Assembly: GCF_016801985.1 (NCBI RefSeq) | Contig: NZ_JAEVLS010000001.1 | Coordinates: 1 to 64,000 of the forward strand | Direction of reading: 5' to 3' | From: Steroidobacter gossypii | GTDB lineage: Bacteria > Pseudomonadota > Gammaproteobacteria > Steroidobacterales > Steroidobacteraceae | DNA length: 64,000 bases | Part shown: piece by piece, positions 1 to 64,000 of the stretch | How positions within the stretch are numbered: the first letter of the stretch is position 1 | How the letters are laid out: every line of letters starts with the position of its first letter | Program-made: the position numbers and the translations under genes | Notes under the pieces: model-generated | The model's input: the letters and a program-made list of their open reading frames with translations, nothing else | What the model was told of the DNA's origin: nothing | Database searches by the model: none

Positions 1-38
1 TTGCCTAGATCGATCCCCACTACGGTAATCTTGTTCAT
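1..38 (-). CDS. IS110-family transposase, N-terminal 12 codons only (runs off the left edge)
   Basis: Read on the minus strand, the first 38 bases give ATG and then MNKITVVGIDLG. This is the usual opening of IS110/IS1111 transposases, where GIDL carries the first Asp of the DEDD nuclease site. GGAG lies about 7 nt upstream of the ATG. Only the start is in the window, so intactness cannot be judged. It suggests the accessory region at the left was shaped by an insertion sequence. Confidence 0.65.
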   Translation of the reverse strand, partial: MNKITVVGIDLG

Positions 39-342
39 GGTCTGCTCCGCTTCCGATTGAGACGTAGGAATCCCAATCATTGGCCTTATCCGCCAAGTTG
101 AGAAGCGGGGCGGACCATCCCATTAGCAGAAAGCGCGCTCCACGGCTGTGCCGCAGCGTCAGCGGAGGGCCGGCGATGCGGATTCCCCCATGGCTGGCGC
201 CAAAGCGCGTATGACTGGGAAGTTGACCACGGGAACTCGCAACGGGTATGTGCCGTTCAAGCCCCACGTTCTCAAGCCTCTGCTTCCGGACGTCGGACAC
301 TGCTCGGCTAAATCGTCGTCAGCCCTTCCGAAGCGAACAGCA
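39..342. other. Intergenic stretch between the transposase start and the histidine kinase
   Basis: About 300 bases between two divergent genes. It should contain the upstream end of the IS110-type element (these elements lack obvious terminal inverted repeats) and the kinase promoter. I see no further gene, clear sigma-70 promoter or repeat in it. An open frame runs from 148 into the kinase, but its extra 65 residues look like noncoding sequence. Confidence 0.4.
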
Positions 343-1878
343 ATGATCAGTGCGACGGAGCTCCTTCACCGTCAGCACGTATTGGCAGATTTCGGTCAAT
401 TCGTGCTCGACAACGACGACCTGCAGGCCATCCTGACGGAAGGATGCCGCTTGATCGCCGCCGCCCTCAAGACCGATCTGGCCAAGGTCCTGGAGATCGA
501 GCAGGAGCGAGGCACGGCCCTCGTCCGGGCCGGTGTCGGCTGGAACCCGGGCATCGTAGGACACGCCCGCATCCGCTTGGACGAGCGCTCTTCAGAAGCA
601 CATGCGATCAGGACCGCCGAACCCCTCATCACTCCCGACATCGAGAAAGAAACGCGCTTTGTGTTTCCCCGATTCATGCGGGAGCACGGCGTGGTGGCGA
701 TTGTGAATGTGCCCATTCTGCTGCCAGGTCGCGAACCTTATGGAGTGCTGCAGGTAGACCTGCGAGAGCCACGCGCGTTCGGGCAGGAAGACATCCAGTT
801 TTTGCGCACTTACGCGATGGTGCTCGGCCCGGTGATCGATCGGATGAGGAAGGCCCGCGATCTGGCTCATACCACCGAGAGATACCGGCTCATCGTCGAG
901 AACGCGCGGGACTACGCGATCATTCTGACCGATGCGGAAGACAGGATCACCGATTGGCTGCCCGGCGCTGCCGCGATCTTCGGGTGGACCGCGGCAGAGG
1001 CGCTGGGCAAGCCTGCAGAAATACTGTTCACTCCCGAGGACCAGGCGGCAGGCGAGGCCGAGCACGAAGTCGATACAGCTCGTCGCGAGGGCAAAGCCCC
1101 CAATGTTCGCTGGCACATTCGCAAGGACGGCACCCGGGTCTTCATCGATGGACAGACGACCGCCCTCAAAGGCCCCGATGGCACAGTGACTGGCTTCATG
1201 AAGATCGGCCAGGATGTCACTGCCCGGCGGGAATCGGACGAACGGCAGCAGATTCTTGTCGGGGAACTTCAGCACCGCACGCGAAACCTCATCGCGGTCG
1301 TGCACTCCCTCGCGGACAAGACCGCCCGAGCGAGCAAGGATCTGCCGGACTTCAAGGCTCGTTTCGAGGATCGCTTGCGTGCGCTCGCGCGCGTGCAGAG
1401 TCTGCTATCCCGCCTGGAAGATACTGACCGAGTCACGTTCGATGAGCTGCTAAGCTCCGAGCTCGCGGCCATGGACGGATTTGCCGAGCGGGTCAAGCTC
1501 GATGGTCCACGAGGCGTGAAGCTGCGCTCTTCGAGCGTGCAGATCCTGGCTCTGGCGCTACATGAGCTCGCGACCAACGCAGTGAAATACGGCGCGCTCA
1601 GTCAGCCGCAGGCATCGCTCACCATCGCGTGGCGCTTGTCCAAGGGCGGGGATGGCATCCCCTGGCTTCACATCGACTGGCGAGAGGATGGTGTAGTCAC
1701 CTCGGGTGAGACCACCCGGGCAGTGCCAGGCCGGGGCCAAGGCCGTGACTTGATCGAGCGAGCGCTGCCATATCAACTCGGCGCCAAGGTCTACTTCGAT
1801 CTGGGCCCCGGCGGCCTTCATTGCACCATCTCGCTTCCGGTCTCGATCAGCACCCTCGAGGAAAACGCCAGTGGCTGA
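343..1878 (+). CDS. GAF-PAS HWE-family sensor histidine kinase
   Basis: A soluble sensor kinase of 511 residues with no membrane segment. A GAF domain covers roughly residues 15-165, a PAS domain roughly 175-295, then the HWE/HisKA_2 dimerisation helix with phospho-acceptor His311 in ELQHRTRN. The ATPase domain begins with HELATNA (His407) and keeps the W-x-E of the HWE family near residue 446. The kinase should autophosphorylate on His311 and pass phosphate to a receiver, probably one of the two just downstream. ATG 343 is preferred over the longer frame from 148 because family members begin shortly before the GAF domain. The upstream Shine-Dalgarno signal is weak. Confidence 0.85.
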   Translation: MISATELLHRQHVLADFGQFVLDNDDLQAILTEGCRLIAAALKTDLAKVLEIEQERGTALVRAGVGWNPGIVGHARIRLDERSSEAHAIRTAEPLITPDIEKETRFVFPRFMREHGVVAIVNVPILLPGREPYGVLQVDLREPRAFGQEDIQFLRTYAMVLGPVIDRMRKARDLAHTTERYRLIVENARDYAIILTDAEDRITDWLPGAAAIFGWTAAEALGKPAEILFTPEDQAAGEAEHEVDTARREGKAPNVRWHIRKDGTRVFIDGQTTALKGPDGTVTGFMKIGQDVTARRESDERQQILVGELQHRTRNLIAVVHSLADKTARASKDLPDFKARFEDRLRALARVQSLLSRLEDTDRVTFDELLSSELAAMDGFAERVKLDGPRGVKLRSSSVQILALALHELATNAVKYGALSQPQASLTIAWRLSKGGDGIPWLHIDWREDGVVTSGETTRAVPGRGQGRDLIERALPYQLGAKVYFDLGPGGLHCTISLPVSISTLEENASG

Positions 1879-2171
1879 ACGGTCGCTCCGCGACTGACGT
1901 GTCCTCATCGCAGAAGACGAATACCGTCGCCGAAGAGCTTGAATTCGCACTGGCTGCGGCGGGAGCCGTCATTCCAGTGGCCGACGCACTAGCGGAGCGC
2001 AACGTGCCGTTTGTCTTCACCACCGGCTACGGCCGAACAGCCATTCCGAAGCGCTTCGAGCAAGTTCTCAGGTACGAGAAGCCCGCCGACATGTCCGCAC
2101 TGGTGTCGAGCCTCGAGGGTCTGATTCGCCGCGCTCGAGGGCGCACTCGTCATAGTGGACTGCGTCGTTAA
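1871..2171 (+). pseudogene. Broken response-regulator receiver (frameshift plus internal deletion)
   Basis: A GTG at 1871 overlaps the end of the kinase gene, as in HWE kinase-receiver operons. That frame soon meets TGA. The acidic-pocket segment VLIAEDEY follows in a second frame, and the rest (VAEELEFALAAAGAVIPVA, then DALAERNVPFVFTTGY and the EKPAD lysine region) in a third. The part that should hold the phospho-acceptor Asp is missing between PVA and DALAER. It is therefore the relic of the kinase's cognate single-domain regulator. The intact receiver at 2278 may have taken over. Confidence 0.75.
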
Positions 2172-2277
2172 CCTACGCTAAGCACGAGATTTCCAGCACA
2201 AAGCAACACAGTTGATTGCGCAGGCCGAGGACGCTGGCAAGCTGGCCTCAACCTCAGCAGCAGCAGTGCGTGCGTTT

Positions 2278-2661
2278 ATGGCGAATCCATGTGCATTGAA
2301 GCTGCTCATCGTCGAAGACGAGTGGCTGATAGCAAGCGAGACGGCGCTCCAGATCGTCGATGCGGGCTGGCAAGTCGTGGGGCCCTCGGCCACCGTGGCG
2401 ATCGCTCTGAAGCTGATCGAAGTAGCGGCGATCGACGGTGCGGTGCTGGACATCCATCTCCGGGATGGAGAGCGCTCGCTTGGAATCGCTGCGGCACTTC
2501 GCGAGCGTGACATTCCATTCTTGTTTGCCAGCGGACATGCCGCGAAGGAGCAGCGACCGGGTTTCGAGGATGTGCCGGTGCTGGCGAAACCCTACTCATC
2601 GAGTCAGCTCGTGGCTGCCGTACGCCGGCACATCGTTGCCTTGCATCCCTCGACGAAGTAG
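2278..2661 (+). CDS. Single-domain response regulator (receiver only)
   Basis: A free CheY-like receiver of 127 residues. The acidic pocket is in LLIVEDEW, the phospho-acceptor is Asp58 in VLDIHL, and the conserved lysine is Lys104 in LAKPYSS. There is no output domain, so it should act by protein contact or as a phosphate shuttle. ATG 2278 was chosen because it directly precedes the receiver fold; the frame upstream to 2212 is not domain-like. It lies downstream of the HWE kinase and the dead receiver and is the likely surviving partner of that kinase (inference). Confidence 0.85.
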   Translation: MANPCALKLLIVEDEWLIASETALQIVDAGWQVVGPSATVAIALKLIEVAAIDGAVLDIHLRDGERSLGIAAALRERDIPFLFASGHAAKEQRPGFEDVPVLAKPYSSSQLVAAVRRHIVALHPSTK

Positions 2662-2706
2662 TCGCACGAACCGTTGCCGCTGCGGCGTCGATCCAGGAAG
2701 GAATGG

Positions 2707-2922
2707 CTACTTCGGCCGATAGTTTTTGTTACGTGCTTCGAATGCGCGGATCTCTCGCTCGGCCTCGTTACGGTTGATGCCGTAGACCTCCTGAATCGCG
2801 CCGAGCAGCGAGGCACGCTTGCCCGCGATCGCTTGCAATCGCTCGCCATCGAGCTTCAGCCAGCGCGCCTTCACGGTACCCTGGAACTGCGCCCAGTTGT
2901 TCTCCACCAGAATCCAGTCCAT
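2707..2922 (-). CDS. CsbD-like stress protein
   Basis: A hydrophilic protein of 71 residues. It has the CsbD family pattern of an N-terminal WNQ-type core (NNWAQFQGTVKARW), a central LDGERLQAIAGKR segment and a helical C terminus (YGINRNEAEREIRAFE). CsbD proteins are small, abundant general-stress proteins whose molecular role is unknown. The start is the internal ATG at 2922; the open frame continues upstream without similarity. It converges on the receiver gene and sits beside the PAS and stress genes. Confidence 0.8.
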   Translation of the reverse strand: MDWILVENNWAQFQGTVKARWLKLDGERLQAIAGKRASLLGAIQEVYGINRNEAEREIRAFEARNKNYRPK

Positions 2923-3043
2923 ATAGTCATCACCGCTCGACGAAAAGGGCGCGCAGCCTACTACCGTTCGCAGCAACTTGCTTGGCTCTCTCCGGCAGAA
3001 CAGCGTAGCCGGCAGCCTACAGCGCGATTTATTCATCCATTTG

Positions 3044-3071
3044 TATCTATTTTCCCAACCAGGGCGCACAC
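3044..3071 (+). promoter_or_regulatory. Shared bipartite motif TATCTA-N14-GCGCACAC (copy 1)
   Basis: TATCTA at 3044-3049 and GCGCACAC at 3064-3071 are separated by exactly 14 nt, about 145 nt upstream of the first PAS gene. The same pair with the same spacing recurs upstream of four other genes in this region, so it is probably a promoter or regulator site. Which protein reads it is not known. Confidence 0.5.
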
Positions 3072-3216
3072 TACTTCGAGATTGCGGAACCGTCCGCAGG
3101 TACCCTGTGGCGCAGAATCTCCGGCCACCCCGCGCAGCGCTACGTATCGCCCGAGACGTGGCTAAATCCGCCCCATCCTCGCGCACCCGTTTCGTCAGCA
3201 CACTGCCGGAGATTTG

Positions 3217-3846
3217 ATGAACGTCTTCAGAATGCATCGGGGCGGTCGCGCGCCAACCCAGGCCAGCGGCATAGCCCATCGACGACTGCCCGCAACCGTT
3301 GGGCGGCTCGATCTGGAAAGGATCGGAACTTCCGCAGGGCGCTGGACCATCCCCAGCCACTCGAATGTAACTTTCGCTCCGCAAGGCAGCGAGGACTGGC
3401 GCCACCGCTTGCTCACGGCACGAGGCGAGCAGATTCACATGGCCAGCATGCATCGAAACGATCGGAGCGCTATCGCAATCCTCGATGCAACAGGTATCGT
3501 GATTTCGTGGCACGACAACTTGCCACGCGCTCGTCCGTACGATTCCGGCGTGCTGAGCCGTCACGTATCGCAGTTCTATCTACCTCATGATGTTGCATCA
3601 CGCACTCCCGCGCGCCATTTAACGATCGCAGCTGAGCACGGCGTGGATACGCAGCACGGCTGGCGACGCCGGCCCGCCGGAGAAATATTCTGGGGAGTGA
3701 CGATCCTGCAGAGCATTTTGCTCGGCGACGGCGAACTGGTGGGATATTCGCACGTGACACGAACCTTGCGTGCACCGGCACAAGTGCTTGCCCAACCACT
3801 TCGAGCACAAGCACAGCATACGGCGTGCCTCGCCGCGCCGGCGTAG
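3217..3846 (+). CDS. Single-PAS-domain protein, paralogue 1
   Basis: A protein of 209 residues. An unstructured Arg-rich N-terminal third is followed by one PAS/PAC domain: the strand AIAILDATGIVISWHD, then HVSQFYLPHDVA, then GWRRRPAGEIFWGVTIL and GELVGYSHVTR. No kinase, GGDEF, HTH or other output domain is present. Two clear paralogues lie at 4407 (+) and 10751 (-). Such lone PAS proteins may sense a ligand or redox state and signal by protein contact; this is inference. ATG 3217 has GGAG about 5 nt upstream; a TTG directly before it (3214) is also in frame. The TATCTA-N14-GCGCAC motif lies upstream. Confidence 0.75.
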   Translation: MNVFRMHRGGRAPTQASGIAHRRLPATVGRLDLERIGTSAGRWTIPSHSNVTFAPQGSEDWRHRLLTARGEQIHMASMHRNDRSAIAILDATGIVISWHDNLPRARPYDSGVLSRHVSQFYLPHDVASRTPARHLTIAAEHGVDTQHGWRRRPAGEIFWGVTILQSILLGDGELVGYSHVTRTLRAPAQVLAQPLRAQAQHTACLAAPA

Positions 3847-3864
3847 CGCGTCTACTCGCTACGC
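3841..3864. terminator. Inverted repeat between convergent genes (possible bidirectional terminator)
   Basis: GCGTAGCG (3841-3848) and CGCTACGC (3857-3864) form an 8-bp stem with an 8-nt loop between the end of the PAS gene and the end of the convergent 100-residue gene. There is no T tract, so termination is only a guess from position. Confidence 0.35.
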
Positions 3865-3882
3865 TAGAGCGCCGACCAAAGG

Positions 3883-4185
3883 CTACATAGAGCGTGCCAC
3901 TCTGCGCTGCTGCTCCTCGTGCACCTGGGCGACTGTCAGGCGAGTCTGGGTGGCGATAACCTTCAGGAGCAGGTGGTCAGGTGTGCGCGGCAGGCGCAGG
4001 GCATGCAGGCGTTCCCAGATTTCAATGCGCTCGCGCGGTTCCTTGACGTGCGATGCCTGCTCTTCCAGCTCACTTTCACGCAGCGCTGCTCGTTCCCGCT
4101 CGGCTCGTTGAACTTGCAGGCGGCGCTCCACCGGACTGTCATTGAAAATGGTGGAAGGCTGGTAGGGCTGTTTGTCGAAAGTCAT
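3883..4185 (-). CDS. Small charged protein of unknown function
   Basis: A protein of 100 residues, rich in Arg and Glu. Its central amphipathic region (RRLQVQRAERERAALRESEL and on) is probably coiled-coil. The start at 4185 has a strong Shine-Dalgarno sequence, AGGAG, 7 nt upstream, so the gene is probably real. I do not recognise a family. It is flanked by the two PAS paralogues, and its promoter region carries the TATCTA-N14-GCGCACAC motif only 27 nt upstream of the start codon. This suggests it is co-controlled with the PAS genes. Confidence 0.6.
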   Translation of the reverse strand: MTFDKQPYQPSTIFNDSPVERRLQVQRAERERAALRESELEEQASHVKEPRERIEIWERLHALRLPRTPDHLLLKVIATQTRLTVAQVHEEQQRRVARSM

Positions 4186-4212
4186 CGTCGTGCTCCTGTG
4201 CGTGCTCCTGCA

Positions 4213-4240
4213 GTGTGCGCGCATCCACCGCGATTAGATA
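4213..4240 (-). promoter_or_regulatory. Shared bipartite motif TATCTA-N14-GCGCACAC (copy 2)
   Basis: On the minus strand TATCTA (4240-4235) is followed after 14 nt by GCGCACAC (4220-4213). It lies 27 nt upstream of the 100-residue gene and back-to-back with copy 3, which faces the second PAS gene. Confidence 0.55.
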
Positions 4241-4292
4241 GGTGAATATTCCCACAGGCAAAAAGAATCGCCCCTCCGACCGTTTTTTATGT

Positions 4293-4318
4293 ATCTATAT
4301 GAGCCGACTGAGCGCATA
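4293..4318 (+). promoter_or_regulatory. Shared bipartite motif TATCTA-N14-GCGCAT (copy 3)
   Basis: TATCTA (4293-4298), 14 nt, then GCGCAT (4313-4318), 89 nt upstream of the second PAS gene. The last two bases deviate from the other copies. Confidence 0.5.
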
Positions 4319-4406
4319 GTGACCGCAGCTCGGCCGGCTGACTCCGGCCCGATCCATCGCATCCGCATTGACACGGCGGCCGCGCCACCGTCATTCAAGC
4401 GGAGCC

Positions 4407-5006
4407 ATGATGAACCACCTATCGCACCAACTGCGTCATCTGCTGAAAGCAGCCACTCGCTCGATCTCCGCGTCTGTGGACTCACAGCGCCAGAGCCCTC
4501 ACATACGACTCCCGATCGCAGCCACGGCTCGCCGGACTTCAGGAGCACCCGCCTGGGCGCAACGCCTGTTGATCCAGCAAGGTACCCGCATGCATGCGAC
4601 CAGCCTGGAGCGTGGCGACCATTGTTCGATCGCCATACTGGACAGCCGCGGCATGGTCGTCGCCTGGCACGACAGCTTGCCTGGCGCGGCAATGTTCGAT
4701 CACAGGATTATCGGCACTCACGTGTCACAGTTCTATTCCGCGGCCGATGTGGCGCTCCAGCTGGCCGAGCGGCAGCTGAAGATCGCAGCTATCCTCGGCG
4801 CGGATACCCGCGAGGGGTGGTATCGCCGTGCCAACGGGTCGGCCTTCTGGGGCGTTACTGTGATCGAAGCACTGCAGCTGAAGAACGGAGAACTGCATGG
4901 TTATTCCCACGTGACGCGCCACTCGAGAGATCCACGCCGCCACATGACCGCTCGACGCGCCCCACCGCAATTCTTTATGTGCGCTGGTGTAGCGGCGGCT
5001 GCATAG
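4407..5006 (+). CDS. Single-PAS-domain protein, paralogue 2
   Basis: A protein of 199 residues with a basic, low-complexity N terminus and one PAS/PAC domain: SIAILDSRGMVVAWHDSL, HVSQFYSAADVALQLAE, GWYRRANGSAFWGVTVIEA and GELHGYSHVTR. It aligns with the protein at 3217 throughout the PAS domain and less well outside it, as expected for an old local duplication. There is no output domain. GGAG lies directly upstream of the ATG pair at 4407/4410. The TATCTA-N14-GCGCAT motif lies 89 nt upstream. Confidence 0.75.
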   Translation: MMNHLSHQLRHLLKAATRSISASVDSQRQSPHIRLPIAATARRTSGAPAWAQRLLIQQGTRMHATSLERGDHCSIAILDSRGMVVAWHDSLPGAAMFDHRIIGTHVSQFYSAADVALQLAERQLKIAAILGADTREGWYRRANGSAFWGVTVIEALQLKNGELHGYSHVTRHSRDPRRHMTARRAPPQFFMCAGVAAAA

Positions 5007-5161
5007 ACGAAGAAGTCGTCGCCAGACCCGGACGTCCATGAGCGCACGCCAAGTACTCCGGCGATGCGCCAGGTAGAACTCGTACGCGCTAAAGATATCG
5101 GGGCGACGCGACGCAAAGCGTATTAGACTGCCCAACCCGATCCGCCAACCTGAAGAGTCCC

Positions 5162-5290
5162 TTGAACAAGACACCGAATTACAAGCAGCAAAAGAAGCGT
5201 CGCGAAGACATGCAGAAGAAGAAAAATGAAGAAAAGCAGCGCCAGCAGGCCGAGCGCAGGGCGTCCGACTTTCCGCCGCCCAAGCCCTGA
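5162..5290 (+). CDS. Very small Lys/Arg/Gln-rich protein
   Basis: A frame of 42 codons from TTG 5162 with a strongly biased, presumably helical composition (NKTPNYKQQKKRRED, then KKKNEEKQRQQAERR, ending DFPPPKP). It ends 2 nt before the DUF1415 gene, so the two are likely cotranscribed. Similar tiny basic proteins are common in proteobacteria without known function. The evidence is composition and tight spacing; the TTG start and weak ribosome site keep confidence moderate. Confidence 0.5.
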   Translation: MNKTPNYKQQKKRREDMQKKKNEEKQRQQAERRASDFPPPKP

Positions 5291-5292
5291 GC

Positions 5293-5865
5293 GTGAAGCT
5301 CGAGGCGAGCGCGCCGGATAGTGTCCCATCCGCCGAGCAGGTGATTGCAGCCACCAGGGCTTGGCTCGAACGAGCGGTCATCGGCCAGCAGCTCTGCCCT
5401 TTCGCGGCAGGGCCATATCTGACCGACCGCGTGCGTCTATGTGTCAGCACGCAGCTTTCGACCGCCGGACTGCTCCAGGATTTGTGTCGCGAACTGCAAG
5501 CGTTGCGGGACGCAGATCCGCTTCAGTGTGAGACGACACTCCTGATTCACCCGCAGGTGCTGGCTGAATTCCTCGACTACAACGATTTTCTCGACGACTG
5601 CGACGCCGCGGTGGCGAGCCTGGGATTGGAAGGCGAACTGCAAGTGGCCAGCTTCCATCCGAACTATCGGTTCGCCGGCACGTCCGAACAGGACATCACG
5701 AACTTCACCAATCGCTCGCCTTACCCGATGCTGCATCTACTGCGCGAGGCCAGCGTTGCGCGCGCAGTGGCAACCTTTCCGGACATCGACGAGATCGGCG
5801 CCAGAAACATGGAAACGCTGCGTCGGCTGGGTCATGAAGGCTGGCGGCGGCTGTGGAATGAGTGA
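5293..5865 (+). CDS. DUF1415 family protein
   Basis: A protein of 190 residues that follows the DUF1415 pattern along its whole length: AWLERAVIGQQLCPFA near the N terminus, TTLLIHPQVLAEFLDYNDFL in the middle, then ASFHPNYRFAGT and TNRSPYPMLHLLREASV. The conserved Cys of the LCPFA motif and the His residues of IHP and SFHP could form an active or metal site, but no function is established. The first codon read as Met is GTG at 5293. Its length is typical for the family. Confidence 0.85.
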   Translation: MKLEASAPDSVPSAEQVIAATRAWLERAVIGQQLCPFAAGPYLTDRVRLCVSTQLSTAGLLQDLCRELQALRDADPLQCETTLLIHPQVLAEFLDYNDFLDDCDAAVASLGLEGELQVASFHPNYRFAGTSEQDITNFTNRSPYPMLHLLREASVARAVATFPDIDEIGARNMETLRRLGHEGWRRLWNE

Positions 5866-6053
5866 CCGCTCCCGTTCGAAGCTTCGCCAGGAGAAATGCC
5901 CTTGACCTCGATCTACCATCGTCGTTGGCGCCGCATTGAAAGGTAAAGGCGGCGCTCCCCTCGTTAGAAGTCGATCCTCGCCGTTGCTTTGCTGCCTGCT
6001 CCTATGTGCACCACCGCACTGAGGCCCGGCCTCGCTTCCGCGATTCTACTTGT

Positions 6054-7091
6054 ATGGAATCTCTCCGAGCGCCGCCAGTGCATACGGCAGACTTGAAAGA
6101 CGTGCTCGTGGCACATCAGAACGCCTCCACGAAGCGCGCGCTTTGGCAGCTCGCGAACACCTTTCTGCCGTACTTTCTGCTGTGGTTGGCGATGTACTGG
6201 GCGCTGGAGGTGTCGCTATGGCTCACCGTGCCGCTGGCAGTTCTCTCGGGCGCGTTGCTGGTGCGCATCTTCATCATCTTCCATGACTGCACGCACGGCT
6301 CTTACTTCCGGTCTCGGCGCGCGAACGACGTTCTCGGCTTCATCGCTGGCGCGCTGACATTCAGCCCGTACCAGCACTGGCGCTGGGAGCACGCCATACA
6401 TCACGGCAGCGCCGGCAATCTCGATCGGCGCGGAACCGGCGATGTATGGACCATGACCGTGCAGGAATATCTGAGTGCATCGCGCCGGCGACGCTTTCAG
6501 TACCGGCTGACGCGCAATCCACTGGTGCTGTTCGTGCTCGCGCCGCTGTTCGTTTTCGTGATCAAGCAGCGCTTCGCGTCCGCGAATGCGCAACGGCGAC
6601 AACGCCACTCCGTGTGGTGGCTGAACGTGACACTGCTGATCAGCACGACGCTGCTGAGCTCAATATTCGGTCTGGCCTCCTACCTGCTCATTCAATCGAT
6701 CGCCATGACCGTTGCTGGGGCGACGGGGTTGTGGCTCTTCTATGTGCAGCATCAGTTCCAGGGCGTCTACTGGGAGCGCAACGACAAGTGGGACTACACG
6801 GCAGCGGCGCTGCGCGGCAGTTCCTACTACAAGCTGCCTAAGGTGCTGCAATGGATCTCAGGAAACATCGGCTTTCATCATATCCATCATCTCAGCCCGC
6901 GCATTCCCAACTACAACCTGCAGAAGTGCCACGAAAGCGACCCGAGATTCGCGACGGTCACCTCGCTGTCGCTGCTGTCGAGCCTGCAATCGCTCAAGTT
7001 CCGCTTCTGGGATGAGCAGGCCAAGCAGCTCGTCGGCTATGCGCACCTTCGCAAGCTCGAAGCACGCCGTCGCAGGACCTCACCCCACTGA
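6054..7091 (+). CDS. Membrane fatty acid desaturase (Delta12/omega-6-type)
   Basis: A di-iron integral membrane desaturase of 345 residues. The three histidine boxes are present: H77DCTH81, H113AIHH117 and H275HIHH279 (with HLSPRIPNYNL after the last). Several hydrophobic segments lie between them (about 35-75, 160-185, 200-235). The spacing and box sequences fit bacterial acyl-lipid desaturases of the Delta12 group, which introduce double bonds into membrane fatty acids and help adjust fluidity. ATG 6054 was taken because the frame upstream (from 6006) lacks the family's features. Its stop lies just before the convergent Crp/Fnr gene. Confidence 0.85.
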   Translation: MESLRAPPVHTADLKDVLVAHQNASTKRALWQLANTFLPYFLLWLAMYWALEVSLWLTVPLAVLSGALLVRIFIIFHDCTHGSYFRSRRANDVLGFIAGALTFSPYQHWRWEHAIHHGSAGNLDRRGTGDVWTMTVQEYLSASRRRRFQYRLTRNPLVLFVLAPLFVFVIKQRFASANAQRRQRHSVWWLNVTLLISTTLLSSIFGLASYLLIQSIAMTVAGATGLWLFYVQHQFQGVYWERNDKWDYTAAALRGSSYYKLPKVLQWISGNIGFHHIHHLSPRIPNYNLQKCHESDPRFATVTSLSLLSSLQSLKFRFWDEQAKQLVGYAHLRKLEARRRRTSPH

Positions 7092-7093
7092 AA

Positions 7094-7813
7094 TCAAGTC
7101 CGAGCAACGGCCGGCAACAGGCGATCGAACTCTCGCTTGACCACGGAGTAGCATTCGCAGGTCCGCGCCTCGAGGCCCGCCCGATCCAGTACCTTGATGC
7201 GACCGCGGCTGTATCTGATGAGTCCGGCGCTTTGCAGATTTCCTGCCGCTTCCGTGACGCCCTCACGACGCACACCTAGCATGTTGGCGATCAGTTCCTG
7301 CGTCATCACCAGCTCGTTACCGACCAGACGATCCAGACTCAGCAACAGCCAGCGGCACAGTTGCTGATCGAGCGAATGATGCCGGTTGCACACCGCGGTC
7401 TGCGCCATCTGCGTCAGCAACGCCTGCGTGTATCTCAGCAGCAGATGCTGCATGGGCCCGCCCAGCGTGAACTCTTCCTTGAGAAATTTCCCCGGCCATC
7501 GATAGGCGTGACCCGCGCTCTGCACCACCGCGCGGCTTGGCGTGGTTTCGCCGCCCATGAAGAGCGACACGCCGATGACCCCCTCGTTGCCGACCACGGC
7601 AATCTCCACTGAGGAACCGTCGGCCAACGTATGAAGGAGCGAAACGATCGCAGTCGTCGGAAAGTAAACTGCTCGCTGACGACTGCCGGATTCATATAGA
7701 GCTTCGCCCAGCGGCAGCTCGACGAGTTTCAAATTTTTTCTTACGCGCTCGAGATCTTCCGTCGGCAACGCGGCCAGCAGATAGTTCTGACGAGGATCTT
7801 GAGCTATCGCCAT
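7094..7813 (-). CDS. Crp/Fnr-family transcriptional regulator 1
   Basis: A protein of 239 residues. An N-terminal cyclic-nucleotide-binding-like fold (about 20-140, with YFPTTAIVSLLHTLADG and VVGNEGVIGVSLFMGG) is followed by a helix-turn-helix near residues 170-215 (LGVRREGVTEAAGNLQSAGL). There is no FNR-type Cys cluster, and the phosphate-binding cassette of CRP is not evident, so the signal is unknown. A palindrome-like site (7855-7868) lies 42 nt upstream. The same motif lies upstream of the neighbouring homologue, which suggests auto- or cross-regulation. Confidence 0.85.
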   Translation of the reverse strand: MAIAQDPRQNYLLAALPTEDLERVRKNLKLVELPLGEALYESGSRQRAVYFPTTAIVSLLHTLADGSSVEIAVVGNEGVIGVSLFMGGETTPSRAVVQSAGHAYRWPGKFLKEEFTLGGPMQHLLLRYTQALLTQMAQTAVCNRHHSLDQQLCRWLLLSLDRLVGNELVMTQELIANMLGVRREGVTEAAGNLQSAGLIRYSRGRIKVLDRAGLEARTCECYSVVKREFDRLLPAVART

Positions 7814-7854
7814 CGAGAGGCCCTGTGTGTAGGGGCGCCGAGCTACCGGACTGT

Positions 7855-7868
7855 GTGCGGTATCGTAC
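7855..7868 (-). promoter_or_regulatory. Palindromic operator-like site (copy 1 of 5)
   Basis: Minus-strand GTACGATACCGCAC matches the local consensus GTACGCTAGCGTAC at 11 of 14 positions and lies 42 nt upstream of the first Crp/Fnr gene. Likely a binding site for one of the two Crp/Fnr proteins (inference). Confidence 0.45.
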
Positions 7869-7949
7869 ACACATTTTCATGCGCGCAGCAGCGAATCGCG
7901 AAGCGCGTTGTGGGATGAAGCTTTTACAGCAACGTGCGCGCAACGCCAA

Positions 7950-8699
7950 TCACGCTGGAGCGCCCGCGTGGCGGAGCCTGGTGGAGAACAATGAGCCCAA
8001 AGCGCCCTCATACATGTCCTTTGCTCCTCGATAACATGCGCATGACGCCAGCTCCAGCGCAGGCCCGTCCAGGATCGTGACCGCGCCACGCCGGTAATCG
8101 ATCAAACCTTCCTCTCGCAGCGAGTTCGCGGCGTTCGTGACCCCCACCCGCCGCACGCCCAGCATGTGCGCGAGGAATTCCTGGGTGACATGAAACTGAT
8201 TGCCGCGCGCCTGATCGCGATTCATCAGCAGCCGTCGCGCCAGACGCGCGCGTACCTGGTGATAGTGCGAACAAGCCGTCGCCTGGGCCAACTGTCCCAT
8301 CAGCACGTACATGTAACAGTTCAGCATCTGGCGCAGAGCGATGTTGTTACCCAAATGCCGCCGGAACATAGCGGCGCCGAGCCGCCACGCCGTACCGGAC
8401 CGCTGCACTGTCGCGTGCTGCGCCGACGTGTTGACGCCGAGGATGAGCGAGGAACCCTGCATGCCCTCGTGACCGATGCTGCCGACCTCCAGACGCGATC
8501 CATCGCGCAGCGTGGTGACCAAGGAGATGATGCCGTCGGTCGGGAAGTACACGTGTTTCAGCCGTTCGCCCGATATGCAGATGACCTCGCCAGAACGCAG
8601 CTCGACCTGATCGAAGTCCGCCAACAAGCGCCGTCGATGCGGCCCGGCCAATGTCGCCAGCAGACGGTTCTCGCCCGCACCTTGATTGAAAGAAGCCAA
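7950..8699 (-). CDS. Crp/Fnr-family transcriptional regulator 2
   Basis: A protein of 249 residues, paralogous to the one at 7094. The effector-binding barrel (about 20-140: VYFPTDGIISLVTTLRDG, IGHEGMQGSSLILG) is followed by a helix-turn-helix (FLAHMLGVRRVGVTNAANSL, about 170-210). The C-terminal tail is CACYRGAKDMY. No Fe-S Cys motif is seen. The tandem arrangement with regulator 1 and the shared palindromes in both promoter regions suggest a paired control circuit. The start at 8699 is the first ATG of the frame. Confidence 0.85.
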   Translation of the reverse strand: MASFNQGAGENRLLATLAGPHRRRLLADFDQVELRSGEVICISGERLKHVYFPTDGIISLVTTLRDGSRLEVGSIGHEGMQGSSLILGVNTSAQHATVQRSGTAWRLGAAMFRRHLGNNIALRQMLNCYMYVLMGQLAQATACSHYHQVRARLARRLLMNRDQARGNQFHVTQEFLAHMLGVRRVGVTNAANSLREEGLIDYRRGAVTILDGPALELASCACYRGAKDMYEGALGSLFSTRLRHAGAPA

Positions 8700-8769
8700 T
8701 GGGCTCTCGTAGAACGGCTGGAGGATGTTGCAGTCACGCTGAGGATACGCGCAGCGAGGTCGTCGCGAT

Positions 8770-8783
8770 GTACGCTAGCGCAC
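8770..8783. promoter_or_regulatory. Palindromic operator-like site (copy 2 of 5)
   Basis: GTACGCTAGCGCAC, one base from a perfect 14-bp palindrome, 71 nt upstream of the second Crp/Fnr gene. Confidence 0.5.
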
Positions 8784-8843
8784 ACTCGAGCCAATCTTCC
8801 AGGCTCGGCCGGCACTGCCAACGTCCGCACAGAACGCTGGCGA

Positions 8844-9236
8844 TCACTCGTCGCCGCTGGGCTTGAATTGCCTGACGAATCGATAATCCACTGCCGTGCC
8901 GAGGCCGAGCTCCGTGGCCTTGTGCCGAACCGACGCCGGATCCCGATGCAACCGCGTCGCCAGCTGCATCACACACTCATCCGCATGTTGCCAGCTCTTG
9001 ACCGTTTGACCGTGCAAGAAGGATTTCAGCTCCACGATCTCGTGCGCCTGCCATTCTCCTTGCGACTTGGCAGCCGACTGGCGATGCAACTCAGCGGCCT
9101 CGTCGTCGCGGATGGCCTGCGTCAGCACTTCGATCAAAGTGGCTTTGTGTTCCGACGGCAGCTCGCGCGTGATCACGAAGCGAAGCGCGGCATGCAACGC
9201 CGCCAGCCGATCTGGACGTTTCGTATCCCTAGGCAC
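8844..9236 (-). CDS. Hypothetical protein with possible C-terminal helix-turn-helix
   Basis: A protein of 130 residues of unknown family. The last 40 residues (CVMQLATRLHRDPASVRHKA and on to ELGLG) have the spacing of small helix-turn-helix segments seen in DNA-binding orphans, but this is weak. GTG 9236 is chosen as start because GGGGAG sits about 8 nt upstream, inside the end of the preceding gene. That gene stops at 9239, so the two are probably cotranscribed. Confidence 0.55.
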   Translation of the reverse strand: MPRDTKRPDRLAALHAALRFVITRELPSEHKATLIEVLTQAIRDDEAAELHRQSAAKSQGEWQAHEIVELKSFLHGQTVKSWQHADECVMQLATRLHRDPASVRHKATELGLGTAVDYRFVRQFKPSGDE

Positions 9237-9238
9237 GG

Positions 9239-10021
9239 TCAACTCCCCGGCACGGCAACGCACGCTGCCTCTTGCCTGCGATATCCCGTTTCACACGACC
9301 ATTCGTCACCCGCGTAGCCGAGGAATCCATTGGCCGGAACACGCACGGCGACACAGCCCGCGCCCTCCTTGCGGAAGCCACGCTCACAGCGCCATTCCAT
9401 GCCGCGGTCGTCGAGATAGGCGTTCGTCGGGACGACTATGGGTGAACACCGGTTGTCGATCCGTTGAAAGCCACGATCGCAGTTCCAACGATCGCCGGAG
9501 CGAACCAGATAGGCGTTTTCGGGAACTTCGATCGCGACACATCGATCCGGCGTTTGTCTGAAGCCTCGCTCGCATTGCCATTCGAAGCCGTGAACGGAGT
9601 CGAGCATGTAGGCATGCGCGGGCAATTCACCCTTGACACAGGCTTCGCCGACCACGCGGTAGCCGCGATTGCAGCGCCACCCGCGATCGTAACTGGAGTC
9701 CACGGCATAGCCGTTCTGCGGCACTTGCACGGCCGTGCACCCTGCTTTGTCGCTGATGAATCCGCGATTGCAGCGCCAAGACGTACCTCGCGCATCTAAA
9801 TATGCGTTCGCCGGGACGACCACCGCGACACAACGCCCTTCGTTCTCTTTATAGCCGCGCACACATTCCCAACCGTTGCCATAGCTCGTTGGTCGGGCAT
9901 TCTCCGGGACCGCGGACGGAGAGCGTTGCGCCTGAGCGCTGGCGGTAGTCGCGATGAGCAAAAGCGCCGTACATCGTGCAACGAGCCGAGCAACCGCCCA
10001 ATAGCGCAAGACCTTCTCCAA
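9239..10021 (-). CDS. Secreted Trp/Cys tandem-repeat protein 1
   Basis: A protein of 260 residues with a signal peptide (hydrophobic stretch about 12-28, cleavage near ASAQA). Six imperfect repeats of about 36 residues follow. Each has W-x-C-x-R-G-[YF], 6-8 residues, a second Cys, then V-P-x-N-[AG]-[YF]-L. The paired cysteines suggest one disulfide per repeat and a rod-like periplasmic or extracellular protein. A paralogue lies at 11577. The start codon is TTG at 10021. The TATCTA-N14-GCGCACAC motif lies 18 nt upstream. I know no function for these repeats. Confidence 0.75.
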   Translation of the reverse strand: MEKVLRYWAVARLVARCTALLLIATTASAQAQRSPSAVPENARPTSYGNGWECVRGYKENEGRCVAVVVPANAYLDARGTSWRCNRGFISDKAGCTAVQVPQNGYAVDSSYDRGWRCNRGYRVVGEACVKGELPAHAYMLDSVHGFEWQCERGFRQTPDRCVAIEVPENAYLVRSGDRWNCDRGFQRIDNRCSPIVVPTNAYLDDRGMEWRCERGFRKEGAGCVAVRVPANGFLGYAGDEWSCETGYRRQEAACVAVPGS

Positions 10022-10039
10022 GATGGGAACCGAATCCGA

Positions 10040-10067
10040 GTGTGCGCGCTTCGGTCGTCTTTAGATA
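10040..10067 (-). promoter_or_regulatory. Shared bipartite motif TATCTA-N14-GCGCACAC (copy 4)
   Basis: On the minus strand TATCTA (10067-10062), 14 nt, GCGCACAC (10047-10040), just upstream of the first repeat-protein gene. Confidence 0.55.
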
Positions 10068-10171
10068 GGTAAATATATTCGTAAGGTCTTACGTGAGCCG
10101 CTCCAAGGCCTGGATGGCACGGACATCCTCGGCTCGGCCGGCGTAGCTGGCGGCCTACGCGGCGATTCAGC

Positions 10172-10199
10172 TATCTATTCCCGCTGACTGAGCGCACAC
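10172..10199 (+). promoter_or_regulatory. Shared bipartite motif TATCTA-N14-GCGCACAC (copy 5)
   Basis: TATCTA (10172-10177), 14 nt, GCGCACAC (10192-10199), 40 nt upstream of the gene at 10240. It is divergent from copy 4. Confidence 0.55.
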
Positions 10200-10239
10200 T
10201 GCCGGAAGTGGCAAGTCTCGCCCTGATGTCGTAGTGCAG

Positions 10240-10701
10240 ATGGCAAGCGGATCTCAACAGCGCACGAATGAGCCGGCAACTCGGCCATCGGTGCGCGTCG
10301 TTCAACTAACCGCCGCCAGCGGCGACGACGAGTTCACGTGCACTTTAGCGGACTGGAATTTCATTCGCGATCTTGGCCTGACGTTCGGCTGGCATCCGAC
10401 AGGCACTACTTATCTGCCGCAGCAAGGCCAGCGCGCGCGACACAACCCGATCAAGCACGACTATCAGCCCGGCGACAGCCAGGATCGTAAGCGCGTGGAA
10501 GCCGCCGATTCCGCGCGTTGGGCGGCGGCGCTGGAAGAGGCGAAACGCTCGCCATTCATCTCGGGCATGCTTCGCAAGCACATCCAACAGCGGGAAGAAA
10601 GCCGCCCCGACGCCGAACCCTCGTTGCACTCGCAAGTACAGCGCTTCATCGAGTTTGCCCGTCGCGGGGCATTCACGATCGCGCTGAGCGACACCAACTG
10701 A
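10240..10701 (+). CDS. Hypothetical protein with a partial second copy at 14650
   Basis: A polar protein of 153 residues of no family I recognise, with no signal peptide or membrane segment. The C terminus (DAEPSLHSQVQRFIEF, then IALSD) is matched closely by a remnant at 14650-14753, so this was once a duplicated gene. The start is the ATG at 10240; a second ATG-like codon 2 codons earlier is possible. The upstream TATCTA-N14-GCGCACAC motif places it with the PAS genes and the repeat protein. Confidence 0.6.
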   Translation: MASGSQQRTNEPATRPSVRVVQLTAASGDDEFTCTLADWNFIRDLGLTFGWHPTGTTYLPQQGQRARHNPIKHDYQPGDSQDRKRVEAADSARWAAALEEAKRSPFISGMLRKHIQQREESRPDAEPSLHSQVQRFIEFARRGAFTIALSDTN

Positions 10702-10750
10702 TCCACAGCGCAGCCGATCGGCAGATGAGTCTCGCGCTTTTTGAATCGGT

Positions 10751-11269
10751 TCATCGAAGGCTGTGTTCGAACTGGTCTGGAGCGCTCGCTACATAGCTGA
10801 ACCCCTGTACGCGCCCGTCCCGAAGCACGACCGGTTCGATGTCGATAGTGCCCCAGAATGCGGTGCCGTCGCGCCTGCGGCGCCACGCCTGTCGAGTGAT
10901 TCGGCCTTCGATGACAGCGGCGCGCAAATCACGGTCGGGCTGCCGCCTGGAAACCTCCTCCGAGGAATAGAACAACGACAGATGGCGGTCGACGACCTCC
11001 TCGGAAGCGTAATCGCGTCCGTCTGGACTGCCGTACCAACTGACCACTGTGCCCGCTTCGTCCAGCATGGCCATCGACGCCAGCGAGCTTGAGTGCGCAT
11101 TCGCGACCATCGCCATGTGCAGCCGCGCACCGCGCTTCAATAGCGCCCGGCGTCGCCAGGATCGAACTTTTTCGGCTCGTCGGTCGGCCACCGTCGGTCG
11201 ATCCGACTTCGACGGTATCGCAACACGCCACTCTCGTTCGTCGCTCGACGTCGCCGGCTCGTGTTTCAT
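10751..11269 (-). CDS. Single-PAS-domain protein, paralogue 3
   Basis: A protein of 172 residues. After a basic N-terminal segment it has one PAS/PAC domain: LASMAMLDEAGTVVSWYGS, then VDRHLSLFYSSEEVSRRQ, WRRRRDGTAFWGTIDIEP and GRVQGFSYVAS. It matches the paralogues at 3217 and 4407 in order and spacing, but its charge and the Trp-His pair (WY here, WH there) differ. GGAGAAAG precedes the ATG. The gene carries the GTACGCTAGCGTAC-type palindrome upstream rather than the TATCTA motif, so it may be controlled differently from its paralogues. Confidence 0.75.
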   Translation of the reverse strand: MKHEPATSSDEREWRVAIPSKSDRPTVADRRAEKVRSWRRRALLKRGARLHMAMVANAHSSSLASMAMLDEAGTVVSWYGSPDGRDYASEEVVDRHLSLFYSSEEVSRRQPDRDLRAAVIEGRITRQAWRRRRDGTAFWGTIDIEPVVLRDGRVQGFSYVASAPDQFEHSLR

Positions 11270-11325
11270 GCTCTTTCTCCATAGGACACCTGCCGCTACT
11301 GTGCCCTAGCGGCCCTGCCTCTTCG

Positions 11326-11339
11326 GTGCGCTAGCGAAC
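11326..11339. promoter_or_regulatory. Palindromic operator-like site (copy 3 of 5)
   Basis: GTGCGCTAGCGAAC, 57 nt upstream of the third PAS gene (minus strand). It keeps the central CGCTAGCG. Confidence 0.45.
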
Positions 11340-11427
11340 ATTGCCAACAAATGTCCTGCTCGCGAGTCTCACCGGCGCTGCCCACATGTGTCGCATGAGC
11401 CGCGCCCGCGCACCGCCGTTCAGCCCG

Positions 11428-11547
11428 TTATATGAAGTTGCGTGCCGCTCGTTCCGCCTTTTTTACTTTCTTCACCGCACGCTTCTCCTCGAGCGTCCTG
11501 GTCGGTTTCTTCTTCTGGTCTCTCTTTTGATCCTGGCCTTTGCTCAT
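11428..11547 (-). CDS. Very small Lys-rich protein
   Basis: A protein of 39 residues: MSKGQDQKRDQKKKP, then TLEEKRAVKKVKKAERAARN. AAGGTG lies about 6 nt upstream of the ATG. Tiny proteins beginning MSKG-xx-KKxxKKKP are widespread in proteobacteria and uncharacterised. It lies just downstream of the second repeat-protein gene on the same strand. Confidence 0.6.
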   Translation of the reverse strand: MSKGQDQKRDQKKKPTRTLEEKRAVKKVKKAERAARNFI

Positions 11548-11576
11548 ATGTCACCTTGTTGAACTCTCGATCGCTA

Positions 11577-12251
11577 TCAATCATCGACGCAGGCCGCGCC
11601 GTGCAGATGAAAGCCCCGGTCGCATTTCCAGGCCTGGCCGGAGTAGTCCAGGTGCGCATTCGCCGGCACTTGTACTGCCACGCATGTGGAGTCTTCCCGG
11701 CGGAAGCCGCGTTCACATTCCCAGGTGCTTCCGGAACGCGACAGGAACGCGTGTTCCGGCACATCGATGGGAATGCAGCCCGCCTGGGAGGATCGATAGC
11801 CACGATTGCACTCCCAACCCGGACCGTATGAAGAATCGCTTGAGTGCGCATTGCTGGGAATCTCAACCGCCAGGCATTCGCCCTGCGCCTCGCGATAGCC
11901 CCGCTCGCATCTCCAGCCGCTGCCGAATGACTCATCCAGATACGCGTGCTGCGGCACTTTGACGGCCGTGCAGCCATCGTTGGTTCTCCGGTAGCCCCGG
12001 TTACATCGCCATCGATCGCCCGATGCCTCCAGATAAGCGTTCGCTGGCACGACAATGCGCGAACAGCCATTGGCGACCCTTTGGAAGCCGGTCATGCATT
12101 CCCAGCCAGTTCCAGAACGAGTCTGCGTGGCGTTTTCCGGCAGCGTCTGCGGCGGTTCGGCCAAGGAAGGGGAAACAAAGACCGCGAGCGCCATCAGCAA
12201 TACCGCCGTTGGTGGTCGCATCGATATCCTCGAGATCAGCCTGAAGGCCAT
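11577..12251 (-). CDS. Secreted Trp/Cys tandem-repeat protein 2
   Basis: A protein of 224 residues, paralogous to the one at 9239. A signal peptide (about 10-30, hydrophobic LLMALAVFV, cleavage near SLA) is followed by five full repeats and a last short one, each with W-x-C-x-[RT]-G-[FY] and a second Cys before V-P-x-[NH]-A-[HYF]. AGGAG lies 7 nt upstream of the ATG at 12251. A palindromic site lies 55 nt upstream. Probably exported and disulfide-bonded; role unknown. Confidence 0.75.
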   Translation of the reverse strand: MAFRLISRISMRPPTAVLLMALAVFVSPSLAEPPQTLPENATQTRSGTGWECMTGFQRVANGCSRIVVPANAYLEASGDRWRCNRGYRRTNDGCTAVKVPQHAYLDESFGSGWRCERGYREAQGECLAVEIPSNAHSSDSSYGPGWECNRGYRSSQAGCIPIDVPEHAFLSRSGSTWECERGFRREDSTCVAVQVPANAHLDYSGQAWKCDRGFHLHGAACVDD

Positions 12252-12282
12252 TCACTGCTCCTGGTAGCCAGACAGCAGCGTG

Positions 12283-12319
12283 TAGCGGATTCGCTACGGC
12301 GTCCGTACGCTAACGAACA
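12283..12319. promoter_or_regulatory. Palindromic operator-like site (copy 4 of 5) plus a nearby inverted repeat
   Basis: GTACGCTAACGAAC at 12306-12319 is a copy of the local palindrome, 55 nt upstream of the second repeat-protein gene. Between it and the gene, GTAGCG-GATT-CGCTAC (12283-12298) is a perfect 6-bp-arm inverted repeat. Confidence 0.45.
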
Positions 12320-12715
12320 TAGCCCGCCGAACAGGGCATGCGGGGGAAGCGCTCGTTAAGTTCGCTACCGTACCGACGACTGGATGTCTCAGGCGCACGA
12401 TTTCGGGCGATCTCGACCCACACCATCATCACTGGAACTCACATGCAACACACCAGGAGTGAAAGTCGCTGGGCCACCCATCGGCGATACACAGGCTGTT
12501 GGCCTCAGAATCCGTGGATCAACGCCGCTCTATCGCGCTCGGTCTCCTCTTCGCACCACGACACAGAGGAGCTGGAACAGCGGGCCGCGATGAGAGCGTG
12601 GGAAAATGAAGGCGGCAGCCTCAGCGTTCGGAGTACTGCCAATCGCCGCTAATTTCCTCCGTAACTACGAGCGCGATCGATCTCACGCTTCCGCACGCAT
12701 CGACGGAAGTACGCC
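12320..12715. other. Stretch without a confident gene
   Basis: A 69-codon plus-strand frame (12443-12652) ends in EELEQRAAMRAWENEGG, which looks protein-like, but its first 40 codons look random and no ribosome site is evident. It may be a gene remnant. Nothing else is recognised. Confidence 0.3.
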
Positions 12716-12908
12716 ATGGAGCACATCTTCATTGAAGTCGTTGCTGTCTCGGCTGCCTCGCTGGCTGCGGCCCGCGCCGCCTTGGAATAGTTCCCCATCA
12801 TTCGTGAGGAATTGTTCAGCATCACGCGACTCGAACAGCACGCTGAAAGCCTCGCGCAGTCACAACCGGTCACTACGCGACCGCAACGCCGGCGCTCGCT
12901 CAGTACGC
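12716..12908 (+). pseudogene. N-terminal remnant of a cyclic beta-1,2-glucan synthase-like gene
   Basis: From ATG 12716 the frame is interrupted by TAG at 12788 and then reads PIIREELFSITRLEQHAESL and RRRSLSTRL. The ELFS-xx-RLEQHAESLA segment followed by RR-SL-xRL is the typical start of the very large cyclic glucan synthase (NdvB/ChvB, GH94-containing) proteins. Everything after about residue 65 is missing. A dead 5' fragment; recognition is from memory of the family. Confidence 0.5.
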
Positions 12909-12911
12909 GTC

Positions 12912-12985
12912 TGAGTCATACATTCCGTTTGTTCCTCGATTACATGCGAGTGACAGCCTCGCTGCAGCGTACTCGCGTGGACTAG
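12912..12985 (-). pseudogene. 3'-end remnant of a third Crp/Fnr-type gene
   Basis: This 70-bp stretch closely resembles the 3' end of the Crp/Fnr gene at 8009-8063 at nucleotide level (shared blocks such as TCATACAT and CCTCGAT-ACATGCG), in the same minus-strand sense. Only the tail is left, abutting the glucan-synthase remnant. Confidence 0.45.
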
Positions 12986-13013
12986 CCGGATGCGTGATCT
13001 CGCAACGTACTAT

Positions 13014-13027
13014 GTACGCGAGCGTAC
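13014..13027. promoter_or_regulatory. Palindromic operator-like site (copy 5 of 5)
   Basis: GTACGCGAGCGTAC has perfect 6-bp arms (GTACGC/GCGTAC) and lies 92 nt upstream of the DUF4398 lipoprotein gene. Confidence 0.5.
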
Positions 13028-13118
13028 AGATACGTTGACCGAGAAAGCGCAATCTCACGGACAGTACATGGGGCTGCCGGTCCGGCAGTCTCTTCAACTC
13101 CCAACCTAGAGAACTGCA

Positions 13119-13559
13119 ATGACCCCATCCTCGCGCCCTGTTAGAAATGTCTCCTGTAGCTTCACTGGCAGACCACCACTTCGAAAGGCGGTCGCACTGG
13201 TCGTCGGCATGACCATCCTGGCGACGCTCGGCGCATGCAGCAGCGTCTCGCCGCTCACCAAGGAGCGCGTCGCCCGGAGCGACGCTTCCTTCCAACAGGC
13301 ACAGCAGACTGTAGGCCGATCGGAAGCGGGTGCGATGGAGCTGCAACAGGCTGAGGACAAACTCGATGCGGCCAAGACTGCGCTCGCCCAAAAGCGGCAG
13401 CAGGAGGCGGAACGCCTGGCTGCACAGGCTCACCTGTACGCCGAGCTTGCGATGGCGAAATCGCAGAGCGCCGCTGCACGCAAAGCTGCTGACGAAGTAC
13501 TCGCGAGTGTCGAGACGTTGCGCTCGGAGGCCGAGCGCACCTCGCCGACACAGCGCTGA
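13119..13559 (+). CDS. DUF4398-type lipoprotein
   Basis: A protein of 146 residues with a long basic leader, a hydrophobic segment and the lipobox L-G-A-C (Cys about residue 40). The rest is a long alpha-helical region rich in Ala, Gln and Glu (LQQAEDKLDAAKTALAQKRQ), as in DUF4398 proteins that precede OmpA-type genes. It should be anchored in the outer or inner membrane facing the periplasm. The OmpA-family gene follows 33 nt later, so the two form an operon. The GTACGC-GCGTAC palindrome upstream may control both. Confidence 0.75.
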   Translation: MTPSSRPVRNVSCSFTGRPPLRKAVALVVGMTILATLGACSSVSPLTKERVARSDASFQQAQQTVGRSEAGAMELQQAEDKLDAAKTALAQKRQQEAERLAAQAHLYAELAMAKSQSAAARKAADEVLASVETLRSEAERTSPTQR

Positions 13560-13592
13560 TCGATTTTCAAATCAACTCCATGAGGTCAAGAC

Positions 13593-14447
13593 ATGAGACT
13601 TAACAAACGAATCGTACTGAGCGCCGCGGTTGCCGCGGTGCTGAGCGCGTGCACCACCGCGCCCGAGCGCAACGAAACACTCGAACAGGCGCGAGCTCTG
13701 GTGCTCGGAGTGGAAACCTCGCCACGCGCTGGCATAGCGCCGGCGGACATTGCAAATGCACGCACTTCGTTGGACGCGGCGGATCGCCTCGCCGCATCCA
13801 AGAGTAGAAGAGCCGACATGGAGTTCGAAGCCACCAACGCCATGCTCAGCGCGCAAATTGCCAACGAGAAGATCCTTGCCGCGGAGGCGAACGAGCAAGT
13901 CGCCGATGGCACCGCCCAGCGCCAAGCGGTGCTGCTCGAAGCGCGCGAGCGCGACGTGCAGAGGAGCGCCGATCGCGCGAGCGAGGCCGCTCGTCAGGCG
14001 GACGCCTCACAAACGCGTGCCGACTCTCTCGAGATGGAGCTTGCGGATCTGAAATTACAGCGGACCGAACGAGGCCTGGTGCTCACCCTGGGCGACGTAT
14101 TGTTCGATACCGCCGGGGCGACGTTGAAACCGGGCGCCTACGCGCCTCTCGACCGGCTCGCCACAGTGCTGAAACAGCAGTCGGATCGCAAAGTGCTCAT
14201 CGAGGGACATACCGATGACGTAGGCTCCGATCAGAACAACCTGGCCTTGTCCGACCGCCGCGCGCAATCAGTGCAGGCAAGCCTGATCCAACGCGGGGTG
14301 GACAGTAGCCAGATCACCGCAGTGGGCAAGGGCGAGAATTACCCCGTCGCGAGCAATGACAGCGCGGCGGGCCGCCAGTCGAACCGTCGGGTCGAGTTGA
14401 TCTTCACTGATGGCCGCACGCGCATCGCGGCCGAACCAGGCCGATGA
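13593..14447 (+). CDS. OmpA-family peptidoglycan-binding lipoprotein
   Basis: A protein of 284 residues with lipobox L-S-A-C at about residue 20. An N-terminal DUF4398-like helical region (about 25-150, Ala/Glu/Arg-rich) is followed by an OmpA C-terminal domain (about 165-275: LGDVLFDTAGATLKPGAY, IEGHTDDVGSDQNNLALSDR, RQSNRRVELIF). The domain binds peptidoglycan non-covalently. It is cotranscribed with the preceding lipoprotein, and both probably act in envelope integrity. Confidence 0.85.
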   Translation: MRLNKRIVLSAAVAAVLSACTTAPERNETLEQARALVLGVETSPRAGIAPADIANARTSLDAADRLAASKSRRADMEFEATNAMLSAQIANEKILAAEANEQVADGTAQRQAVLLEARERDVQRSADRASEAARQADASQTRADSLEMELADLKLQRTERGLVLTLGDVLFDTAGATLKPGAYAPLDRLATVLKQQSDRKVLIEGHTDDVGSDQNNLALSDRRAQSVQASLIQRGVDSSQITAVGKGENYPVASNDSAAGRQSNRRVELIFTDGRTRIAAEPGR

Positions 14448-14535
14448 CCGCGCTGGCGCCTGCCCGACAACACAACGCGGTTCTTCGCTATAGCCGCGCT
14501 GAACGCAGCAGGACGCTTTCGGACAATGAACGCTA

Positions 14536-14562
14536 CGTCCCGGCAACCAGGTTGCCGGGACG
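14536..14562. terminator. Strong hairpin downstream of the OmpA-family gene
   Basis: CGTCCCGGCAAC (14536-14547), loop CAG, GTTGCCGGGACG (14551-14562): a perfect 12-bp stem. It has no T run, so it may be a terminator or mRNA-stabilising structure. Confidence 0.45.
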
Positions 14563-14649
14563 GACGACAGTCCGGATCTGCATCGGCAAGCGCTGAGATT
14601 CTATTCGGAAAAGCAACATGCCCTCGCTGCAACTCGAACCTAAAGCGGG

Positions 14650-14753
14650 ATGAAAACCGTCTCGACGCCGAGCCCTCGTTGCACGCGCCAGTAACGCGCT
14701 TCATCGAGGTTGCCCGACGCGAGGCACTCACGATCGCGCTCAGCGAGGATTAA
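14650..14753 (+). pseudogene. C-terminal fragment of a second copy of the 10240 gene
   Basis: It translates to DENRLDAEPSLHAPVTRFIE and on to EALTIALSED-stop, nearly the same as the C terminus of the protein at 10240-10701. The rest of the gene is absent. The end overlaps the stop of the convergent hybrid kinase gene. Confidence 0.6.
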
Positions 14754-16978
14754 TCCGTGGTGCGACCGAACCGTTCTGGGGACCGCGACAGCCCGTCCAG
14801 TACATCGCGTACTTTCGAGGCGAGATCGGCGTAACTGAACGGCTTGGTGATCAGTTGCACACCTTTGTCGAGACGCCCGTGATGAAAGATGGCATTGCGC
14901 GCGTAGCCGGTTGTAAAAAGAACTTTGATGCCCGGACGAAGCGCTTGCACCTGAGCCGCCAGTTGCGCACCGGTCATCCCGCCGGGCAGCACCACGTCGG
15001 TGAATAACAAGTCGACCGGCCCGGCGGTTTCCAACAGCCGCAGCGCCGACGGTCCGTCTGCCGCTTCCAGAACGCAGTAACCAAGATCGCGTAGTGCGTC
15101 GACCGAGTAGGCTCTCACGGCCGCTTCGTCCTCGACGACCAGCACAGTTTCCTGCGATGTGCCTTCTGGGATGGGCATGGCCGGCGCGGCGTCGCTCTCC
15201 GAGCTCGCAGCTTCGAATCGCGGCAAATAGATCTTCACGGTGGTTCCCTGCCCGACCTCGGAATAGATCTTGACGTGTCCGCCGGACTGTTTCACGAACC
15301 CGTAGACCTGACTCAGTCCCAAGCCCGTTCCCTGTCCGACCGGTTTCGTCGTAAAGAAAGGCTCGAAGGCACGTTTGAGAGTTTCCGCGTCCATTCCCAT
15401 CCCCGTGTCGGAGATGCAGATCAGCACGTACTGACCGGGTGCGACTTCGGCGTGCGATATCGCATACGCCTCGTCGATGTACGCGTTCACCGTTTCGATG
15501 GTGAGCCTGCCGCCGTGAGGCATGGCATCTCGCGCGTTCACAGCGAGATTGAGGATCGCGGATTCGAGCGCGTTGGGATCGACTTCGATTTTCCACAATC
15601 CTGCGCCGCGCACTGTTTCGACAGCGATGGTCTCGCCCAGCGAGCGGTTCAGCAGGTCTGCCATGCCACCCACGAGTGAATTGACGTCCGTCGGCTTCGG
15701 GTCGAGCGGCTGCCGGCGAGAGAAGGCAAGCAGCCGCTGGGTCAAGGACGCCGCCTGGCGTGCACCGTTCAGTGCCTGTTCGACGGATCGCTGGACACGG
15801 CCTGCGTCTGCAGGCACCAGCCGACGCACTACGTCCAGGTTGCCGACAATCACCTGAAGAATGTTGTTGAAGTCATGAGCAACACCGCCGGTGAGCTGCC
15901 CAACGGCTTCCATCTTTTGCGCTTGGCGGACCATTTCCTCCGTGGCTCGCAACTGCTCGGTGCGCTCAGCAATCGTGCGCTCGAGATTCGCATTGAGGTT
16001 GCGCAGCGCCTCCTGCGCACGGGTCCTCTCTGCAATCTCTTGTTGGGCCGCGCGCGCTAGATGAACATTGTCGATCGCGACGGCGGCTTCGGCGGCGAGA
16101 CCAGCCATCCCACGCTCCGACCTTTCTGTAAAGACGCCCACGGCAGCGTGCCCGAAAAAGAGCCCGCCGAGTACTCTGCCGTCGCGACCGATAACGGGGA
16201 CGGCGAGGTAGCTACGAACGGGCAAATGTCCTTCAGGCATCCCTTTGTGGGGCTCATTCTGTCCGTAGCGCGCGTCCTGTGTGATGTCGTCCGAGCGGAC
16301 AATGCCTTCACCGTTGAACGTGGGCGCGAACACCTTCGTGTTTCGCGGCATTGGGAACTTGGCGAACGCCTCCGCGGGCACCCCTGAAAGCGTATAGAGC
16401 ATGTAGCTTTCGCCACGCTCGTTGAGAACGTTGTAGAAGAACGCGCCGAACTGAGCGCCGGTCAGCTCGACTCCCGCATCGGTCACGGTCTGAACGAGCC
16501 GCTGCAGATCTGTCTCGCGGCCGAGCGACGCCCCAGCTCGATTGAGTATCTCCAGCGCGCGGCGATCTTCCCGAACCGCCAGCTCGGCAGCACGCTGTTG
16601 CGTGCGATCGCGCAGAACCTTCACGAACCCAACGATCTCACCCTGCTCGGTGATCGGCGTGAGTTCGCCGGCCGCCCAGAACTGGCTTCCATCTTTGCGG
16701 AGGCGCCAGCTCTCCTCGCCCCCGCCACGGCCGTGGTCGACGGCATCGGCGATCTCGCGCTCGAGCTGCGAGGCACCCGCCGGGAAGATGCGCTCCAGCG
16801 TTTGGCCCAGCATCTCCGGCTCACTCCAGCCAAGAATACGGGTCGCGCCAGCATTCCAGCTGGTGACGCGTCCGCTCCGGTCGATACTGATGATCGCCGT
16901 GTCTAGTGCGCTGTTGACGATTTGTCGCCACTGGGACGCCGAAATAGCATCAGCGTTGCCAGCGTGAATATCTTGCAT
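14750..16978 (-). CDS. Hybrid sensor histidine kinase (PAS-GAF-HisKA-HATPase-receiver)
   Basis: A protein of 742 residues with no membrane segment. Order: PAS (about 12-130), GAF (about 145-320), coiled-coil linker (325-355), HisKA with His368 in GVAHDFNN, HATPase_c (about 470-590; DTGMGM and GTGLGLSQVYGF), and a C-terminal receiver with phospho-acceptor Asp661 (LLFTDVVLPGG) and the ITKPF lysine. It should phosphorylate its own receiver and act in a phosphorelay; no partner phosphotransfer or output protein is adjacent. Confidence 0.9.
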   Translation of the reverse strand: MQDIHAGNADAISASQWRQIVNSALDTAIISIDRSGRVTSWNAGATRILGWSEPEMLGQTLERIFPAGASQLEREIADAVDHGRGGGEESWRLRKDGSQFWAAGELTPITEQGEIVGFVKVLRDRTQQRAAELAVREDRRALEILNRAGASLGRETDLQRLVQTVTDAGVELTGAQFGAFFYNVLNERGESYMLYTLSGVPAEAFAKFPMPRNTKVFAPTFNGEGIVRSDDITQDARYGQNEPHKGMPEGHLPVRSYLAVPVIGRDGRVLGGLFFGHAAVGVFTERSERGMAGLAAEAAVAIDNVHLARAAQQEIAERTRAQEALRNLNANLERTIAERTEQLRATEEMVRQAQKMEAVGQLTGGVAHDFNNILQVIVGNLDVVRRLVPADAGRVQRSVEQALNGARQAASLTQRLLAFSRRQPLDPKPTDVNSLVGGMADLLNRSLGETIAVETVRGAGLWKIEVDPNALESAILNLAVNARDAMPHGGRLTIETVNAYIDEAYAISHAEVAPGQYVLICISDTGMGMDAETLKRAFEPFFTTKPVGQGTGLGLSQVYGFVKQSGGHVKIYSEVGQGTTVKIYLPRFEAASSESDAAPAMPIPEGTSQETVLVVEDEAAVRAYSVDALRDLGYCVLEAADGPSALRLLETAGPVDLLFTDVVLPGGMTGAQLAAQVQALRPGIKVLFTTGYARNAIFHHGRLDKGVQLITKPFSYADLASKVRDVLDGLSRSPERFGRTTD

Positions 16979-17337
16979 TGTGTTGAACCATAGACGGGCT
17001 GGATTGCACGCCCATAGGCTACGTGACTAAATTCGGGACGGCCAGCGAGCGATTGCCTTTCAGGAAGCACCCGGTGTTTGCTCATTCCCCCTTGAATTCC
17101 CGGTCGAAGGCGGCTGCTGATTCATGCCCGGCGCTGCGCGACGCATCCGCAGGCGCCGCTCCGCGCTTGCCTCCATTGCACCGGACAAGTTGCGGTCCGC
17201 GATCGCTGCCAGCCAACCCACATCATGCGCGACGACTCCTCAGACCGACATCTCGAGACAAGTCGCCGAGCTCGTTGATCCGCCGCGTAACAGGTTGAAT
17301 GCCACCACTTGCGAGAGATCAAAACAGGAACAAATGC

Positions 17338-18171
17338 ATGCGTACTCAAACCTGGTTCATCACAGGAGCGTCGAGCGGGCTCGGCGCGGCAATCGCGAAT
17401 GCCGCCTTGCGTGCGGGCCATCGCGTGGCGGTCACTGCACGCGACAGCGCTCGGCTCGAGGCGCTGGCAGGCGCCTTTCCCGAGGCTGTGCTCCCTTTAT
17501 CGATGGATCTAACGGCACCATCGCAGATCGAAGCGGCCGTCGCGGCCGCTGAGAAGTGGCATGGCGGCATCGACGTGCTCGTGAACAACGCGGCGCTCGG
17601 CTATCTTGCCGCCGTCGAAGAAGGAGAGGATCAGAAGATCAGGACCCTGTTCGAAACAAATGTCTTCGGCGTGGCAAGCACCATTCGCGCAGCCCTGCCT
17701 GGCATGCGTTCCCGCGGACGCGGCACGATCATCAATGTCTCTTCTTTCAATGGCGTCGTGGCGATGCCGTCGCTGGGCTACTACAGCGCGACCAAGTTCG
17801 CTTTGGAAGGGCTCACCGAAGCGCTGGCCCAAGAGGTAGCGCCGCTTGGCATCAAGGTCATGGCCATCGAGCCTGGCGGCATCCGCACCGGCATCGTCGA
17901 ACGCAATCTGCGCAGCCCGCGAATCGATGCCTATGGCGCGACCGCGCACCCCATCATCGATCTGCTACAGAACGATAAAGATGGCGCTCTTGCTCCCAGC
18001 GATCCCAACCGAATCGCTCGGATCCTCGTCGAACTGGTGCAGGCCGGCGAGATGCCCCGGCGCCTCATTCTCGGCCCGGACAGCTGGGCCGGGATCACAG
18101 GGAAACTCGACGCTCAGCGGGCGGAGTATGACGAGTGGAAAGATGTGTCGCACAGCACGTCCTTTTCCTGA
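17338..18171 (+). CDS. Short-chain dehydrogenase/reductase
   Basis: A classical SDR of 277 residues. The cofactor motif TGASSGLG is at residues 9-16, with NNAA near 85, catalytic Ser136 (NVSSF), and Tyr149 with Lys153 in YSATK. Arg in the second strand (TARDSARL) suggests NADP(H). The substrate is unknown. The C-terminal extension beyond about residue 240 is usual for SDRs of this size. AGGA precedes ATG 17338, and the frame upstream is not family-like. It is the last ordinary gene before the cassette region. Confidence 0.85.
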   Translation: MRTQTWFITGASSGLGAAIANAALRAGHRVAVTARDSARLEALAGAFPEAVLPLSMDLTAPSQIEAAVAAAEKWHGGIDVLVNNAALGYLAAVEEGEDQKIRTLFETNVFGVASTIRAALPGMRSRGRGTIINVSSFNGVVAMPSLGYYSATKFALEGLTEALAQEVAPLGIKVMAIEPGGIRTGIVERNLRSPRIDAYGATAHPIIDLLQNDKDGALAPSDPNRIARILVELVQAGEMPRRLILGPDSWAGITGKLDAQRAEYDEWKDVSHSTSFS

Positions 18172-18290
18172 TCGATGATGAGTCGGGAGACACGACCACC
18201 ATGTGGCGCGCTTCGCGTCTCTCGAGAGCTTCGCCGGACCATGCTTGCTCTAAGGCGAACAATGTGCTGAATTCGGATACATCGTTGTTG
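18172..18290. other. Truncated cassette remnant before the first attC
   Basis: The sequence between the SDR stop and the attC at 18291 should be the 3' end of a gene cassette whose start is lost. No coding frame is convincing. Confidence 0.3.
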
Positions 18291-18350
18291 TCCCACAAGC
18301 CCTTCCAGGCGACGTGCGAAACGCGCGCGCGTGAAGGGCGGCGTTATAAG
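18291..18350 (+). repeat. attC-like site (plus orientation)
   Basis: GTCCCAC (R', degenerate) ... GTTATAA (R''), 60 bp. Paired arms AAGCCCTTC/GAAGGGC and the GCGAAACGCGCGCGC core closely resemble the site at 21957. Confidence 0.6.
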
Positions 18351-18355
18351 TGCAA

Positions 18356-18745
18356 ATGAAGCTCCTGATTTCAGGCTTTGTCAGCTTTGTCACGGTTCTG
18401 CTGGTTGCGTGCTCAAACGTGCCGCTGCATGAAGCGGACTATGAGTCGGTGGCAGAGAAGCTGGTGGCGCTCGAACCGTGCAAGCCGCAGTACTGCTCGG
18501 GTGTGTGGTATCCGTTAGATCGTCCCCGGAATGAAGACACCGATCCTGTGGCAGCAAAGCTCGCATCCTCGGAATGCGTGGCGAAGTTGCGGGAAAACAT
18601 CCCGTCTCCTCGCCCGCATTCACCGGCAAATCAGCCGGGTTTGTCGGCAGGACCCGCTCCCACCGAAGTGATCGCCGCGGCGCAAATCGTTACATGTATG
18701 CGAGAAAAGGGATGGCAATACTTCGTCGAAGGCACTGTGATCTAG
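18356..18745 (+). CDS. Cassette lipoprotein of unknown function
   Basis: A protein of 129 residues. The N terminus is a lipoprotein signal ending in the lipobox L-V-A-C (Cys about residue 19). The mature part has five cysteines, including CKPQYC, and a C-terminal CMREKGW, which suggests disulfides. It starts 5 nt after an attC core and is followed by a degenerate attC, so it is a mobile gene cassette. No family is recognised. Confidence 0.6.
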   Translation: MKLLISGFVSFVTVLLVACSNVPLHEADYESVAEKLVALEPCKPQYCSGVWYPLDRPRNEDTDPVAAKLASSECVAKLRENIPSPRPHSPANQPGLSAGPAPTEVIAAAQIVTCMREKGWQYFVEGTVI

Positions 18746-18747
18746 CT

Positions 18748-18811
18748 CTTAAAACAAGCCGGCTGGAGCGCGACGCGCGGAAACCAGCGCGCCGCAGCGG
18801 GATCGTTGCCT
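18748..18811 (+). repeat. Degenerate attC of the lipoprotein cassette
   Basis: CTTAAAAC ... GTTGCCT with weak inner arms (GGCTGGAGCGCGACGCGCG / CGCGCCGCAGCGG). The R'' core has lost its consensus, so the site is probably inactive. Confidence 0.4.
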
Positions 18812-18826
18812 GTATTCACCTTGAAG

Positions 18827-18888
18827 ACATAACGCCAAGCTTCAGCTGCGCGTTGCATTGAGCGCGTCGCCTGCAAGCGCTTTAGCGC
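18827..18888 (-). repeat. attC-like site (minus orientation)
   Basis: On the minus strand GCGCTAA ... GTTATGT, 62 bp, with arms AGCGCTTGCAG / CAGCTGAAGCTT. It marks the end of the leftward array and the boundary with the rightward lipoprotein cassette. Confidence 0.5.
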
Positions 18889-18906
18889 ACGGTAGCGCGG
18901 ATGCAA

Positions 18907-19299
18907 TCATGACGCCTGTCTCCTTGGGCGAACGACAAACCAAAAGCACGCGCCGGCCAAGAAGCCCACCGGCAGCGAGACCGAGCACAAGTTAGCGAAC
19001 CCCTGTATCCATGTCACATTCCTACCGGGCGGAAGAATCAAAGCAGTAAGAAGCGAGAGTAGAAATGCAGAGGCGACACCGAGCAAAGCCAGGGCCGGAA
19101 AGTTCGTCCACCGCCACCGCTCAAAGAGCAGAACCGCTGGGAGTGCGATCAGGAGCGCGCCGACGTACCCGCTGAAAGCCAAGAACGATAACGCAGAAGT
19201 TGCTACATCCACGCTGCTACTTCTGATACCGAAGAAGAGCGCCCCTATCATTGCCGACGCAAAGGGAGCAACGACGAAACCTAAGAGCTTCCTGTTCAT
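18907..19299 (-). CDS. Cassette-encoded membrane protein
   Basis: A protein of 130 residues with four predicted transmembrane helices (about 5-25, 35-58, 65-90, 100-125) and a short basic tail (RPRRQAS). The start codon lies directly next to an attC core (GTTAGCGC then ATG), with no room for a normal ribosome site, as in many cassettes. Function unknown. Confidence 0.6.
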   Translation of the reverse strand: MNRKLLGFVVAPFASAMIGALFFGIRSSSVDVATSALSFLAFSGYVGALLIALPAVLLFERWRWTNFPALALLGVASAFLLSLLTALILPPGRNVTWIQGFANLCSVSLPVGFLAGACFWFVVRPRRQAS

Positions 19300-19300
19300 G

Positions 19301-19361
19301 CGCTAACGTCTGCGCTCAGGCGCGTGCGTCTTCGCACGTCGCGTGGAGCACATTGTCGGGC
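19301..19361 (-). repeat. attC of the cupin cassette (minus orientation)
   Basis: Minus strand: GCCCGAC ... GTTAGCG, 61 bp, inner GACGTGCGAAGACGCACGC as in the sites at 21957 and 25536. Confidence 0.65.
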
Positions 19362-19363
19362 AC

Positions 19364-19729
19364 TCACTTTTTCGCATAGTGGTCAGCACCAAGAAAATGC
19401 AGGGACACGTAAGGGCTGCTGCCAACCACCCAACTGTCGTGAGGAATGGGTGGGATGTAGAACAACTCCCCCGCTTTCATTTCAATGACAGTGCCGTCGT
19501 CGAATGCCGCTGTTGCCGAGCCGGACAACACCATTCCAACGTGTTCGACGGAACAGCGAGTTGCTCCAACGGTGGGACCCACGTGTTCACTCCATTTCCA
19601 GCCCGGTTCGTAGGTGGCTCGACCGATAGTCATACCGCCCAGCCGAACGATCTCGAACTTACCCTTGACGAGCACCCGCGTCTCGTCAGGTGTCTCAAAC
19701 CGCTTGAGGATCACGTCTGGGGATTCCAT
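19364..19729 (-). CDS. Cassette-encoded cupin-domain protein
   Basis: A protein of 121 residues forming a single cupin barrel. Motif 1 is around WKWSEHVGP...CSVEHVGMVLSG (His ligands with a Glu-His pair), and motif 2 is around AGELFYIPPIPHDSWVVG. Such small cupins bind a metal and act as isomerases, dioxygenases or sugar-binding proteins; the specific reaction cannot be told. AGGAGG lies 8 nt before the ATG. Gene plus attC (19301-19361) is one leftward cassette. Confidence 0.75.
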   Translation of the reverse strand: MESPDVILKRFETPDETRVLVKGKFEIVRLGGMTIGRATYEPGWKWSEHVGPTVGATRCSVEHVGMVLSGSATAAFDDGTVIEMKAGELFYIPPIPHDSWVVGSSPYVSLHFLGADHYAKK

Positions 19730-19749
19730 TTACGCCCTCCTAATCTTAT

Positions 19750-19821
19750 GCCCAACGCCCACGCTGTACCGCGAGCAAGGGCGCTTCGTCCTGCGAGCCG
19801 GGCGCGCGCAGCGCGTTGGGC
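19750..19821 (-). repeat. attC of the SpeD-like cassette (minus orientation)
   Basis: Perfect outer cores on the minus strand: GCCCAAC (19821-19815) and GTTGGGC (19756-19750), 72 bp, with the inner GGCTCGCAGGACGAAGCGCC / GGGCGCTTCGTCC pattern shared with the array B sites. Confidence 0.75.
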
Positions 19822-19829
19822 CTCGATGA

Positions 19830-20186
19830 TCAAAACGGACAATGCTCCACTTCCTGGGCTCCAAAGTAGCTGCGCGTGAATTGACAAGCCGCCGCGACAT
19901 CAAAGCTCTTGCATGTGAAAAGCACCGTTGCAAAGAAGCGTTTCCTCGACCACACGTAGAGCGAGATCCCAGAGTCTATGAGCGGAATGAACGCGTCGAA
20001 GCCCTCATTGTCATCTTTCCCCGCACCACCAGGTGCATGCACGATCGGAGTTCCATAGGTTCGAAGGCCCAAATGCGCAGCGATACCGACCAGGTACTTC
20101 TCCACTGCCGAGCGATCCACATCGATCGAGTAGTAACCCTCGATCAGCAGCCGCTGACGAACGATGTCAGGCGCTAAGTCTCGCAT
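19830..20186 (-). CDS. SpeD-like (S-adenosylmethionine decarboxylase fold) cassette protein
   Basis: A protein of 118 residues whose C-terminal half follows the SpeD pattern: GFDAFIPLIDSGISLYVWSR and then FFATVLFTCKSFD. In true SpeD the chain is cut between Glu and Ser of ESHIS to make the pyruvoyl group, and a downstream Cys assists. Here the segment is DSGIS (Asp71-Ser72, with Gly in place of His) and the Cys is Cys92. The start at 20186 has GGGAG 6 nt upstream. It could decarboxylate another substrate or be inactive; the changed residues make classical AdoMet decarboxylase activity doubtful. Confidence 0.6.
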   Translation of the reverse strand: MRDLAPDIVRQRLLIEGYYSIDVDRSAVEKYLVGIAAHLGLRTYGTPIVHAPGGAGKDDNEGFDAFIPLIDSGISLYVWSRKRFFATVLFTCKSFDVAAACQFTRSYFGAQEVEHCPF

Positions 20187-20207
20187 TTTTGTCTCCCGTT
20201 GCATTCA

Positions 20208-20295
20208 GCCCAACGCTGCGCGTATCTACCGGCCAAAGCGCCTCGCTTTGCCCGTCGTGCGGGCGCAGCCCGCGAATTTGACGCGCTTGTCATGC
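20208..20295 (-). repeat. attC of the broken leftmost-reading cassette (minus orientation)
   Basis: Minus strand: GCATGAC ... GTTGGGC, 88 bp. The R'' core is perfect, the R' core degenerate. Confidence 0.55.
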
Positions 20296-20299
20296 GAAG

Positions 20300-20720
20300 C
20301 TACTGAAGCGTGTACTTCTTGAGCAGTGGCTGCTCCAGATTCGCAGGCACAACACACTTCACCAACAACTCCACGGTGTGCTTGCTCCAGCCACGGTTGC
20401 GATTGATGAAACTGCCGTGTTTGGAAGCTGGCACGTTTAACGCACCACCTGGTGCGACGAATGGAGACTCTCGGCCTCAGAGATCACAGTATTCATATCT
20501 TCCGTAATCTTCGCTTCCGCTCCCTTGTCATTCGCTTTACCCGCGAGACCGAGCGCGTATCCATACGCCTGCTCGACTCGACGTTTGTAGTCGAAAACTT
20601 GTCCCGCTGCAATTCGGGAGACGTCATGGCCTCCATTGTTTGTGTCGCTTGAACAATGCGATAGTGGGCGATGACATAGTCTGGTGGTGCAGTTACGGTG
20701 CAAGTCTTCGGGCAGTCACT
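20300..20720 (-). pseudogene. Frameshifted cassette gene of unknown family
   Basis: Three protein-like segments lie in different minus-strand frames: VTAPPDYVIAHYRIVQATQT (about 20620-20705), then YKRRVEQAYGYALGLAGK to ISEAESLHSSH (about 20450-20600), then LNVPASKHGSFINRNRGWS to the stop at 20300. At least two frameshifts are needed, so it is a decayed cassette. No family is recognised. Confidence 0.5.
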
Positions 20721-20880
20721 TCCTATGAACTTGCACTCGTTGCCTCACCAAGATGCCGCCCTGTTGCAACCAGTAGCCGCGCAGACGTAGGTCCGGCACC
20801 TCCAGCGATCGTGGCCAGCTAGTGCCGGCCCGGTGCCAGCGCCGGAAGATCTCAGGAAAGGCAACCGACTCGTAAATATT

Positions 20881-20928
20881 GACTGGGGCGGAAGAATTCG
20901 AACCTCCGAATGGCGGGGTCAAACCCGC
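20881..20928 (-). repeat. tRNA-Gln 3'-half fragment (left copy; probable att repeat)
   Basis: The minus strand reads from the anticodon stem-loop region to the acceptor end of tRNA-Gln with a few substitutions (TTCGAATTCTTCCGCCCCAG). It is the same segment as in the intact gene at 41822-41896 and the middle copy at 37364-37412, all in one orientation. Repeats of the 3' half of a tRNA are the usual scar of elements integrated at tRNA genes. Confidence 0.75.
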
Positions 20929-21034
20929 GACCGAGACTAACGAACTAGCAACTTACTGATCCGAGCCATTTTCGGCACCCTCCAGTCGCATCGTTTCCCC
21001 GCGGCTGGCACCAAAGCTGCCACCGGCGAACCAG

Positions 21035-21387
21035 CTAAAGCACACGATCGAAGCGGGGCGCAGGGTACGCGATCTTGCGACTGCGGCTCTTCTCCGCCAC
21101 CGCAGGCAAGCGCCTCCTCAGATCCAAAGCCGCGGCGCCGAGCCGCCGCGGGGGGCGGAATGGATCTGGGGCCTCTCGGGATCGTTTTGAACGGACTGAC
21201 GACTCTCCGCCGCGATTCAGCACGTGTGTGTAGATCATCGTCGTCTCTACATTTGCATTGCCCAGAAGCTCCTGGACCGTGCGGATGTCATAACCTGATG
21301 CGAGCGAATGAGTGGCGAAATTCGTAGCAGCTCACGCACCTGGCCAAGCAGCCGAGGCGATTTCCGCTCCTGCGAATCAGTCGACAT
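21035..21387 (-). pseudogene. intI: Integron integrase (IntI) remnant A, large internal deletion
   Basis: The minus strand starts with ATG 21387 (AGGAGG 6 nt upstream) and reads [20 protein letters not shown]. It then jumps, out of frame, to the C-terminal part [20 protein letters not shown] and [13 protein letters not shown]. The last stretch carries the catalytic Tyr (MIYTH) of IntI-type tyrosine recombinases. About 230 central residues are gone, including both catalytic Arg residues and the IntI-specific patch. It cannot function. It is followed on the right by an attI-like segment and array A. Confidence 0.85.
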
Positions 21388-21644
21388 AAGATCCTCCTTG
21401 TTCATCCGATAACCTGCCAGATTGACGCTGGCAACGATGCAGCACTATCTTGGCCGCCGGACGGAATCGCTTGCGGTCGTATTTCTGCGCGAATTGCGTG
21501 ATAAGTAACCTAAGTCTTGAAGAGATCGAGCGGAAGCGGCAGGCCGAGCCGGGTCGACAGGGGGATACACCGCATGTTTGCGGCATCCGGAAATGCGCCG
21601 CGTCACGGACTATCGCACTTAGGCGGGCTTTATAAGAGTTAGGC
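21388..21644 (+). promoter_or_regulatory. attI-like region A with cassette entry core
   Basis: This 257-bp segment is clearly homologous to 38241-38497 beside the second intI. Both contain CAGATTGACGCTGGCAAC, GGGGGATACACCG and CGCACTTAGGCGG, and end in TATAAGAGTTA. Here the terminal core is GTTAGGC (21638-21644). TGCCAG-N7-CTGGCA is a possible integrase-binding repeat. The TATAAG just before the core may belong to a cassette promoter. Confidence 0.6.
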
Positions 21645-21665
21645 AGAGAACATATCGGAGCAACA

Positions 21666-21962
21666 ATGACTCAGCTATCGTGGCCGAATAGTAAGTACAC
21701 GTCTGTCTGGTACAGCGGAGCGGTTTATCGAGACCGGCCATGCAGAGTCCGAATGGGAGATGGTCACATTGAGGTCAGCTACGACGAGGATGACGGCCCG
21801 GTCCGTTATAGCGGAACGGAAATCGGCACGGGCCACTTCAGGCTTAAAAGCACAGAAGCCGAGGGCGAGGCGACGCTGCACATGTTCCCGGGCTCTAGAA
21901 TCATGGAGGGGTACTACGTGGAGCGAGGTGAAAGTGGGCTGTGGCGTATCGAACTCGCCTAA
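21666..21962 (+). CDS. Array A cassette 1: hypothetical protein
   Basis: A soluble protein of 98 residues, acidic, apparently all beta (VRMGDGHIEVSYDEDDGPVR, then GTGHFRLKSTEAEGEATLHM and a C-terminal YYVERGESGLWRIELA). GGAG lies about 7 nt before the ATG. It is the first cassette after attI and therefore probably the last acquired and best expressed of this array. No family recognised. Confidence 0.6.
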   Translation: MTQLSWPNSKYTSVWYSGAVYRDRPCRVRMGDGHIEVSYDEDDGPVRYSGTEIGTGHFRLKSTEAEGEATLHMFPGSRIMEGYYVERGESGLWRIELA

Positions 21963-22017
21963 CAAGCCCATCCACGCGACGCCCGAAGACGCACGCGCGT
22001 GATGGGCGGAGTTAGCC
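21957..22017 (+). repeat. attC, array A site 1
   Basis: GCCTAAC (R') ... GTTAGCC (R''), 61 bp; arms AAGCCCATC/GATGGGC and inner GACGCCCGAAGACGCACGCGCG. Confidence 0.75.
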
Positions 22018-22045
22018 CTCACGCATCCAGAATGACAAGAAGCAT

Positions 22046-22378
22046 ATGAACGAGCTGTTTCAGTCTCTGACGAGTCCCACCTGGTGGGTCTCGGTCGTCA
22101 CAGTTGGGATCGCGATCAATCTCGTGTCCGCCTACCTCAAGCCATTCCTAGATCGCAGAATGGCTGGCTACTCCACTGCTCGTGCAGAGCGATTAGCTCA
22201 CGCTCAAACCGGAAGGAGCGCGCGTATTCAGAAGATGAGGGAGAGTGATCGTGCCCTCTTCTTGGCCATCAGGAAGGAGCACGGATGGTGGATGTGGACG
22301 ATTTTGTTATTCGCGCTGGCCACGTTGGTATTCACGATGGGAAGCGCCACCTCATTCGTCGTGCTTTCCATCAGATGA
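22046..22378 (+). CDS. Array A cassette 2, first gene: small membrane protein
   Basis: A protein of 110 residues with two predicted transmembrane helices (about 12-32 and 82-106) joined by a basic, probably helical cytoplasmic region (RAERLAHAQTGRSARIQKM). It overlaps the next gene by ATGA, which implies translational coupling. Its function is unknown, but the coupling suggests it works with the exported protein that follows. Confidence 0.6.
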   Translation: MNELFQSLTSPTWWVSVVTVGIAINLVSAYLKPFLDRRMAGYSTARAERLAHAQTGRSARIQKMRESDRALFLAIRKEHGWWMWTILLFALATLVFTMGSATSFVVLSIR

Positions 22379-22851
22379 TGACTCCGAAAGCCTTGCTGGT
22401 TCTTTTTCTTGCGGGCGCACCTTTGCTCGCGGCCGATGCCGGCCCAAAGCGCAAGGATCGCCTGTGCGGGGAACTGAGTAGCTTCTTGGCTTCAGTCAAA
22501 CCTGAGGTGAGCCGTTCATTCACTCTCTACACGTTTTGGGGCGCAGAGGTCGAAGGCGATCAGATCGTCATGGGCGCCAAGCGATGCGAGCATAACGACT
22601 ATGAGCCCGGTAAGAAGCTATGCGCATACCTGGTGGAGAACAGTTCAACGGAGTTCGCTGGCTACAACGTCAAACGGGTGCTCAACTGTCTTCTTCCAGG
22701 GAGAGGCGTCCCGGGGGAGCTTGAGATCAAGAATGGCTCATTCTCAGTAACCTACGGCTCGCCTAACCGTGGTGCATTGGTTGATATCGTTCTGTCCCGC
22801 GATGAGCAATTCGATGGCATGGCATTTCGCCTCACGGCCGATGGCTACTAA
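22378..22851 (+). CDS. Array A cassette 2, second gene: exported protein
   Basis: A protein of 157 residues. It has an N-terminal signal peptide (KALLVLFLAGAPLLAADA) and a mature domain with four cysteines (DRLCGELSSFL, KRCEHNDYEPGKKLC, LNCLLPG). No family recognised. The start ATG overlaps the stop of the upstream gene (TGA at 22376-22378); the adjacent ATG at 22375 is an alternative. Two genes in one cassette are uncommon. Confidence 0.6.
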   Translation: MTPKALLVLFLAGAPLLAADAGPKRKDRLCGELSSFLASVKPEVSRSFTLYTFWGAEVEGDQIVMGAKRCEHNDYEPGKKLCAYLVENSSTEFAGYNVKRVLNCLLPGRGVPGELEIKNGSFSVTYGSPNRGALVDIVLSRDEQFDGMAFRLTADGY

Positions 22852-22883
22852 GCTGCTGCTTGTTTCAGCCGAATGAGCAGCAA

Positions 22884-22973
22884 GCCAAACAACCGGCTGG
22901 AGTTCGCGCGCTGGGCGCGCCCGACTCGCAAAAGCGAGGCGCTTTTGCTCGCGGCTCAGCCGGCACGTTAGGC
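22884..22973 (+). repeat. attC, array A site 2
   Basis: GCCAAAC ... GTTAGGC, 90 bp, with inner GCTGGAGTTCGCGCGC, CGACTCGCAAAAGCGAGGCG and CGGCTCAGCCGGC. The same long variant occurs at 23314. Confidence 0.7.
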
Positions 22974-22986
22974 CAGGCAGGGCGCC

Positions 22987-23319
22987 ATGAGTGACTTCGA
23001 GCCGCCGATCGAAAATCTGGACGCCTTCGACATCGTCGGCGAGCGCCTAGATGGCGGCGTAGATCTTGTTGTAGTCCGTAGTGGCCCGCTTGATGACTCT
23101 CCAGAGACACCAGGGTTGTTGAGGCGAAAAATAGAGAATCACTTGCGGGAAGCGGTGAGCGAAGACTTTCGATCGCAGTTCGGGACGGAATCACCCGTCA
23201 GAATATCTATTTCATGCGCTCACCCCATTTCAAGTGCGGCTAGCGGACTGATCAATGTTCTCAGGACGGATGCGTCCAATCATGGCATGGAACTTGAACT
23301 CGTCAAAGACATGGCCTAA
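22987..23319 (+). CDS. Array A cassette 3: DUF6572-like protein
   Basis: A protein of 110 residues. DIVGERLDGGVDLVVVRSGP followed by LDDSPETPGLLRRKIENHL matches my recollection of DUF6572, small soluble proteins of unknown role that are frequent in cassettes and near toxin-immunity loci. The C-terminal segment (PVRISISCAHPI) is the second half of that fold. The frame ends inside the next attC. Confidence 0.6.
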   Translation: MSDFEPPIENLDAFDIVGERLDGGVDLVVVRSGPLDDSPETPGLLRRKIENHLREAVSEDFRSQFGTESPVRISISCAHPISSAASGLINVLRTDASNHGMELELVKDMA

Positions 23320-23404
23320 CAATCGGCTGGAGTTCGCGCGCGCCGCGCGCTCGACTCGCAGAAGCGAAGCGCTTTTGCTCGCGGCTCAGCCGGGGGCGTT
23401 ATGC
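23314..23404 (+). repeat. attC, array A site 3
   Basis: GCCTAAC ... GTTATGC, 91 bp, nearly the same sequence as site 2. This suggests the two cassettes came from the same source array. Confidence 0.75.
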
Positions 23405-23406
23405 CC

Positions 23407-23880
23407 ATGAACATTGAAGGATTGGAGAATGTTCGAGACATCTTCTCCATCTTTCACGATGGCTCGATCAGCTCATTCGCTCTTGATGGAGACGATCTGA
23501 CGTTGGAAGTGGAGATTCAATACTTGGCAGAGCGAGTAGATCCAGAGTTTCGAAAGTTCAAGGTCCGGCTGTTTGGTGCGAGCAACGTCCGTTTCTCCAC
23601 GTGGCCAAGTGATCTGAGATCGGATCCGGTCGTGCTCACAGATGTCCCGGCTATCTTCGATACCGATCTCCAGATACTCGAGGGCAGTCTGAGCGAAGAG
23701 GGGATTAGAGTCGTTTGCAATCAGCGCTCCTCCGACCTCCCGTATTGTGGCGGGGAACTGCACTTCCATTGCCTCCGTGCCGAGGTCGAGGACGAAGGCG
23801 GAAAAGGCTATTCAATCGAAGAATTGAGCGAACTCTGCAAAGGTTACTGGGATGATTGGTCTAGCCGAAGTCAGGCATAA
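23407..23880 (+). CDS. Array A cassette 4: hypothetical protein
   Basis: A soluble acidic protein of 157 residues (NIEGLENVRDIFSIFHDGSI near the start; LPYCGGELHFHCLRAEVEDE near the end). It has the look of the immunity-like orphan proteins common in cassettes, but I cannot assign a family. An in-frame ATG at 23401 overlaps the attC core and is the other possible start. Confidence 0.6.
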   Translation: MNIEGLENVRDIFSIFHDGSISSFALDGDDLTLEVEIQYLAERVDPEFRKFKVRLFGASNVRFSTWPSDLRSDPVVLTDVPAIFDTDLQILEGSLSEEGIRVVCNQRSSDLPYCGGELHFHCLRAEVEDEGGKGYSIEELSELCKGYWDDWSSRSQA

Positions 23881-23945
23881 CAAACCGCTGGTTCCGACTC
23901 GCAATAGCATAGCGCTTTTGCTCCGGCACAGCGGCGGCTTTGGGT
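23875..23945 (+). repeat. attC, array A site 4 (R'' decayed)
   Basis: GCATAAC is intact. The usual GTTGGGY core is replaced by CTTTGGGT near 23938-23945. Inner TCCGACTCGCAATAGCATAGCG is also degraded. Confidence 0.55.
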
Positions 23946-23962
23946 GTCTTAGAATCCATGCA

Positions 23963-24410
23963 GTGCCCGAACGTACTCGACGCAAGCTAGTCAGGACATA
24001 CCCAGCTTCTGCGAAGGCAGGTGGTGGCTATGTGTGGGACGAAGTCCTCGAGTATCGCGTCTGGTGTCATCCTGAGCGTGGAGCACCAGACGAAGCGGAT
24101 GGAAGCGACTACTACTACGCGTTCGCGACCTATGAGGACGCATGAGACTGCTCGCGGCAAATCAACGGCGCTGAAGAACCGCTGCGGTGGTGCTGCAGGC
24201 GTGAATACATTTCCGAGGCAGAGCCTGGCCAATACGTTCACGTCAAAGAAGAGCGCATTACGGAGTGGCCTGTTGTATTCTCAGTCGGCTCAGAAGAACG
24301 GAAACAACAATTCCGGAATTTCTGGCGCCGAATGCACCGGCCAATCGGCTCGACATTCTGCGCGGGCTTGCGAAATGATGCGCCATCACCCCAAAGACAC
24401 CCAGCAACGC
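23963..24410 (+). pseudogene. Array A cassette 5: frameshifted cassette gene
   Basis: From GTG 23963 one frame reads GGGYVWDEVLEYRVWCHPER to SDYYYAFATYEDA and stops at 24145. The protein resumes in another frame as AEEPLRWCCRREYISEAEPG, QYVHVKEERITEWPVVF and EERKQQFRNFWRR. Together these match a cassette family with the order EYRVWxHP, DYxxAFATYEEA, AEEPL and EPGxYxHV. A deletion of roughly 20 bp or a frameshift at YEDA has broken it. Confidence 0.6.
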
Positions 24411-24463
24411 GTTGCAGCCGATCGCCGCGAAGACGCGGCTCCGGCTGAACGCGAACGTTGGGC
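24403..24463 (+). repeat. attC, array A site 5
   Basis: AGCAACG (R', degenerate) ... GTTGGGC, 61 bp, inner CCGCGAAGACGCGG. Confidence 0.6.
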
Positions 24464-24469
24464 CAACAA

Positions 24470-24964
24470 ATGAAGACACTCATTGCAATCGTCGTAGGCA
24501 TCATCATCGTGAGGATTGCGTGGTGGTGGTTTATTGGTCGCAATCGATCGGCAATGCCACCGTTGGCGATCGATAACAATGATCCGTTGATGATCGAGGC
24601 GCGGCGCAAGGCCGCGGAATCAATTCCGCAAATGCTCTCCCTCTTCAACGGTGAGGAAGGCTCTACGCGGGTCAAAATTCCCTTCGTTTCTAACTCAGGT
24701 GAAACCGAGCATTTGTGGGCGGACCTGCTTCGCGTGCAAGGTTCCACGATACACGTTCGGTATTTGACGCCACCGGTCTCACATACTGGCAGGCTCGAGC
24801 GCCTACATGCACACGCCATCGGCGAAATTGAGGATTGGGTGTATACGAAAGACCCAAAGAGGTATGTTGGCGGTTACTCGCTGCGTGTCATGTTTAAACG
24901 CGGCCGAGAACAATGGGGTGACTTGCCGCCAGAGCTCAAGGAAGAGGAGGCAAAGTATGGATGA
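24470..24964 (+). CDS. Array A cassette 6: DUF2314-domain membrane-anchored protein
   Basis: A protein of 164 residues. One N-terminal transmembrane helix (KTLIAIVVGIIIVRIAWWWF) is followed by a DUF2314-type domain (DPLMIEARRKAAESIPQML, then VKIPFVSNSGETEHLWADLL). DUF2314 proteins are of unknown function. ATG 24470 follows the attC core by 6 nt. It appears intact, unlike both neighbours. Confidence 0.65.
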   Translation: MKTLIAIVVGIIIVRIAWWWFIGRNRSAMPPLAIDNNDPLMIEARRKAAESIPQMLSLFNGEEGSTRVKIPFVSNSGETEHLWADLLRVQGSTIHVRYLTPPVSHTGRLERLHAHAIGEIEDWVYTKDPKRYVGGYSLRVMFKRGREQWGDLPPELKEEEAKYG

Positions 24965-25024
24965 GCCCAACAGATCACTGCACGCGACGCGCGAAACGCG
25001 CGCGCCTGAGCAATAGCGTTAGCC
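24965..25024 (+). repeat. attC, array A site 6
   Basis: GCCCAAC ... GTTAGCC, 60 bp, inner GACGCGCGAAACGCGCGCGC. Confidence 0.7.
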
Positions 25025-25034
25025 GAGAGAGCAC

Positions 25035-25581
25035 ATGATCTCCTTAGATGATCAGCGTTGGCGCGAACTAAAAGGTGGTTACCGCCTCGTTTACGACGCG
25101 TCAGCAGCACTCAGGGGACTTGCAGCCGGAAACGACACATGGGAGTGAGCTTTGGGATCACCTCCATCATCAGGGAGACGTGGATGTCGCTTCCTATGCC
25201 GCCGTGCCACATATCGTTCGCATAGCTAAGAGCGCCGAAAAGAGAGATTGGAATGTATACGGGTTGGTGGGGGTGATTGAGGCCGAGCGTCATCGCAAGG
25301 CTAATCCGCCCATACCGAGCTGGCTTCGACATGATTATGAAGCGGCTTTGCAAGAAATCGTTGCGTTGGCGCTTCAGGATCTGACGGGGGCATTGGACTC
25401 GCTAACGCTGCAAAGCGCTCTTAGCATGCTGGCGTTGGTGCGAGGAAATCGAAAACTCGGCACTTTGTTGTTTCACCATGATTCAGCGGACATCGACGAA
25501 CTCGCTGAGGGCAATTGCTTTGGTCAAGGGTGTACGGCTAACAAGGTGCTGCACGCGACGTTCGAAGACGCACGCGCGTGA
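25035..25581 (+). pseudogene. Array A cassette 7: frameshifted gene of unknown family
   Basis: ATG 25035 opens a good frame (ISLDDQRWRELKGGYRLVYD) that stops at about 25147. One base out of frame it continues as ELWDHLHHQGDVDVASYAAV, PHIVRIAKSAEKRDWNVYG and so on to about residue 165. A one-base insertion in GGGAGTGAGC explains the break. The second part, with AAVPHIV and repeated helices, looks like a helical-repeat protein. The final codons run into the attC. Confidence 0.6.
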
Positions 25582-25597
25582 GCAATCGGCGTTGGGT
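25536..25597 (+). repeat. attC, array A site 7
   Basis: GGCTAAC ... GTTGGGT, 62 bp, inner GACGTTCGAAGACGCACGCGCG. Confidence 0.7.
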
Positions 25598-25601
25598 CTG
25601 T

Positions 25602-25716
25602 ATGAAACAGTGGCCCTTCGATCAACCGCCGAACTGCGCTGTGATCACACTGCGCCAAATCATCGAGGGCGACGCACCGATTCAGCATGTGACGCATGAC
25701 TCTGACGATCATGGGT
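25602..25716 (+). pseudogene. Array A cassette 8: truncated at an IS remnant
   Basis: The 5' part of a cassette gene reads MKQWPFDQPPNCAVITLRQI, then PIQHVTHDSDDHG. This resembles a small cassette family starting M-x-WPFDQP-NCA. Similarity ends abruptly at the edge of the transposase-helper remnant. Confidence 0.55.
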
Positions 25717-25719
25717 GCA

Positions 25720-25823
25720 TCATTTCTCGTCCTCGCCCAGCAGGGACTGCAATTTTTTTCGGGCACCTAGCTCCAGCATCGCCTCGCCGTAGGCTCCGTC
25801 CAACGCTTGATCTCGTCGTCCAT
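25720..25823 (-). pseudogene. Remnant of an IS-associated DUF1153-type transposase helper (internal deletion)
   Basis: The minus strand starts MDDEIKRWT (25823) and ends, out of frame, with EAMLELGARKKLQSLLGEDE. These are the first and last segments of the roughly 95-residue DUF1153-type protein found as first gene of some IS3-like elements. The middle is deleted. It ends the array and marks an old IS insertion into cassette 8. Confidence 0.55.
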
Positions 25824-25926
25824 CAATGTGCTCAAGTGTCTCTCCAGATAGATTAACCCCTGAGCAGGTTTTCACTGGGTCGTTACAATGGGTCAATGAA
25901 CTGCGGTGCGTCCTTGGCCATTGCTG

Positions 25927-26556
25927 TCACCGCGCAGGTACGTCGATATCCTCTTGGATCCGATCTCCCTCCTCCTGCTCGAGGGAGTGCCCGACGGCGT
26001 AACAGTTGCGCAGGTCCTCCTCGATCGTCCTGAGCACTGCGTCCGCCGCTGCTCGCACTGACTCGACTGTGCACTCATCCATGCACCTCATCATGATCGC
26101 TCTCGCACGCACATACGCAGCCGTCCGATCGCGTACCCAAACCAGGTCGAAACGCTCGGGCGCGGTGCCCTCGATCAAGCTGAGAGTGTCGCGCGCACCT
26201 GCACTGGACACCCCGATGGGGGGAGCGAGCCCAGCGATGGATGCCGCATTGATGATTTGTTCGGTACTTCGGGTGTGTGATCGGAGCAGCGCTTGCGCCA
26301 AGTCGCGCACTTCCGCACGCTGGCTATGTTCGATCGCGGCCTGCGCAGCACGTCGTCCTACCTCATCCATGACTCCGACCATCGCAATGAACTCTGCGTC
26401 CGTGAGCGCCGAATCGGGTCGCATCGCCGAGGCAGTCTCTGCTTCACTCGCAGGGAGCCAGCCCGTGATCGCGAGCGTGGCAAGCGCCCACGCTAGAAAC
26501 GAGATTACATCTGTGCTTGATGCGCGCCCCTCGCCGAGATCTTGCGAGCTACGCAC
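25927..26556 (-). CDS. DUF4142-like exported protein
   Basis: A protein of about 209 residues. An N-terminal hydrophobic segment (FLAWALATLAITGWL) followed by a likely cleavage site precedes a four-helix DUF4142-type domain (DAEFIAMVGVMDEVGRRAAQ, then RAEVRDLAQALLRSHTRSTE). Such ferritin-like periplasmic proteins are stress-linked in many soil bacteria. The GTG start at 26556 overlaps the ABC exporter stop by 8 nt, the same overlap as between that gene and the one before it, so it is the last gene of the minus-strand operon. The exact start is uncertain. Confidence 0.6.
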   Translation of the reverse strand: MRSSQDLGEGRASSTDVISFLAWALATLAITGWLPASEAETASAMRPDSALTDAEFIAMVGVMDEVGRRAAQAAIEHSQRAEVRDLAQALLRSHTRSTEQIINAASIAGLAPPIGVSSAGARDTLSLIEGTAPERFDLVWVRDRTAAYVRARAIMMRCMDECTVESVRAAADAVLRTIEEDLRNCYAVGHSLEQEEGDRIQEDIDVPAR

Positions 26557-28390
26557 GGCGGCGCTGGCTCGATCCGGTGATCGCAAGCCCCTCGGTTTGC
26601 AAGCGCCACAACTTCTCGAACACGCCATTACGAGCTCGCAACTCGGCGGCCGTTCCTTCCTCGACGATTGCGCCGTCGACGATCACGATGATGCGATCGA
26701 AGCCCACCAGCGTCGAGAGCCGATGGGCGACTGCGATCACCGTGCGCCCCTGTAGTTTCTCGATCAGATTGCGCTGGATCCGCATCTCGGATTCCGTATC
26801 GAGTGCGGAGGTTGCCTCGTCCATGATCAGAATGGGAGCATTCTTCAGGAAGGCGCGAGCGATTCCAATGCGTTGACGCTGTCCTCCGGACAGTTTCACA
26901 CCACGCTCGCCCACGATGGTGTCATATCCGTCAGGCAGGCGCCGCGCAAACTCATCGCAGCACGCCGCACTGGCTGCTTCGAAGACTTCCTGATCGGTGG
27001 CCTCCGGCCGACCGAAGCGGATGTTTTCCATAACTGTGCGATGAAATAAGCTGATTTCCTGAGGCACCACCGACAGCGACGCACGGAGGCTGTCCTGCTT
27101 GATGCGTTCGACGGGTTCACCATCGATGAGCACGGCGCCGTCTTGCACATCGTAGAGACGTTGCATGAGGCTGATGAGCGTGGACTTCCCGGCGCCGGAC
27201 GGACCGGCAACACCGAGCTTCTGTCCGGGCGGCACATACAAGCTGAAATCGCGCAAGGTCTGGCCACGCCGATCGTAGTGGAAGCTCACATTCCGGAACT
27301 CGATCGAACCACGACGACGCTCCATGTCATGAGCCTCGTTCGAGTCGACGACGGTTGGCACCTTGCCGATCACGTGCAATGTATCGTCGATGTAGCCGAA
27401 CTGCTGCACCAGATCGACCAGCGCCAAGGCCGCGTCGCGCGAGCCGTGCAGGATTCGAAACGTCAGTGCGCTCACCACCACGACGTCGCCGGGTGTGATG
27501 GTCCGGCGGGTCCATTGGTACAGCGCCCATGCGAGCATCCCTGCTGCCATGAACCACAGCACCACATCGTAAAGAACTCTGACCTTTTCCGTGTACATCC
27601 AACTGGTACGTTGCGCGCCGGCTTCGGCTTCGAAGTGCTCGCGCAGACGGCGCCACTCCCGCTCTCGCGCTGAGAACGCCTTTACTGCCCACATGTTGGA
27701 GATCACGTCGATGATCTCACCGCCAACTACATTCGACTTGGCAGCATACGTGCTGTGCAATGGCCTGCCCCGCTCTCCCAGAACGATCAATCCGCTGGTA
27801 ACGACCACGACATACGCGCCCATGATCACCGCCATGCGCCAATCGACCAGCCAGAAGATCACCAGCGCGCCCAGAAAGTCCACGACCGGCGGCCCGATCC
27901 GCCAGATCATGGTGTTCGTCAAAGCGCCGAAGTTGCCGGCAGTCCCAGTGATGCGATGGCCGAGCGAACCGGCCAGATTGTCGGCGAAGTACCGCATCGA
28001 CTGATGACTGAGGTAATCGAAGAGGTCGAGCCGGATCTGCACGCCCACACCGATCGTGGTGCGACAGGCGAGCCAGCCGCTCAGCCGCCACATGATGCTC
28101 TCGAAGGCTACCAGCGCGATGAAAACCGCCAATGCGATCCACGCCGAATTCACCTGCTGCGGAACCCGCGCCATCGCGTCCACCAGCAGCTTCATCTCGT
28201 ATTGAATGCCAACCGCGGAGGTGGCCGCCAACACCACCATCGTGCTCAGTGCAGCGAAGTGCCACGGCCACGCACGGATGTAGTGCAGGATAAAGGCCCG
28301 CGGGGTCGCGAGCTGCGGCGGGCGCCGAAACTCCGCGCCAGTGGTATCGAGAGCTTGTGCCACTTCTCGCGGCTGGTGTGTACTATGCAC
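26549..28390 (-). CDS. ABC exporter, fused membrane and ATPase domains
   Basis: A half-transporter of 613 residues. Six transmembrane helices fill about residues 40-330. The ATPase domain follows, with Walker A GPSGAGKST (Lys402), signature LSGGQRQRIGIARA, Walker B ILIMDEATSALD (Asp524, Glu525) and the switch His in VAHRLSTL. It should act as a homodimer exporting a lipid, glycan or peptide. Given the flanking glycosidase genes, a glycan-related substrate is plausible but unproven. GTG 28390 with GAGGAA upstream is preferred, overlapping the previous gene by 8 nt. Confidence 0.85.
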   Translation of the reverse strand: MHSTHQPREVAQALDTTGAEFRRPPQLATPRAFILHYIRAWPWHFAALSTMVVLAATSAVGIQYEMKLLVDAMARVPQQVNSAWIALAVFIALVAFESIMWRLSGWLACRTTIGVGVQIRLDLFDYLSHQSMRYFADNLAGSLGHRITGTAGNFGALTNTMIWRIGPPVVDFLGALVIFWLVDWRMAVIMGAYVVVVTSGLIVLGERGRPLHSTYAAKSNVVGGEIIDVISNMWAVKAFSAREREWRRLREHFEAEAGAQRTSWMYTEKVRVLYDVVLWFMAAGMLAWALYQWTRRTITPGDVVVVSALTFRILHGSRDAALALVDLVQQFGYIDDTLHVIGKVPTVVDSNEAHDMERRRGSIEFRNVSFHYDRRGQTLRDFSLYVPPGQKLGVAGPSGAGKSTLISLMQRLYDVQDGAVLIDGEPVERIKQDSLRASLSVVPQEISLFHRTVMENIRFGRPEATDQEVFEAASAACCDEFARRLPDGYDTIVGERGVKLSGGQRQRIGIARAFLKNAPILIMDEATSALDTESEMRIQRNLIEKLQGRTVIAVAHRLSTLVGFDRIIVIVDGAIVEEGTAAELRARNGVFEKLWRLQTEGLAITGSSQRRRA

Positions 28391-29531
28391 GCTGTTCCTC
28401 GATGAACAGATCTGAGGTCCGCGTGCGCGAGATCGCAAGCTGCTGTCTGCGCAGTTCACGATCCAGCAGCTCGCAGGATCGCCGCGTTCCGGCTTCATCG
28501 GGTAATGAGAGCAGTCCCACCTGGCATATTCGATGATTGTCCCAGCCGTGATAGTCGACGATGGGATACAAACAGATCCCTTGCACCGGCAAGCCATCGT
28601 CGATGGCCAGGCGTACCTCTTCGCAGATCTGGCTCAGCCAATAGTGTTTCACACGACCCTCGGCGCCAGTCTCCGAGATCAGTAGCGGCCGACGATACCG
28701 CCGGTAGACTTCATGGAGCATCTCGTGCAGCGGGCGGTAGGCGTGATGCCCGAGTGGAATCGTACTTCCGCCCAGATACCACTGGTTGTCCGGATAGAAG
28801 TTGACGCCGACGATGTCGAGAAACTCCGGGCGCCCACCAAGCTGTGGATCTCGCTCGCCAGTGAGCATGTCGTGCACTTCAAATTGAGATTGTCGGTATT
28901 CCTCGGCGCGATCTACATGTTCCTGCTCGCACGAGCCCGAGACCACGTTGATCAGCGGTTCCGCCACGATGAAACGCGCGTCCGGCGCAACGCTGCGAAT
29001 CGCTCGAATAGCAGCGATGCTTGCGCGTACCAGTTGACGCTTCAGTTCTGCGCCTCTCTCGAACGTCACCGGATTGATACGACCCGTTTGAGCGCCGGCC
29101 CACGCCCAGTAGGAGATTTCGTTGATCGGGCAAAACAGCGGAGCCGGGTCGTTCTCCTGGAGCGCGACAATGGCGGCTTCGCGGGCGAAGCTACCGAAAG
29201 CATCCACGAAGTCCTCCGACCAGATATCGACATGATCCGGATACCCGTAGTGACAGAGGTCCCAGATCACCTGCACGCCCGCGGCGTGCGCAGCACGTAA
29301 CATCGGAACGAAGCTCGACCAGTCGTACTCACCCGGTGAGCGCTCGATCAGATGCCATCGCACCCCGTCGCGCACCGTGAAGATGCCCCGGGAGGACAGC
29401 TGCAGATAGTCATCGAGCACGAGATCGTCGTGCCCGGAGGATGCGATCAAATCCAGCCGCACGCCGTCAGCGCGCCGATGAGTGGAACATTCGAAACCGC
29501 CCTGGAAGAACGAACGAAACAGACGAGTCAC
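28383..29531 (-). CDS. Glycoside hydrolase, GH1/GH5-like (beta-glucosidase-related)
   Basis: A TIM-barrel hydrolase of 382 residues. The acid/base is Glu138 in PINEIS after strand 4, and the nucleophile is Glu287 in LLISETG after strand 7, the clan GH-A arrangement. RWHLIERSPGEYDW near the N terminus and VGVNFYPD are typical of this clan. There is no signal peptide, so it is probably cytoplasmic. GTG 29531 was chosen, with GAGAGG upstream; a longer frame exists. It is the second gene of the minus-strand glycan operon. Confidence 0.75.
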   Translation of the reverse strand: MTRLFRSFFQGGFECSTHRRADGVRLDLIASSGHDDLVLDDYLQLSSRGIFTVRDGVRWHLIERSPGEYDWSSFVPMLRAAHAAGVQVIWDLCHYGYPDHVDIWSEDFVDAFGSFAREAAIVALQENDPAPLFCPINEISYWAWAGAQTGRINPVTFERGAELKRQLVRASIAAIRAIRSVAPDARFIVAEPLINVVSGSCEQEHVDRAEEYRQSQFEVHDMLTGERDPQLGGRPEFLDIVGVNFYPDNQWYLGGSTIPLGHHAYRPLHEMLHEVYRRYRRPLLISETGAEGRVKHYWLSQICEEVRLAIDDGLPVQGICLYPIVDYHGWDNHRICQVGLLSLPDEAGTRRSCELLDRELRRQQLAISRTRTSDLFIEEQRA

Positions 29532-29621
29532 TGTGCCCTCTCGATCCACGAGCGCTGAGGCGACGCTAACAGAGGCGCACCGAAGCATTTCTGTTCCATG
29601 GCCGCCTCAAAATAAGAACGT

Positions 29622-31394
29622 TTACCGATGCGATTCACCACGCACTGCTGCCGCGAGCCGCTCCATCGGAATCTTCGGTGTGCGATCCTCGTAAAGCAGT
29701 CCGTTCGCTTCCTGAAAGGTGTCGGCGAATTGCGTGTAGCAGAAGCCGCTGAACAATGCGGTCGTCCCCGCAACTTCCAGCAAAGCAATCACTCGCGCCG
29801 CAAAGTCTTCTTTGTCTCGGGCGGACTGGTAACCCCAGGTGTGCCCGGGGTAGCGCTCCGGATCCACATAGGAGAGCCCCCCGAACTCGCTCAAGCAGAC
29901 GGGCTGCCCGCGATGGGGATATCCATCGAGTGTCAGGATGCGGCCACCGGTCCAGCGCCGATCTACTACCTCCTGCGGCTTCACCTCCGGTCCATAACGC
30001 GTGCGCATATGGTTCGGATCGCTGTCGTAGTCGTGCATGCCGATCACGTCGGTCGCGGAGCTCTCCCAACCGTCGTTGCCAATCACCAGGCGAGTTGGAT
30101 CCAATGTTTTGGTCAAATGATAGAGGGCGGCCACCGCGTCACGCGCGGCAGGTACAGTTGCGAGATCGGGCACGCCCCAGGACTCGTTGAAGGGCACCCA
30201 GATCACGATGCAAGGATGACTCCCGTCCCGCTCGATGACCTCCATCCACTCACGCACCGTGCGCCGCACGGCCTTGGACGTGAAGCGATACGCGCTGGGC
30301 ATCTCTTCCCACACCAGCAGTCCCAGTTTGTCTGCCCAGTACAGATAGCGCGGATCTTCGATCTTCTGATGCTTACGAACGCCGTTGAAGCCCATCTGCT
30401 TGGCGAGCTCAACGTCACGGCGCAAGGCCTCATCGGACGGGGCCGTCATCAACGAGTCCGGCCAGTAACCCTGATCGAGCACCATCCGCATCGTGATGGG
30501 TCGCCCATTGAGCAGCAGACGTTCACGCTGCACGCCGATCGAGCGCAACGCGGTGTATGAAACGCATTCATCGAGCACTTCATCCCCGCTCAGCAGCTGA
30601 ACTCTCGCGTCGATGAGCGTCGGCCGATCTGGCGACCAGAGCAACTCGTTTCTATAGTCGTCGATGCCCGGATCGGATAGCGCGATGCGTCGATGCACCT
30701 CGTTGGTCACCACCTCGTAGGCATCGTGCGCAAGCAATTGCTCGCCCGCCTGCAGCCGCACCGACAAACGCAGAGTGCTTCGTTCCTCTCCCGCCACTCG
30801 GGCATGAATGGCGACTTCCCAGCGCTCCACGTTCGGCGTCCATTGCAGTGAGCCGATGTAGGAGGTCGGCACCTGCTCGAGCCACACTGTCTGCCAGATG
30901 CCGCTGGTGCGCGGATACCAGATGCTATGCGGCTCCAGGCGCCAATCCTGCTTGCCCCTGGGCTTTTCCAGGTCGTGAGGATCGTCTTCGACCTGGACGG
31001 TAAGCCGCTGCTGACCGCTCGCCAGCAACGCGTGGGTGATGTCCACGGAGAATGAGGTGTGTCCACCTTCATGCTCGATCACGGGAATGTCGTTCAGCCA
31101 CACACGGGCGTGATAGTCCACCGCGCCGAAGTGCAGGATGGTTCTGCCGCCGCCGGCTTCCTGATTCGCCACGAAGTCGCGTTGGTACCAGCAGCGTCGG
31201 TGAAACCCCGTATCGCCGATGCCACTGAGCCTCGTCTCCGGCGCGAATGGCACCTCGATCGTCAGCGGCCAGCGCTCGATGTCTGCCGGCCGACGAAAGC
31301 GCAGTTCGTCGTCGAACAGAAAACGCCACGGACCGTTGAGATTGACCCACGTACTCCGGCGTAGCAACGGTCTGGGATATTTGTTCAGCGGCAT
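29622..31394 (-). CDS. Glycoside hydrolase family 2 (beta-galactosidase/glucuronidase-type)
   Basis: A protein of 590 residues with the GH2 order: sugar-binding jelly roll (about 10-170: NLNGPWRFLFDD, WYQRDF, HFGAVDYHARVWLN), immunoglobulin-like domain (about 180-280), then TIM barrel. Acid/base is Glu404 in PFNESWG and nucleophile Glu503 in CLSEFGG. It should hydrolyse a beta-linked sugar; the substrate is not predictable. There is no signal peptide. ATG 31394 has GAGG about 8 nt upstream. It is the first gene of the minus-strand operon, divergent from the fusion gene at 31639. Confidence 0.85.
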   Translation of the reverse strand: MPLNKYPRPLLRRSTWVNLNGPWRFLFDDELRFRRPADIERWPLTIEVPFAPETRLSGIGDTGFHRRCWYQRDFVANQEAGGGRTILHFGAVDYHARVWLNDIPVIEHEGGHTSFSVDITHALLASGQQRLTVQVEDDPHDLEKPRGKQDWRLEPHSIWYPRTSGIWQTVWLEQVPTSYIGSLQWTPNVERWEVAIHARVAGEERSTLRLSVRLQAGEQLLAHDAYEVVTNEVHRRIALSDPGIDDYRNELLWSPDRPTLIDARVQLLSGDEVLDECVSYTALRSIGVQRERLLLNGRPITMRMVLDQGYWPDSLMTAPSDEALRRDVELAKQMGFNGVRKHQKIEDPRYLYWADKLGLLVWEEMPSAYRFTSKAVRRTVREWMEVIERDGSHPCIVIWVPFNESWGVPDLATVPAARDAVAALYHLTKTLDPTRLVIGNDGWESSATDVIGMHDYDSDPNHMRTRYGPEVKPQEVVDRRWTGGRILTLDGYPHRGQPVCLSEFGGLSYVDPERYPGHTWGYQSARDKEDFAARVIALLEVAGTTALFSGFCYTQFADTFQEANGLLYEDRTPKIPMERLAAAVRGESHR

Positions 31395-31522
31395 TCGTTG
31401 CGCCTCGAAGTGGACGGCAATGACAGAGTTCGATTGGGACCTTGAGGATCCAATCAGTGTGTCCTGGACCGGCGGCGAAGCAAAGAACATAAGTTGGATC
31501 TGGAAGAAATTTTCATCGGCAT

Positions 31523-31589
31523 GAAACGAAATTGTTTCTCGTCGCGTTACCGGCACGCATCCAACCACTAGCTGACTTGAACCAAGTCA
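31523..31589. promoter_or_regulatory. Divergent control region with two inverted repeats
   Basis: TGACTTG-AAC-CAAGTCA (31573-31589) is a perfect 7-bp-arm palindrome, and GAAAC-GAAATT-GTTTC (31523-31538) a 5-bp-arm one. Both lie in the 244-bp gap between the divergent GH2 and glycosyltransferase-fusion genes, so they are candidate operators for the whole cluster. No regulator gene is adjacent. Confidence 0.45.
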
Positions 31590-31638
31590 CGTAGCGGACG
31601 GCGCATACCATGCACGCATCTCGATGAGGAGCTTCCCA

Positions 31639-34350
31639 ATGGCCCTGCCGGCGCCGATCGAATCGATCATCGTTTTCTCACATCTTCGCTGGAGCTTTGT
31701 GTTCCAACGGCCGCAACAGCTGCTGAGCCGACTCGCTCGCCGCTACCGAATCCATTTCTTCGAGGAACCCGTGCCCGCACAGGCCGAGCCGGGACTAGTG
31801 ATCGACGCGCCTTCACCTAACGTGCGCGTATACCGCCCCCACTCGACGGCCGCGAGTGCGGGATTTCACGACGACCACATTCCTGCGCTCCAACAGCTGG
31901 TCCGCGATGTGATTCGAGATGAACACATCGAGAACTATGCAGTGTGGTTCTATTCCCCTATGGCTCTGCCGCTGATGCAGGAGCTGACTCCGCTCGCGGT
32001 CGTGTACGACTGCATGGACGAACTTGCCGCCTTCCACAACGCTCCGCGGCAATTGCTGCAACGGGAGAACGCGCTGCTGAAGCGCGCTGATTTAGTGTTC
32101 ACGGGGGGACCGAGCCTGTATCGCTCCAAGCGCGATCGTCATCACAACGTCCATTGCTTCCCTAGCAGCGTCGACGCCGATCACTTTCGAGGCGCGCTCG
32201 TGCCCGGCGAGGATCATCCCCTGCAGCAGGCCTTGGCGAAACCGCGCCTGGGCTACTTCGGAGTCATCGATGAGCGACTCGATCTCGAGCTGCTCGCGCA
32301 GCTCGCCGATGCCCGCGCGGATTGGCAGATCTGTATGGTCGGCCCCGTCGTGAAGATCGATCCGGGTTCGCTGCCCCAGCGCCCCAACCTCCATTATTTC
32401 GGACAGCAGCCCTACGACGATCTGCCGCGCTTCATTGCCGGTTGGCAGGTGTGTCTGCAGCCATTCGCGCTAAATGAGGCCACGCGTTTCATCAGCCCGA
32501 CCAAGACGCTCGAGTACATGGCCGCCGAGCGCCCCATCGTAAGTACCGCGATTACCGACGTCGTGGAGCCCTACGGGCACATCGTTCGTATCGCAAATGA
32601 TCGAAGCGCCTTCGTTGAAGAATGCCGACACGCGCTACAGATGAGTGACGAAGAGGCCAGGGCGGGCGCGCAGCTCATGCGGGCACAAGCTGCGAGCACA
32701 TCGTGGGAGCAGACCGCTGAGAAGATGGGCGCCTTGCTCGACGAAATCACGCCTAAGCCGAGCTCATCGGCAAATCTGCCTGCGACGATTGAGGGCTCCT
32801 CGCCGCGCCCCGAAGTTCGCACCGCATGCCGCGAGTACTCGACCGTCATCATCGGTGCGGGCCCGACAGGCTTGAGTGCCGCCTATCATCTCGGCGAAGG
32901 AAGCCTGCTGCTCGAGCAGAACGAAACCGTTGGCGGCTGGTGCCGATCGGTGATCGACGGCGGTTTCACTTTCGACTATGCCGGCCACATCATGTTCTCG
33001 AACGATCCTTACGTTCACCAGATGTATCAACGTCTGCTCGGAAGCAACGTGCATTGGCAGGATCGCGAAGCCTGGATCTTCAGCAAGAACGTCTATACCC
33101 GATATCCTTTTCAGGGCGCCTTGCATGGCCTGCCGCCCGATGTGCTGAAGGAATGCATTGTCGGCGCCATCGAAGCACGCTTCGGCCGGCTCGACGGCAA
33201 GGCGCCCACCAACCCCGACCCCGGCGACAGCTCTACTGCCAGTTGCAAGGCGGAGTCCATCACCGACTGCTGTGGCGATGGCGTCATCGAGAGCACCGCG
33301 CGCCTCGCTGATCCGCCGAACGGCGCACGCCGGACCGGCGAACCCGCGAATTTCGAGGAGTTCATCTACAAGGTATGGGGAACCGGAGTCGCCAAGCACT
33401 TTGCGATTCCATACAACCGAAAACTGTGGGCCGTACCGTTGACCGAGATGGAAACTTCCTGGCTCGGCGGTCGCGTTCCGCTGCCCAATCTCGAAGAGAT
33501 GATCGAGGGCGCGCTCAGACCGGTGGGTAAACCCGTGGGTCCAAACGCCCGATTCGGCTACCCGCTAAGGGGCGGATTTCAAGCGCTGATGAATGGCTTC
33601 CTGCCGCTGTTGGAGGGGGAAGTACGCACGCACGCGCAAGTCTCGAAAGTCTCGACGCGAACACATACGGTGACGCTGACTGACGGCAGTCGCTACCGCT
33701 ACCGCCACCTCGTGAGCACGGCGCCGCTGCCGAAACTCATTGAAATGATCGGCGCGGAGGCGCCCGAAGAGATTCGTGCAGCCGCGCGGAGCTTACGACA
33801 TGTGTCCGTGCGCTGTGTGAATCTCGGTGTGGCGCGCGAGCAGGTGACGGATAAGCACTGGATCTACTATCCCGAAGACACGGTGTTCCACCGCATCTTC
33901 GTGCAAGGTAACGCCAGCCCTCTGTGTAACCCTCCTGGCGGCTTCGGCCTCACTTGCGAGATCACGTACTCTCCCGACAAGCCCCTGCCGTGCGAGGGTG
34001 AGGCATTGATCGAGCGTTGTATCAAAGACTGCATCGGCGTCGGGCTGCTGCTTGAATCCGATCGCATCCTGGTGCGCAACCAGGTCGACATGCCGTATGC
34101 CTACGTGGTCTACGACCACGTACGCAAGCACAACGTGGAGCTAATCCGGCAGTGGCTGCTCAAGCGAAGCATCCTGCTCGCAGGTCGCTACAGCGAATGG
34201 GAATATTACAACTCCGATCACGCCTTCATCGCCGGCAAGAAGGTCGCCGAAGCTGTCCGTCGCTCGGCCGTATCGAAAGAGCCGGCGTACCGCGTTTCGA
34301 AAGGAGCCGCCGCGGACGGGCCTGGCGTGGCCGAACGAGCTACTCTGTGA
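31639..34350 (+). CDS. Fusion of glycosyltransferase and FAD-dependent UDP-galactopyranose mutase-like oxidoreductase
   Basis: A protein of 903 residues in two parts. Residues 1 to about 385 are a GT-B-type glycosyltransferase (SHLRWSFVFQRPQQLLSRLA, then PTKTLEYMAAERPIVST, the nucleotide-sugar site). Residues 400-890 are a Rossmann FAD protein with GAGPTG at 406-411, FDYAGHIMFS, and late LAGRYSEWEYYNSDHAFIAG, resembling UDP-galactopyranose mutase or protoporphyrinogen oxidase-like enzymes. A low-complexity insert lies near residues 520-565. The fusion suggests a nucleotide sugar is rearranged and transferred by one chain. AGGAG lies 7 nt before ATG 31639. Confidence 0.75.
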   Translation: MALPAPIESIIVFSHLRWSFVFQRPQQLLSRLARRYRIHFFEEPVPAQAEPGLVIDAPSPNVRVYRPHSTAASAGFHDDHIPALQQLVRDVIRDEHIENYAVWFYSPMALPLMQELTPLAVVYDCMDELAAFHNAPRQLLQRENALLKRADLVFTGGPSLYRSKRDRHHNVHCFPSSVDADHFRGALVPGEDHPLQQALAKPRLGYFGVIDERLDLELLAQLADARADWQICMVGPVVKIDPGSLPQRPNLHYFGQQPYDDLPRFIAGWQVCLQPFALNEATRFISPTKTLEYMAAERPIVSTAITDVVEPYGHIVRIANDRSAFVEECRHALQMSDEEARAGAQLMRAQAASTSWEQTAEKMGALLDEITPKPSSSANLPATIEGSSPRPEVRTACREYSTVIIGAGPTGLSAAYHLGEGSLLLEQNETVGGWCRSVIDGGFTFDYAGHIMFSNDPYVHQMYQRLLGSNVHWQDREAWIFSKNVYTRYPFQGALHGLPPDVLKECIVGAIEARFGRLDGKAPTNPDPGDSSTASCKAESITDCCGDGVIESTARLADPPNGARRTGEPANFEEFIYKVWGTGVAKHFAIPYNRKLWAVPLTEMETSWLGGRVPLPNLEEMIEGALRPVGKPVGPNARFGYPLRGGFQALMNGFLPLLEGEVRTHAQVSKVSTRTHTVTLTDGSRYRYRHLVSTAPLPKLIEMIGAEAPEEIRAAARSLRHVSVRCVNLGVAREQVTDKHWIYYPEDTVFHRIFVQGNASPLCNPPGGFGLTCEITYSPDKPLPCEGEALIERCIKDCIGVGLLLESDRILVRNQVDMPYAYVVYDHVRKHNVELIRQWLLKRSILLAGRYSEWEYYNSDHAFIAGKKVAEAVRRSAVSKEPAYRVSKGAAADGPGVAERATL

Positions 34351-34351
34351 T

Positions 34352-35695
34352 ATGGACGCACCGGAGCTTTGGGGCGGTGTCGAATGCACGGTCAATCGAG
34401 TTCACGATACCTTCCACGATCAACTGCGGCGAAGCGGACACGATCGCCGGGCGAACGATCTGGATCTGATCGCCGAACTCGGCCTCCGACGCTTACGATA
34501 CCCAGTGCTATGGGAGACGACAGCGCCCGAAAGATTGGAGCCTGCGGATTGGCGGTGGCCAGATAAGCGACTCGGGCGCTTGCGTGAGCTTGGCATCGAT
34601 CCCATCGTGGGGCTGATGCATCACGGCAGCGGGCCACGCTATACGCACCTGCTCGATCCTCGCTTTCCGGAATTGTTCGCCAGCTACGCAGGGGCCGTGG
34701 CTGCTCGCTACCCCTGGGTCGAACGATACGTTCCCATCAACGAGCCTCTGACCACTGCTCGATTCAGTGCACTGTATGGGATCTGGTATCCGCATCATCG
34801 AGACGCTCGGAGCTTTACACAGGCAGTCATCAACCAGTGCAAGGGCACAGTCCTCGCGATGCGCGCCATTCGAGCTGTGAATCCGAACGCTCAGCTCATA
34901 CAGACGGACGATCTGGGTTATACCACCAGCACGGCGCTGCTCGCCTACCAGGCACGCTTCGACAATGAGCGTCGCTGGCTTGCCTGGGACTTGCTCTGTG
35001 GCAGGGTCGGCCCGAGACATCCGCTATGGACGTACTTACGCGACAACGGGGCAAGCGAGGCACAGTTGTTGTTCTTCTCGGAACATCCCAGCCCTCCAGA
35101 CGTGATCGGGGTGAACCACTACGTCACCAGTGATCGACATCTGAGCGAGGAGCTGCACCTGTTTCCACGAAGCACCTGGGGCGGCAATGGCAGGCAGGCA
35201 TACGCAGATATCGAAGCGGTGCGCGCGGTGCCTGGACCGATATCGGGTCTGAAGGGGGCGCTGCGTGATGCCTGGGATCGTTATCGTCTACCCATTGCGA
35301 TTACCGAGGTGCATCTAGGCTGCACGCCGGACGAACAGTTGCGCTGGGTCTGGGAGGCCTGGAGCGCCACGCTTCAGCTGCGGGCTGGCGGGATGGACCT
35401 TCGGGCAATGACAGTGTGGGCGCTGCTGGGCAGCTTCGACTGGAACTCTTTGCTCAGGGTCGATGCTGGCTACTACGAAGCAGGCGCATTCGATGTACGC
35501 GGAGCGATGCCCGAAGCGACGGCCCTGTCGCAGTTGATCCGTGATATAGCGACCGGAGTTCGGCCGGAGCGCATGCACTTGCTGGTCGAGCGCGGCTGGT
35601 GGAGCCGTCCGGATCGGCTCCTTCCTTCGCTGCGTCTCAGCGCTCCCTCGGAGACTGCGATCAACTCAATGACGGCGAGTCCTTCGCAGAGCTAA
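34352..35695 (+). CDS. GH1-like beta-glucosidase-related protein
   Basis: A protein of 447 residues with a GH-A barrel: PELWGGVECTVNRV at the start, acid/base Glu131 in PINEPLT, nucleophile Glu319 in AITEVHLG, and VIGVNHYVTSD. In many proteobacteria such a domain is fused to a C-terminal dTDP-4-dehydrorhamnose reductase-like domain; that part is absent here. The ATG lies 1 nt after the stop of the fusion gene, so translation is coupled. The two proteins probably act in one pathway. Confidence 0.75.
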   Translation: MDAPELWGGVECTVNRVHDTFHDQLRRSGHDRRANDLDLIAELGLRRLRYPVLWETTAPERLEPADWRWPDKRLGRLRELGIDPIVGLMHHGSGPRYTHLLDPRFPELFASYAGAVAARYPWVERYVPINEPLTTARFSALYGIWYPHHRDARSFTQAVINQCKGTVLAMRAIRAVNPNAQLIQTDDLGYTTSTALLAYQARFDNERRWLAWDLLCGRVGPRHPLWTYLRDNGASEAQLLFFSEHPSPPDVIGVNHYVTSDRHLSEELHLFPRSTWGGNGRQAYADIEAVRAVPGPISGLKGALRDAWDRYRLPIAITEVHLGCTPDEQLRWVWEAWSATLQLRAGGMDLRAMTVWALLGSFDWNSLLRVDAGYYEAGAFDVRGAMPEATALSQLIRDIATGVRPERMHLLVERGWWSRPDRLLPSLRLSAPSETAINSMTASPSQS

Positions 35696-36037
35696 GAGCA
35701 CGATGCTCACACCGGCTGCGCAAATGAGCGCCGGAAGGGCATGCGTGCGCGCACGTTCAACGAACCCTCTCGCCCGACGCGATGCGCCCATCGACGATTC
35801 ATTACTTGCGAGGCCATTTCGTGCATGCCTCTGCCACGTTTCCGAGGTGTCGATGACGCCCTTGCTTTGAGGCGGATCGTTGTGGGGTCCTGCTGTCAGG
35901 CCAGCGGGCGTCGGAGCAAGCGGCAGCCCTGGAACAGGAGGCGCGGGATGCTCCGGCGTGGCCTGCAGGTCTTCAGAGTGGTCGATGCGATTGTCCACGG
36001 GATGAGGTCCTATGAGGTGGGCGGACAAGTGAGTCAC
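35666..36037 (-). CDS. Small protein with a C-terminal membrane anchor
   Basis: A protein of 123 residues. A Pro- and His-rich N-terminal half is followed by a basic helix (GASRRARGFVERARTH) and a C-terminal transmembrane helix (LPALICAAGVSIVLLAL) ending RRTRRH. It resembles DUF883/ElaB-type tail-anchored stress proteins in layout only. The start is GTG; a later start is possible. Its end overlaps the convergent GH1-like gene by 30 nt. Confidence 0.45.
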   Translation of the reverse strand: MTHLSAHLIGPHPVDNRIDHSEDLQATPEHPAPPVPGLPLAPTPAGLTAGPHNDPPQSKGVIDTSETWQRHARNGLASNESSMGASRRARGFVERARTHALPALICAAGVSIVLLALRRTRRH

Positions 36038-36564
36038 TCATCTGCAACGCGATCCGATCGAGTCGGTTCCGTGAGCATGGCCCGCACTGTACGTCAGCAA
36101 CATCACCAAGTTGATGTTTGTATCAGTTCGAAGCGCACGGTCTGCATGACGATCGCCCGGCTCGGATCACGAACGAGTCGACACCGTGCTCGATGCGAGC
36201 TACGAGATGTGGCGCGCCAGGTCGAGAGGGCGTACTCGCCGGCCACATGTTGCGTCGGATACTCATATTGGGCACCTGGAATTGCCGACAAAGCCGCTGC
36301 GCCGATGCGCGCACGCCATCGAGCCCGCGCATGACTCAAGTGAATGAATGAGCACAACGTCGTTGGCGTAGTTGCTGGCAAGATCGCGTTCGATGTCAGC
36401 CTCGCCGCAGACGCTGGTGTTCCAGAAGAACTTCGCTCGTCGAACGAGTCATGCCTCAGCTCGCGGCTACGACATGCTGAATCCAATGCCATGGATTCTG
36501 CCTGGTTCCACCCGTCGCCGGGCTTACGCCAGACTTACTTCAGAGATTTGGAACTGTGATCGAA
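36038..36564. other. About 530 bases without a recognisable gene
   Basis: Several open frames exist but none has protein-like composition, a ribosome site or known motifs. The copper-protein promoter should lie at its right end. Possibly decayed sequence. Confidence 0.4.
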
Positions 36565-37008
36565 ATGCTGAATTCATGCTTCATGTGCACTCATGATTCT
36601 CATCATTCCACAGCCAGCGAAAGCGCGACGCCGAGCAGCTTTTTGTCACGGACGGTTGCATGCTGCTACGACTGCGCCGAAGCATGCACGAGTTGCGCCC
36701 ACGCCTGCATGGAGTGTCCCGCCGAGGAAGAGCAAGAGTGTGTGCGCCTCAATCTGGAATGTGCCGATCTATGCTTTGCGGCCGCCACGCTGGCCGAGCA
36801 GCCGGCGAAATGTAGCGCCGAGCAGTTGCTCGAAGTTTTCACCCGTGCGGCCGACGCCTGCAATGCATGCGCCATGGCGTACGAGCGTCACCGGACTCGC
36901 CTCGACAGTTGCATTGCGAGCGCTCATTCGTGTCAACGCTGCCGTGAGGTACTCATACTTGCGATGCAGGACGTGGGTGGGGAGAGTGGATTGATCCAAA
37001 CAAATTGA
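36565..37008 (+). CDS. Cys-rich four-helix-bundle copper-storage-like protein (DUF326/Csp)
   Basis: A protein of about 147 residues with 18 or so cysteines in the spacing of Csp/DUF326 four-helix bundles: CCYDCAEACTSCAHACMECP, then LECADLCFAAATL, ACNACAMAYERH and SCIASAHSCQRC. In the family, Cys residues line the bundle core and bind many Cu(I) ions. No signal peptide is seen, so a cytosolic form is likely. Start is ATG 36565 or GTG 36556; a third ATG at 36583 is possible. Confidence 0.8.
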   Translation: MLNSCFMCTHDSHHSTASESATPSSFLSRTVACCYDCAEACTSCAHACMECPAEEEQECVRLNLECADLCFAAATLAEQPAKCSAEQLLEVFTRAADACNACAMAYERHRTRLDSCIASAHSCQRCREVLILAMQDVGGESGLIQTN

Positions 37009-37048
37009 TCGCACCACCCCGCGGGTGGCGCTGCAACCGGCAGCTCGT

Positions 37049-37200
37049 TCACATGCCGTGAATGGCGAGACGACGCGCGGTCCTGTCTTCATCGATGCCG
37101 ATGCCGAGCACGCGCGGGTTCTGCGCGACCGCACCCAGCAATCGGCCGATGCGCCCGCGCTCGGCGTGTGGTCGTGGCATCGCAATCACTTTGCGCAAGC
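37049..37200 (-). pseudogene. Remnant of a cyanophycinase-like (peptidase S51) gene
   Basis: The minus strand reads GRIGRLLGAVAQNPRVLGIG and then IDED before the frame breaks. R-[IL]-GRLL-x-A-x-x-NP-x-x-LG-[IL]-GIDE-[DN]-TA is the active-site-proximal signature of cyanophycinases. Nothing else of the gene remains, so it is a scar at the island edge. Confidence 0.45.
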
Positions 37201-37363
37201 AAACATTTGTTAGTCGCTGCCTGTGCGCGCCGCCGTGATGATCGAACCCGCGACTGTCCGGGACGCTGCGTTTGCCCACATTTGCACCTTCAGCGACGCC
37301 CCCCCTACCTAGGCGCATCTTTGCTCAGGACGGGGAAATTCGAACGAGGTGAGTTCGGAGAAC

Positions 37364-37412
37364 TGGCTGGGGCGGAAGGATTCGAACCTCGAATGGCGGG
37401 ATCAGAACCCGC
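37364..37412 (-). repeat. tRNA-Gln 3'-half fragment (middle copy; probable att repeat)
   Basis: The minus strand matches the intact tRNA-Gln from the anticodon loop to CCA, with one base missing in the T stem (CCTCGAAT for CCTCCGAAT on the plus strand). Same orientation as the left copy and the intact gene. Confidence 0.8.
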
Positions 37413-37672
37413 GAAGAGGACTAAGGCAATCAGCGTTTCCTGATCCGATCCGATTTTCACCCCCTCCAGTCCCATCGATTCCCCGTGCCTGGCACCAAAT
37501 CTGGCACCGGGGATGCCTGTGAACCGGTGAACCAGTCGAAGCACACGGTCAAAAGCGGGCCGCAATATGCGCGGATCCGCAACTGCGCCCTTCGCCGCCA
37601 CCGCGGGCAAGCGCCTCGTCAAATCCAAAGCAGCGCCGACTAGCCGCTGGAGCGGAAACGGATCTGGGCCTC
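37413..37672. other. Conserved spacer between tRNA-Gln fragment and intI
   Basis: It is homologous to 20929-21120 in unit A (shared blocks around CACCAAA-CTG-CACC, GAAGCACAC, GCAAGCGCCTC and ATCCAAAGC). The direct repeat CTGGCACC (twice, 37490-37512) may be a recombinase arm site. No gene is seen. Confidence 0.5.
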
Positions 37673-38240
37673 TCAGGCGATAGTTTCGAACGGACTGACA
37701 ACTCCCCTGCCGCCGCGATTCAGCACGTGCGTGTAGATCATCGTCGTCTTCACGTCTGCATGACCCAGTAGTTCCTGGACCGTGCGGATGTCATAGCCTG
37801 ATTCGGGCAGATGAGTGGCGAACGAGTGGCGCAGCGTGTGAACGCTGGCGGGTTTGATGATGCCGGCTCTGCACTGCCTGACGAACCGCACGCTGCAGCG
37901 AGTCTTCCGGCGCATGATCACGCCGTTCTACGCCGGAGCGCGGATCGATGGAGCGACGTGTCGAAGGGAAAGCATACTGCCAGCCCCAGTGAGGATGGCG
38001 TTCAGCGCCTGGTTCTGCGTGGAAGCCGCGACATTGCGCATCACGGTTAAGTGCCTGAGAAACGCTGTGACCTCATCGGCGCCCATTTCGAGCGGATGGC
38101 GTTTGTCATGGAACAGAATGAATCTCTTGATCCACTGCACATATACTTGCTCAGTACGGATGCTGTAGTGGCGGATTCGTATCAGCTCACGCACTTGGTC
38201 AAGCAGCCGGCGAGTTTCGATCCTGCGAATCACGCGACAT
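37673..38240 (-). pseudogene. intI: Integron integrase (IntI) remnant B, frameshift and internal deletion
   Basis: The minus strand starts at ATG 38240 (MSRDSQDR) and is frameshifted within 10 codons. It continues as RRLLDQVRELIRIRHYSIRT, VYVQWIKRFILFHDKRHP and STQNQALNAIL. It then jumps over about 140 residues to [40 protein letters not shown] and [21 protein letters not shown] carries the second catalytic Arg and MIYTH the Tyr; the first Arg and the IntI patch are missing. It is clearly an integron integrase, dead, and better preserved than copy A. Confidence 0.9.
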
Positions 38241-38497
38241 AAGAACCTCTTTGTTCGCTCCAATGACCTGGCAGATTGACGCTGGCAACAATGCGGCACT
38301 ATCTTGGCCACCGAACGCAGTCCGGTGCGGTACTACTTCTGGGCGAATTGCCCAATATGCGCCTAAGTCATGATGAGATGGGACGAAAGAGGAAAGCGGA
38401 GCCAGGCTGGCTGGGGGATACACCGTACTTTTTCGGTGTCCAGAAATACGCCGCGGCACGGACAACCGCACTTAGGCGGTCTATATAAGAGTTATAC
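38241..38497 (+). promoter_or_regulatory. attI-like region B with cassette entry core
   Basis: Homologous to 21388-21644. It ends with TATAAGAGTTATAC, where GTTATAC (38491-38497) is the entry core for array B. GCAGATTGACGCTGGCA is shared with copy A. The intI promoter should lie here, facing left. Confidence 0.6.
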
Positions 38498-38512
38498 CCC
38501 AGAGTAGGAAGG

Positions 38513-38866
38513 ATGGAAGACACGATTACCATGTACCGGCCGACTGGCCCCAAGGAGCTGGAGCTGCTGAAGCTCAGCGGATTTCGTCGGTGGCCGCCGA
38601 GATTGCCTGAGCAACCAATCTTTTATCCGGTCACGAATGAAAGATACGCGGTCAAGATCGCGAGCAGGTGGAATGTCAAAGATGACAACGTCGGGTACGT
38701 CACTCGCTTTGCGGTCAGTAGCTCATTCATGAGCCGCTACGAAGTTCACAAGGTCGGTGGCGATCACCACACTGAGTGGTGGGTGCCCGCCGAGGAACTG
38801 GAAGAACTGAATGACAACATCGTCGGGCTCATTGAGGTTATCGGTGAGTATCGCAGCCGGGCATAA
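38513..38866 (+). CDS. Array B cassette 1: ADP-ribosylation/crystallin J1-annotated family
   Basis: A protein of 117 residues. ITMYRPTGPKELELLKLSGF, then FPPRLP-type PPRLPEQPIFYPVTNERYAV and HHTEWWVPAEELEELN match a cassette family usually annotated as ADP-ribosylation/crystallin J1-like, although no activity has been shown to my knowledge. GAAGG lies upstream of the ATG. First position after attI, intact. Confidence 0.65.
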   Translation: MEDTITMYRPTGPKELELLKLSGFRRWPPRLPEQPIFYPVTNERYAVKIASRWNVKDDNVGYVTRFAVSSSFMSRYEVHKVGGDHHTEWWVPAEELEELNDNIVGLIEVIGEYRSRA

Positions 38867-38932
38867 CAAGCCGCTGGCTCCGACTCGCACAGGCGAAGCG
38901 CCTGTGCTCGCGGCACAGCGGCAATGTTAGAT
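38861..38932 (+). repeat. attC, array B site 1
   Basis: GCATAAC ... GTTAGAT, 72 bp; arms AAGCCGCTG/CAGCGGC and inner CGACTCGCACAGGCGAAGCG. Confidence 0.75.
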
Positions 38933-38945
38933 TGCTGGAAGGCAC

Positions 38946-39164
38946 ATGAGCACGACTATCACTCTGGGCGATGATGTGGCACTCGTACTGTTCGAGTTGC
39001 TTACGTCGGAGCGACTCGAATCCGGCTTGGAGGCATCGGAGCGAAATGCCCTGTGGGCTCTTGAAGGGTATCTTGAGAAGACCTTGGTGCAGCCTTTCTC
39101 GCCGAACTACGGACAGCTACTTGAAGCGGCTAAGGCATCTTTGGTCGAGCGATTCGGCCCATGA
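38946..39164 (+). CDS. Array B cassette 2: small acidic protein
   Basis: A protein of 72 residues, probably all helical (ALVLFELLTSERLESGLEAS, ERNALWALEGYLEKTL). GAAGG lies 6 nt before ATG. No family recognised. It lies between two clear attC sites. Confidence 0.6.
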   Translation: MSTTITLGDDVALVLFELLTSERLESGLEASERNALWALEGYLEKTLVQPFSPNYGQLLEAAKASLVERFGP

Positions 39165-39174
39165 GCGCGGAGCA

Positions 39175-39246
39175 ATCTAACATCACGCTGGTTCCGACTC
39201 GCAAAGGCGAAGCGCCTTTGCTCGCGGCACAGCGTGGGCGTTAGGC
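39175..39246 (+). repeat. attC, array B site 2
   Basis: ATCTAAC ... GTTAGGC, 72 bp; inner CGACTCGCAAAGGCGAAGCGCC. Confidence 0.75.
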
Positions 39247-39325
39247 ATCAGATGAAGCTATCCGTTATGGCCACGGTATGGAATCGCGCCGCCCTGGAAT
39301 CGGCACAGCGTGGGCGTCATGTGTC
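39247..39325 (+). repeat. Cassette scrap with a partial attC
   Basis: GGCACAGCGTGGGCGTCATGT (core variant GTCATGT near 39316-39322) repeats the right end of the preceding attC. It is therefore the leftover of a deleted cassette. Confidence 0.45.
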
Positions 39326-39685
39326 ATGAAGACATCAAAGCTTGAAAAGGTGGAGCTGGAATTGGCGACCAAGGAGGAGAAGCTTAGGCAGCACCTCCTG
39401 CATGTTCTGCCGGAGGCCGCTGAGAGCGGGTCAAGCGTCTTTACGAACTCGGAGTTCAATCCATCAAATCTTCCTGCTCATCTCTTCCGCTCGGACGCTG
39501 AGAGTCTGCTCAATAGCGCTCGGGAGTGTGTCAGGCTGCGAGAGGTCATGGGGTTGGACTCAGAGGGGTCGATTGGTGCCATCTTCCTGGAAGCTTGCCA
39601 AGGGCATGCGAGCAAAAATCCGCAGCGTCGCGGCCCGCGGAAACTGGCTTCGTCCGTGCTTCTGGCGTTGAGCCATGACAGATAA
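39326..39685 (+). CDS. Array B cassette 3: hypothetical protein
   Basis: A soluble protein of 119 residues, mostly helical with an N-terminal coiled-coil-like region (KLEKVELELATKEEKLRQHL). ATG 39326 is preferred; the frame is open further left through the cassette scrap. No family recognised. Confidence 0.55.
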   Translation: MKTSKLEKVELELATKEEKLRQHLLHVLPEAAESGSSVFTNSEFNPSNLPAHLFRSDAESLLNSARECVRLREVMGLDSEGSIGAIFLEACQGHASKNPQRRGPRKLASSVLLALSHDR

Positions 39686-39751
39686 CAAGCCTCTGGTTCC
39701 GACTCGCAACGCCGAAGCGCCGTTGCTCGCGGCACAGCTGCGGCGTTGGGC
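39680..39751 (+). repeat. attC, array B site 3
   Basis: AGATAAC ... GTTGGGC, 72 bp; inner CGACTCGCAACGCCGAAGCG. Confidence 0.75.
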
Positions 39752-39763
39752 ATCGGACCAGGC

Positions 39764-40009
39764 ATGAAGAACACAAGTAGCTCCCAATGCAGCTGAGCGA
39801 AGGCGAGCGGGGGTGTTTCCCTCGTCGCAGCAATCATCGTGTTTGCGATCTTCTTTGCGCTTGCCATCTTCGCGGTCTTCGTGGCCCAGAACGTTCCGAG
39901 TTGGGTTCGCCTCGCTTTGATCGGTTTGGCATGCTTCTTCGGTTGGCTGCTCTTTCTTGCTCCGGCCAAAGTGCGCGTTACCGTCATGAGGTGGTTCCCG
40001 TGGTGCTGA
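39764..40009 (+). pseudogene. Array B cassette 4: membrane protein gene with an in-frame stop
   Basis: From ATG 39764 the frame has TGA at codon 11 (39794-39796) and then stays open to 40007. It encodes two hydrophobic helices (SLVAAIIVFAIFFALAIFAV and LALIGLACFFGWLLFLA) and a basic tail. A single nonsense mutation (for example CGA or TGG to TGA) would explain it. Readthrough or re-initiation at GTG 39837 cannot be excluded. Confidence 0.55.
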
Positions 40010-40031
40010 ACGCGTCCAGCCCAGTGGCGCT

Positions 40032-40121
40032 GCCCAACAAGGGCTTCGAGTTCGTGCCCTGCGGGCGCCCGACTCGCAAACTGCAAGGCCGTTTGCTCGC
40101 GGCTCATCCGCGGCGTTATGC
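40032..40121 (+). repeat. attC, array B site 4
   Basis: GCCCAAC ... GTTATGC, 90 bp, long variant with inner GCGGGCGCCCGACTCGCAAAC. Confidence 0.75.
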
Positions 40122-40136
40122 CTAAGATTGTCGGTC

Positions 40137-40165
40137 TTGTTGCGTGATGCGCAACACGCTATAAT
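40137..40165 (+). promoter_or_regulatory. higBA promoter with overlapping palindromic operator
   Basis: TTGTTG (40137-40142), 17 nt, TATAAT (40160-40165): a near-consensus sigma-70 promoter. A perfect inverted repeat TGTTGCG-TGATG-CGCAACA (40138-40156) sits between and over the boxes, the expected place for HigA autorepression. The toxin ATG starts 6 nt after the -10 box, so the transcript is probably leaderless or has a very short leader. Confidence 0.75.
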
Positions 40166-40170
40166 GAATC

Positions 40171-40449
40171 ATGATTCAAACGTTCCGGCACAAAGGCCTA
40201 AGGAGGTTCTATGAGTCCGGAAGCGGCGCCGGCATCCAGCCGGCGCACGCAAAGAGGCTGCGGATGCTGTTGACTGCCCTGGATACCGCTCAGTCAATCG
40301 ATGATATGAATGTCCCGGGGTTTCGGCTACATCCTTTGAAAGGAGAAGACCGCGACCGTTGGTCGGTGTGGGTGAACGGAAACTGGCGGCTGACGTTTGA
40401 GTTCAGAGACGGACACGCCTACGTTTTCGATTACGAGGACTACCACTGA
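40171..40449 (+). CDS. higB: HigB-type toxin (RelE/ParE superfamily mRNA interferase)
   Basis: A protein of 92 residues. IQTFRHKGLRRFYESGSGAG at the start and GFRLHPLKGEDRDRWSVWVN, WRLTFEF near the end are the HigB/host-inhibition pattern. The basic and aromatic residues of the C-terminal half form the ribosome-dependent RNase site in the family. In the RelE/HigB order the toxin comes first and is followed by the antitoxin with a 1-base overlap, as here. It lies inside array B with its own promoter. Confidence 0.85.
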   Translation: MIQTFRHKGLRRFYESGSGAGIQPAHAKRLRMLLTALDTAQSIDDMNVPGFRLHPLKGEDRDRWSVWVNGNWRLTFEFRDGHAYVFDYEDYH

Positions 40450-40742
40450 TGACTATGCACAACCCTCCGCATCCGGGCGAGTTCATTGCCGCGGTCTACC
40501 TGGAGCCGAACAATCTGAGCGGCCGCGAGCTTGCGGCCACTCTCGGTGTATCTGCGTCCACACTCAATCGCATCCTGACCGGTAGCAGTTCGGTCAGTCC
40601 TGAAATGGCATTGCGCCTTTCTAAAGCGCTGGGTCGCTCTCCCGAGAGCTGGCTTGCGATGCAGTCTAGTTATGATCTGTGGCAGGCGAGACAGCATGTG
40701 AAACTCGGCAATGTGGGCAAGGTCAAGCTCACCGCTGCATAA
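40449..40742 (+). CDS. higA: HigA-type antitoxin (XRE helix-turn-helix)
   Basis: A protein of 97 residues. HPGEFIAAVYLEPNNLSGRE, then LAATLGVSASTLNRILTG and LSKALGRSPESWLAMQ is the VapI/HigA signature with its helix-turn-helix at about 25-50. It should neutralise HigB and repress the promoter at 40137 through the palindrome. ATG 40449 overlaps the toxin stop (TGATG); ATG 40455 is a possible alternative. The frame ends in the attC R' core. Confidence 0.85.
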   Translation: MTMHNPPHPGEFIAAVYLEPNNLSGRELAATLGVSASTLNRILTGSSSVSPEMALRLSKALGRSPESWLAMQSSYDLWQARQHVKLGNVGKVKLTAA

Positions 40743-40807
40743 CAAGCCGCTGGTGCGACTCGCAACGGCGAAGCGCCGTTGCTCGCGGCACAGCGGGGGC
40801 GTTAGGC
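40737..40807 (+). repeat. attC, array B site 5 (higBA cassette)
   Basis: GCATAAC ... GTTAGGC, 71 bp; inner CGACTCGCAACGGCGAAGCG. Confidence 0.75.
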
Positions 40808-40814
40808 GCTGAAA

Positions 40815-41175
40815 ATGTTCTGCAAGTTCAAGTTCGCAGAGCAATCCCCGGGCCAGTATCTCTGCATGGGTCTGCGGGATTCCGGACACACGTGAAGGCT
40901 CAGTGCGGGGAGAACGAGATCGGCCGGGTATCGAGTTCGCATTCGACCTGGAGACTCAGCTCGGCTCGATTCCAAGTCGGGCGTTATTCGAGGTGACGAG
41001 GGGCGCTAAGCCCGCGTGGGTGTCGCGCTATGACGATCACGCCGTGTACGACGGCAAAGAATCTTGGCTCGAACTCTACTGCGGAAACAAAAAGCCCAAG
41101 TGGCAAGGCGCCTTTCGCAGCGCCAAGGATCTAGACAATGCTGTCTTTCAACTACTCGCATCACCAAGCGTCTAA
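40815..41175 (+). pseudogene. Array B cassette 6: gene with two frameshifts
   Basis: Three frames together give one coherent protein: MFCKFKFAEQSPGQYLCMGL...SGH (from ATG 40815), then HVKAQCGENEIG, then PGIEFAFDLETQLGSIPSRA, WVSRYDDHAVYDGKESWLEL and so on to 41175. Two small indels around 40893 and 40925 explain the breaks. Unknown family. Confidence 0.55.
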
Positions 41176-41259
41176 AAACCGCGTGAAGTACGCGCGCGTT
41201 GCGCGCCCGACTCGCAAACGGCTTCGCCGTTTGCTCGCGGCTCACGCGGAACGTTAGCC
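41169..41259 (+). repeat. attC, array B site 6 (R' decayed)
   Basis: CGTCTAAA ... GTTAGCC, about 91 bp; inner GCGCGCCCGACTCGCAAACG. Confidence 0.6.
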
Positions 41260-41266
41260 GTCAAGA

Positions 41267-41343
41267 ATGCAGCTCGACGATACAAAGAAGCTGCTCTCTT
41301 ATTCTCTCGACGGAGCAAGCCCGTGGGACGTGCTGATAGACGT
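41267..41343 (+). pseudogene. Array B cassette 7: truncated by an IS21 remnant
   Basis: ATG 41267 opens QLDDTKKLLSYSLDGASPWD, VLIDV, after which the sequence becomes the inverted IS21 5' end. A cassette cut by insertion followed by deletion. Confidence 0.5.
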
Positions 41344-41525
41344 GTTGCGCGATAACCCTGTCTCTCTCATGACCTGCTGAATCGAGCGACCTTGTCGTTC
41401 CAGAATCCGAATCTCCACCGCTGCTCCTGGGTCAACATCTCGACGGCTCAAAAGGCCATCATCCTCGCCCAGGTGAGTCACTTTTACTTCGGCGGGGGCG
41501 GGTCATTTTTACGCTGGCGTTAACA
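41344..41525 (-). mobile_element. IS21-family 5'-end remnant (terminal repeat and istA start)
   Basis: The minus strand runs from a terminus TGTTAACGCCAGCG through a second inner repeat (AAAGTGACTCACCTGGGCGA) to ATGTTGACCCAGGAGC and then, one frame off, VEIRILERQGRSIQQVMRET and GLSRNT. That is the N-terminal helix-turn-helix of IstA transposases. The rest is missing and the reading frame is shifted. Confidence 0.65.
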
Positions 41526-41821
41526 TCGTGCCAGCGGCCATCGAGCTGATAGTCGTAGCAGGAGCCGGGAAAATTCAGCGTGCGGGCCCGAATCCCGCCA
41601 TTCCCCCAATCCAGGCTCTCCCGCGGGACTCTTCGGTACGCGATGCAAGCGTCGCTTCTTCATCTCGCGACAAACGGTCAGCTGCGAAGGGACCCAGCTC
41701 GCCCTACTCGGCGGAATCCATGGGCGTGCGCTAGTGCCAGCTTGGCGCCTGCGCTGTTGGATCTCAGGTGAACTCAACGGATGCAGCAGCGTTTCTAAGT
41801 TATTGTTTTTAGCACCGATGT
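41526..41821. other. About 300 bases downstream of tRNA-Gln without a gene
   Basis: A 45-bp stretch at about 41728-41775 (GCTAGTGCC to ATCTCAGG) resembles the sequence at 20820-20865 next to the left tRNA fragment, so the duplicated segment may extend beyond the tRNA end. Otherwise nothing is recognised. Confidence 0.4.
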
Positions 41822-41896
41822 TGGCTGGGGCGGAAGGATTCGAACCTCCGAATGGCGGGATCAAAACCCGCTGCCTTACCACTTGGCGACGCCCCA
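41822..41896 (-). tRNA. tRNA-Gln (anticodon TTG)
   Basis: 75 nt including encoded CCA. The acceptor stem is TGGGGCG paired with CGCCCCA. The D arm is GCC/GGC, the anticodon stem GCGGG/CCCGC with loop TTTTGAT (anticodon TTG), and the T arm GGAGG/CCTTC around TTCGAAT. It lies directly downstream of ispE, as in many gammaproteobacteria, and is probably the integration target of the island to its left. Confidence 0.95.
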
Positions 41897-41911
41897 ACAA
41901 AAAAGAGCCAA

Positions 41912-41927
41912 GACTCGCGCGCGAGTC
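41912..41927 (-). terminator. Palindromic hairpin after ispE
   Basis: GACTCGCG/CGCGAGTC followed on the minus strand by TTGGCTCTTTTTTG. It could end the lolB-ispE transcript or separate it from tRNA-Gln. The T run starts 7 nt after the stem. Confidence 0.4.
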
Positions 41928-41944
41928 GAAAACCCCGAGGGAAG

Positions 41945-42811
41945 TTACGCAGCTTCGTGCGCCAGCCGATCGAGCAACGGCGAACGATTCAAGCCACGCA
42001 CCACATAACCGGTCCAGCGCGCGGGAACGCGCGCTGCTGCGCTTCGAGCGGTCGCGTCGTCAGGCATCCCGACGAACACGCAGGCGCCCGTACCGGTCAG
42101 CCTTGCTTCCCCAAATTCTCCCAGCCAATCAAGCGCTTCCGCGATCTCGGCATGGCGCTTGCGGACTACCGGAGCACAGTCGTTGCGACCGCCCCCGGCG
42201 AGAAGGTCGCGTATTGTCATGAGCGGTGAATTACGTGTCAATTCAGGGTCCTGAAACACGGCCGCAGTGCTCACTCCGGACTGCGGTTTGATCACCAGGT
42301 AGACCTGTTCGGGAAAGTCGACCGGGGTGAGGCGTTCGCCGACACCTTCGGTCCAGGCGGAATGGCCGCGCACGAAAAAGGGCACGTCGGCGCCGAGCTC
42401 CAGGCCCACCGTCGCCAGCTGCTCGATCTTCAGGTCCAGCCGCCACAAGTGATTCAAGGCGACCAGCACGGTCGCGGCATCGGAGCTGCCACCACCCAGC
42501 CCGCCTTGCACGGGAATACGTTTGTGGATTTCGATACCGACGCCGTCGAACACTTCATAGCGCGTGGCTAGCAGACGCGCCGCGCGCACGATCAGGTCCG
42601 CTTCGGCAGGAATGTCGGAATTGTCGCCGACGCGCTCGATCACGCCGGCGGGTCGCTTGTAGAAGCGCAGCTCATCGCAAAGATCGATGAGTTGCATGGC
42701 GCTTTGTAACAAGTGATAGCCGTCGTCGCGGCGGCCGACGATGTGCAGACACAAATTGAGTTTGGCCGGCGCTGGCCACGGCTCCGGCAGCCCGAGAAGT
42801 TCGTCGTTCAT
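41945..42811 (-). CDS. ispE: 4-diphosphocytidyl-2-C-methyl-D-erythritol kinase
   Basis: A GHMP kinase of 288 residues that phosphorylates CDP-ME in the MEP isoprenoid pathway. PAPAKLNLCLHIVGRRDDGY at the N terminus carries the conserved Lys and Asn, the ATP loop is VQGGLGGGSSDAATVL near residue 95, and TGTGACVF is the third motif. ATG 42811 overlaps the lolB stop as ATGA, so the two are translationally coupled. Length is typical. Confidence 0.95.
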   Translation of the reverse strand: MNDELLGLPEPWPAPAKLNLCLHIVGRRDDGYHLLQSAMQLIDLCDELRFYKRPAGVIERVGDNSDIPAEADLIVRAARLLATRYEVFDGVGIEIHKRIPVQGGLGGGSSDAATVLVALNHLWRLDLKIEQLATVGLELGADVPFFVRGHSAWTEGVGERLTPVDFPEQVYLVIKPQSGVSTAAVFQDPELTRNSPLMTIRDLLAGGGRNDCAPVVRKRHAEIAEALDWLGEFGEARLTGTGACVFVGMPDDATARSAAARVPARWTGYVVRGLNRSPLLDRLAHEAA

Positions 42812-43413
42812 TGTCCTAACTGCCAACGGTCCACGACGATGCGCACGCGAGCGTCGCCGCTGGTGGCGGTGATGCGCATGGGCACGCGAGCGCCGGGCTC
42901 GTCGGAGTAGCGTTGATAATCGATGCGCCAGCCACCCTGAAGCAAAGTGGCTACACCGTGCTCGTTCTCTTCATGCCATTGATGCTCGCCGGGCGCGGCC
43001 ACGCCGAGCATCCAGTACCGCAGATAGCCGGCGGGCACGGACGTGCCGAGGCGGTTCTGCAGCTCGGCCCAGGCGGCGTCGGATTCCAGCTTCAAGCCAT
43101 CGCTGGTTTGCAAGGTGAGATCGGGATTGCCGCCGGAGCCAGAGCCCGGGCCGCGCATCTCCATGTGCACGCCGCCGATGCCTACGGGGCCGCGAATTTC
43201 CACATTGGAAACATCGCCACGCTGACGCCATTCGAAGCTGCCCGAACCGCCGTTCTCCGGCCCGGACACACCGAGCCGCCCGCGGGCCTGCCAGCGATCG
43301 AGGTCTTTGAGGTCGGCAGGTATCGGCGTGCCTGGACCGCTCGGTGCGGTCACGCAGCCGGCCGCCAATGAACAAGCGAGCGCCAGCGCCAGCCAGGAAA
43401 ACCCTTGCCGCAT
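42808..43413 (-). CDS. lolB: Outer-membrane lipoprotein receptor LolB
   Basis: A protein of 201 residues with a lipoprotein signal (lipobox L-A-A-G-C at about residues 16-20) and a LolB-type beta domain (DRWQARGRLGVSGPENGGSG, SFEWRQRGD, then LRYWMLGVAAPGEH). LolB inserts lipoproteins arriving from LolA into the outer membrane. The start overlaps the TPR gene stop by one base (TGATG), so TPR-lolB-ispE form one operon. Confidence 0.9.
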   Translation of the reverse strand: MRQGFSWLALALACSLAAGCVTAPSGPGTPIPADLKDLDRWQARGRLGVSGPENGGSGSFEWRQRGDVSNVEIRGPVGIGGVHMEMRGPGSGSGGNPDLTLQTSDGLKLESDAAWAELQNRLGTSVPAGYLRYWMLGVAAPGEHQWHEENEHGVATLLQGGWRIDYQRYSDEPGARVPMRITATSGDARVRIVVDRWQLGQ

Positions 43414-45107
43414 CAATTCAACTTCTCTAGCCGCTGCTTGAGCTCGTCATTCTCCGGATAGCGCTCGCTGGCCTTTTTCCAGACATCCAGCGCATCGGAC
43501 TTGCGGTCCAGCGCGAGCAGCACTTCGCCCAGGTGCAGCTCCACTTCGGGATCGTTGATGCGACGCTTGGCCTGTTCGAGATAATTCAGCGCGTCCTCGT
43601 GACGACCGACACGGTGCAGAGCCCAGCCCATGCTGTCGAGCACCGCGCCGTTATCCGGCGTTTCGGCGAGCGCCTGTTCGATCAGATCCAGACCTTCCTT
43701 GTGATGCCGCGTGCGATCGACCAGCGTGTAACCCAGCGCATTGGTCGCGGTCGGGTCGTTGGGACGATCGGCGACGAGCTTGCGCAGATCCGTGATCGCC
43801 TCGTCCACTTTGTCCGAGGACTCGAGCTGGAAGATGCGCGCGAAGCGCAGTTCGACCGCATCCGGATACACCTTCAACGCCTGATCCAACAGCGCCAGCG
43901 CGCCGGCCTTGTCGCCGTTACTGCTGAGCAGATTGGCGCGGGAGATGATGGTGTCGATGCGATATTGCGGACGAGTGGCGCCGAATTCTTCGAGGTGCTT
44001 GAGCCCCGCTTCGAGCCCTTCCTGCTTCGCTTTGATCCTCGCCAGGCGCGTCTGCGCGGCCATGGCGAATTCACCGCCGGTGACGCGGCCATAAATCTGG
44101 CTGGCGTCTTCCAGGGAATCGCGGCCTTCGGCGATGGCGCCGAGATAGAACAACGATTCGTAGACGAAGCGGCCGCTCGACACCAGGTTGCTGAAACGCT
44201 GTGCGGCCGAGTCGCGATTGCCGAGCTGGAAATCGATATCGGCCAGTGCCCGCTCGACCACGGTGCCGGTGGATTCGCTGGTCGCCAGCGCATTCAGCTC
44301 CTTGCGACCTTCTTCCTCCTTGCCCGCCTGCATCAGCATCAGCGCATATTCGAGCCGATGCGAATCCTGATTGTCCTGCTCGAGCACTTGCTTGGCGGTG
44401 ACCAGCGCGCCGTCGGCGTCGCCGGTCAGCATTTGCATCCGAGCGAGCAGCAAACCAGCCGGCGCCCAATACGGACCCAGCTCGCGAGCTTTGCGCGCAT
44501 GCTCCATCGCGAGCTTGAGGTTGTCCGATTGCGACGCCGCCTGCGCCAGCGCGTAATGCGCCTCGGTGACTTCGGGATACTTAACGACCAGCTGCCGGAG
44601 CACGGCGGTCACACCACTGGGAGTTCCTTCGTCCGCCAGCTGTGGCAGCAACGCCAGGAAGCCGGCCTGTGGATTGATGAACGCGGTGTCGAGCAGGGTG
44701 CCCAGGTGCTCGGCGGCGGTGTTGATCCTATAAAGATGCAAGGCGGCGAACGCGGCGAAGCGCCGGGCCTCCTCGTTGGTGTGGTTCAGCTCCAGCCAGC
44801 GCTCGGCGGCGGCCTGCACCACGGTCCATTGCCGATGCTCGTGGGCAACCCGCGTGGCCTGCTCGGCCAGTTCCTCGTCGTTGGCTGCCTGGGCCGCCCG
44901 CAGATAGGCCTGCGAAGCCTCCAGGTACTGGCCTCGTTGCAACGCCATTTCAGCGCCCAGCACCAGTGCATTGGGATCCGCCGGCAAATTTGCGGCGTCC
45001 TTGTCCTGCCTGGCGCCCTGCCCGGCGCAAGCGGCGAGCACGGAGGTCAGCAACAACGCCGCGACACGCGCGGCGGGCCGGAATGTAAAGCTATGGTGGG
45101 AGCTCAT
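43413..45107 (-). CDS. Tetratricopeptide-repeat lipoprotein
   Basis: A protein of 564 residues. The N-terminal signal has the lipobox L-A-A-C (Cys about 27). The rest is a solenoid of about 12-14 TPR units (for example ALGYTLVDRTRHHKEGLDLI and ALDRKSDALDVWKKASERYP), with the clearest units at the C terminus. It is the conserved gene upstream of lolB in this group; it presumably acts as a periplasmic scaffold for protein or glycan export. Confidence 0.85.
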   Translation of the reverse strand: MSSHHSFTFRPAARVAALLLTSVLAACAGQGARQDKDAANLPADPNALVLGAEMALQRGQYLEASQAYLRAAQAANDEELAEQATRVAHEHRQWTVVQAAAERWLELNHTNEEARRFAAFAALHLYRINTAAEHLGTLLDTAFINPQAGFLALLPQLADEGTPSGVTAVLRQLVVKYPEVTEAHYALAQAASQSDNLKLAMEHARKARELGPYWAPAGLLLARMQMLTGDADGALVTAKQVLEQDNQDSHRLEYALMLMQAGKEEEGRKELNALATSESTGTVVERALADIDFQLGNRDSAAQRFSNLVSSGRFVYESLFYLGAIAEGRDSLEDASQIYGRVTGGEFAMAAQTRLARIKAKQEGLEAGLKHLEEFGATRPQYRIDTIISRANLLSSNGDKAGALALLDQALKVYPDAVELRFARIFQLESSDKVDEAITDLRKLVADRPNDPTATNALGYTLVDRTRHHKEGLDLIEQALAETPDNGAVLDSMGWALHRVGRHEDALNYLEQAKRRINDPEVELHLGEVLLALDRKSDALDVWKKASERYPENDELKQRLEKLN

Positions 45108-45249
45108 TGTCAGGGGACTATATCTCAGCTACGCCGCCCAGGACGTCCCTTGCGCGGCCCTCGGTTGCAATGGGAGGCAGGAAACCCTCTGTCTTCTTGT
45201 CATTGGTGGTCCCTTCCCCGACAATCCGCACCCGTCGCGATAGCACCCC

Positions 45250-46608
45250 ATGCCACTCGTCGTCATAGGAATCAACCACCGCACCGCGCCCGTCGAAATC
45301 CGCGAAAAAATGGTCTTCGGCGGCGAAGAGCTGCCGGACGCCCTGCGGGAGCTGGCTGGGCAGCCGGGGGTGCGCGAAGCGTTGATCGTTTCCACCTGTA
45401 ACCGCACCGAGCTCTATTGTTTCGCGGACGACGGCGCTGGCGGTGAAACCACCGACGGCCCGGCCGAGGCGAACGGCCCTGTGCGGGCATCCGTGCCCGC
45501 GTCCGATCCTTCGTTGCCATTGTCCGACTGGCTCGCCAATTGGCACGACCTGGCCGCGCATCGCCTTGATATCAACCGGTCCTTGTACCGCATGCACGGT
45601 ACCGCGGCAGTCCAGCACTTGTTCGCGGTGGCGTGCGGCCTGGATTCCCTGGTGATCGGCGAGCCGCAGATCCTGGGCCAGTTGAAAGACGCCTACCGCG
45701 CGGCGCTGGATCAAAAGGTCACCGGTCCCTATCTCAACCGGGTCATGCAGACCGCGTTCTCGGTCGCCAAGCGAGTGCGCACGCAGACTCGCATCGGCGC
45801 CAACGCCGTGTCGGTCGCGTATGCCGCCGTATCGCTGGCCCGCACCGTGTTCGAGAAATTCTCGGGGCACACGGCGTTGCTGGTCGGCGCCGGCGAGACG
45901 ATCGCGCTGGCCGCACGCCATCTGCACGCCAACGGACTCGGCCGCATGATCGTCGCCAATCGCAGCCTGGGTCGCGCCCAGGAGCTGGCCGCAGAGTTCA
46001 AAGGATTCGCGATCGGCATCGACGACCTCGCTGCCCACTTGCCCGAGGCCGACATCGTCATCACATCGACGGCCAGCCCGACGCCCGTGATCACTTACGA
46101 CGCGGTCCAGGCCGCGGTCCGCGCTCGCAAGCGCAAGCCGATTTTCATGGTCGACATCGCCGTGCCTCGCGACATCGAGGCCGAAGTGTCCAAGCTCGAA
46201 GACGTGTATCTGTTCACCATCGACGACTTGCAGAACGTGGTGAACGAAAATCTGGCGTCGCGCCGAGAAGCGGCCCGCGACGCCACTGAGATGCTTGCCG
46301 CTGAAGTGTCGCTGTTCGAGCAGCAATTGAAGACGCTGGACGCGGTGCCGACCATCCGCCAGCTGCGCGACGACGCCGAAGCAGTGCGCTCGCAGACTGC
46401 CGAACAGGCCAGGCGTATGCTGGCCTCCGGCCGCGATCCGCGGGAGGTGGTGGACTTCCTCGCCTCGACGCTGACCAATCGGCTGCTGCATGGCCCGAGC
46501 CAGCGGCTGCGCCAGGCCGCCGAGCGCGGCGACGTAGAATTGCTGGAGGCGGCGCGCGCCTTGTTTGCTCCGAACTCCTCCGACCCGACGCCCTCCGATC
46601 AGTCGTAA
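45250..46608 (+). CDS. hemA: Glutamyl-tRNA reductase
   Basis: A protein of 452 residues that reduces glutamyl-tRNA to glutamate-1-semialdehyde, the first step of C5 tetrapyrrole synthesis. [17 protein letters not shown] and STCNRTELY (catalytic Cys50) lie in the N-terminal domain, the NADPH domain has [14 protein letters not shown], and a C-terminal dimerisation helix follows. A short insert near residues 60-85 is unusual but still in frame. The stop overlaps the prfA start (TAATG), as usual for hemA-prfA. Confidence 0.95.
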
Positions 46609-47690
46609 TGAAAGATTCCATACGCATCAAACTGGAGAAGCTCGCCGAGCGCCACGAGGAAGTGAGCGGTCTGCTCGCCGATCCCGGGGTGATCGGCGAC
46701 TCCAACAAATTCCGCGAGCTGAGCGTGGAATATTCCAAGCTGGACCCGATCGTGTCCCGCTATCGCGGCTACCTGGGCATCCTGCAGGAACGAGTGCAGG
46801 CGCGCGAAATGGCCGAAGGCGAAGATCCGGAGATGCGCGAGCTCGGCCAGGAAGAGCTCGCCAATCTCACCACGCGCATCGAACTGGAAGAGCAGGAACT
46901 GGCCAAGCTGCTCATTCCCAAAGACGAACGCGACGAAAGCAATATCTATCTCGAAGTGCGCGCCGGGACCGGCGGCGACGAGGCGGCGATCTTCGCCGGC
47001 GATTTGTTTCGTATGTATCAGCGCTACGCTACCCAGCACGGCTGGAATGTCGAAGTGCTGTCGGAAAGCCCGGGCGAGCACGGCGGTTACAAGGAAGTGA
47101 TCAGCCGCGTGGTCGGCCGAGGCGCGTTCTCGCACCTGAAGTTCGAGTCCGGCACGCATCGCGTGCAGCGAGTGCCGGCCACCGAAGCCCAGGGCCGCAT
47201 CCACACCTCGGCGGTCACGGTCGCCATCCTGCCGGAGCTGGACGAGATCGAGCCCGTCGAGCTCAATCCGGCCGACCTGCGCATCGACACATTCCGCGCT
47301 TCGGGGGCTGGCGGCCAGCACGTGAACAAGACCGACTCCGCGATCCGCGTCACGCATCTGCCCACCGGGATCGTGGTGGAATGTCAGGATGAACGTTCGC
47401 AGCACAAGAACCGCTCGCGCGCGCTGTCGCTGCTCAAGGCCAAGCTTAAAGCGGCCGAGCAGGAGAAACGCGACCAGGCCGAGGCCAGCTCGCGCAAGCT
47501 GCAGGTCGGTTCAGGCGATCGTTCCGAGCGCATTCGCACCTATAACTTTCCGCAAGGTCGCGTGACCGATCATCGCATCAACCTGACGCTGTACAAGCTG
47601 GCCGACGTGATGAACGGCGATCTGCAAGGCGTGATCCAGCCGCTGCAGCAGGAATACCAGGCGGAACAGCTGGCGCGCATCGTCGAATAG
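46608..47690 (+). CDS. prfA: Peptide chain release factor 1
   Basis: A protein of 360 residues recognising UAG/UAA. The GGQ motif is at 235-237 ([18 protein letters not shown]), and the codon-recognition PxT-type region lies near residue 185. The length equals the family norm. It is translationally coupled to hemA. Its methylase gene prmC, often next in this operon, lies 11 kb away here. Confidence 0.95.
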
Positions 47691-47704
47691 CAACAGGAAC
47701 GCTC

Positions 47705-48439
47705 ATGGCCGCGCCTCAGGTCACTCTGCAGAGCATTACCGGCGTCGATGTCGAGCTGCGCGTCGCGGGTGTCGGCAGCCGCAGCTTCGCGTTCGTGATC
47801 GACTGGCACATTCGCCTGATCCTGGCGTTCTCCTGGGGATTGCTGGGCACGTTCATCTCCTTCGGCGGCCTGACCTTGGCGGGCGCGGAACCCGGCCCCT
47901 CTTTCATGTTCGTGGTGCTGCTGCCGGCACTGGGCATCTATTTCCTTTATCACCCGGTTCTCGAGATCGCCATGCACGGCAGTACGCCCGGCAAGCGCAT
48001 GGCCGGCGTACGCATCGTCACGCGCACCGGCGACATTCCCGGCGCCGGTGCGCTGCTGGTCCGAAATCTGTTTCGACTGCTGGACTCGCTGCCGTTCGCT
48101 TACCTGATCGGCCTGAGCACGGCGCTGTTCACCGCCCAGCACGTTCGCATCGGTGACCTCGCCGCCGGCACGCTGCTGATCCTGGACGACAACAAACATG
48201 ACAAGTCGTTCGCGCGCCTCACCTCGGCCCACCGATCGCTCGATCCCCGCGTCGCCGACTTGCTCCACGAGTTGTCGGAACGTTGGGCTCAGCTCGAAGA
48301 GCCCACCCGCCTCGAGCTCGCCCGCTCATTGCTGGCCCGTGCGGACAAGACGCTCACTCCTTCCGAGCTCGACGGGCTCAATTCTGCAGAGCTTTGGCAG
48401 CGCCTGCAGGCGCTGCTGCATCCGGCGCAAACATCATGA
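47705..48439 (+). CDS. RDD-family membrane protein
   Basis: A protein of 244 residues. The RDD core has GVGSRSFAFVIDWHIRLILA with two transmembrane helices, a third segment, and HGSTPGKRMAGVRIVTRTGD; a soluble C-terminal tail of about 80 residues follows. RDD proteins are small polytopic proteins of largely unknown role, some acting as transporters. It overlaps the SpoIIM-like gene (ATGA), so the two are coupled; this pair commonly sits opposite the MoxR group, as here. Confidence 0.85.
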   Translation: MAAPQVTLQSITGVDVELRVAGVGSRSFAFVIDWHIRLILAFSWGLLGTFISFGGLTLAGAEPGPSFMFVVLLPALGIYFLYHPVLEIAMHGSTPGKRMAGVRIVTRTGDIPGAGALLVRNLFRLLDSLPFAYLIGLSTALFTAQHVRIGDLAAGTLLILDDNKHDKSFARLTSAHRSLDPRVADLLHELSERWAQLEEPTRLELARSLLARADKTLTPSELDGLNSAELWQRLQALLHPAQTS

Positions 48440-49428
48440 GCGCCGAAGCGGGCATGCAGGCCTGGCTCGAGTCGCGCGTCGAAACCTGGCGGCAACTCAC
48501 GCCGCAACTCAACGCGCTCGAGCGAAATCGCGATCATTCCGCCGCCGAAGCGCTGCAGGCCATCGAGTTGTATCGCGCGCTCGGCCGAGATCTGTCGATA
48601 GCACGCCGCATCCTGCCAGGCAGCCGCGTGACTCAGGCGTTGGAGAGAAGTTACGCCAAGTTGCACGCCATCATCTATCGCAAGCCCCACGACTGGCGAG
48701 CGCGGACCGCGATGTTGTTCCGGGTGGAGATCCCCGAGATCGTGAGCGAGCTGCGAGTCGCCATTCTCTGGGTTAGCCTGCTGTTCGTGCTGAGCGCGGG
48801 CGCCGGCTTCTGGCTGGTCTCCAGGTATCCGGAACTGATCTCGCTGCTCGCCAGCGAACAAATGATCAACGGCGTGGAGAGCGGCCGGCTTTGGACGGAG
48901 GGGCTGCTGAATGTGACGCCCTCCTCGGTGCTATCGGTGAGCATCCTTTCCAACAACATCGCCGTGAGTCTGATGGCGTTCTGTGTGGGCGTGTTCTTCG
49001 GGCTCGGCACGTTTTATATCATCGCCACCAACGGACTGATGCTCGGCGCGATGTTCGCATTCACTCATCAGCATGGCTTGGCCGGTGAGCTGCTGAAGTT
49101 CGTCACCGCGCACGGCGTGGTCGAGCTGTCGGTGATCTGTCTAGCCGGGGCCGCCGGCACGATGCTTGGTGAAGCGTTGATCCGACCGACCCATGCAACG
49201 CGTCGCGAGTCGTTTCAACATGCCGCATCCAAGGGCGGACGCCTGCTGCTGTTATGCGCGCTGCTGCTGGTGGGCTGCGGCTTCATCGAAGGGTATCTGT
49301 CGCCCGACCCGAGTTTTCCGATGGCCAGCCGCGTCGTGGTCGGCTTCGGTTACGGCCTGGTAATGATCGGCGCGCTCACCGGCCACTTGTTCGGCCGCCG
49401 GTTCATCAAACGCGCCGTCGCTTCCTGA
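48436..49428 (+). CDS. SpoIIM-family (stage II sporulation protein M-like) membrane protein
   Basis: A protein of 330 residues with a soluble N-terminal part (about 1-100) and five to six transmembrane helices, including FCVGVFFGLGTFYIIATNGL, LMLGAMFAF and HGVVELSVICLAGAAG, the SpoIIM core. The family also occurs in non-sporulating bacteria beside MoxR/DUF58 genes, where it is thought to act in the envelope. Its 3' end overlaps the convergent DUF58 gene by 23 nt. Confidence 0.85.
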   Translation: MSAEAGMQAWLESRVETWRQLTPQLNALERNRDHSAAEALQAIELYRALGRDLSIARRILPGSRVTQALERSYAKLHAIIYRKPHDWRARTAMLFRVEIPEIVSELRVAILWVSLLFVLSAGAGFWLVSRYPELISLLASEQMINGVESGRLWTEGLLNVTPSSVLSVSILSNNIAVSLMAFCVGVFFGLGTFYIIATNGLMLGAMFAFTHQHGLAGELLKFVTAHGVVELSVICLAGAAGTMLGEALIRPTHATRRESFQHAASKGGRLLLLCALLLVGCGFIEGYLSPDPSFPMASRVVVGFGYGLVMIGALTGHLFGRRFIKRAVAS

Positions 49429-50707
49429 ACTCGGCGTAAGCGTCGAATACGGCGCGCTCCATGTGCTCGGGGCGCGTCACCAACGCCGGCGCTCCCAGCG
49501 CGCGCAACGCGCGGACGTTGCGTTCCAGTCGCGACGAATATTCCTGGGCGGCCAACGATTCGTATGGATCGAGCCAGGTATGCGCGGGCGCGTCTCGCAT
49601 GGCCTCGGCTTCCGGGCTGGAGATGCCCGCGATCAATGGCAAATGTTTCGGCAGCAACAGGCGCGCCGCCGAGGCGAGTTGTCCGGCGACAGTGGCATCG
49701 TCCACTTCGGTCAAAATCACGACCAGACTGCGATGTCGCACCAGCGTGCGAATGCGCAACGCTGCGTTCAGCGGATTCGATTCGGCAAGCTTTGGCGTCG
49801 CTGCGGCGAGCATGTGCCGAATGCGCAGGACGGCGCCGATGCCTCGGCCCGGCGCGAGCGTCGCGAGCGGCTGATCGGCAAACAGCATGACCCCGACGCG
49901 ATCGTCGTTGGCCACCGCATGCTCGGCGAACCGGGCTGCGAGATTCACATAGTGACCGAAACGATCCAGCTCTCCAGCGCGTAGTGCGCTGGTGCGCCCC
50001 GCGTCGATGGCGATGACGATATCGAGGTGTTGATCCTCGGTGTAGTCGCGGCTGATCAATCGGCCACGTCGCGCCGTCGCCTTCCAATCGATCGCGTTCT
50101 GCGGATCGCCGGCGCGATACTCTCGTAGTTGCAGAATCTCTGCGCCAGCGCCGAGATTGAAGTGCGCCGGTCGCAGGCCGCCACTGATCGAGCTCATGCG
50201 CCCACCGGCATCTCGCAACATCTCCGGCATGACCTTGCACGAGTAGCGTCCCGCCAATCGTTGCGACCACCAGGCGAGCCCCAGCGGACCAGCAATACGA
50301 GCTTGCATCTCCGGCCACTCATGCTGTCCGAGTCGCCGCGGCGTCGCGTGCACTTCCAGCGCGGCCGCCTCGCCCGGAGGCACGCTGACCAGTCGAATAG
50401 CCGTGTCGATCTCGATTGCTTCGGGCGCGGCCGGCGCGACCTGAATGTCGACACTGCGTCCGAGCGCGTGATGAAACAAAAGCTGCAGGGGCATCGCTCG
50501 GCCCAATAGCCCCTGCTCGGGCGCATCGATGGTGAGCCCAGCCTTCGCACGGTTCACGGTGAAGCGCTCGTACGACAGCCCGAGCAGCAACAGGGCCAGC
50601 GGCAACAACCATAGTCGTTGCAGATCGGGCTCCCCGCTCCAGGCCCCAAGAATGGCCACGAGCACGGTGAGCACCGCGAACACGAGGCCGTTGAGACGCA
50701 GATGCAT
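49406..50707 (-). CDS. DUF58 protein with vWA-like fold
   Basis: A protein of 433 residues. Two N-terminal transmembrane helices (about 8-45) are followed by a beta-rich segment and the DUF58 core, LREYRAGDPQNAIDWKATAR, then a MIDAS-like IVIAIDAGRTSALRAG. It usually partners the MoxR ATPase encoded next to it (16 nt upstream). Confidence 0.85.
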   Translation of the reverse strand: MHLRLNGLVFAVLTVLVAILGAWSGEPDLQRLWLLPLALLLLGLSYERFTVNRAKAGLTIDAPEQGLLGRAMPLQLLFHHALGRSVDIQVAPAAPEAIEIDTAIRLVSVPPGEAAALEVHATPRRLGQHEWPEMQARIAGPLGLAWWSQRLAGRYSCKVMPEMLRDAGGRMSSISGGLRPAHFNLGAGAEILQLREYRAGDPQNAIDWKATARRGRLISRDYTEDQHLDIVIAIDAGRTSALRAGELDRFGHYVNLAARFAEHAVANDDRVGVMLFADQPLATLAPGRGIGAVLRIRHMLAAATPKLAESNPLNAALRIRTLVRHRSLVVILTEVDDATVAGQLASAARLLLPKHLPLIAGISSPEAEAMRDAPAHTWLDPYESLAAQEYSSRLERNVRALRALGAPALVTRPEHMERAVFDAYAEFRKRRRV

Positions 50708-50722
50708 GGTTCTAGGACGTGA

Positions 50723-51664
50723 TCAGCGCGGCACCGGTGTGCGCTCGAGCAACTGCTGAGCGACGGTTTGCTCGGTCACACCTTCCAGCAATGCTTCAGG
50801 GGACAGCATCAAACGGTGCGGAATAACCAGCGGCGCCACTTCCTTCACATCGTCCGGTGTCACGAATTCGCCGCCGCGCATGCCCGCGGCAATTCGCGCT
50901 GCGCGCACCAGGGCCAGCACGCCGCGAGTAGAAAGGCCGAGACTCACATGGGCATGCGAACGAGACGCGGCGGCCAGATCGACCACGTAGCCGGTCAACT
51001 CGGGCGCGATGTGAACCTGCTCCACGGCTTGCCGCACTTCAGTCAGGTCGATGGGCGGAGCAGGTTCTTTCTTCTCCGGTCGAGCATGCGCGTCGGTGTT
51101 GCCGTATCGGGCGACGATGGCCAGCTCGTCCGCGCGCGCCGGATAAGTGAGATCGACGCGCAACATGAAGCGATCGAGCTGCGACTCCGGCAGCGGGAAG
51201 GTGCCTTCGAACTCGCGTGGGTTCTGAGTGGCCACCACGAGGAAATTCTTCGGCAGCTCGTAGTTCTGGCGATCGACCGTGACCTGCCGCTCTTCCATCG
51301 CTTCCAGCAGCGCCGACTGCGTCTTCGGGCCGGCGCGATTGATCTCATCGACCAGCAATACATCCGCGAACACCGGACCGGCGCGAAACACGAACTTGCG
51401 CTGCTCGGCGTCGAAAGCATGCACACCGGTGATATCCGCGGGCATGAGATCCGACGTGCCCTGCACTCGCTTGAACACGCCACGCAGCGAGGCCGCGAGC
51501 GACTTGCTGAGCAAAGTCTTGCCCAGACCAGGCGCCCCCTGGAGCAGGACGTGACCACGCGCCACCACGGCAATCGCCAGCGCGCGAATCACCGGCTCCA
51601 GGCCGAGCACCACCGAGCCCAGCTCCTGTTGCAAACGTCGTTCGAAAGCCACGAGAGCGTTCAT
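50723..51664 (-). CDS. MoxR-family AAA+ ATPase
   Basis: A protein of 313 residues. Walker A is GAPGLGKT (Lys49), Walker B VLLVDEINRAGPKTQ, sensor 1 region VVATQNPREFEGTFPLPESQ, and the C-terminal lid contains the ARR-type segment. MoxR proteins act as chaperones with DUF58/vWA partners, for example in maturing envelope enzymes. The group MoxR-DUF58-DUF4350-DUF4129 is conserved and coregulated. Confidence 0.9.
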   Translation of the reverse strand: MNALVAFERRLQQELGSVVLGLEPVIRALAIAVVARGHVLLQGAPGLGKTLLSKSLAASLRGVFKRVQGTSDLMPADITGVHAFDAEQRKFVFRAGPVFADVLLVDEINRAGPKTQSALLEAMEERQVTVDRQNYELPKNFLVVATQNPREFEGTFPLPESQLDRFMLRVDLTYPARADELAIVARYGNTDAHARPEKKEPAPPIDLTEVRQAVEQVHIAPELTGYVVDLAAASRSHAHVSLGLSTRGVLALVRAARIAAGMRGGEFVTPDDVKEVAPLVIPHRLMLSPEALLEGVTEQTVAQQLLERTPVPR

Positions 51665-51677
51665 TCGTTTCCTTTTA

Positions 51678-52988
51678 TCAATTCAAAGCCGCGCGCAAGC
51701 GTAGCAGCAGGTTGTGCAGCTTGGGCAAATCGACGCGCCGCCCCTGCAGCAGCTTTTCGTGCAGTGACTGCAGCCGCTCGACGTCCTGTTTCGACACCAC
51801 GGGCTGCGCGCTCAACCAATCCCACACCGGCGCGCCGTCGATGGGCAAGCCGAGGCGCTTGCGAACATCGTTGAAGAAATTCGCGATCATCTGCTGACCG
51901 ACAGTCGCGGGCCGCATGACACGCGCCATGAACCCACCCGTGGCGCGGACGAAGGCGGTGATGTCGACGGGCTGCCAATTCGACCGGGTCGGGCGCAGCC
52001 GCTGCGAGCCCAGGACGAACACCAGCCACAGGCCCAGCAACCACCACAGCGTGGCATGCAGACGCGAATCGCCGAAGAAAGCATCGGGATCGTAAAACGC
52101 CACCAGCCCCTGGTGAGCGTCGTCGATGATCACCTTGCCATCGCCCTGCAAGGACCAGCGCACGATGTTGGCCAGCAGGCGGGCATTGTCGTCCTCGCCG
52201 AGCAGCTTGTTACTGAAGATACTGCCGTAGCCGCTGACGATGACTTGCCCGCGGCCCTCCGATAGCAACCACAACACCGGCGCACCCGACTCCGTTTCGC
52301 GAGCCAGCTCCAGCCCGGTGGTGTCGATCGGCCAGCCTTCCCACTTGGCGGTGGGATATTCGGACTGCGCGCTCACCTGGCTCACGCCTTCGAGCAATGG
52401 GTGATCGCCCGAGGGCTGCATCTGAAAGCGCAGCGGTTCTTCGAGCTTGCCCTGCGGGATGATCGATCGATTCGCCGCGACGCTTTCATCCTTCTTCTCT
52501 TCGGAGCCTTCTTCCGACTCGGGTTCTTCAGCATCTGCGCCATGCGGCGAGAAGCTCATGCGCGTGAGGGATTGTAAACGAGCGAGAAACGCGGGATCGC
52601 TCTGCGGCTCCATCGACCAGTCGGGCGTATCGGACAGGCCGGCGACCACCAGCAACGTGTTACCTCGCTGCACCCAGCGCCGCAGCGGCAGGAGCTCCGA
52701 ATCGCGCATGGGATAAAGATGCGGAGCGGCGCTCACCAGGAGGTTGCCGGTGTGCGATTCCAGACCGGGCACGTCGCCCAGTTTGGTGAATCGCTCTCGC
52801 AACGAGAGTACCGGCACGCGCTCCGCTTGCAGCCAACGCACCAGGCCCAGCCAGCCATTCGGGCCTGCTTCGATGCTGGTCGGACGAGTCGGGACCTGCT
52901 GCGGAACCGAAGGCTTGGGCGCCATCACCGTGTAGAACGCAACGAATGCGCCAAGCGCGAGCGCCAATGTGAGCAAACGCTCTTTCAT
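51678..52988 (-). CDS. DUF4350-containing membrane protein
   Basis: A protein of 436 residues. One N-terminal transmembrane helix (TLALALGAFVAFYTVMA) is followed by the DUF4350 domain (about 40-130: WLGLVRWLQAERVPVLSLRE, VQRGNTLLVVAGL), an acidic insert near 155-170, and a second transmembrane helix near 330 (LWWLLGLWLVFVLGSQR). It is part of the MoxR group and overlaps the DUF4129 gene by 4 nt. Confidence 0.8.
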   Translation of the reverse strand: MKERLLTLALALGAFVAFYTVMAPKPSVPQQVPTRPTSIEAGPNGWLGLVRWLQAERVPVLSLRERFTKLGDVPGLESHTGNLLVSAAPHLYPMRDSELLPLRRWVQRGNTLLVVAGLSDTPDWSMEPQSDPAFLARLQSLTRMSFSPHGADAEEPESEEGSEEKKDESVAANRSIIPQGKLEEPLRFQMQPSGDHPLLEGVSQVSAQSEYPTAKWEGWPIDTTGLELARETESGAPVLWLLSEGRGQVIVSGYGSIFSNKLLGEDDNARLLANIVRWSLQGDGKVIIDDAHQGLVAFYDPDAFFGDSRLHATLWWLLGLWLVFVLGSQRLRPTRSNWQPVDITAFVRATGGFMARVMRPATVGQQMIANFFNDVRKRLGLPIDGAPVWDWLSAQPVVSKQDVERLQSLHEKLLQGRRVDLPKLHNLLLRLRAALN

Positions 52989-53893
52989 GTGGCCGCGCCG
53001 TTCAATTGCTCTTCGAGGCTGCGGCCGGCGCGAATAGCTTCGGTCAGCTCCTCGTTCGCCACGGCCATGCCGCCAAACACTTCTCGCTCGGCGACCTGCG
53101 CGAGCTTCTGGAAAGATTCGCGCTGGCTGGAATCGTCGAAGCGAGCGCGCCGGGTCAGCTCGCGATGAGTCAAAGCGTGGCCGCCATGCACACGACCGGT
53201 CTTGATCAGCGTGGCCACCAACATCTTCAGCAGCGCTGACGGACCCTCGCCAGGGGCGATGGGCTCCGAGTTATCCGTCAGCACGGGATGCGCCTGCATC
53301 GCTACAGTCGTTGCCGCTCGCTTGCGGCGACGACCCGACCGAGCAGCGCGGATCTCGTTGACTACGATGAGCACTGCGAGCGCGACGACGATCGCCATCG
53401 CCCCATACAGCAAGATCGAGCGCACGAGTTCGGGCATTCGGTGCTCATCGAGCCAGCGAATCAGCCAGGAATCGGGCGGCGCTTCGGATTGATTGAACAG
53501 CTGACGCAGTCGCTCCTTCAAGCGCTCCCACCACGACTTCGACGCCTCGGGAGTGGGCGGCCGTCGCATCGAGTCCAGCACGGGACCCAGTCTAGCGACG
53601 TTCGCCGCGGCCCGTTCGGGCGGGTGTTCGTAGCGATTGGCCAACGCGAGCAACGCGTCCAGGCCGTCGCGTTTGAGCAGCTCGAATTGAGATTGGAACA
53701 TCAGCTCGGTCAGACCGAGCTCGTCCAGCGCCTGCTCGACGCCGGGGCAAGCCGCTTCGATCTGCTCGATACCCACCACGTCGGGCGGGATCGAATCGGC
53801 GCATTCCTGCAGCACCTGCCGTGCCGGCGCTTCGCTTTGCGCGAAGGCCGCCGGCACGCACAGAAAGATCAGTACTGCAACACTAAGACGCAC
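52985..53893 (-). CDS. DUF4129-containing membrane protein
   Basis: A protein of 302 residues. A signal peptide (LSVAVLIFLCVPAAFA), a periplasmic region of about 130 residues, one transmembrane helix (SILLYGAMAIVVALAVLIVV) and a cytoplasmic DUF4129 domain at the C terminus (ALTHRELTRRARFDDSSQRE, AEREVFGG). In its group it may connect the MoxR/DUF58 machinery to the periplasm. Confidence 0.8.
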   Translation of the reverse strand: MRLSVAVLIFLCVPAAFAQSEAPARQVLQECADSIPPDVVGIEQIEAACPGVEQALDELGLTELMFQSQFELLKRDGLDALLALANRYEHPPERAAANVARLGPVLDSMRRPPTPEASKSWWERLKERLRQLFNQSEAPPDSWLIRWLDEHRMPELVRSILLYGAMAIVVALAVLIVVNEIRAARSGRRRKRAATTVAMQAHPVLTDNSEPIAPGEGPSALLKMLVATLIKTGRVHGGHALTHRELTRRARFDDSSQRESFQKLAQVAEREVFGGMAVANEELTEAIRAGRSLEEQLNGAAT

Positions 53894-53896
53894 GAA

Positions 53897-54706
53897 TCAA
53901 GCGGCGCTCAACGCATTCACTCGCGCGGCCAGATCGCCGCCCTGCTTGCGCAGCTTCAGATCCCAGTACAGCGAGATCAGCACCGCGGTCGCGAACGGTC
54001 CCAGGAACATGTAGAACAGCGCGTTCGAAACGCCCTGCATCAGCATGCTGAGCGCGATAGCGTCGCCGAGCGCCAGGCCGGCAAACGGCATGATCACGCC
54101 GATCACCAGACCCACCGCTAACAGGATCACGAACAACAGGATGGCCATCAGGGTCATCACTGCGCAGCTGCGCCACCAGTTGCCCCACACCAGCTTGTGG
54201 CTGCCGATCAGCGAGTCGATCGGTCCTTTGTTTTCGAACAGCAGCAAGGTCATGTAAAGAAACAGGCTGACCATCAGGATCAAACCGGGAATCACCAGCA
54301 GGATGATGCCGATGGCGATGGCGATAGCAAACAGGATGCCCGCGATGAACATCGGCAGCAGGCGTGGCAACGCCGCCCCGAGCGCCTCGCCGGTGCTCAT
54401 CTGCTCGGCGATGCCGACGGCACGCTGTTTTATAAACAATGCGCTGCCGATCCACAGAGCCAGTACACCGGCGACCAGCGTAATGATCACGGTCATCGGA
54501 TCGTTGTACATGGCGAACGGGTTGGTCGCCAGCGTCGACGGGTCGAGGTCAGCCAGGGTGAACGCCATGATCACGGCCGGCACCCCGTTGACCACCGCCA
54601 GCAACAGCGAGATGGGCCACACCGCGCCGAAGGATGCTTTGTAGAGCTGAAAGGCGGTGTCCAGAACGCCGCCGACGCCTTGCGGCTGAGTAGGCTGAAT
54701 GGCCAT
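53897..54706 (-). CDS. Multi-pass membrane protein, GDPD-membrane-domain/YciC-like
   Basis: A protein of 269 residues with six hydrophobic segments, for example AIAIAIGIILLVIPGLILMV (the VIPGL-x-L motif shared by the membrane domain of some glycerophosphodiester phosphodiesterases and YciC). No catalytic domain. It is the first gene of the leftward MoxR group. Confidence 0.75.
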   Translation of the reverse strand: MAIQPTQPQGVGGVLDTAFQLYKASFGAVWPISLLLAVVNGVPAVIMAFTLADLDPSTLATNPFAMYNDPMTVIITLVAGVLALWIGSALFIKQRAVGIAEQMSTGEALGAALPRLLPMFIAGILFAIAIAIGIILLVIPGLILMVSLFLYMTLLLFENKGPIDSLIGSHKLVWGNWWRSCAVMTLMAILLFVILLAVGLVIGVIMPFAGLALGDAIALSMLMQGVSNALFYMFLGPFATAVLISLYWDLKLRKQGGDLAARVNALSAA

Positions 54707-54840
54707 GACGAATCTCCCTTATCGTTGGTCGCTTATCGATCGAGCTGCGCGCCCGCTGAAGCGCGTGAGCGGCGCAGATGATCGCGGCGGCCTGCGCCGA
54801 TGGCAAATATCCCCGTCTCAAGTTGAACACCGGGCAAAAT

Positions 54841-54857
54841 GATATCAGTTTGATATC
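54841..54857. promoter_or_regulatory. Perfect palindrome upstream of the SPFH-RHH operon
   Basis: GATATCA-GTT-TGATATC, 7-bp arms, 38 nt upstream of the SPFH start. Ribbon-helix-helix repressors bind such short repeats, and the operon's second gene encodes one, so autoregulation is likely (inference). Confidence 0.55.
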
Positions 54858-54894
54858 TTCTTGTGGTAAGGTCGCCTTCAAATCAGGAGGAACC

Positions 54895-55758
54895 ATGAAA
54901 GAACGACAAGTGCTGACCCTGCCCGGCGTACCCATGGTGTTGATCCTGCTCGGATTGTTGGCGCTGTGCTGCTGGTGGCTGTATCAGTCGGTGGAGTCGC
55001 TGGTCTCGCCCGTGCCACCCATCGTGGTGGGTGCGCTGGTGTGTTTTTGCGGCCTGGGGTTTTTCATCGTGCAGCCCAATCAGGCAGCGGTGATGCAGTT
55101 CTTCGGCAAGTACGTCGGCTCCGAGCGCAACAGCGGGCTGCGCTGGGCCAATCCGTTCTACACCAAAAAGAATGTCACTCTGCGCGTGCGCAACTTCGAG
55201 TCGGGCCGCTTGAAGGTCAACGACTCGGAAGGCTCGCCCATCGAAATCGCGGCGGTGGTGGTCTGGCAGGTGCACGACGCGGCCGAGGCCGTGTTCAATG
55301 TCGACGATTACGAGAACTTCGTGACCGTGCAGAGCGAGGCGGCGCTACGTCAGATGGCCACCTCATATCCTTACGATCTGCACGAAGATCACAAGATCGC
55401 GCTGCGCTCGCACTCGAAAGAAATCAACGATCACCTGCGCAAGGAAATCCAGGAACGATTGGCGCAGGCGGGATTGACGGTCATCGAAGCGCGCGTCAGT
55501 CATCTCGCTTATGCGCCCGAAATCGCGCAGGCCATGTTGCAACGTCAGCAGGCTGCCGCGATCATCGCCGCTCGCACGCGCATCGTCGAAGGCGCCGTGA
55601 CCATGGTGCACATGGCATTGGACCAGTTGGCGAAGAAGGACGTAGTCCACCTGGATGAAGAGCGCAAGGCCGCGATGGTGTCGAATCTGCTGGTGGTGTT
55701 GTGCGGCGAGCGAGGCACGCAGCCCATTGTCAATACAGGCACCTTGTATAGCGGCTGA
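54895..55758 (+). CDS. SPFH/band-7 membrane protein
   Basis: A protein of 287 residues. Two N-terminal transmembrane helices ([17 protein letters not shown] and [17 protein letters not shown]) are followed by the SPFH domain ([60 protein letters not shown]). Proteins of this type organise membrane microdomains. AGGAGG lies 4 nt before ATG 54895, an unusually strong site. Cotranscribed with the RHH gene 12 nt downstream. Confidence 0.9.
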
Positions 55759-55769
55759 GCGAGACACTG

Positions 55770-55973
55770 TTGGCGGACAAAAAGGCTTACCCGCTGCGGA
55801 TCAGCAGCGACGTTCTCGACGCCGTACAACGCTGGGCGCAGGACGAACTGCGCAGCGTGAATGCGCAGATTGAATATGTGCTGCGCGAAGCACTAAGAAA
55901 AGCGGGGCGCATGAACGCCCCGCCTTCGGAGAATCCACCCTCCGACGACAGCGGATCGCCGCCCTCGGCATGA
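55770..55973 (+). CDS. Arc-like ribbon-helix-helix DNA-binding protein
   Basis: A protein of 67 residues. [20 protein letters not shown] then [16 protein letters not shown] has the beta-strand plus two-helix pattern of the Arc/MetJ fold. A disordered Pro/Ser tail follows. The start codon is TTG. Such genes often follow SPFH genes and are presumed repressors of the pair; the palindrome at 54841 is the likely operator. Confidence 0.75.
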
Positions 55974-56000
55974 CGGCCAGTGTGACGGCCAGTGTGACGA

Positions 56001-57164
56001 TTAGACCGCCAGCGCCTGCTCCAGATCCGCGAGCAGGTCTTCAACGTCCTCGACGCCCACCGACAGTCGGATCAACGAATCGTCGATACCGAGCTCGCGG
56101 CGCTTCTCCGGCGGGACCGAAGCGTGCGTCATCAGCCCGGGGTGATCGACCAGGCTTTCCACGCCGCCGAGACTTTCAGCGATGGTGAACAAGCGGCAGC
56201 GCTCCAGGAAATGTTTGGCTTCGCTCAAGCCGCCCTTGACGAAGAACGTGACAATGCCGCTGAAGCCATTCTGCATCTGACGCCGCGCGAGCTGATGCTG
56301 CGGGTGGCTGGCCAGCCCCGGATACAGCACCTTGGCGACGCGCGAATGTTTCTCCAGCCAGCCCGCGATTCGCAGCGCGCTCTCGCTGGACTGACGCATG
56401 CGTAGCGCCAGCGTCTTCAAACCACGCAACGCCAGGAAACTGTCGAACGGTCCGCTGATCGCGCCCACGGCGTTCTGCAGGAAACCGATCTTCTCCGCCA
56501 GCTCTTCGTTGGCCGCCACGGCGATACCGCCGATCATGTCCGAATGACCGTTGAGGTACTTGGTGGCCGAATGCATCACGATGTCGGCGCCAAGCTCGAT
56601 GGGCCGCTGCACCCACGGAGTGGCGAACGTGTTGTCGACGACTGTGAGAATGCCCCGCTTGCGTGCGAACTCGGCGACCGCCGCGATATCGACCAGGCGC
56701 AAGGTGGGATTGGTCGGCGTTTCGATCCAGATCATTTTTGTCGTGGGCCGCACCGCCGCCTCGAGCGCGCGCTGATCGGCGAGATTGGCGAACGTGATAT
56801 CCAGCCCGGCGGAGCGTTTGCGCACGCGTTCGAACAGACGGAACGTGCCGCCATACAAGTCATCCATGGCGACGATGTGACTGCCGCTGTCGACCAGCTC
56901 CAACAGCGTGCTCGTGGCCGCCATTCCAGAAGCAAATGCAAAGCCACTCACGCCGCCTTCGAGGTCCGCAATACATCGCTCCCAAGCGCCGCGCGTCGGA
57001 TTGGCGGTGCGAGAGTAGTCGTAACCTTTGTGAACGCCCGGGCTGCTCTGCGCATACGTCGAGGTCGTGTAGATCGGCGGCATCACCGCGCCCGTGGTGG
57101 GATCGGGCGACTGGCCGGCGTGAATACAACGTGTGCCAAAGCGCAGCGATGAAGATGAAGTCAT
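56001..57164 (-). CDS. Cystathionine gamma-lyase-type PLP enzyme
   Basis: A protein of 387 residues of the Cys/Met metabolism PLP family. The PLP-binding Lys202 is in HSATKYLNGHSD, and YSRTANPTRGAWERCIADLE and GFSGIVTFFVKGG are family blocks. Downstream of a cystathionine beta-synthase gene it most likely splits cystathionine to cysteine, although gamma-synthase or methionine-lyase activity cannot be excluded from sequence alone. Confidence 0.85.
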   Translation of the reverse strand: MTSSSSLRFGTRCIHAGQSPDPTTGAVMPPIYTTSTYAQSSPGVHKGYDYSRTANPTRGAWERCIADLEGGVSGFAFASGMAATSTLLELVDSGSHIVAMDDLYGGTFRLFERVRKRSAGLDITFANLADQRALEAAVRPTTKMIWIETPTNPTLRLVDIAAVAEFARKRGILTVVDNTFATPWVQRPIELGADIVMHSATKYLNGHSDMIGGIAVAANEELAEKIGFLQNAVGAISGPFDSFLALRGLKTLALRMRQSSESALRIAGWLEKHSRVAKVLYPGLASHPQHQLARRQMQNGFSGIVTFFVKGGLSEAKHFLERCRLFTIAESLGGVESLVDHPGLMTHASVPPEKRRELGIDDSLIRLSVGVEDVEDLLADLEQALAV

Positions 57165-57224
57165 GATGATTACCGTGCTGGAATGCCGTGATGAAAGCGC
57201 ATGTTGGAATGCTGGGGGCGAGAG

Positions 57225-58589
57225 TTATTTCACCTGCCGCCGCAGGTAGTTGAGCACATCCGAGCGCGTCACCAGGCCGAGAAATTTCTCGCCGTCCATC
57301 ACCGCCGCGGAGGAACGCACTTCGAGCATGGCGACCAGGTTGTTGAGCGTCTGAGTCTTGTCGACTCGCAGGAAGGTGCTGGTCATGGCCTTGTGCACCG
57401 GCTCGTTGAAGCGTTCCGGATGCCCGAAGGCGAAGCGCAGGATATCGTCTTCGGTGACCACGCCGATCAGCCGGTCGTTGTCCATCACCGGCAATTGCGA
57501 AAAGCCGGCGTTGCGCAAACGATTGTGCGCAGTGGTCAGCACGTCGTTCGGCCCGACCGTGATGGTGGCGCGTTGACCGTGCGGACGGCCGATCAAGTCG
57601 CGCAGATCGCCGTACTGCTCGCGCTGAATGAAACCTTGATCCTCCATCCAGAAATCGTTGTACAGCTTGGACAGATAGCGCGCGCCCGTGTCGCACGCCA
57701 GAGTCACCACGCGTTTCGGCGACTTCTGCTCGCGGCAGAAACGCAGAGCCGCCGCCAACAACGTGCCTGTCGAAGAACCGGCGAGCACGCCCTCCTTCTG
57801 CAGCAACTCGCGCGCCACCGAAAACGATTCGCCGTCGGAGATGCTGTATGCGCGCCTGGTCATGGAGAAATCGGCGATCGAAGGAATGAAGTCCTCGCCG
57901 ATGCCTTCCACCAGCCACGATGCCTTCTGGGTCATTTTGCCGGTGGCGATGAACTCCGCGAGAATGGAGCCCTGCGGATCGGCCAGCACCAGCTCGACCT
58001 GCGGCGCGTGCTTCTTGAAAAACGCCGCGAGGCCCGCGATGGTGCCGCTCGAACCGACGCCGATGACCACGGCGTCCAGGCGCTGCTCCATCTGCTCCCA
58101 GATTTCCGGCGCGGTGGTGCGCTCGTGCGCCTTGGGATTGTCGGGATTGGCGAATTGATTGATGAAGTAGGCGTTCTCGCGCTTGGCGATGGCGGCGCCC
58201 AGGTCCTGGTAATACTCGGGATGGCCCTTGCCCACGTCGGAACGCGTCAACACCACTTCGGCGCCCAGCGCGCGCAGGTTGAAGATTTTTTCCTGGCTCA
58301 TTTTGTCGGGCAATACCAGAATGAGCCGATAGCCCTTCTGCGCGGCCACCAGCGCAAGCCCCAGGCCGGTGTTGCCGGCGGTGGCTTCGACGATGGTGCT
58401 GCCGGGCTTCAGATCGCCGCGGGCTTCCGCCTCTTCGATCATGGACAGGCCGATGCGATCCTTGATGGAGCCGCCCGGATTCATGGATTCGAGCTTCAGG
58501 AACAGCTCGCAGGGACCCGTGTCGAGTCGATGCAGCCGCAACATCGGCGTGCGGCCAATCATCTCGATCGCGTTTTGATAGACGTGCAT
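57225..58589 (-). CDS. Cystathionine beta-synthase with CBS-domain pair
   Basis: A protein of 454 residues. The N-terminal PLP domain has Lys43 in GGSIKDR, TAGNTG and GSSGT. A C-terminal pair of CBS domains (about 335-450: DVLTTAHNRLRNAGFSQLPV, RVDKTQTLNNLVAMLEVRSS) gives regulation by nucleotides. Together with the downstream gamma-lyase (60 nt) it forms the reverse transsulfuration route from homocysteine to cysteine. Confidence 0.9.
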   Translation of the reverse strand: MHVYQNAIEMIGRTPMLRLHRLDTGPCELFLKLESMNPGGSIKDRIGLSMIEEAEARGDLKPGSTIVEATAGNTGLGLALVAAQKGYRLILVLPDKMSQEKIFNLRALGAEVVLTRSDVGKGHPEYYQDLGAAIAKRENAYFINQFANPDNPKAHERTTAPEIWEQMEQRLDAVVIGVGSSGTIAGLAAFFKKHAPQVELVLADPQGSILAEFIATGKMTQKASWLVEGIGEDFIPSIADFSMTRRAYSISDGESFSVARELLQKEGVLAGSSTGTLLAAALRFCREQKSPKRVVTLACDTGARYLSKLYNDFWMEDQGFIQREQYGDLRDLIGRPHGQRATITVGPNDVLTTAHNRLRNAGFSQLPVMDNDRLIGVVTEDDILRFAFGHPERFNEPVHKAMTSTFLRVDKTQTLNNLVAMLEVRSSAAVMDGEKFLGLVTRSDVLNYLRRQVK

Positions 58590-58657
58590 GGGGGGGCTCC
58601 GATGGGCGAATCTTGCAAGTTCGAGTCAAACTACAGCTGCTTAGTCCAACGTCATTC

Positions 58658-59527
58658 ATGCCTGCCGTCAAATCCTCGCAAACCGTCTCCGACGCACTGC
58701 ATACCGCGACCCTGCTGTTGTCGCGCTCTTCGCCTTCTGCGCGCCTCGACGCGGAGTTGCTGCTCGAATACGTAACCGGGTTGTCACGTACGAATTTCCG
58801 AGCGAACCCCGAGCGCGAGCTGCCTGCGGCCGCAGGCTGGTCGTTTCAACAGCTCGTCAAGCGCCGCTCGCAGGGCGAGCCGGTTGCATACATCCGCCAG
58901 CAACAGGAGTTCTGGTCGCTGCTGCTGGAGGTGAGCCCGGCGGTGCTGATCCCGCGACCGGAAACCGAGCTGGTGGTCGAACGCGTGCTGGCTCATATAA
59001 ATAAAGAAGACACGGTCCGAGTTGCCGACCTCGGCACCGGAAGCGGCGCAATCGCGGTGGCGCTCGCTTCCGAACGGCCCAGCGCCACCGTGTTCGCCAG
59101 CGATGCATCCAAGGACGCGCTGGAGCTCGCGAGCCGCAATATCGGCCGTTTGCAACTGACCAACGTATCGCTATTACACGGCAGCTGGTGGGCGCCGTTC
59201 GAGGGTATGCGCTTGCACGCGATCGCGTCCAATCCGCCCTACATTGCGCAGGACGATCCCGACCTCGCGCCTGATGTAAAGCGCTTCGAGCCTGGAATGG
59301 CGCTGATTTCCGGGCGCACGGGCTTCGAAGCCATCGACGTCATCATCCGCGATGCGCCGACACACCTGGAGACCGGCGGCTGGCTGGTGCTGGAACACGG
59401 CTGGAAGCAGGCCGAAGCCGTCCGGCAGCGGCTTGTGCGTGGAGGCTTCGTTCACGTACGCTCGCACGCCGATCTGGCCGGTCACGAACGCGTCACCGAA
59501 GGCCAGTGGCCAGAGGTTAGAGATTGA
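58658..59527 (+). CDS. prmC: Release factor glutamine methyltransferase
   Basis: A protein of 289 residues that methylates the Gln of the GGQ motif in release factors. It has an N-terminal helical domain, VLIPRPETELVVERVL, the AdoMet motif DLGTGSGAIAVALA and catalytic N192PPY. Divergent from the transsulfuration operon. The gene usually follows prfA; here it is separated. Confidence 0.9.
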   Translation: MPAVKSSQTVSDALHTATLLLSRSSPSARLDAELLLEYVTGLSRTNFRANPERELPAAAGWSFQQLVKRRSQGEPVAYIRQQQEFWSLLLEVSPAVLIPRPETELVVERVLAHINKEDTVRVADLGTGSGAIAVALASERPSATVFASDASKDALELASRNIGRLQLTNVSLLHGSWWAPFEGMRLHAIASNPPYIAQDDPDLAPDVKRFEPGMALISGRTGFEAIDVIIRDAPTHLETGGWLVLEHGWKQAEAVRQRLVRGGFVHVRSHADLAGHERVTEGQWPEVRD

Positions 59528-59599
59528 CGGTTGGTTAAAGCCTCCGGCTCTCTGACTGATCTCCAACCGGTATCCGCCAACCGCGGCAGGAAAATCATC

Positions 59600-60100
59600 A
59601 TGCTCGAATTCAAGACCTCCAAGGGCACTTTCACCGTTCAGCTGTTCGACAAACAGGCGCCGATCACGGTGGAGAATTTTTATCGCTATGCCGACGAGGG
59701 CTTTTTCGACGGCACGATTTTCCATCGCGTGATCCCCGGCTTCATGGTTCAGGGTGGCGGCTTGACGGACGATATGCAGAACAAGCAGGGCCACGCGCCG
59801 ATCAAGAACGAAGCCACCAACGGCCTGAAGAACAAGCGCGGCACGCTGGCCATGGCGCGCACCAACCAGGTCGACAGCGCCACCTCGCAGTTTTTCATCA
59901 ACCTGGTGGACAACGATTTCCTGGATCACAAGGGCCAGAGCAACTACGGCTACGCCGTGTTCGGCCGGGTCGATTCGGGCATGGAAGTGATCGACGCCAT
60001 CGCGGCGGTCAAGACCGGTAGCCGCAGCGGCCATCAGGACGTGCCGGTGGAAACCATCACCATCGAGTCGGTCAAGCGCATCGAGGCGCCGGCCAAGTAG
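59600..60100 (+). CDS. ppiB: Cytoplasmic peptidyl-prolyl cis-trans isomerase (cyclophilin)
   Basis: A protein of 166 residues. The cyclophilin active-site pattern is intact: [19 protein letters not shown], then [20 protein letters not shown]. No signal peptide, so it is the cytosolic PpiB type. ATG 59600 has AGGAAA upstream. It follows prmC by 70 nt, possibly in one transcript. Confidence 0.9.
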
Positions 60101-60157
60101 CCCTAAGGCTCCCGGCTGTACGGTCGTCGCCGCGTCGGCGGCGACTCCAAAATGAAA

Positions 60158-60187
60158 ACGCCGGGCGCACTTGCGTGCGCCCGGCGT
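60158..60187. terminator. Strong bidirectional terminator hairpin
   Basis: ACGCCGGGCGCAC (60158-60170), loop TTGC, GTGCGCCCGGCGT (60175-60187): a 13-bp GC-rich stem. For the minus-strand gene it is followed by TTTTCATTTT, so it should end the outer-membrane-protein transcript well and also block the convergent ppiB transcript. Confidence 0.8.
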
Positions 60188-60208
60188 CTGGAGTCAATCG
60201 GAGTCAGC

Positions 60209-61015
60209 TTACTTGAATAAAACTGACAGGTTGATCACATCCACGTCGCTCTCACCCGCCTTCTCGTCATCGCCCACGTCGAAGTACTTCTGGTACTCCA
60301 CGCGCAGCGAAAAACTCTCGTTGATGTTCCATGCGCCACCGATGCCGGCGAACAGTTCCGTCTGACTCGCATCCACGCGGCGATGGTACAGATTGAAAAC
60401 ATCGTCTTCGAACTCGGCGCTCATGTAGCGCAGGCGATTGGTCACGCGCGTATCGGCGTAGTACAGACCGCCGCGCACGTGCAGATCGAAATGCTGGCTG
60501 GCCGGGAACATGCCGAGCACGCTCGCGGTGATGCCAGTGCTGGTGATCTGCCGGGCGCGCTGGAAGTCGCCGGACAGCGGCCGGACGTAGATGTCCACCG
60601 GATCGCAGGTATCGCAAAAGAATCCGTAATCGCCAGTCAGCGTGCCCGTCATGCTGTACAGGAACTCGCCGAGATTCACATAGCCGGCTTCGACCGCGAC
60701 CCAACGATTGAAGCGATAGCCGATCTGGGCGCCCCACGGCGTCAGGCTGTCGTCCTGAGTCGAACCCTCGGGGCTGAGCGTCACCTGGGTGAACGGCTGG
60801 ATGGGCAACGTGGCCAGCTCGGCCGGCAAGCCCGCCGTGATGGAAGCGTCGTTGGCGCTCTTGCCGGGCACATCGTATTCGCCGCTGCCGCCCCATGCAG
60901 TGAAGTAAAAGCCGCGGTAATCCTCGTCGTCGGCCTGCGCCGGGGTCGCCAGCGCACAGCCGAGCGCCAGGCCCGCAAGCCAGCCCGCTTTATTGTTCAT
61001 ATCCCGATGCATCAT
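60209..61015 (-). CDS. OmpA/OmpW-like outer membrane beta-barrel protein
   Basis: A protein of 268 residues. Signal peptide (LAGLALGCALATPAQA) followed by beta-barrel strands with alternating aromatic residues (YRGFYFTAWGGSGEY, GYRFNRWVAVEAGYVNLGEF, FSLRVEYQKYFDVG) and a C-terminal Phe-containing strand (VINLSVLFK). A CDTC pair may form a loop disulfide. GGAG lies about 10 nt before ATG 61015. Confidence 0.8.
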   Translation of the reverse strand: MMHRDMNNKAGWLAGLALGCALATPAQADDEDYRGFYFTAWGGSGEYDVPGKSANDASITAGLPAELATLPIQPFTQVTLSPEGSTQDDSLTPWGAQIGYRFNRWVAVEAGYVNLGEFLYSMTGTLTGDYGFFCDTCDPVDIYVRPLSGDFQRARQITSTGITASVLGMFPASQHFDLHVRGGLYYADTRVTNRLRYMSAEFEDDVFNLYHRRVDASQTELFAGIGGAWNINESFSLRVEYQKYFDVGDDEKAGESDVDVINLSVLFK

Positions 61016-61171
61016 GTGCCAGCGTCTCCGTAAGTCCGTGACAGTCGCTAAATTGCAGCCAGAAAAGCAGCCGGTGTTCGGCGTATTTTGGGCCGCGATA
61101 CTAGACGATTATGTGCAATCAACCAGCGACTGCATCACACTTGGCCGGGCGTTACCGCGCTTTCGTGATCT

Positions 61172-61927
61172 ATGTCCGATTCCCATTCGACAAAACATCC
61201 CGTGCTTCGAATGTTTCGTTTCGCTTTGCGGCTGGTCCTGTTGGTACTCCTCCTGAGCGTCGGCTCGGTTCTCCTGCTGCGGTGGGTGGACCCACCCACC
61301 AGCGCGTTCATGATTCGCGAGCGGCTGTCCGCCGGCCAGCCTGGCAAGCCGCGCAACGTTCAGTACCGATGGGTGGATGACGAGCGAATCTCGCCGCATA
61401 TCAAAGTGGCGGTCATCGCGGCCGAGGACCAGAAGTTTCCCAGCCATCACGGCTTCGATCTGGAATCGATCAACGACGCGCTGGAGGATCGCGAGCGCGG
61501 CCGCCGTGTGCGCGGCGCGAGCACGTTGTCACAGCAGGTGGCCAAGAACCTGTTCCTGTGGCCAGGACAGAGCTGGGTTCGCAAGGGCCTGGAGGCTTAC
61601 TTCACGGTGTTGATCGAGACGCTCTGGCCCAAGCGCCGCATTCTCGAGGTCTATGTGAACATCGCCGAATTCGGCAGCGGAGTCTTCGGTGTGGCCGTGG
61701 CTTCGGAGGTTTATTTCAAGAAGCCGGCCGCGGCGCTCAATGCATCGGACGCGGCCTTGCTCGCCGCTGTGTTGCCCAGCCCGAAACGCATGAAGGTGCA
61801 CTCGCCGTCGCGCTATGTGCGCTCGCGACAGGAATGGATCCTGGGACAGATGCAGGGTCTGGGCGGCGTCGGGCTGCTACGTGAGATCGAGCCCGCCGCC
61901 ACCAAACAGAAAAAGAATAAGGGCTGA
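61172..61927 (+). CDS. mtgA: Monofunctional peptidoglycan glycosyltransferase
   Basis: A protein of 251 residues. One transmembrane helix (ALRLVLLVLLLSVGSVLLL) is followed by the GT51 domain: catalytic Glu85 in AAEDQKFPSHHGFD, RGASTLSQQVAKNLFLW, and EVYVNIAEFGSGVFGV with the second Glu. It polymerises lipid II without transpeptidation. A later start at 61211 is possible. Confidence 0.9.
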   Translation: MSDSHSTKHPVLRMFRFALRLVLLVLLLSVGSVLLLRWVDPPTSAFMIRERLSAGQPGKPRNVQYRWVDDERISPHIKVAVIAAEDQKFPSHHGFDLESINDALEDRERGRRVRGASTLSQQVAKNLFLWPGQSWVRKGLEAYFTVLIETLWPKRRILEVYVNIAEFGSGVFGVAVASEVYFKKPAAALNASDAALLAAVLPSPKRMKVHSPSRYVRSRQEWILGQMQGLGGVGLLREIEPAATKQKKNKG

Positions 61928-61935
61928 TTCCGCCG

Positions 61936-62916
61936 TCAGGCGCGCACGACTTTTTGCTCGATCGCGCCGAAGATGCTGCGGCCCTCACCGTCGAACATCT
62001 CGATGCGCACCGAGTCGCCGAACTTCAGGAACGACGTGACCGGCTTGCCCTGCTCGATCTGCTCCAGCGTACGCCGCTCGGCGATACAGGCCGAACCCAG
62101 CGAACGATCGTAGTTGGAGATGGTGCCGGAGCCGAGCACCGTGCCGGCGCGCGCGTTGCGAGTCAGCGTGATGTGCTCGACCAGCCGGGCGAAATCGAAA
62201 GTCATATCCACGCCCGCGTTCGGCTTGCCAAAGGGCTGGCCGTTGATGTGCACCACCAGTGGCAAATGCACTCTGCCTTCCGACCACGCGTCGCCGAGTT
62301 CGTCCGGAGTGACGGCGACCGGCGAGAACGCGGTCGCGGGCTTGGATTGATAGAAGCCAAAGCCTTTCGCCAGCTCGCCCGGAATCAGATTGCGCAACGA
62401 CCAGTCGTTCACCAGCATGATCAGTTTGATGTGCTGGAACGCGGCGTCGCGCTTGGTGCCCATGGGCACATCGTCGGTGACGATGGCCACCTCGCCTTCC
62501 AGATCGATGCCGAACTCTTCGCTCGGCACCGGCACGTCCTGACGCGCGCCGAGGAAGTCATCCGAGCCGCCTTGATAGACCAGCGGATCGGTCCAGAAAC
62601 TTTCTGGCATCTGCGCGCCGCGCGCCTTGCGCACGAGCTCGACATGATTCACATATGCCGAGCCGTCGACCCAGTGATATGCGCGCGGCAAGGGTGCCAT
62701 CGCGTTCGACGGATCGAATGCGAACGATCCGCTCACCGCGCCCTGCTCCAGCGCCGCGGCCACCTGGACCAGCTCCGGAGCGATGTTCGACCAATCGTCC
62801 AGCGCCGCCTGCATCGTTGGCGCGATCTGCGGGACCGCGACAGCTTTGGTGAGATCGCGACTGACGACCACCAGTTGGCCGTCGCGAGAGGAGCTACGAA
62901 TGCTTGCCAGCTTCAT
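61936..62916 (-). CDS. Fumarylacetoacetate hydrolase family protein (fumarylacetoacetase)
   Basis: A protein of 326 residues. The FAH fold has DFLGARQDVPVPSEEFGIDL, EGEVAIV, LVNDWSLRNLIPGELAKGFG and GTISNYDRS, including the acidic metal ligands. It hydrolyses fumarylacetoacetate at the end of tyrosine breakdown. The start overlaps the homogentisate dioxygenase stop by 4 nt (ATGA), so the two are coupled. Confidence 0.9.
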   Translation of the reverse strand: MKLASIRSSSRDGQLVVVSRDLTKAVAVPQIAPTMQAALDDWSNIAPELVQVAAALEQGAVSGSFAFDPSNAMAPLPRAYHWVDGSAYVNHVELVRKARGAQMPESFWTDPLVYQGGSDDFLGARQDVPVPSEEFGIDLEGEVAIVTDDVPMGTKRDAAFQHIKLIMLVNDWSLRNLIPGELAKGFGFYQSKPATAFSPVAVTPDELGDAWSEGRVHLPLVVHINGQPFGKPNAGVDMTFDFARLVEHITLTRNARAGTVLGSGTISNYDRSLGSACIAERRTLEQIEQGKPVTSFLKFGDSVRIEMFDGEGRSIFGAIEQKVVRA

Positions 62917-64000
62917 TTGGTCTTCCAGCTATCCACATATCCGGACCACTCGACCGCGGCGGCGGCTTCGGTGATCTCCAGTGCATCGCGCGTATCGATC
63001 ATGACCGCGTACTCATCCGTCGCCGGCTTGGACTGCACCAGCATGTTCTTCAACGCCTTGGGATGCGGCCCATGGGTGAAGCCACAAGGATGCAAGGTCA
63101 TCATGCCGGGCTTGATGTTGTCGCGCGAGAAAAAGTCACCCGCGTGATAGAACAACACTTCGTCGTAGTCGTCGTTGTTGTGAAAAAACGGGACCTTCAA
63201 GGCGCCCGGATCGGTCTCGAACGGCCGCGGCACGAAGGTGCAGACCACGAAGCGATTGCCAACAAACGTGGTGTGCGCCGAGGGCGGCAAGTGATAACGA
63301 TGGCTCGCCACCGGGCGAATGTCCTTGACGTTGATGCGCACCACCGACAGGTCGCCATGCCAACCGGTCGCGTCCAGGGGATTGAACGGATAAGTGACGG
63401 TCGAAATCGAGCTGTTGCGTTTGACGCGCACCTGCCAACGATCGTTGCCGTTTCGCCGGGGTCGATCGTCCGCTTGCTGAGCCACGAACATCGCATCCAT
63501 TTGCGGCACGTCCAGCATGGCCGGATCGAAGATGGCGTGCGCGCCAAGCAGACCTTTATCCGGCAACGAATAGCTGGAGTTAGTCGCTTCGATGAGCAGC
63601 GCGAAGACGGGTTGTTGTTGGGGCTCCTGCAGCTCGATGCGCCACATCGTGCCGCGAGGGATCACTACATAGTCGCCCGCCGCCAGCGTGAGATGACCGT
63701 AGTCGCAGTAAAACTCGCCGGCGCCACGATGCACGAACAACAAATCGTCGCCATCGGCGTTGCGAACCAGATGATCCATCGATTCGCCAACATTCCACAC
63801 GCGCACGCGGACGTGCGCGTTGCGCAGAATCTCGGCAGCCTGCCAGGGCGACGCCTGGCCAGCTTCGAACTTGGTCAGGTCGAAGGCATGCGGACGCAGC
63901 GGCCCTTCGAACTCCACCCACCCGGTGGGCGGATGGCGATGATGAAAGAAGGCGGCCGGGCCGAAAAAACCTTCCTTACTGATCTCGCGCTCGTAGGTGC
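62913..64000 (-). CDS. hmgA: Homogentisate 1,2-dioxygenase (5' end beyond the window)
   Basis: At least 361 residues are in the window. The frame stays open to the right edge (EREISKEGFFGPAAFFHHRH, PPTGWVEFEGPLRPHAFD), so the true start is outside. The cupin fold shows FFHNNDDYDEVLFYHAGDFF and the Fe ligand region GMMTLHPCGFTHGPHPKAL. It opens the aromatic ring of homogentisate; together with the FAH gene it forms the tyrosine/homogentisate operon. Confidence 0.9.
   Translation of the reverse strand, partial: TYEREISKEGFFGPAAFFHHRHPPTGWVEFEGPLRPHAFDLTKFEAGQASPWQAAEILRNAHVRVRVWNVGESMDHLVRNADGDDLLFVHRGAGEFYCDYGHLTLAAGDYVVIPRGTMWRIELQEPQQQPVFALLIEATNSSYSLPDKGLLGAHAIFDPAMLDVPQMDAMFVAQQADDRPRRNGNDRWQVRVKRNSSISTVTYPFNPLDATGWHGDLSVVRINVKDIRPVASHRYHLPPSAHTTFVGNRFVVCTFVPRPFETDPGALKVPFFHNNDDYDEVLFYHAGDFFSRDNIKPGMMTLHPCGFTHGPHPKALKNMLVQSKPATDEYAVMIDTRDALEITEAAAAVEWSGYVDSWKTK

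What the first reader, a model, noticed from the sequence alone, without database searches (positions are those of the whole stretch)
19830..20186. SpeD-like cassette protein with altered self-processing residues
The SpeD motif ESHIS reads DSGIS here, while Ser72 and Cys92 remain. The change at the cleavage Glu and the His suggests another substrate, a changed processing reaction, or loss of activity. A polyamine-enzyme fold as a mobile cassette is uncommon.
Basis: partly seen in the sequence, partly recalled or inferred. Interest (0 to 1): 0.6.

Follow-up and report, generated by a model that had tools for sequence, protein, structure and literature searches.

The report
Orphan SpeD-fold enzyme in integron cassette
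A small gene carried on a mobile integron cassette belongs to an uncharacterised branch of the spermidine-enzyme (SpeD) family that keeps the cofactor-forming serine but has replaced the neighbouring working residues, so it probably does a different reaction from the known enzymes.

Summary
In detail: window 19830-20186(-) encodes a 118-aa PF02675 (AdoMet_dc) protein whose ESH motif reads DSG, with Ser72 and Cys92 kept. AlphaFold2 (pLDDT 95) gives the Thermotoga SpeD fold (Z 14.2), and alignment puts Ser72 on pyruvoyl Ser63. The gene is very probably an integron cassette: an attC-like site lies just 3' of it, and a Lysobacter homologue is also a cassette. It is not a decayed SpeD. It belongs to a coherent branch found in many bacterial phyla, DPANN archaea and viral contigs, with Ser72 and Cys92 invariant in 71 of 71 full-length members. 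The diagnostic changes are His68 to Tyr77, Ser55 to Asp64 and His7 to Arg12. Neighbours hardly recur, and the host has no SpeE over cut-off but has SpeA and carboxyspermidine decarboxylase, so a role in spermidine synthesis is unlikely. Best reading: an uncharacterised SpeD-derived branch, probably still forming a pyruvoyl group but using a non-AdoMet substrate. The main rival is a non-processing protein. Neither processing nor activity could be tested. I found no description of this branch in the papers searched.

The parts
19830..20186 (-). 118-aa SpeD-fold protein of the DSG branch (P0001)
   Evidence: PF02675 32.3 bits; AF2 pLDDT 95.2; VIA Z 14.2 to 1tmi
19971..19973 (-). Ser72 codon, equivalent of Thermotoga Ser63 (pyruvoyl-forming)
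   Evidence: alignment; codon; invariant 71 of 71
19974..19976 (-). Asp71 codon, equivalent of Glu62
   Evidence: D in 62 and E in 2 of 64 core members, E in 7 of 7 distant ones
19956..19958 (-). Tyr77 codon, equivalent of His68
   Evidence: Y in 62 of 64 core and 7 of 7 distant members, against His in 20 of 20 other PF02675 homologues
19995..19997 (-). Asp64 codon, equivalent of Ser55
   Evidence: D 62 and E 2 of 64 core members (C 6 and G 1 of 7 distant), against Ser or Thr in 20 of 20 other homologues
19911..19913 (-). Cys92 codon, equivalent of Cys83
   Evidence: invariant 71 of 71
20151..20153 (-). Arg12 codon, at the position of His7
   Evidence: this stretch lies in a bait peptide, so its invariance is partly by construction
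19750..19821 (-). attC-like site 8 bases 3' of the stop codon (GCCCAAC ... GTTGGGC, 7 of 7 paired)
   Evidence: 76% and 74% identical to the attC-like sites at 40737 and 39175; the whole site folds end to end as a hairpin, but its inner part alone failed the stricter filter
20208..20214 (-). GTTGGGC box marking the probable 5' boundary of the cassette
   Evidence: sequence; no good partner box was found upstream (by eye)
20193..20197 (-). GGGAG Shine-Dalgarno-like site
37682..38206 (-). broken integron-integrase gene (pieces matching 251-314, 209-270 and 1-73 of TIGR02249)
21188..21322 (-). integron-integrase remnant (267-310 of 315)
19364..19729 (-). next gene downstream, beyond the attC-like site: cupin protein
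   Evidence: PF07883 27.4 bits, cut-off 27.2

Best explanation
The cassette encodes a member of an uncharacterised, horizontally spread branch of the class 1b SpeD superfamily, called here the DSG branch. Shown: the SpeD fold (by prediction); Ser72 and Cys92 at the pyruvoyl-serine and Cys83 positions; invariance of both; replacement of His68 by Tyr, Ser55 by Asp and His7 by Arg; an attC-like site beside the gene. Inferred: the protein still self-cleaves between Asp71 and Ser72, with Asp71 as the base that activates Ser72 and Tyr77 and/or Asp64 doing what His68 and Ser55 do in SpeD. It then uses the pyruvoyl group and Cys92 to decarboxylate an amino-acid-like substrate that is not AdoMet, acting as an accessory activity outside the host's spermidine pathway. 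Arg12 where SpeD has His suggests a pocket for an anionic group rather than adenine; this is a guess.
For: Fold: AF2 pLDDT 95.2, pTM 0.89; nearest solved structures are Thermotoga and Aquifex AdoMetDC, Z 14.2-13.1 over 105 residues; among the 50 entries shown, those outside the AdoMetDC/spermine-synthase/prozyme group score 7.2 or less. Active site: Ser72 and Cys92 in 71 of 71 full-length members although the bait peptides lay only in the N-terminal 18 residues. Branch: 64 core rows one side of a branch at 96/87; core, viral and Thermoprotei rows together 100/99 on a long stem (4.5 changes per column), apart from 20 other homologues. Purifying selection: pN 0.16-0.24 with pS 0.68-0.87 against six relatives. 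Not AdoMetDC for spermidine: in the host genome it is the only PF02675 match, SpeE has no match over cut-off, while nspC and SpeA are present. Asp-Ser: with PMC9992855. PMC3975893 (passages) says Thermotoga S55A was still activated and that Glu62 can act as general base, so losing Ser55 need not stop processing.
Against: No processing or enzyme assay exists. [quoted passage not shown] logo figure not seen); all 20 other homologues here keep His68. In the human enzyme S229A (Ser55 position) could not be activated and H243A (His68 position) was slow (PMC3975893); this branch lacks both. Two of 64 core members lack Tyr77 (Cys, Ala), so Tyr is not strictly needed. In PanD, Tyr58 was dispensable for activation, so a tyrosine is no proven substitute. 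Nothing in the neighbourhood names a substrate.
Confidence: 0.5

Rival explanations
1. A non-processing SpeD-fold protein: Ser72 and Cys92 are kept for binding or structure, and the protein acts as a ligand-binding or regulatory protein, like trypanosomatid prozyme/ADL.
For: His68 and Ser55 are both replaced in nearly all members; human S229A could not be activated and H243A was slow. Precedent: Leishmania ADL does not self-cleave and the Trypanosoma counterpart is an enzymatically dead regulator (PMC3686867, passages).
Against: A prozyme needs an active AdoMetDC partner, but this host has no other PF02675 match, and 31 of 50 sampled genomes have one match or none, the one being an ordinary SpeD in one case. 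Ser72 and Cys92 are invariant in 71 of 71, unusual for a dead enzyme.
Confidence: 0.27
2. A changed end-point of the chemistry: Ser72 forms the ester by N-to-O shift, or remains a plain Ser-Cys-Asp-Tyr active site, and works without ever making a pyruvoyl group.
For: The lost His corresponds to human His243, whose removal slows activation and let the ester form be resolved (PMC3975893; PDB 1jl0 title). A largely invariant Ser/Cys/Asp/Tyr set is kept.
Against: No enzyme of this fold is known to me to work that way (recalled). Nothing here favours it over pyruvoyl chemistry.
Confidence: 0.1
3. It is a pyruvoyl L-arginine or L-ornithine decarboxylase of the SpeDA/SpeDC kind supplying putrescine.
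For: SpeDA and SpeDC are SpeD-derived, spread by horizontal transfer and occur in DPANN archaea and candidate phyla (PMC10407285), a distribution like this one.
Against: Their authors expected His68 to be kept and give four diagnostic SpeDC residues (Gln, Thr, Phe, Tyr; exact columns not verified here). The host already has SpeA. No polyamine gene appeared among the recurrent neighbours.
Confidence: 0.09
4. It is a true but divergent AdoMet decarboxylase.
For: Pfam match over cut-off; Asp-Ser occurs in phiN3 SpeD, and a phiN3 AdoMetDC is reported to complement.
Against: Far below the SpeD equivalog cut-off; His7, Ser55 and His68 all replaced; no SpeE over cut-off in the host and in 43 of 50 genomes (the cut-off is strict).
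Confidence: 0.04

Closest known systems
Class 1b AdoMet decarboxylase SpeD (Thermotoga maritima, PDB 1tlu/1tmi/1vr7)
   Same: Fold (Z 14.2, 2.0 A over 105 residues), length, pyruvoyl Ser63 and Cys83 positions
   Different: 18% identity; His7 to Arg, Ser55 to Asp, His64 to Gly, His68 to Tyr; extra conserved N-terminus LAPxIxRQR; no SpeE over cut-off in the host
SpeDA and SpeDC (SpeD-derived arginine and ornithine decarboxylases, PMC10407285)
   Same: SpeD-derived, often without SpeE, spread by horizontal transfer among bacteria, DPANN archaea and phages
   Different: Expected by their authors to keep Ser63, His68 and Cys83; this branch lacks His68 and was not found recurring beside polyamine genes
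Trypanosomatid prozyme / Leishmania ADL
   Same: Altered AdoMetDC paralogue; non-processing possible
   Different: Ser72 kept; no AdoMetDC partner in this host; single-domain prokaryotic protein
Aspartate decarboxylase PanD
   Same: Small pyruvoyl enzyme with tyrosines and a hydroxyl residue near the cleavage site (PMC3975893)
   Different: Another fold (recalled); a comparison of chemistry only

Membership tests
SpeD/AdoMet_dc superfamily (PF02675) | Profile score over the curated cut-off | tested here: met
   32.3 bits against 25
SpeD/AdoMet_dc superfamily (PF02675) | AdoMetDC fold | tested here: met
   AF2 model, Z 14.2 to 1tmi; predicted, not solved
AdoMet decarboxylase (SpeD, TIGR03330) | Equivalog score over cut-off | tested here: not met
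   18.1 against 75.65 bits
AdoMet decarboxylase (SpeD, TIGR03330) | Processing and catalytic set Ser63, His68, Cys83 | tested here: not met
   Ser and Cys present, His68 is Tyr77
AdoMet decarboxylase (SpeD, TIGR03330) | SpeE partner in the genome | tested here: not met
   Best speE match 57.7 bits against 249.55; genome 97.6% complete; the cut-off is strict (4 of 14 controls pass)
AdoMet decarboxylase (SpeD, TIGR03330) | Decarboxylates AdoMet | not testable with these tools
   needs an assay
SpeDA/SpeDC | His68 kept, as the authors expect | tested here: not met
   Tyr77, against PMC10407285 text (its logo figure not seen)
SpeDA/SpeDC | Four diagnostic SpeDC residues | not tested
   their columns are in a figure that I could not see
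SpeDA/SpeDC | Arg or Orn decarboxylase activity | not testable with these tools
   needs an assay
Prozyme-like dead paralogue | Coexists with an active AdoMetDC | tested here: not met
   Only PF02675 match in the host
Prozyme-like dead paralogue | No self-cleavage | not testable with these tools
   needs purified protein
Integron gene cassette | Gene followed by an attC site | tested here: met
   19750-19821: 7 of 7 box pairing, similar to other window sites, whole site folds as a hairpin, though its inner part failed a stricter filter
Integron gene cassette | Intact integrase in the genome | tested here: not met
   Ten matches, none over the TIGR02249 cut-off; those in the window are pieces

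The most novel reading that the evidence does not exclude
A fourth activity of the SpeD fold: a trans-domain, mobile pyruvoyl enzyme that completes self-processing without the His68/Ser55 pair, using Tyr and Asp instead, and decarboxylates a substrate outside the polyamine pathway.
Probability: 0.42. Interest if true: 0.75.

Novelty: new variant of a known kind. Interest (0 to 1): 0.55.

Why it matters
Three activities of the SpeD fold are described (AdoMet, Arg and Orn decarboxylases), and Ser63, His68 and Cys83 are held to be its processing set. A conserved branch without His68 offers a natural test of which residues pyruvoyl formation really needs, and points to an unknown small enzyme that moves between bacteria, archaea and viruses, in at least two genomes as an integron cassette. 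A copy on an Acaryochloris plasmid is annotated as S-adenosylmethionine decarboxylase, which is probably misleading.

Tried and rejected
Neighbour association. First pass: 770 flanking ORFs from 84 loci; the largest cluster (7 loci) looks like ORFs antisense to the gene itself, judged from its example; the next were viral near-copies (5, 4 and 4 loci), GFA proteins (3 Nostoc loci and L067) and a sugar-epimerase-like cluster (4 loci). That ORF caller keeps the longest ORF and misses real genes in GC-rich loci, so I repeated it with all 2749 ORFs within 3 kb: no cluster exceeded 5 loci, and all three of 5 were viral near-copies. Pfam on ten nearby upstream genes and on 98 of 119 called neighbours gave no family in more than 3. 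One weak recurrence: a leuA gene directly upstream in L009, L025 and L068, 3 of 84 loci, two of them in related neighbourhoods; not judged significant.

PDB phmmer with the single protein gave one irrelevant weak hit; the profile was needed. A viral scan with P0001 alone confirmed no relative; a phage search with the viral variant found none, and with P0001 only two weak partial hits. Searches of the paper library for SpeD with integron terms (0), with orphan/DPANN terms (0) and by homologue phrases (15 of 67 papers listed) did not show this branch. PanD-type folds did not appear among the structural rows shown, which excludes nothing. The tree rests on 118 columns, and long branches meet, so its place among SpeD branches is not claimed.

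attC counts alone are not above chance (window: 4 rows for 2 sites; five shuffles: 4, 0, 1, 0, 1). A relaxed scan gave 15 rows against 12, 3 and 10 in three shuffles and did not list the 19750 site, because its inner part folds asymmetrically (0.28 against a threshold of 0.5). The case for the site rests on its place, its 7 of 7 boxes, its end-to-end hairpin and its likeness to other sites. The site at 15898-16048 was set aside as probable chance.

Not done: a scan of the genome collection with the central motif as bait (cap reached), so N-terminal invariance is partly by construction. Rows dropped: 14 of 85 sequences under 110 aa (truncated, frameshifted or at contig ends) before the counts; one partial paralogue (L117) before the tree; A3 holds 55 of the 71.

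Full report
Observation. The ORF at 19830-20186(-) encodes 118 aa that match PF02675 over its cut-off (32.3 against 25 bits) but fall far short of the SpeD equivalog model (18.1 against 75.65). A profile of 58 family members aligned to the Thermotoga S63A structure 1tmi (E 0.036; 0.0056 to wild-type 1tlu) puts Ser72 on residue 63, Asp71 on 62, Gly73 on 64, Tyr77 on 68, Asp64 on 55 and Cys92 on 83, without gaps up to the Cys. The AlphaFold2 model from an alignment of 55 sequences has pLDDT 95.2 and pTM 0.89. The best solved matches are Thermotoga and Aquifex AdoMetDC (Z 14.2 to 13.1, 105 residues), then human spermine synthase and human, potato and trypanosome AdoMetDC or prozyme (Z 9.5-7.3); the other entries among the 50 shown score 7.2 or less (Foldseek).

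A family, not a wreck. tblastn found relatives on plasmids of Acaryochloris (69%), Nostoc (61%) and Halioglobus (42%). With these four as an alignment, the genome collection gave 71 loci and viral contigs 10. Of 85 sequences, 71 are 110 aa or longer. Among the 64 core members Ser72, Gly73, Trp79, Phe84 and Cys92 are invariant; residue 71 is Asp in 62 and Glu in 2; residue 77 is Tyr in 62; residue 64 is Asp in 62 and Glu in 2. In seven distant members (six viral, one from a Thermoprotei MAG) Ser72, Gly73, Tyr77 and Cys92 are invariant, residue 71 is Glu, and residue 64 is Cys in 6 and Gly in 1. The bait peptides lay only in the N-terminal 18 residues, so these central columns are not fixed by the search; the N-terminal LAPxIxRQRLLIEG partly is. 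Record titles name Pseudomonadota, Cyanobacteriota, Bacteroidota, Actinomycetota, Zixibacteria, Gemmatimonadota, Chlamydiota, Peregrinibacteria, Melainabacteria and Micrarchaeota, Nanoarchaeota and Woesearchaeota; many are MAGs, where binning can err, but isolates such as Lysobacter chinensis, Nostoc paludosum, Actinospica durhamensis and Chitinophaga rupis are included. Against six relatives pN is 0.16-0.24 while pS is 0.68-0.87, in four of six beyond correction: strong purifying selection.

What separates it from other SpeD homologues. In 20 other PF02675 homologues (18 from genomes that also carry the branch, two from phages; two are identical; their activities are not known except as told below), the Ser63, Cys83 and His68 positions are Ser, Cys and His in 20 of 20; position 55 is Ser or Thr in 20 of 20; position 7 is His in 18; position 64 is His in 18 and Ser in 2; position 62 is Glu in 16, Thr in 3 and Asp in 1. 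So His68 to Tyr, Ser55 to Asp/Glu (in the core) and His7 to Arg define the branch, whereas positions 62 and 64 vary elsewhere too. The single Asp62 is the phage phiM12 protein; phiN3 encodes the same Q-D-S-H, and PMC9992855 (passages) lists phiN3 among phages whose AdoMetDC restores spermidine to E. coli. I assume that the tested ORF is this one. The tree holds the 64 core rows together (96/87), joins them to the viral and Thermoprotei rows (100/99, stem 4.5) and leaves the 20 homologues on the other side of that branch; it has only 118 columns and long branches meet, so the nearest SpeD branch is unknown.

Genome setting. The host genome (7.1 Mb, 97.6% complete) has no other PF02675 match and no SpeE over cut-off (best 57.7 bits), but has carboxyspermidine decarboxylase (409.4 bits, just over the cut-off of 409.05) and biosynthetic arginine decarboxylase (399.7 bits on a 268-aa piece, over the NF003763 cut-off of 369; 365.9 on TIGR01273, under its whole-protein cut-off of 624.1). 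PMC10407285 names the carboxyspermidine route as a way to spermidine without SpeD. In 50 of the 71 genomes, SpeE is over cut-off in 7; 26 have some match at E 0.001; the cut-off is strict, since only 4 of 14 control genomes pass it. PF02675 has one match or none in 31 of 50; in one of these the single match is an ordinary SpeD. The gene is rare around its host: of 398 genomes of the phylum 3 match, the window itself and two weak partial hits (35% and 30% identity); of 200 in the family 3 match, none of them among the 13 listed genus mates. The family is probably Steroidobacteraceae: the same-family genome G478 holds its copy at the same place of a 14092-base contig as locus L009, so titled (inference).

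Cassette. Eight bases after the stop codon lies an attC-like site (19750-19821) with 7 of 7 pairing boxes; it is 76% and 74% identical to attC-like sites at 40737 and 39175 (score 86 and 80; best of 500 shuffles of the 40737 site 45). The whole site folds end to end as a hairpin, but its inner part alone does not fold symmetrically, so it failed the stricter filter. Counts of such sites in the window are not above shuffled sequence. The 5' boundary has a GTTGGGC box at 20208-20214, without a clear partner. Integrase remnants lie at 21188-21322 and 37682-38206; none of the genome's ten matches passes the integron-integrase cut-off. In Lysobacter chinensis (71% identical) the homologue starts 15 bases after a different 60-base attC with 7 of 7 pairing, and another (6 of 7) lies downstream: a second, separate cassette. 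It was the only one of 85 loci that passed that scan, so most members are not shown to be cassettes.

Neighbours. Recurrence is slight. Pfam on 98 called neighbours gave no family in more than 3. One hint: a 2-isopropylmalate synthase gene lies directly upstream on the same strand in L009 and L025, and 340 bases upstream in L068; L009's belongs to another LeuA type than the other two, so two origins are likely, but 3 of 84 is too few to build on.

Mechanism. PMC3975893 (passages) states that in Thermotoga SpeD the S55A mutant is still activated and that Glu62 can act as the base that activates Ser63; that human S229A (the Ser55 equivalent) could not be activated; and that human H243A is slow and allowed the ester form to be resolved. 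Asp71 could keep the Glu62 role; the missing function is that of His68. Tyr77, Asp64 or both may supply it (inferred). Invariant Ser72 and Cys92 favour a working pyruvoyl enzyme over a dead one; the prozyme model lacks a partner in this host. I put working pyruvoyl chemistry on a non-AdoMet substrate at 0.5, a non-processing protein at 0.27.

Novelty. PMC10407285 (abstract, all of Results, first of two parts of Discussion read) describes SpeD, SpeDA and SpeDC; its authors expected Ser63, His68 and Cys83 to be conserved in all three, and mark them in a figure that I could not see. I found no description of the DSG branch in that text or in the listings, which cover open-licence papers only. It is a new variant of a known kind.

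Noticed in passing
L010:2164-2223 and 2833-2892 (Lysobacter chinensis): The Lysobacter homologue is itself an integron cassette, with a 7-of-7 attC immediately upstream and a 6-of-7 one downstream.
   Followed up: yes
L079-L088 and L140-L146 (IMG/VR contigs, some held twice): A viral sub-branch (about 30% identical) reads mostly ESG followed two places on by His (such as ESGIHIYAW); the six full-length rows counted keep Tyr77 and Cys92 and have Cys where the core has Asp64.
   Followed up: partly
L132 (phage phiN3) and L130 (phage phiM12): Phage SpeD proteins with Asp-Ser-His at the cleavage site; phiN3 is reported to encode a working AdoMetDC.
   Followed up: yes
window 21188-21322 and 37682-38206, minus strand: Broken integron-integrase pieces, with attC-like sites on the plus strand at 21957, 23314, 24965, 39175 and 40737: remains of one or two chromosomal integrons.
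   Followed up: partly
window 18907-19299 and 19364-19729, minus strand: Two further genes downstream that may be cassettes: a small protein that looks by eye like a membrane protein and a cupin protein.
   Followed up: no
L009:33-1064, L025:2990-4549, L068:4045-5664: A leuA (2-isopropylmalate synthase) gene upstream of the homologue in three genomes, of two different LeuA types. By eye an Asd-like gene lies downstream in L009 (not confirmed by search).
   Followed up: partly
L008:5594-5908: A small protein that looks by eye like an SMR transporter (SugE/Gdx type) follows the homologue, and an EthD-like gene precedes it; not searched.
   Followed up: no
G431 (archaeon nzgw56, locus L041): Six PF02675 matches in one 1.6-Mb archaeal genome, including one reading ESS instead of ESH (L111).
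   Followed up: no
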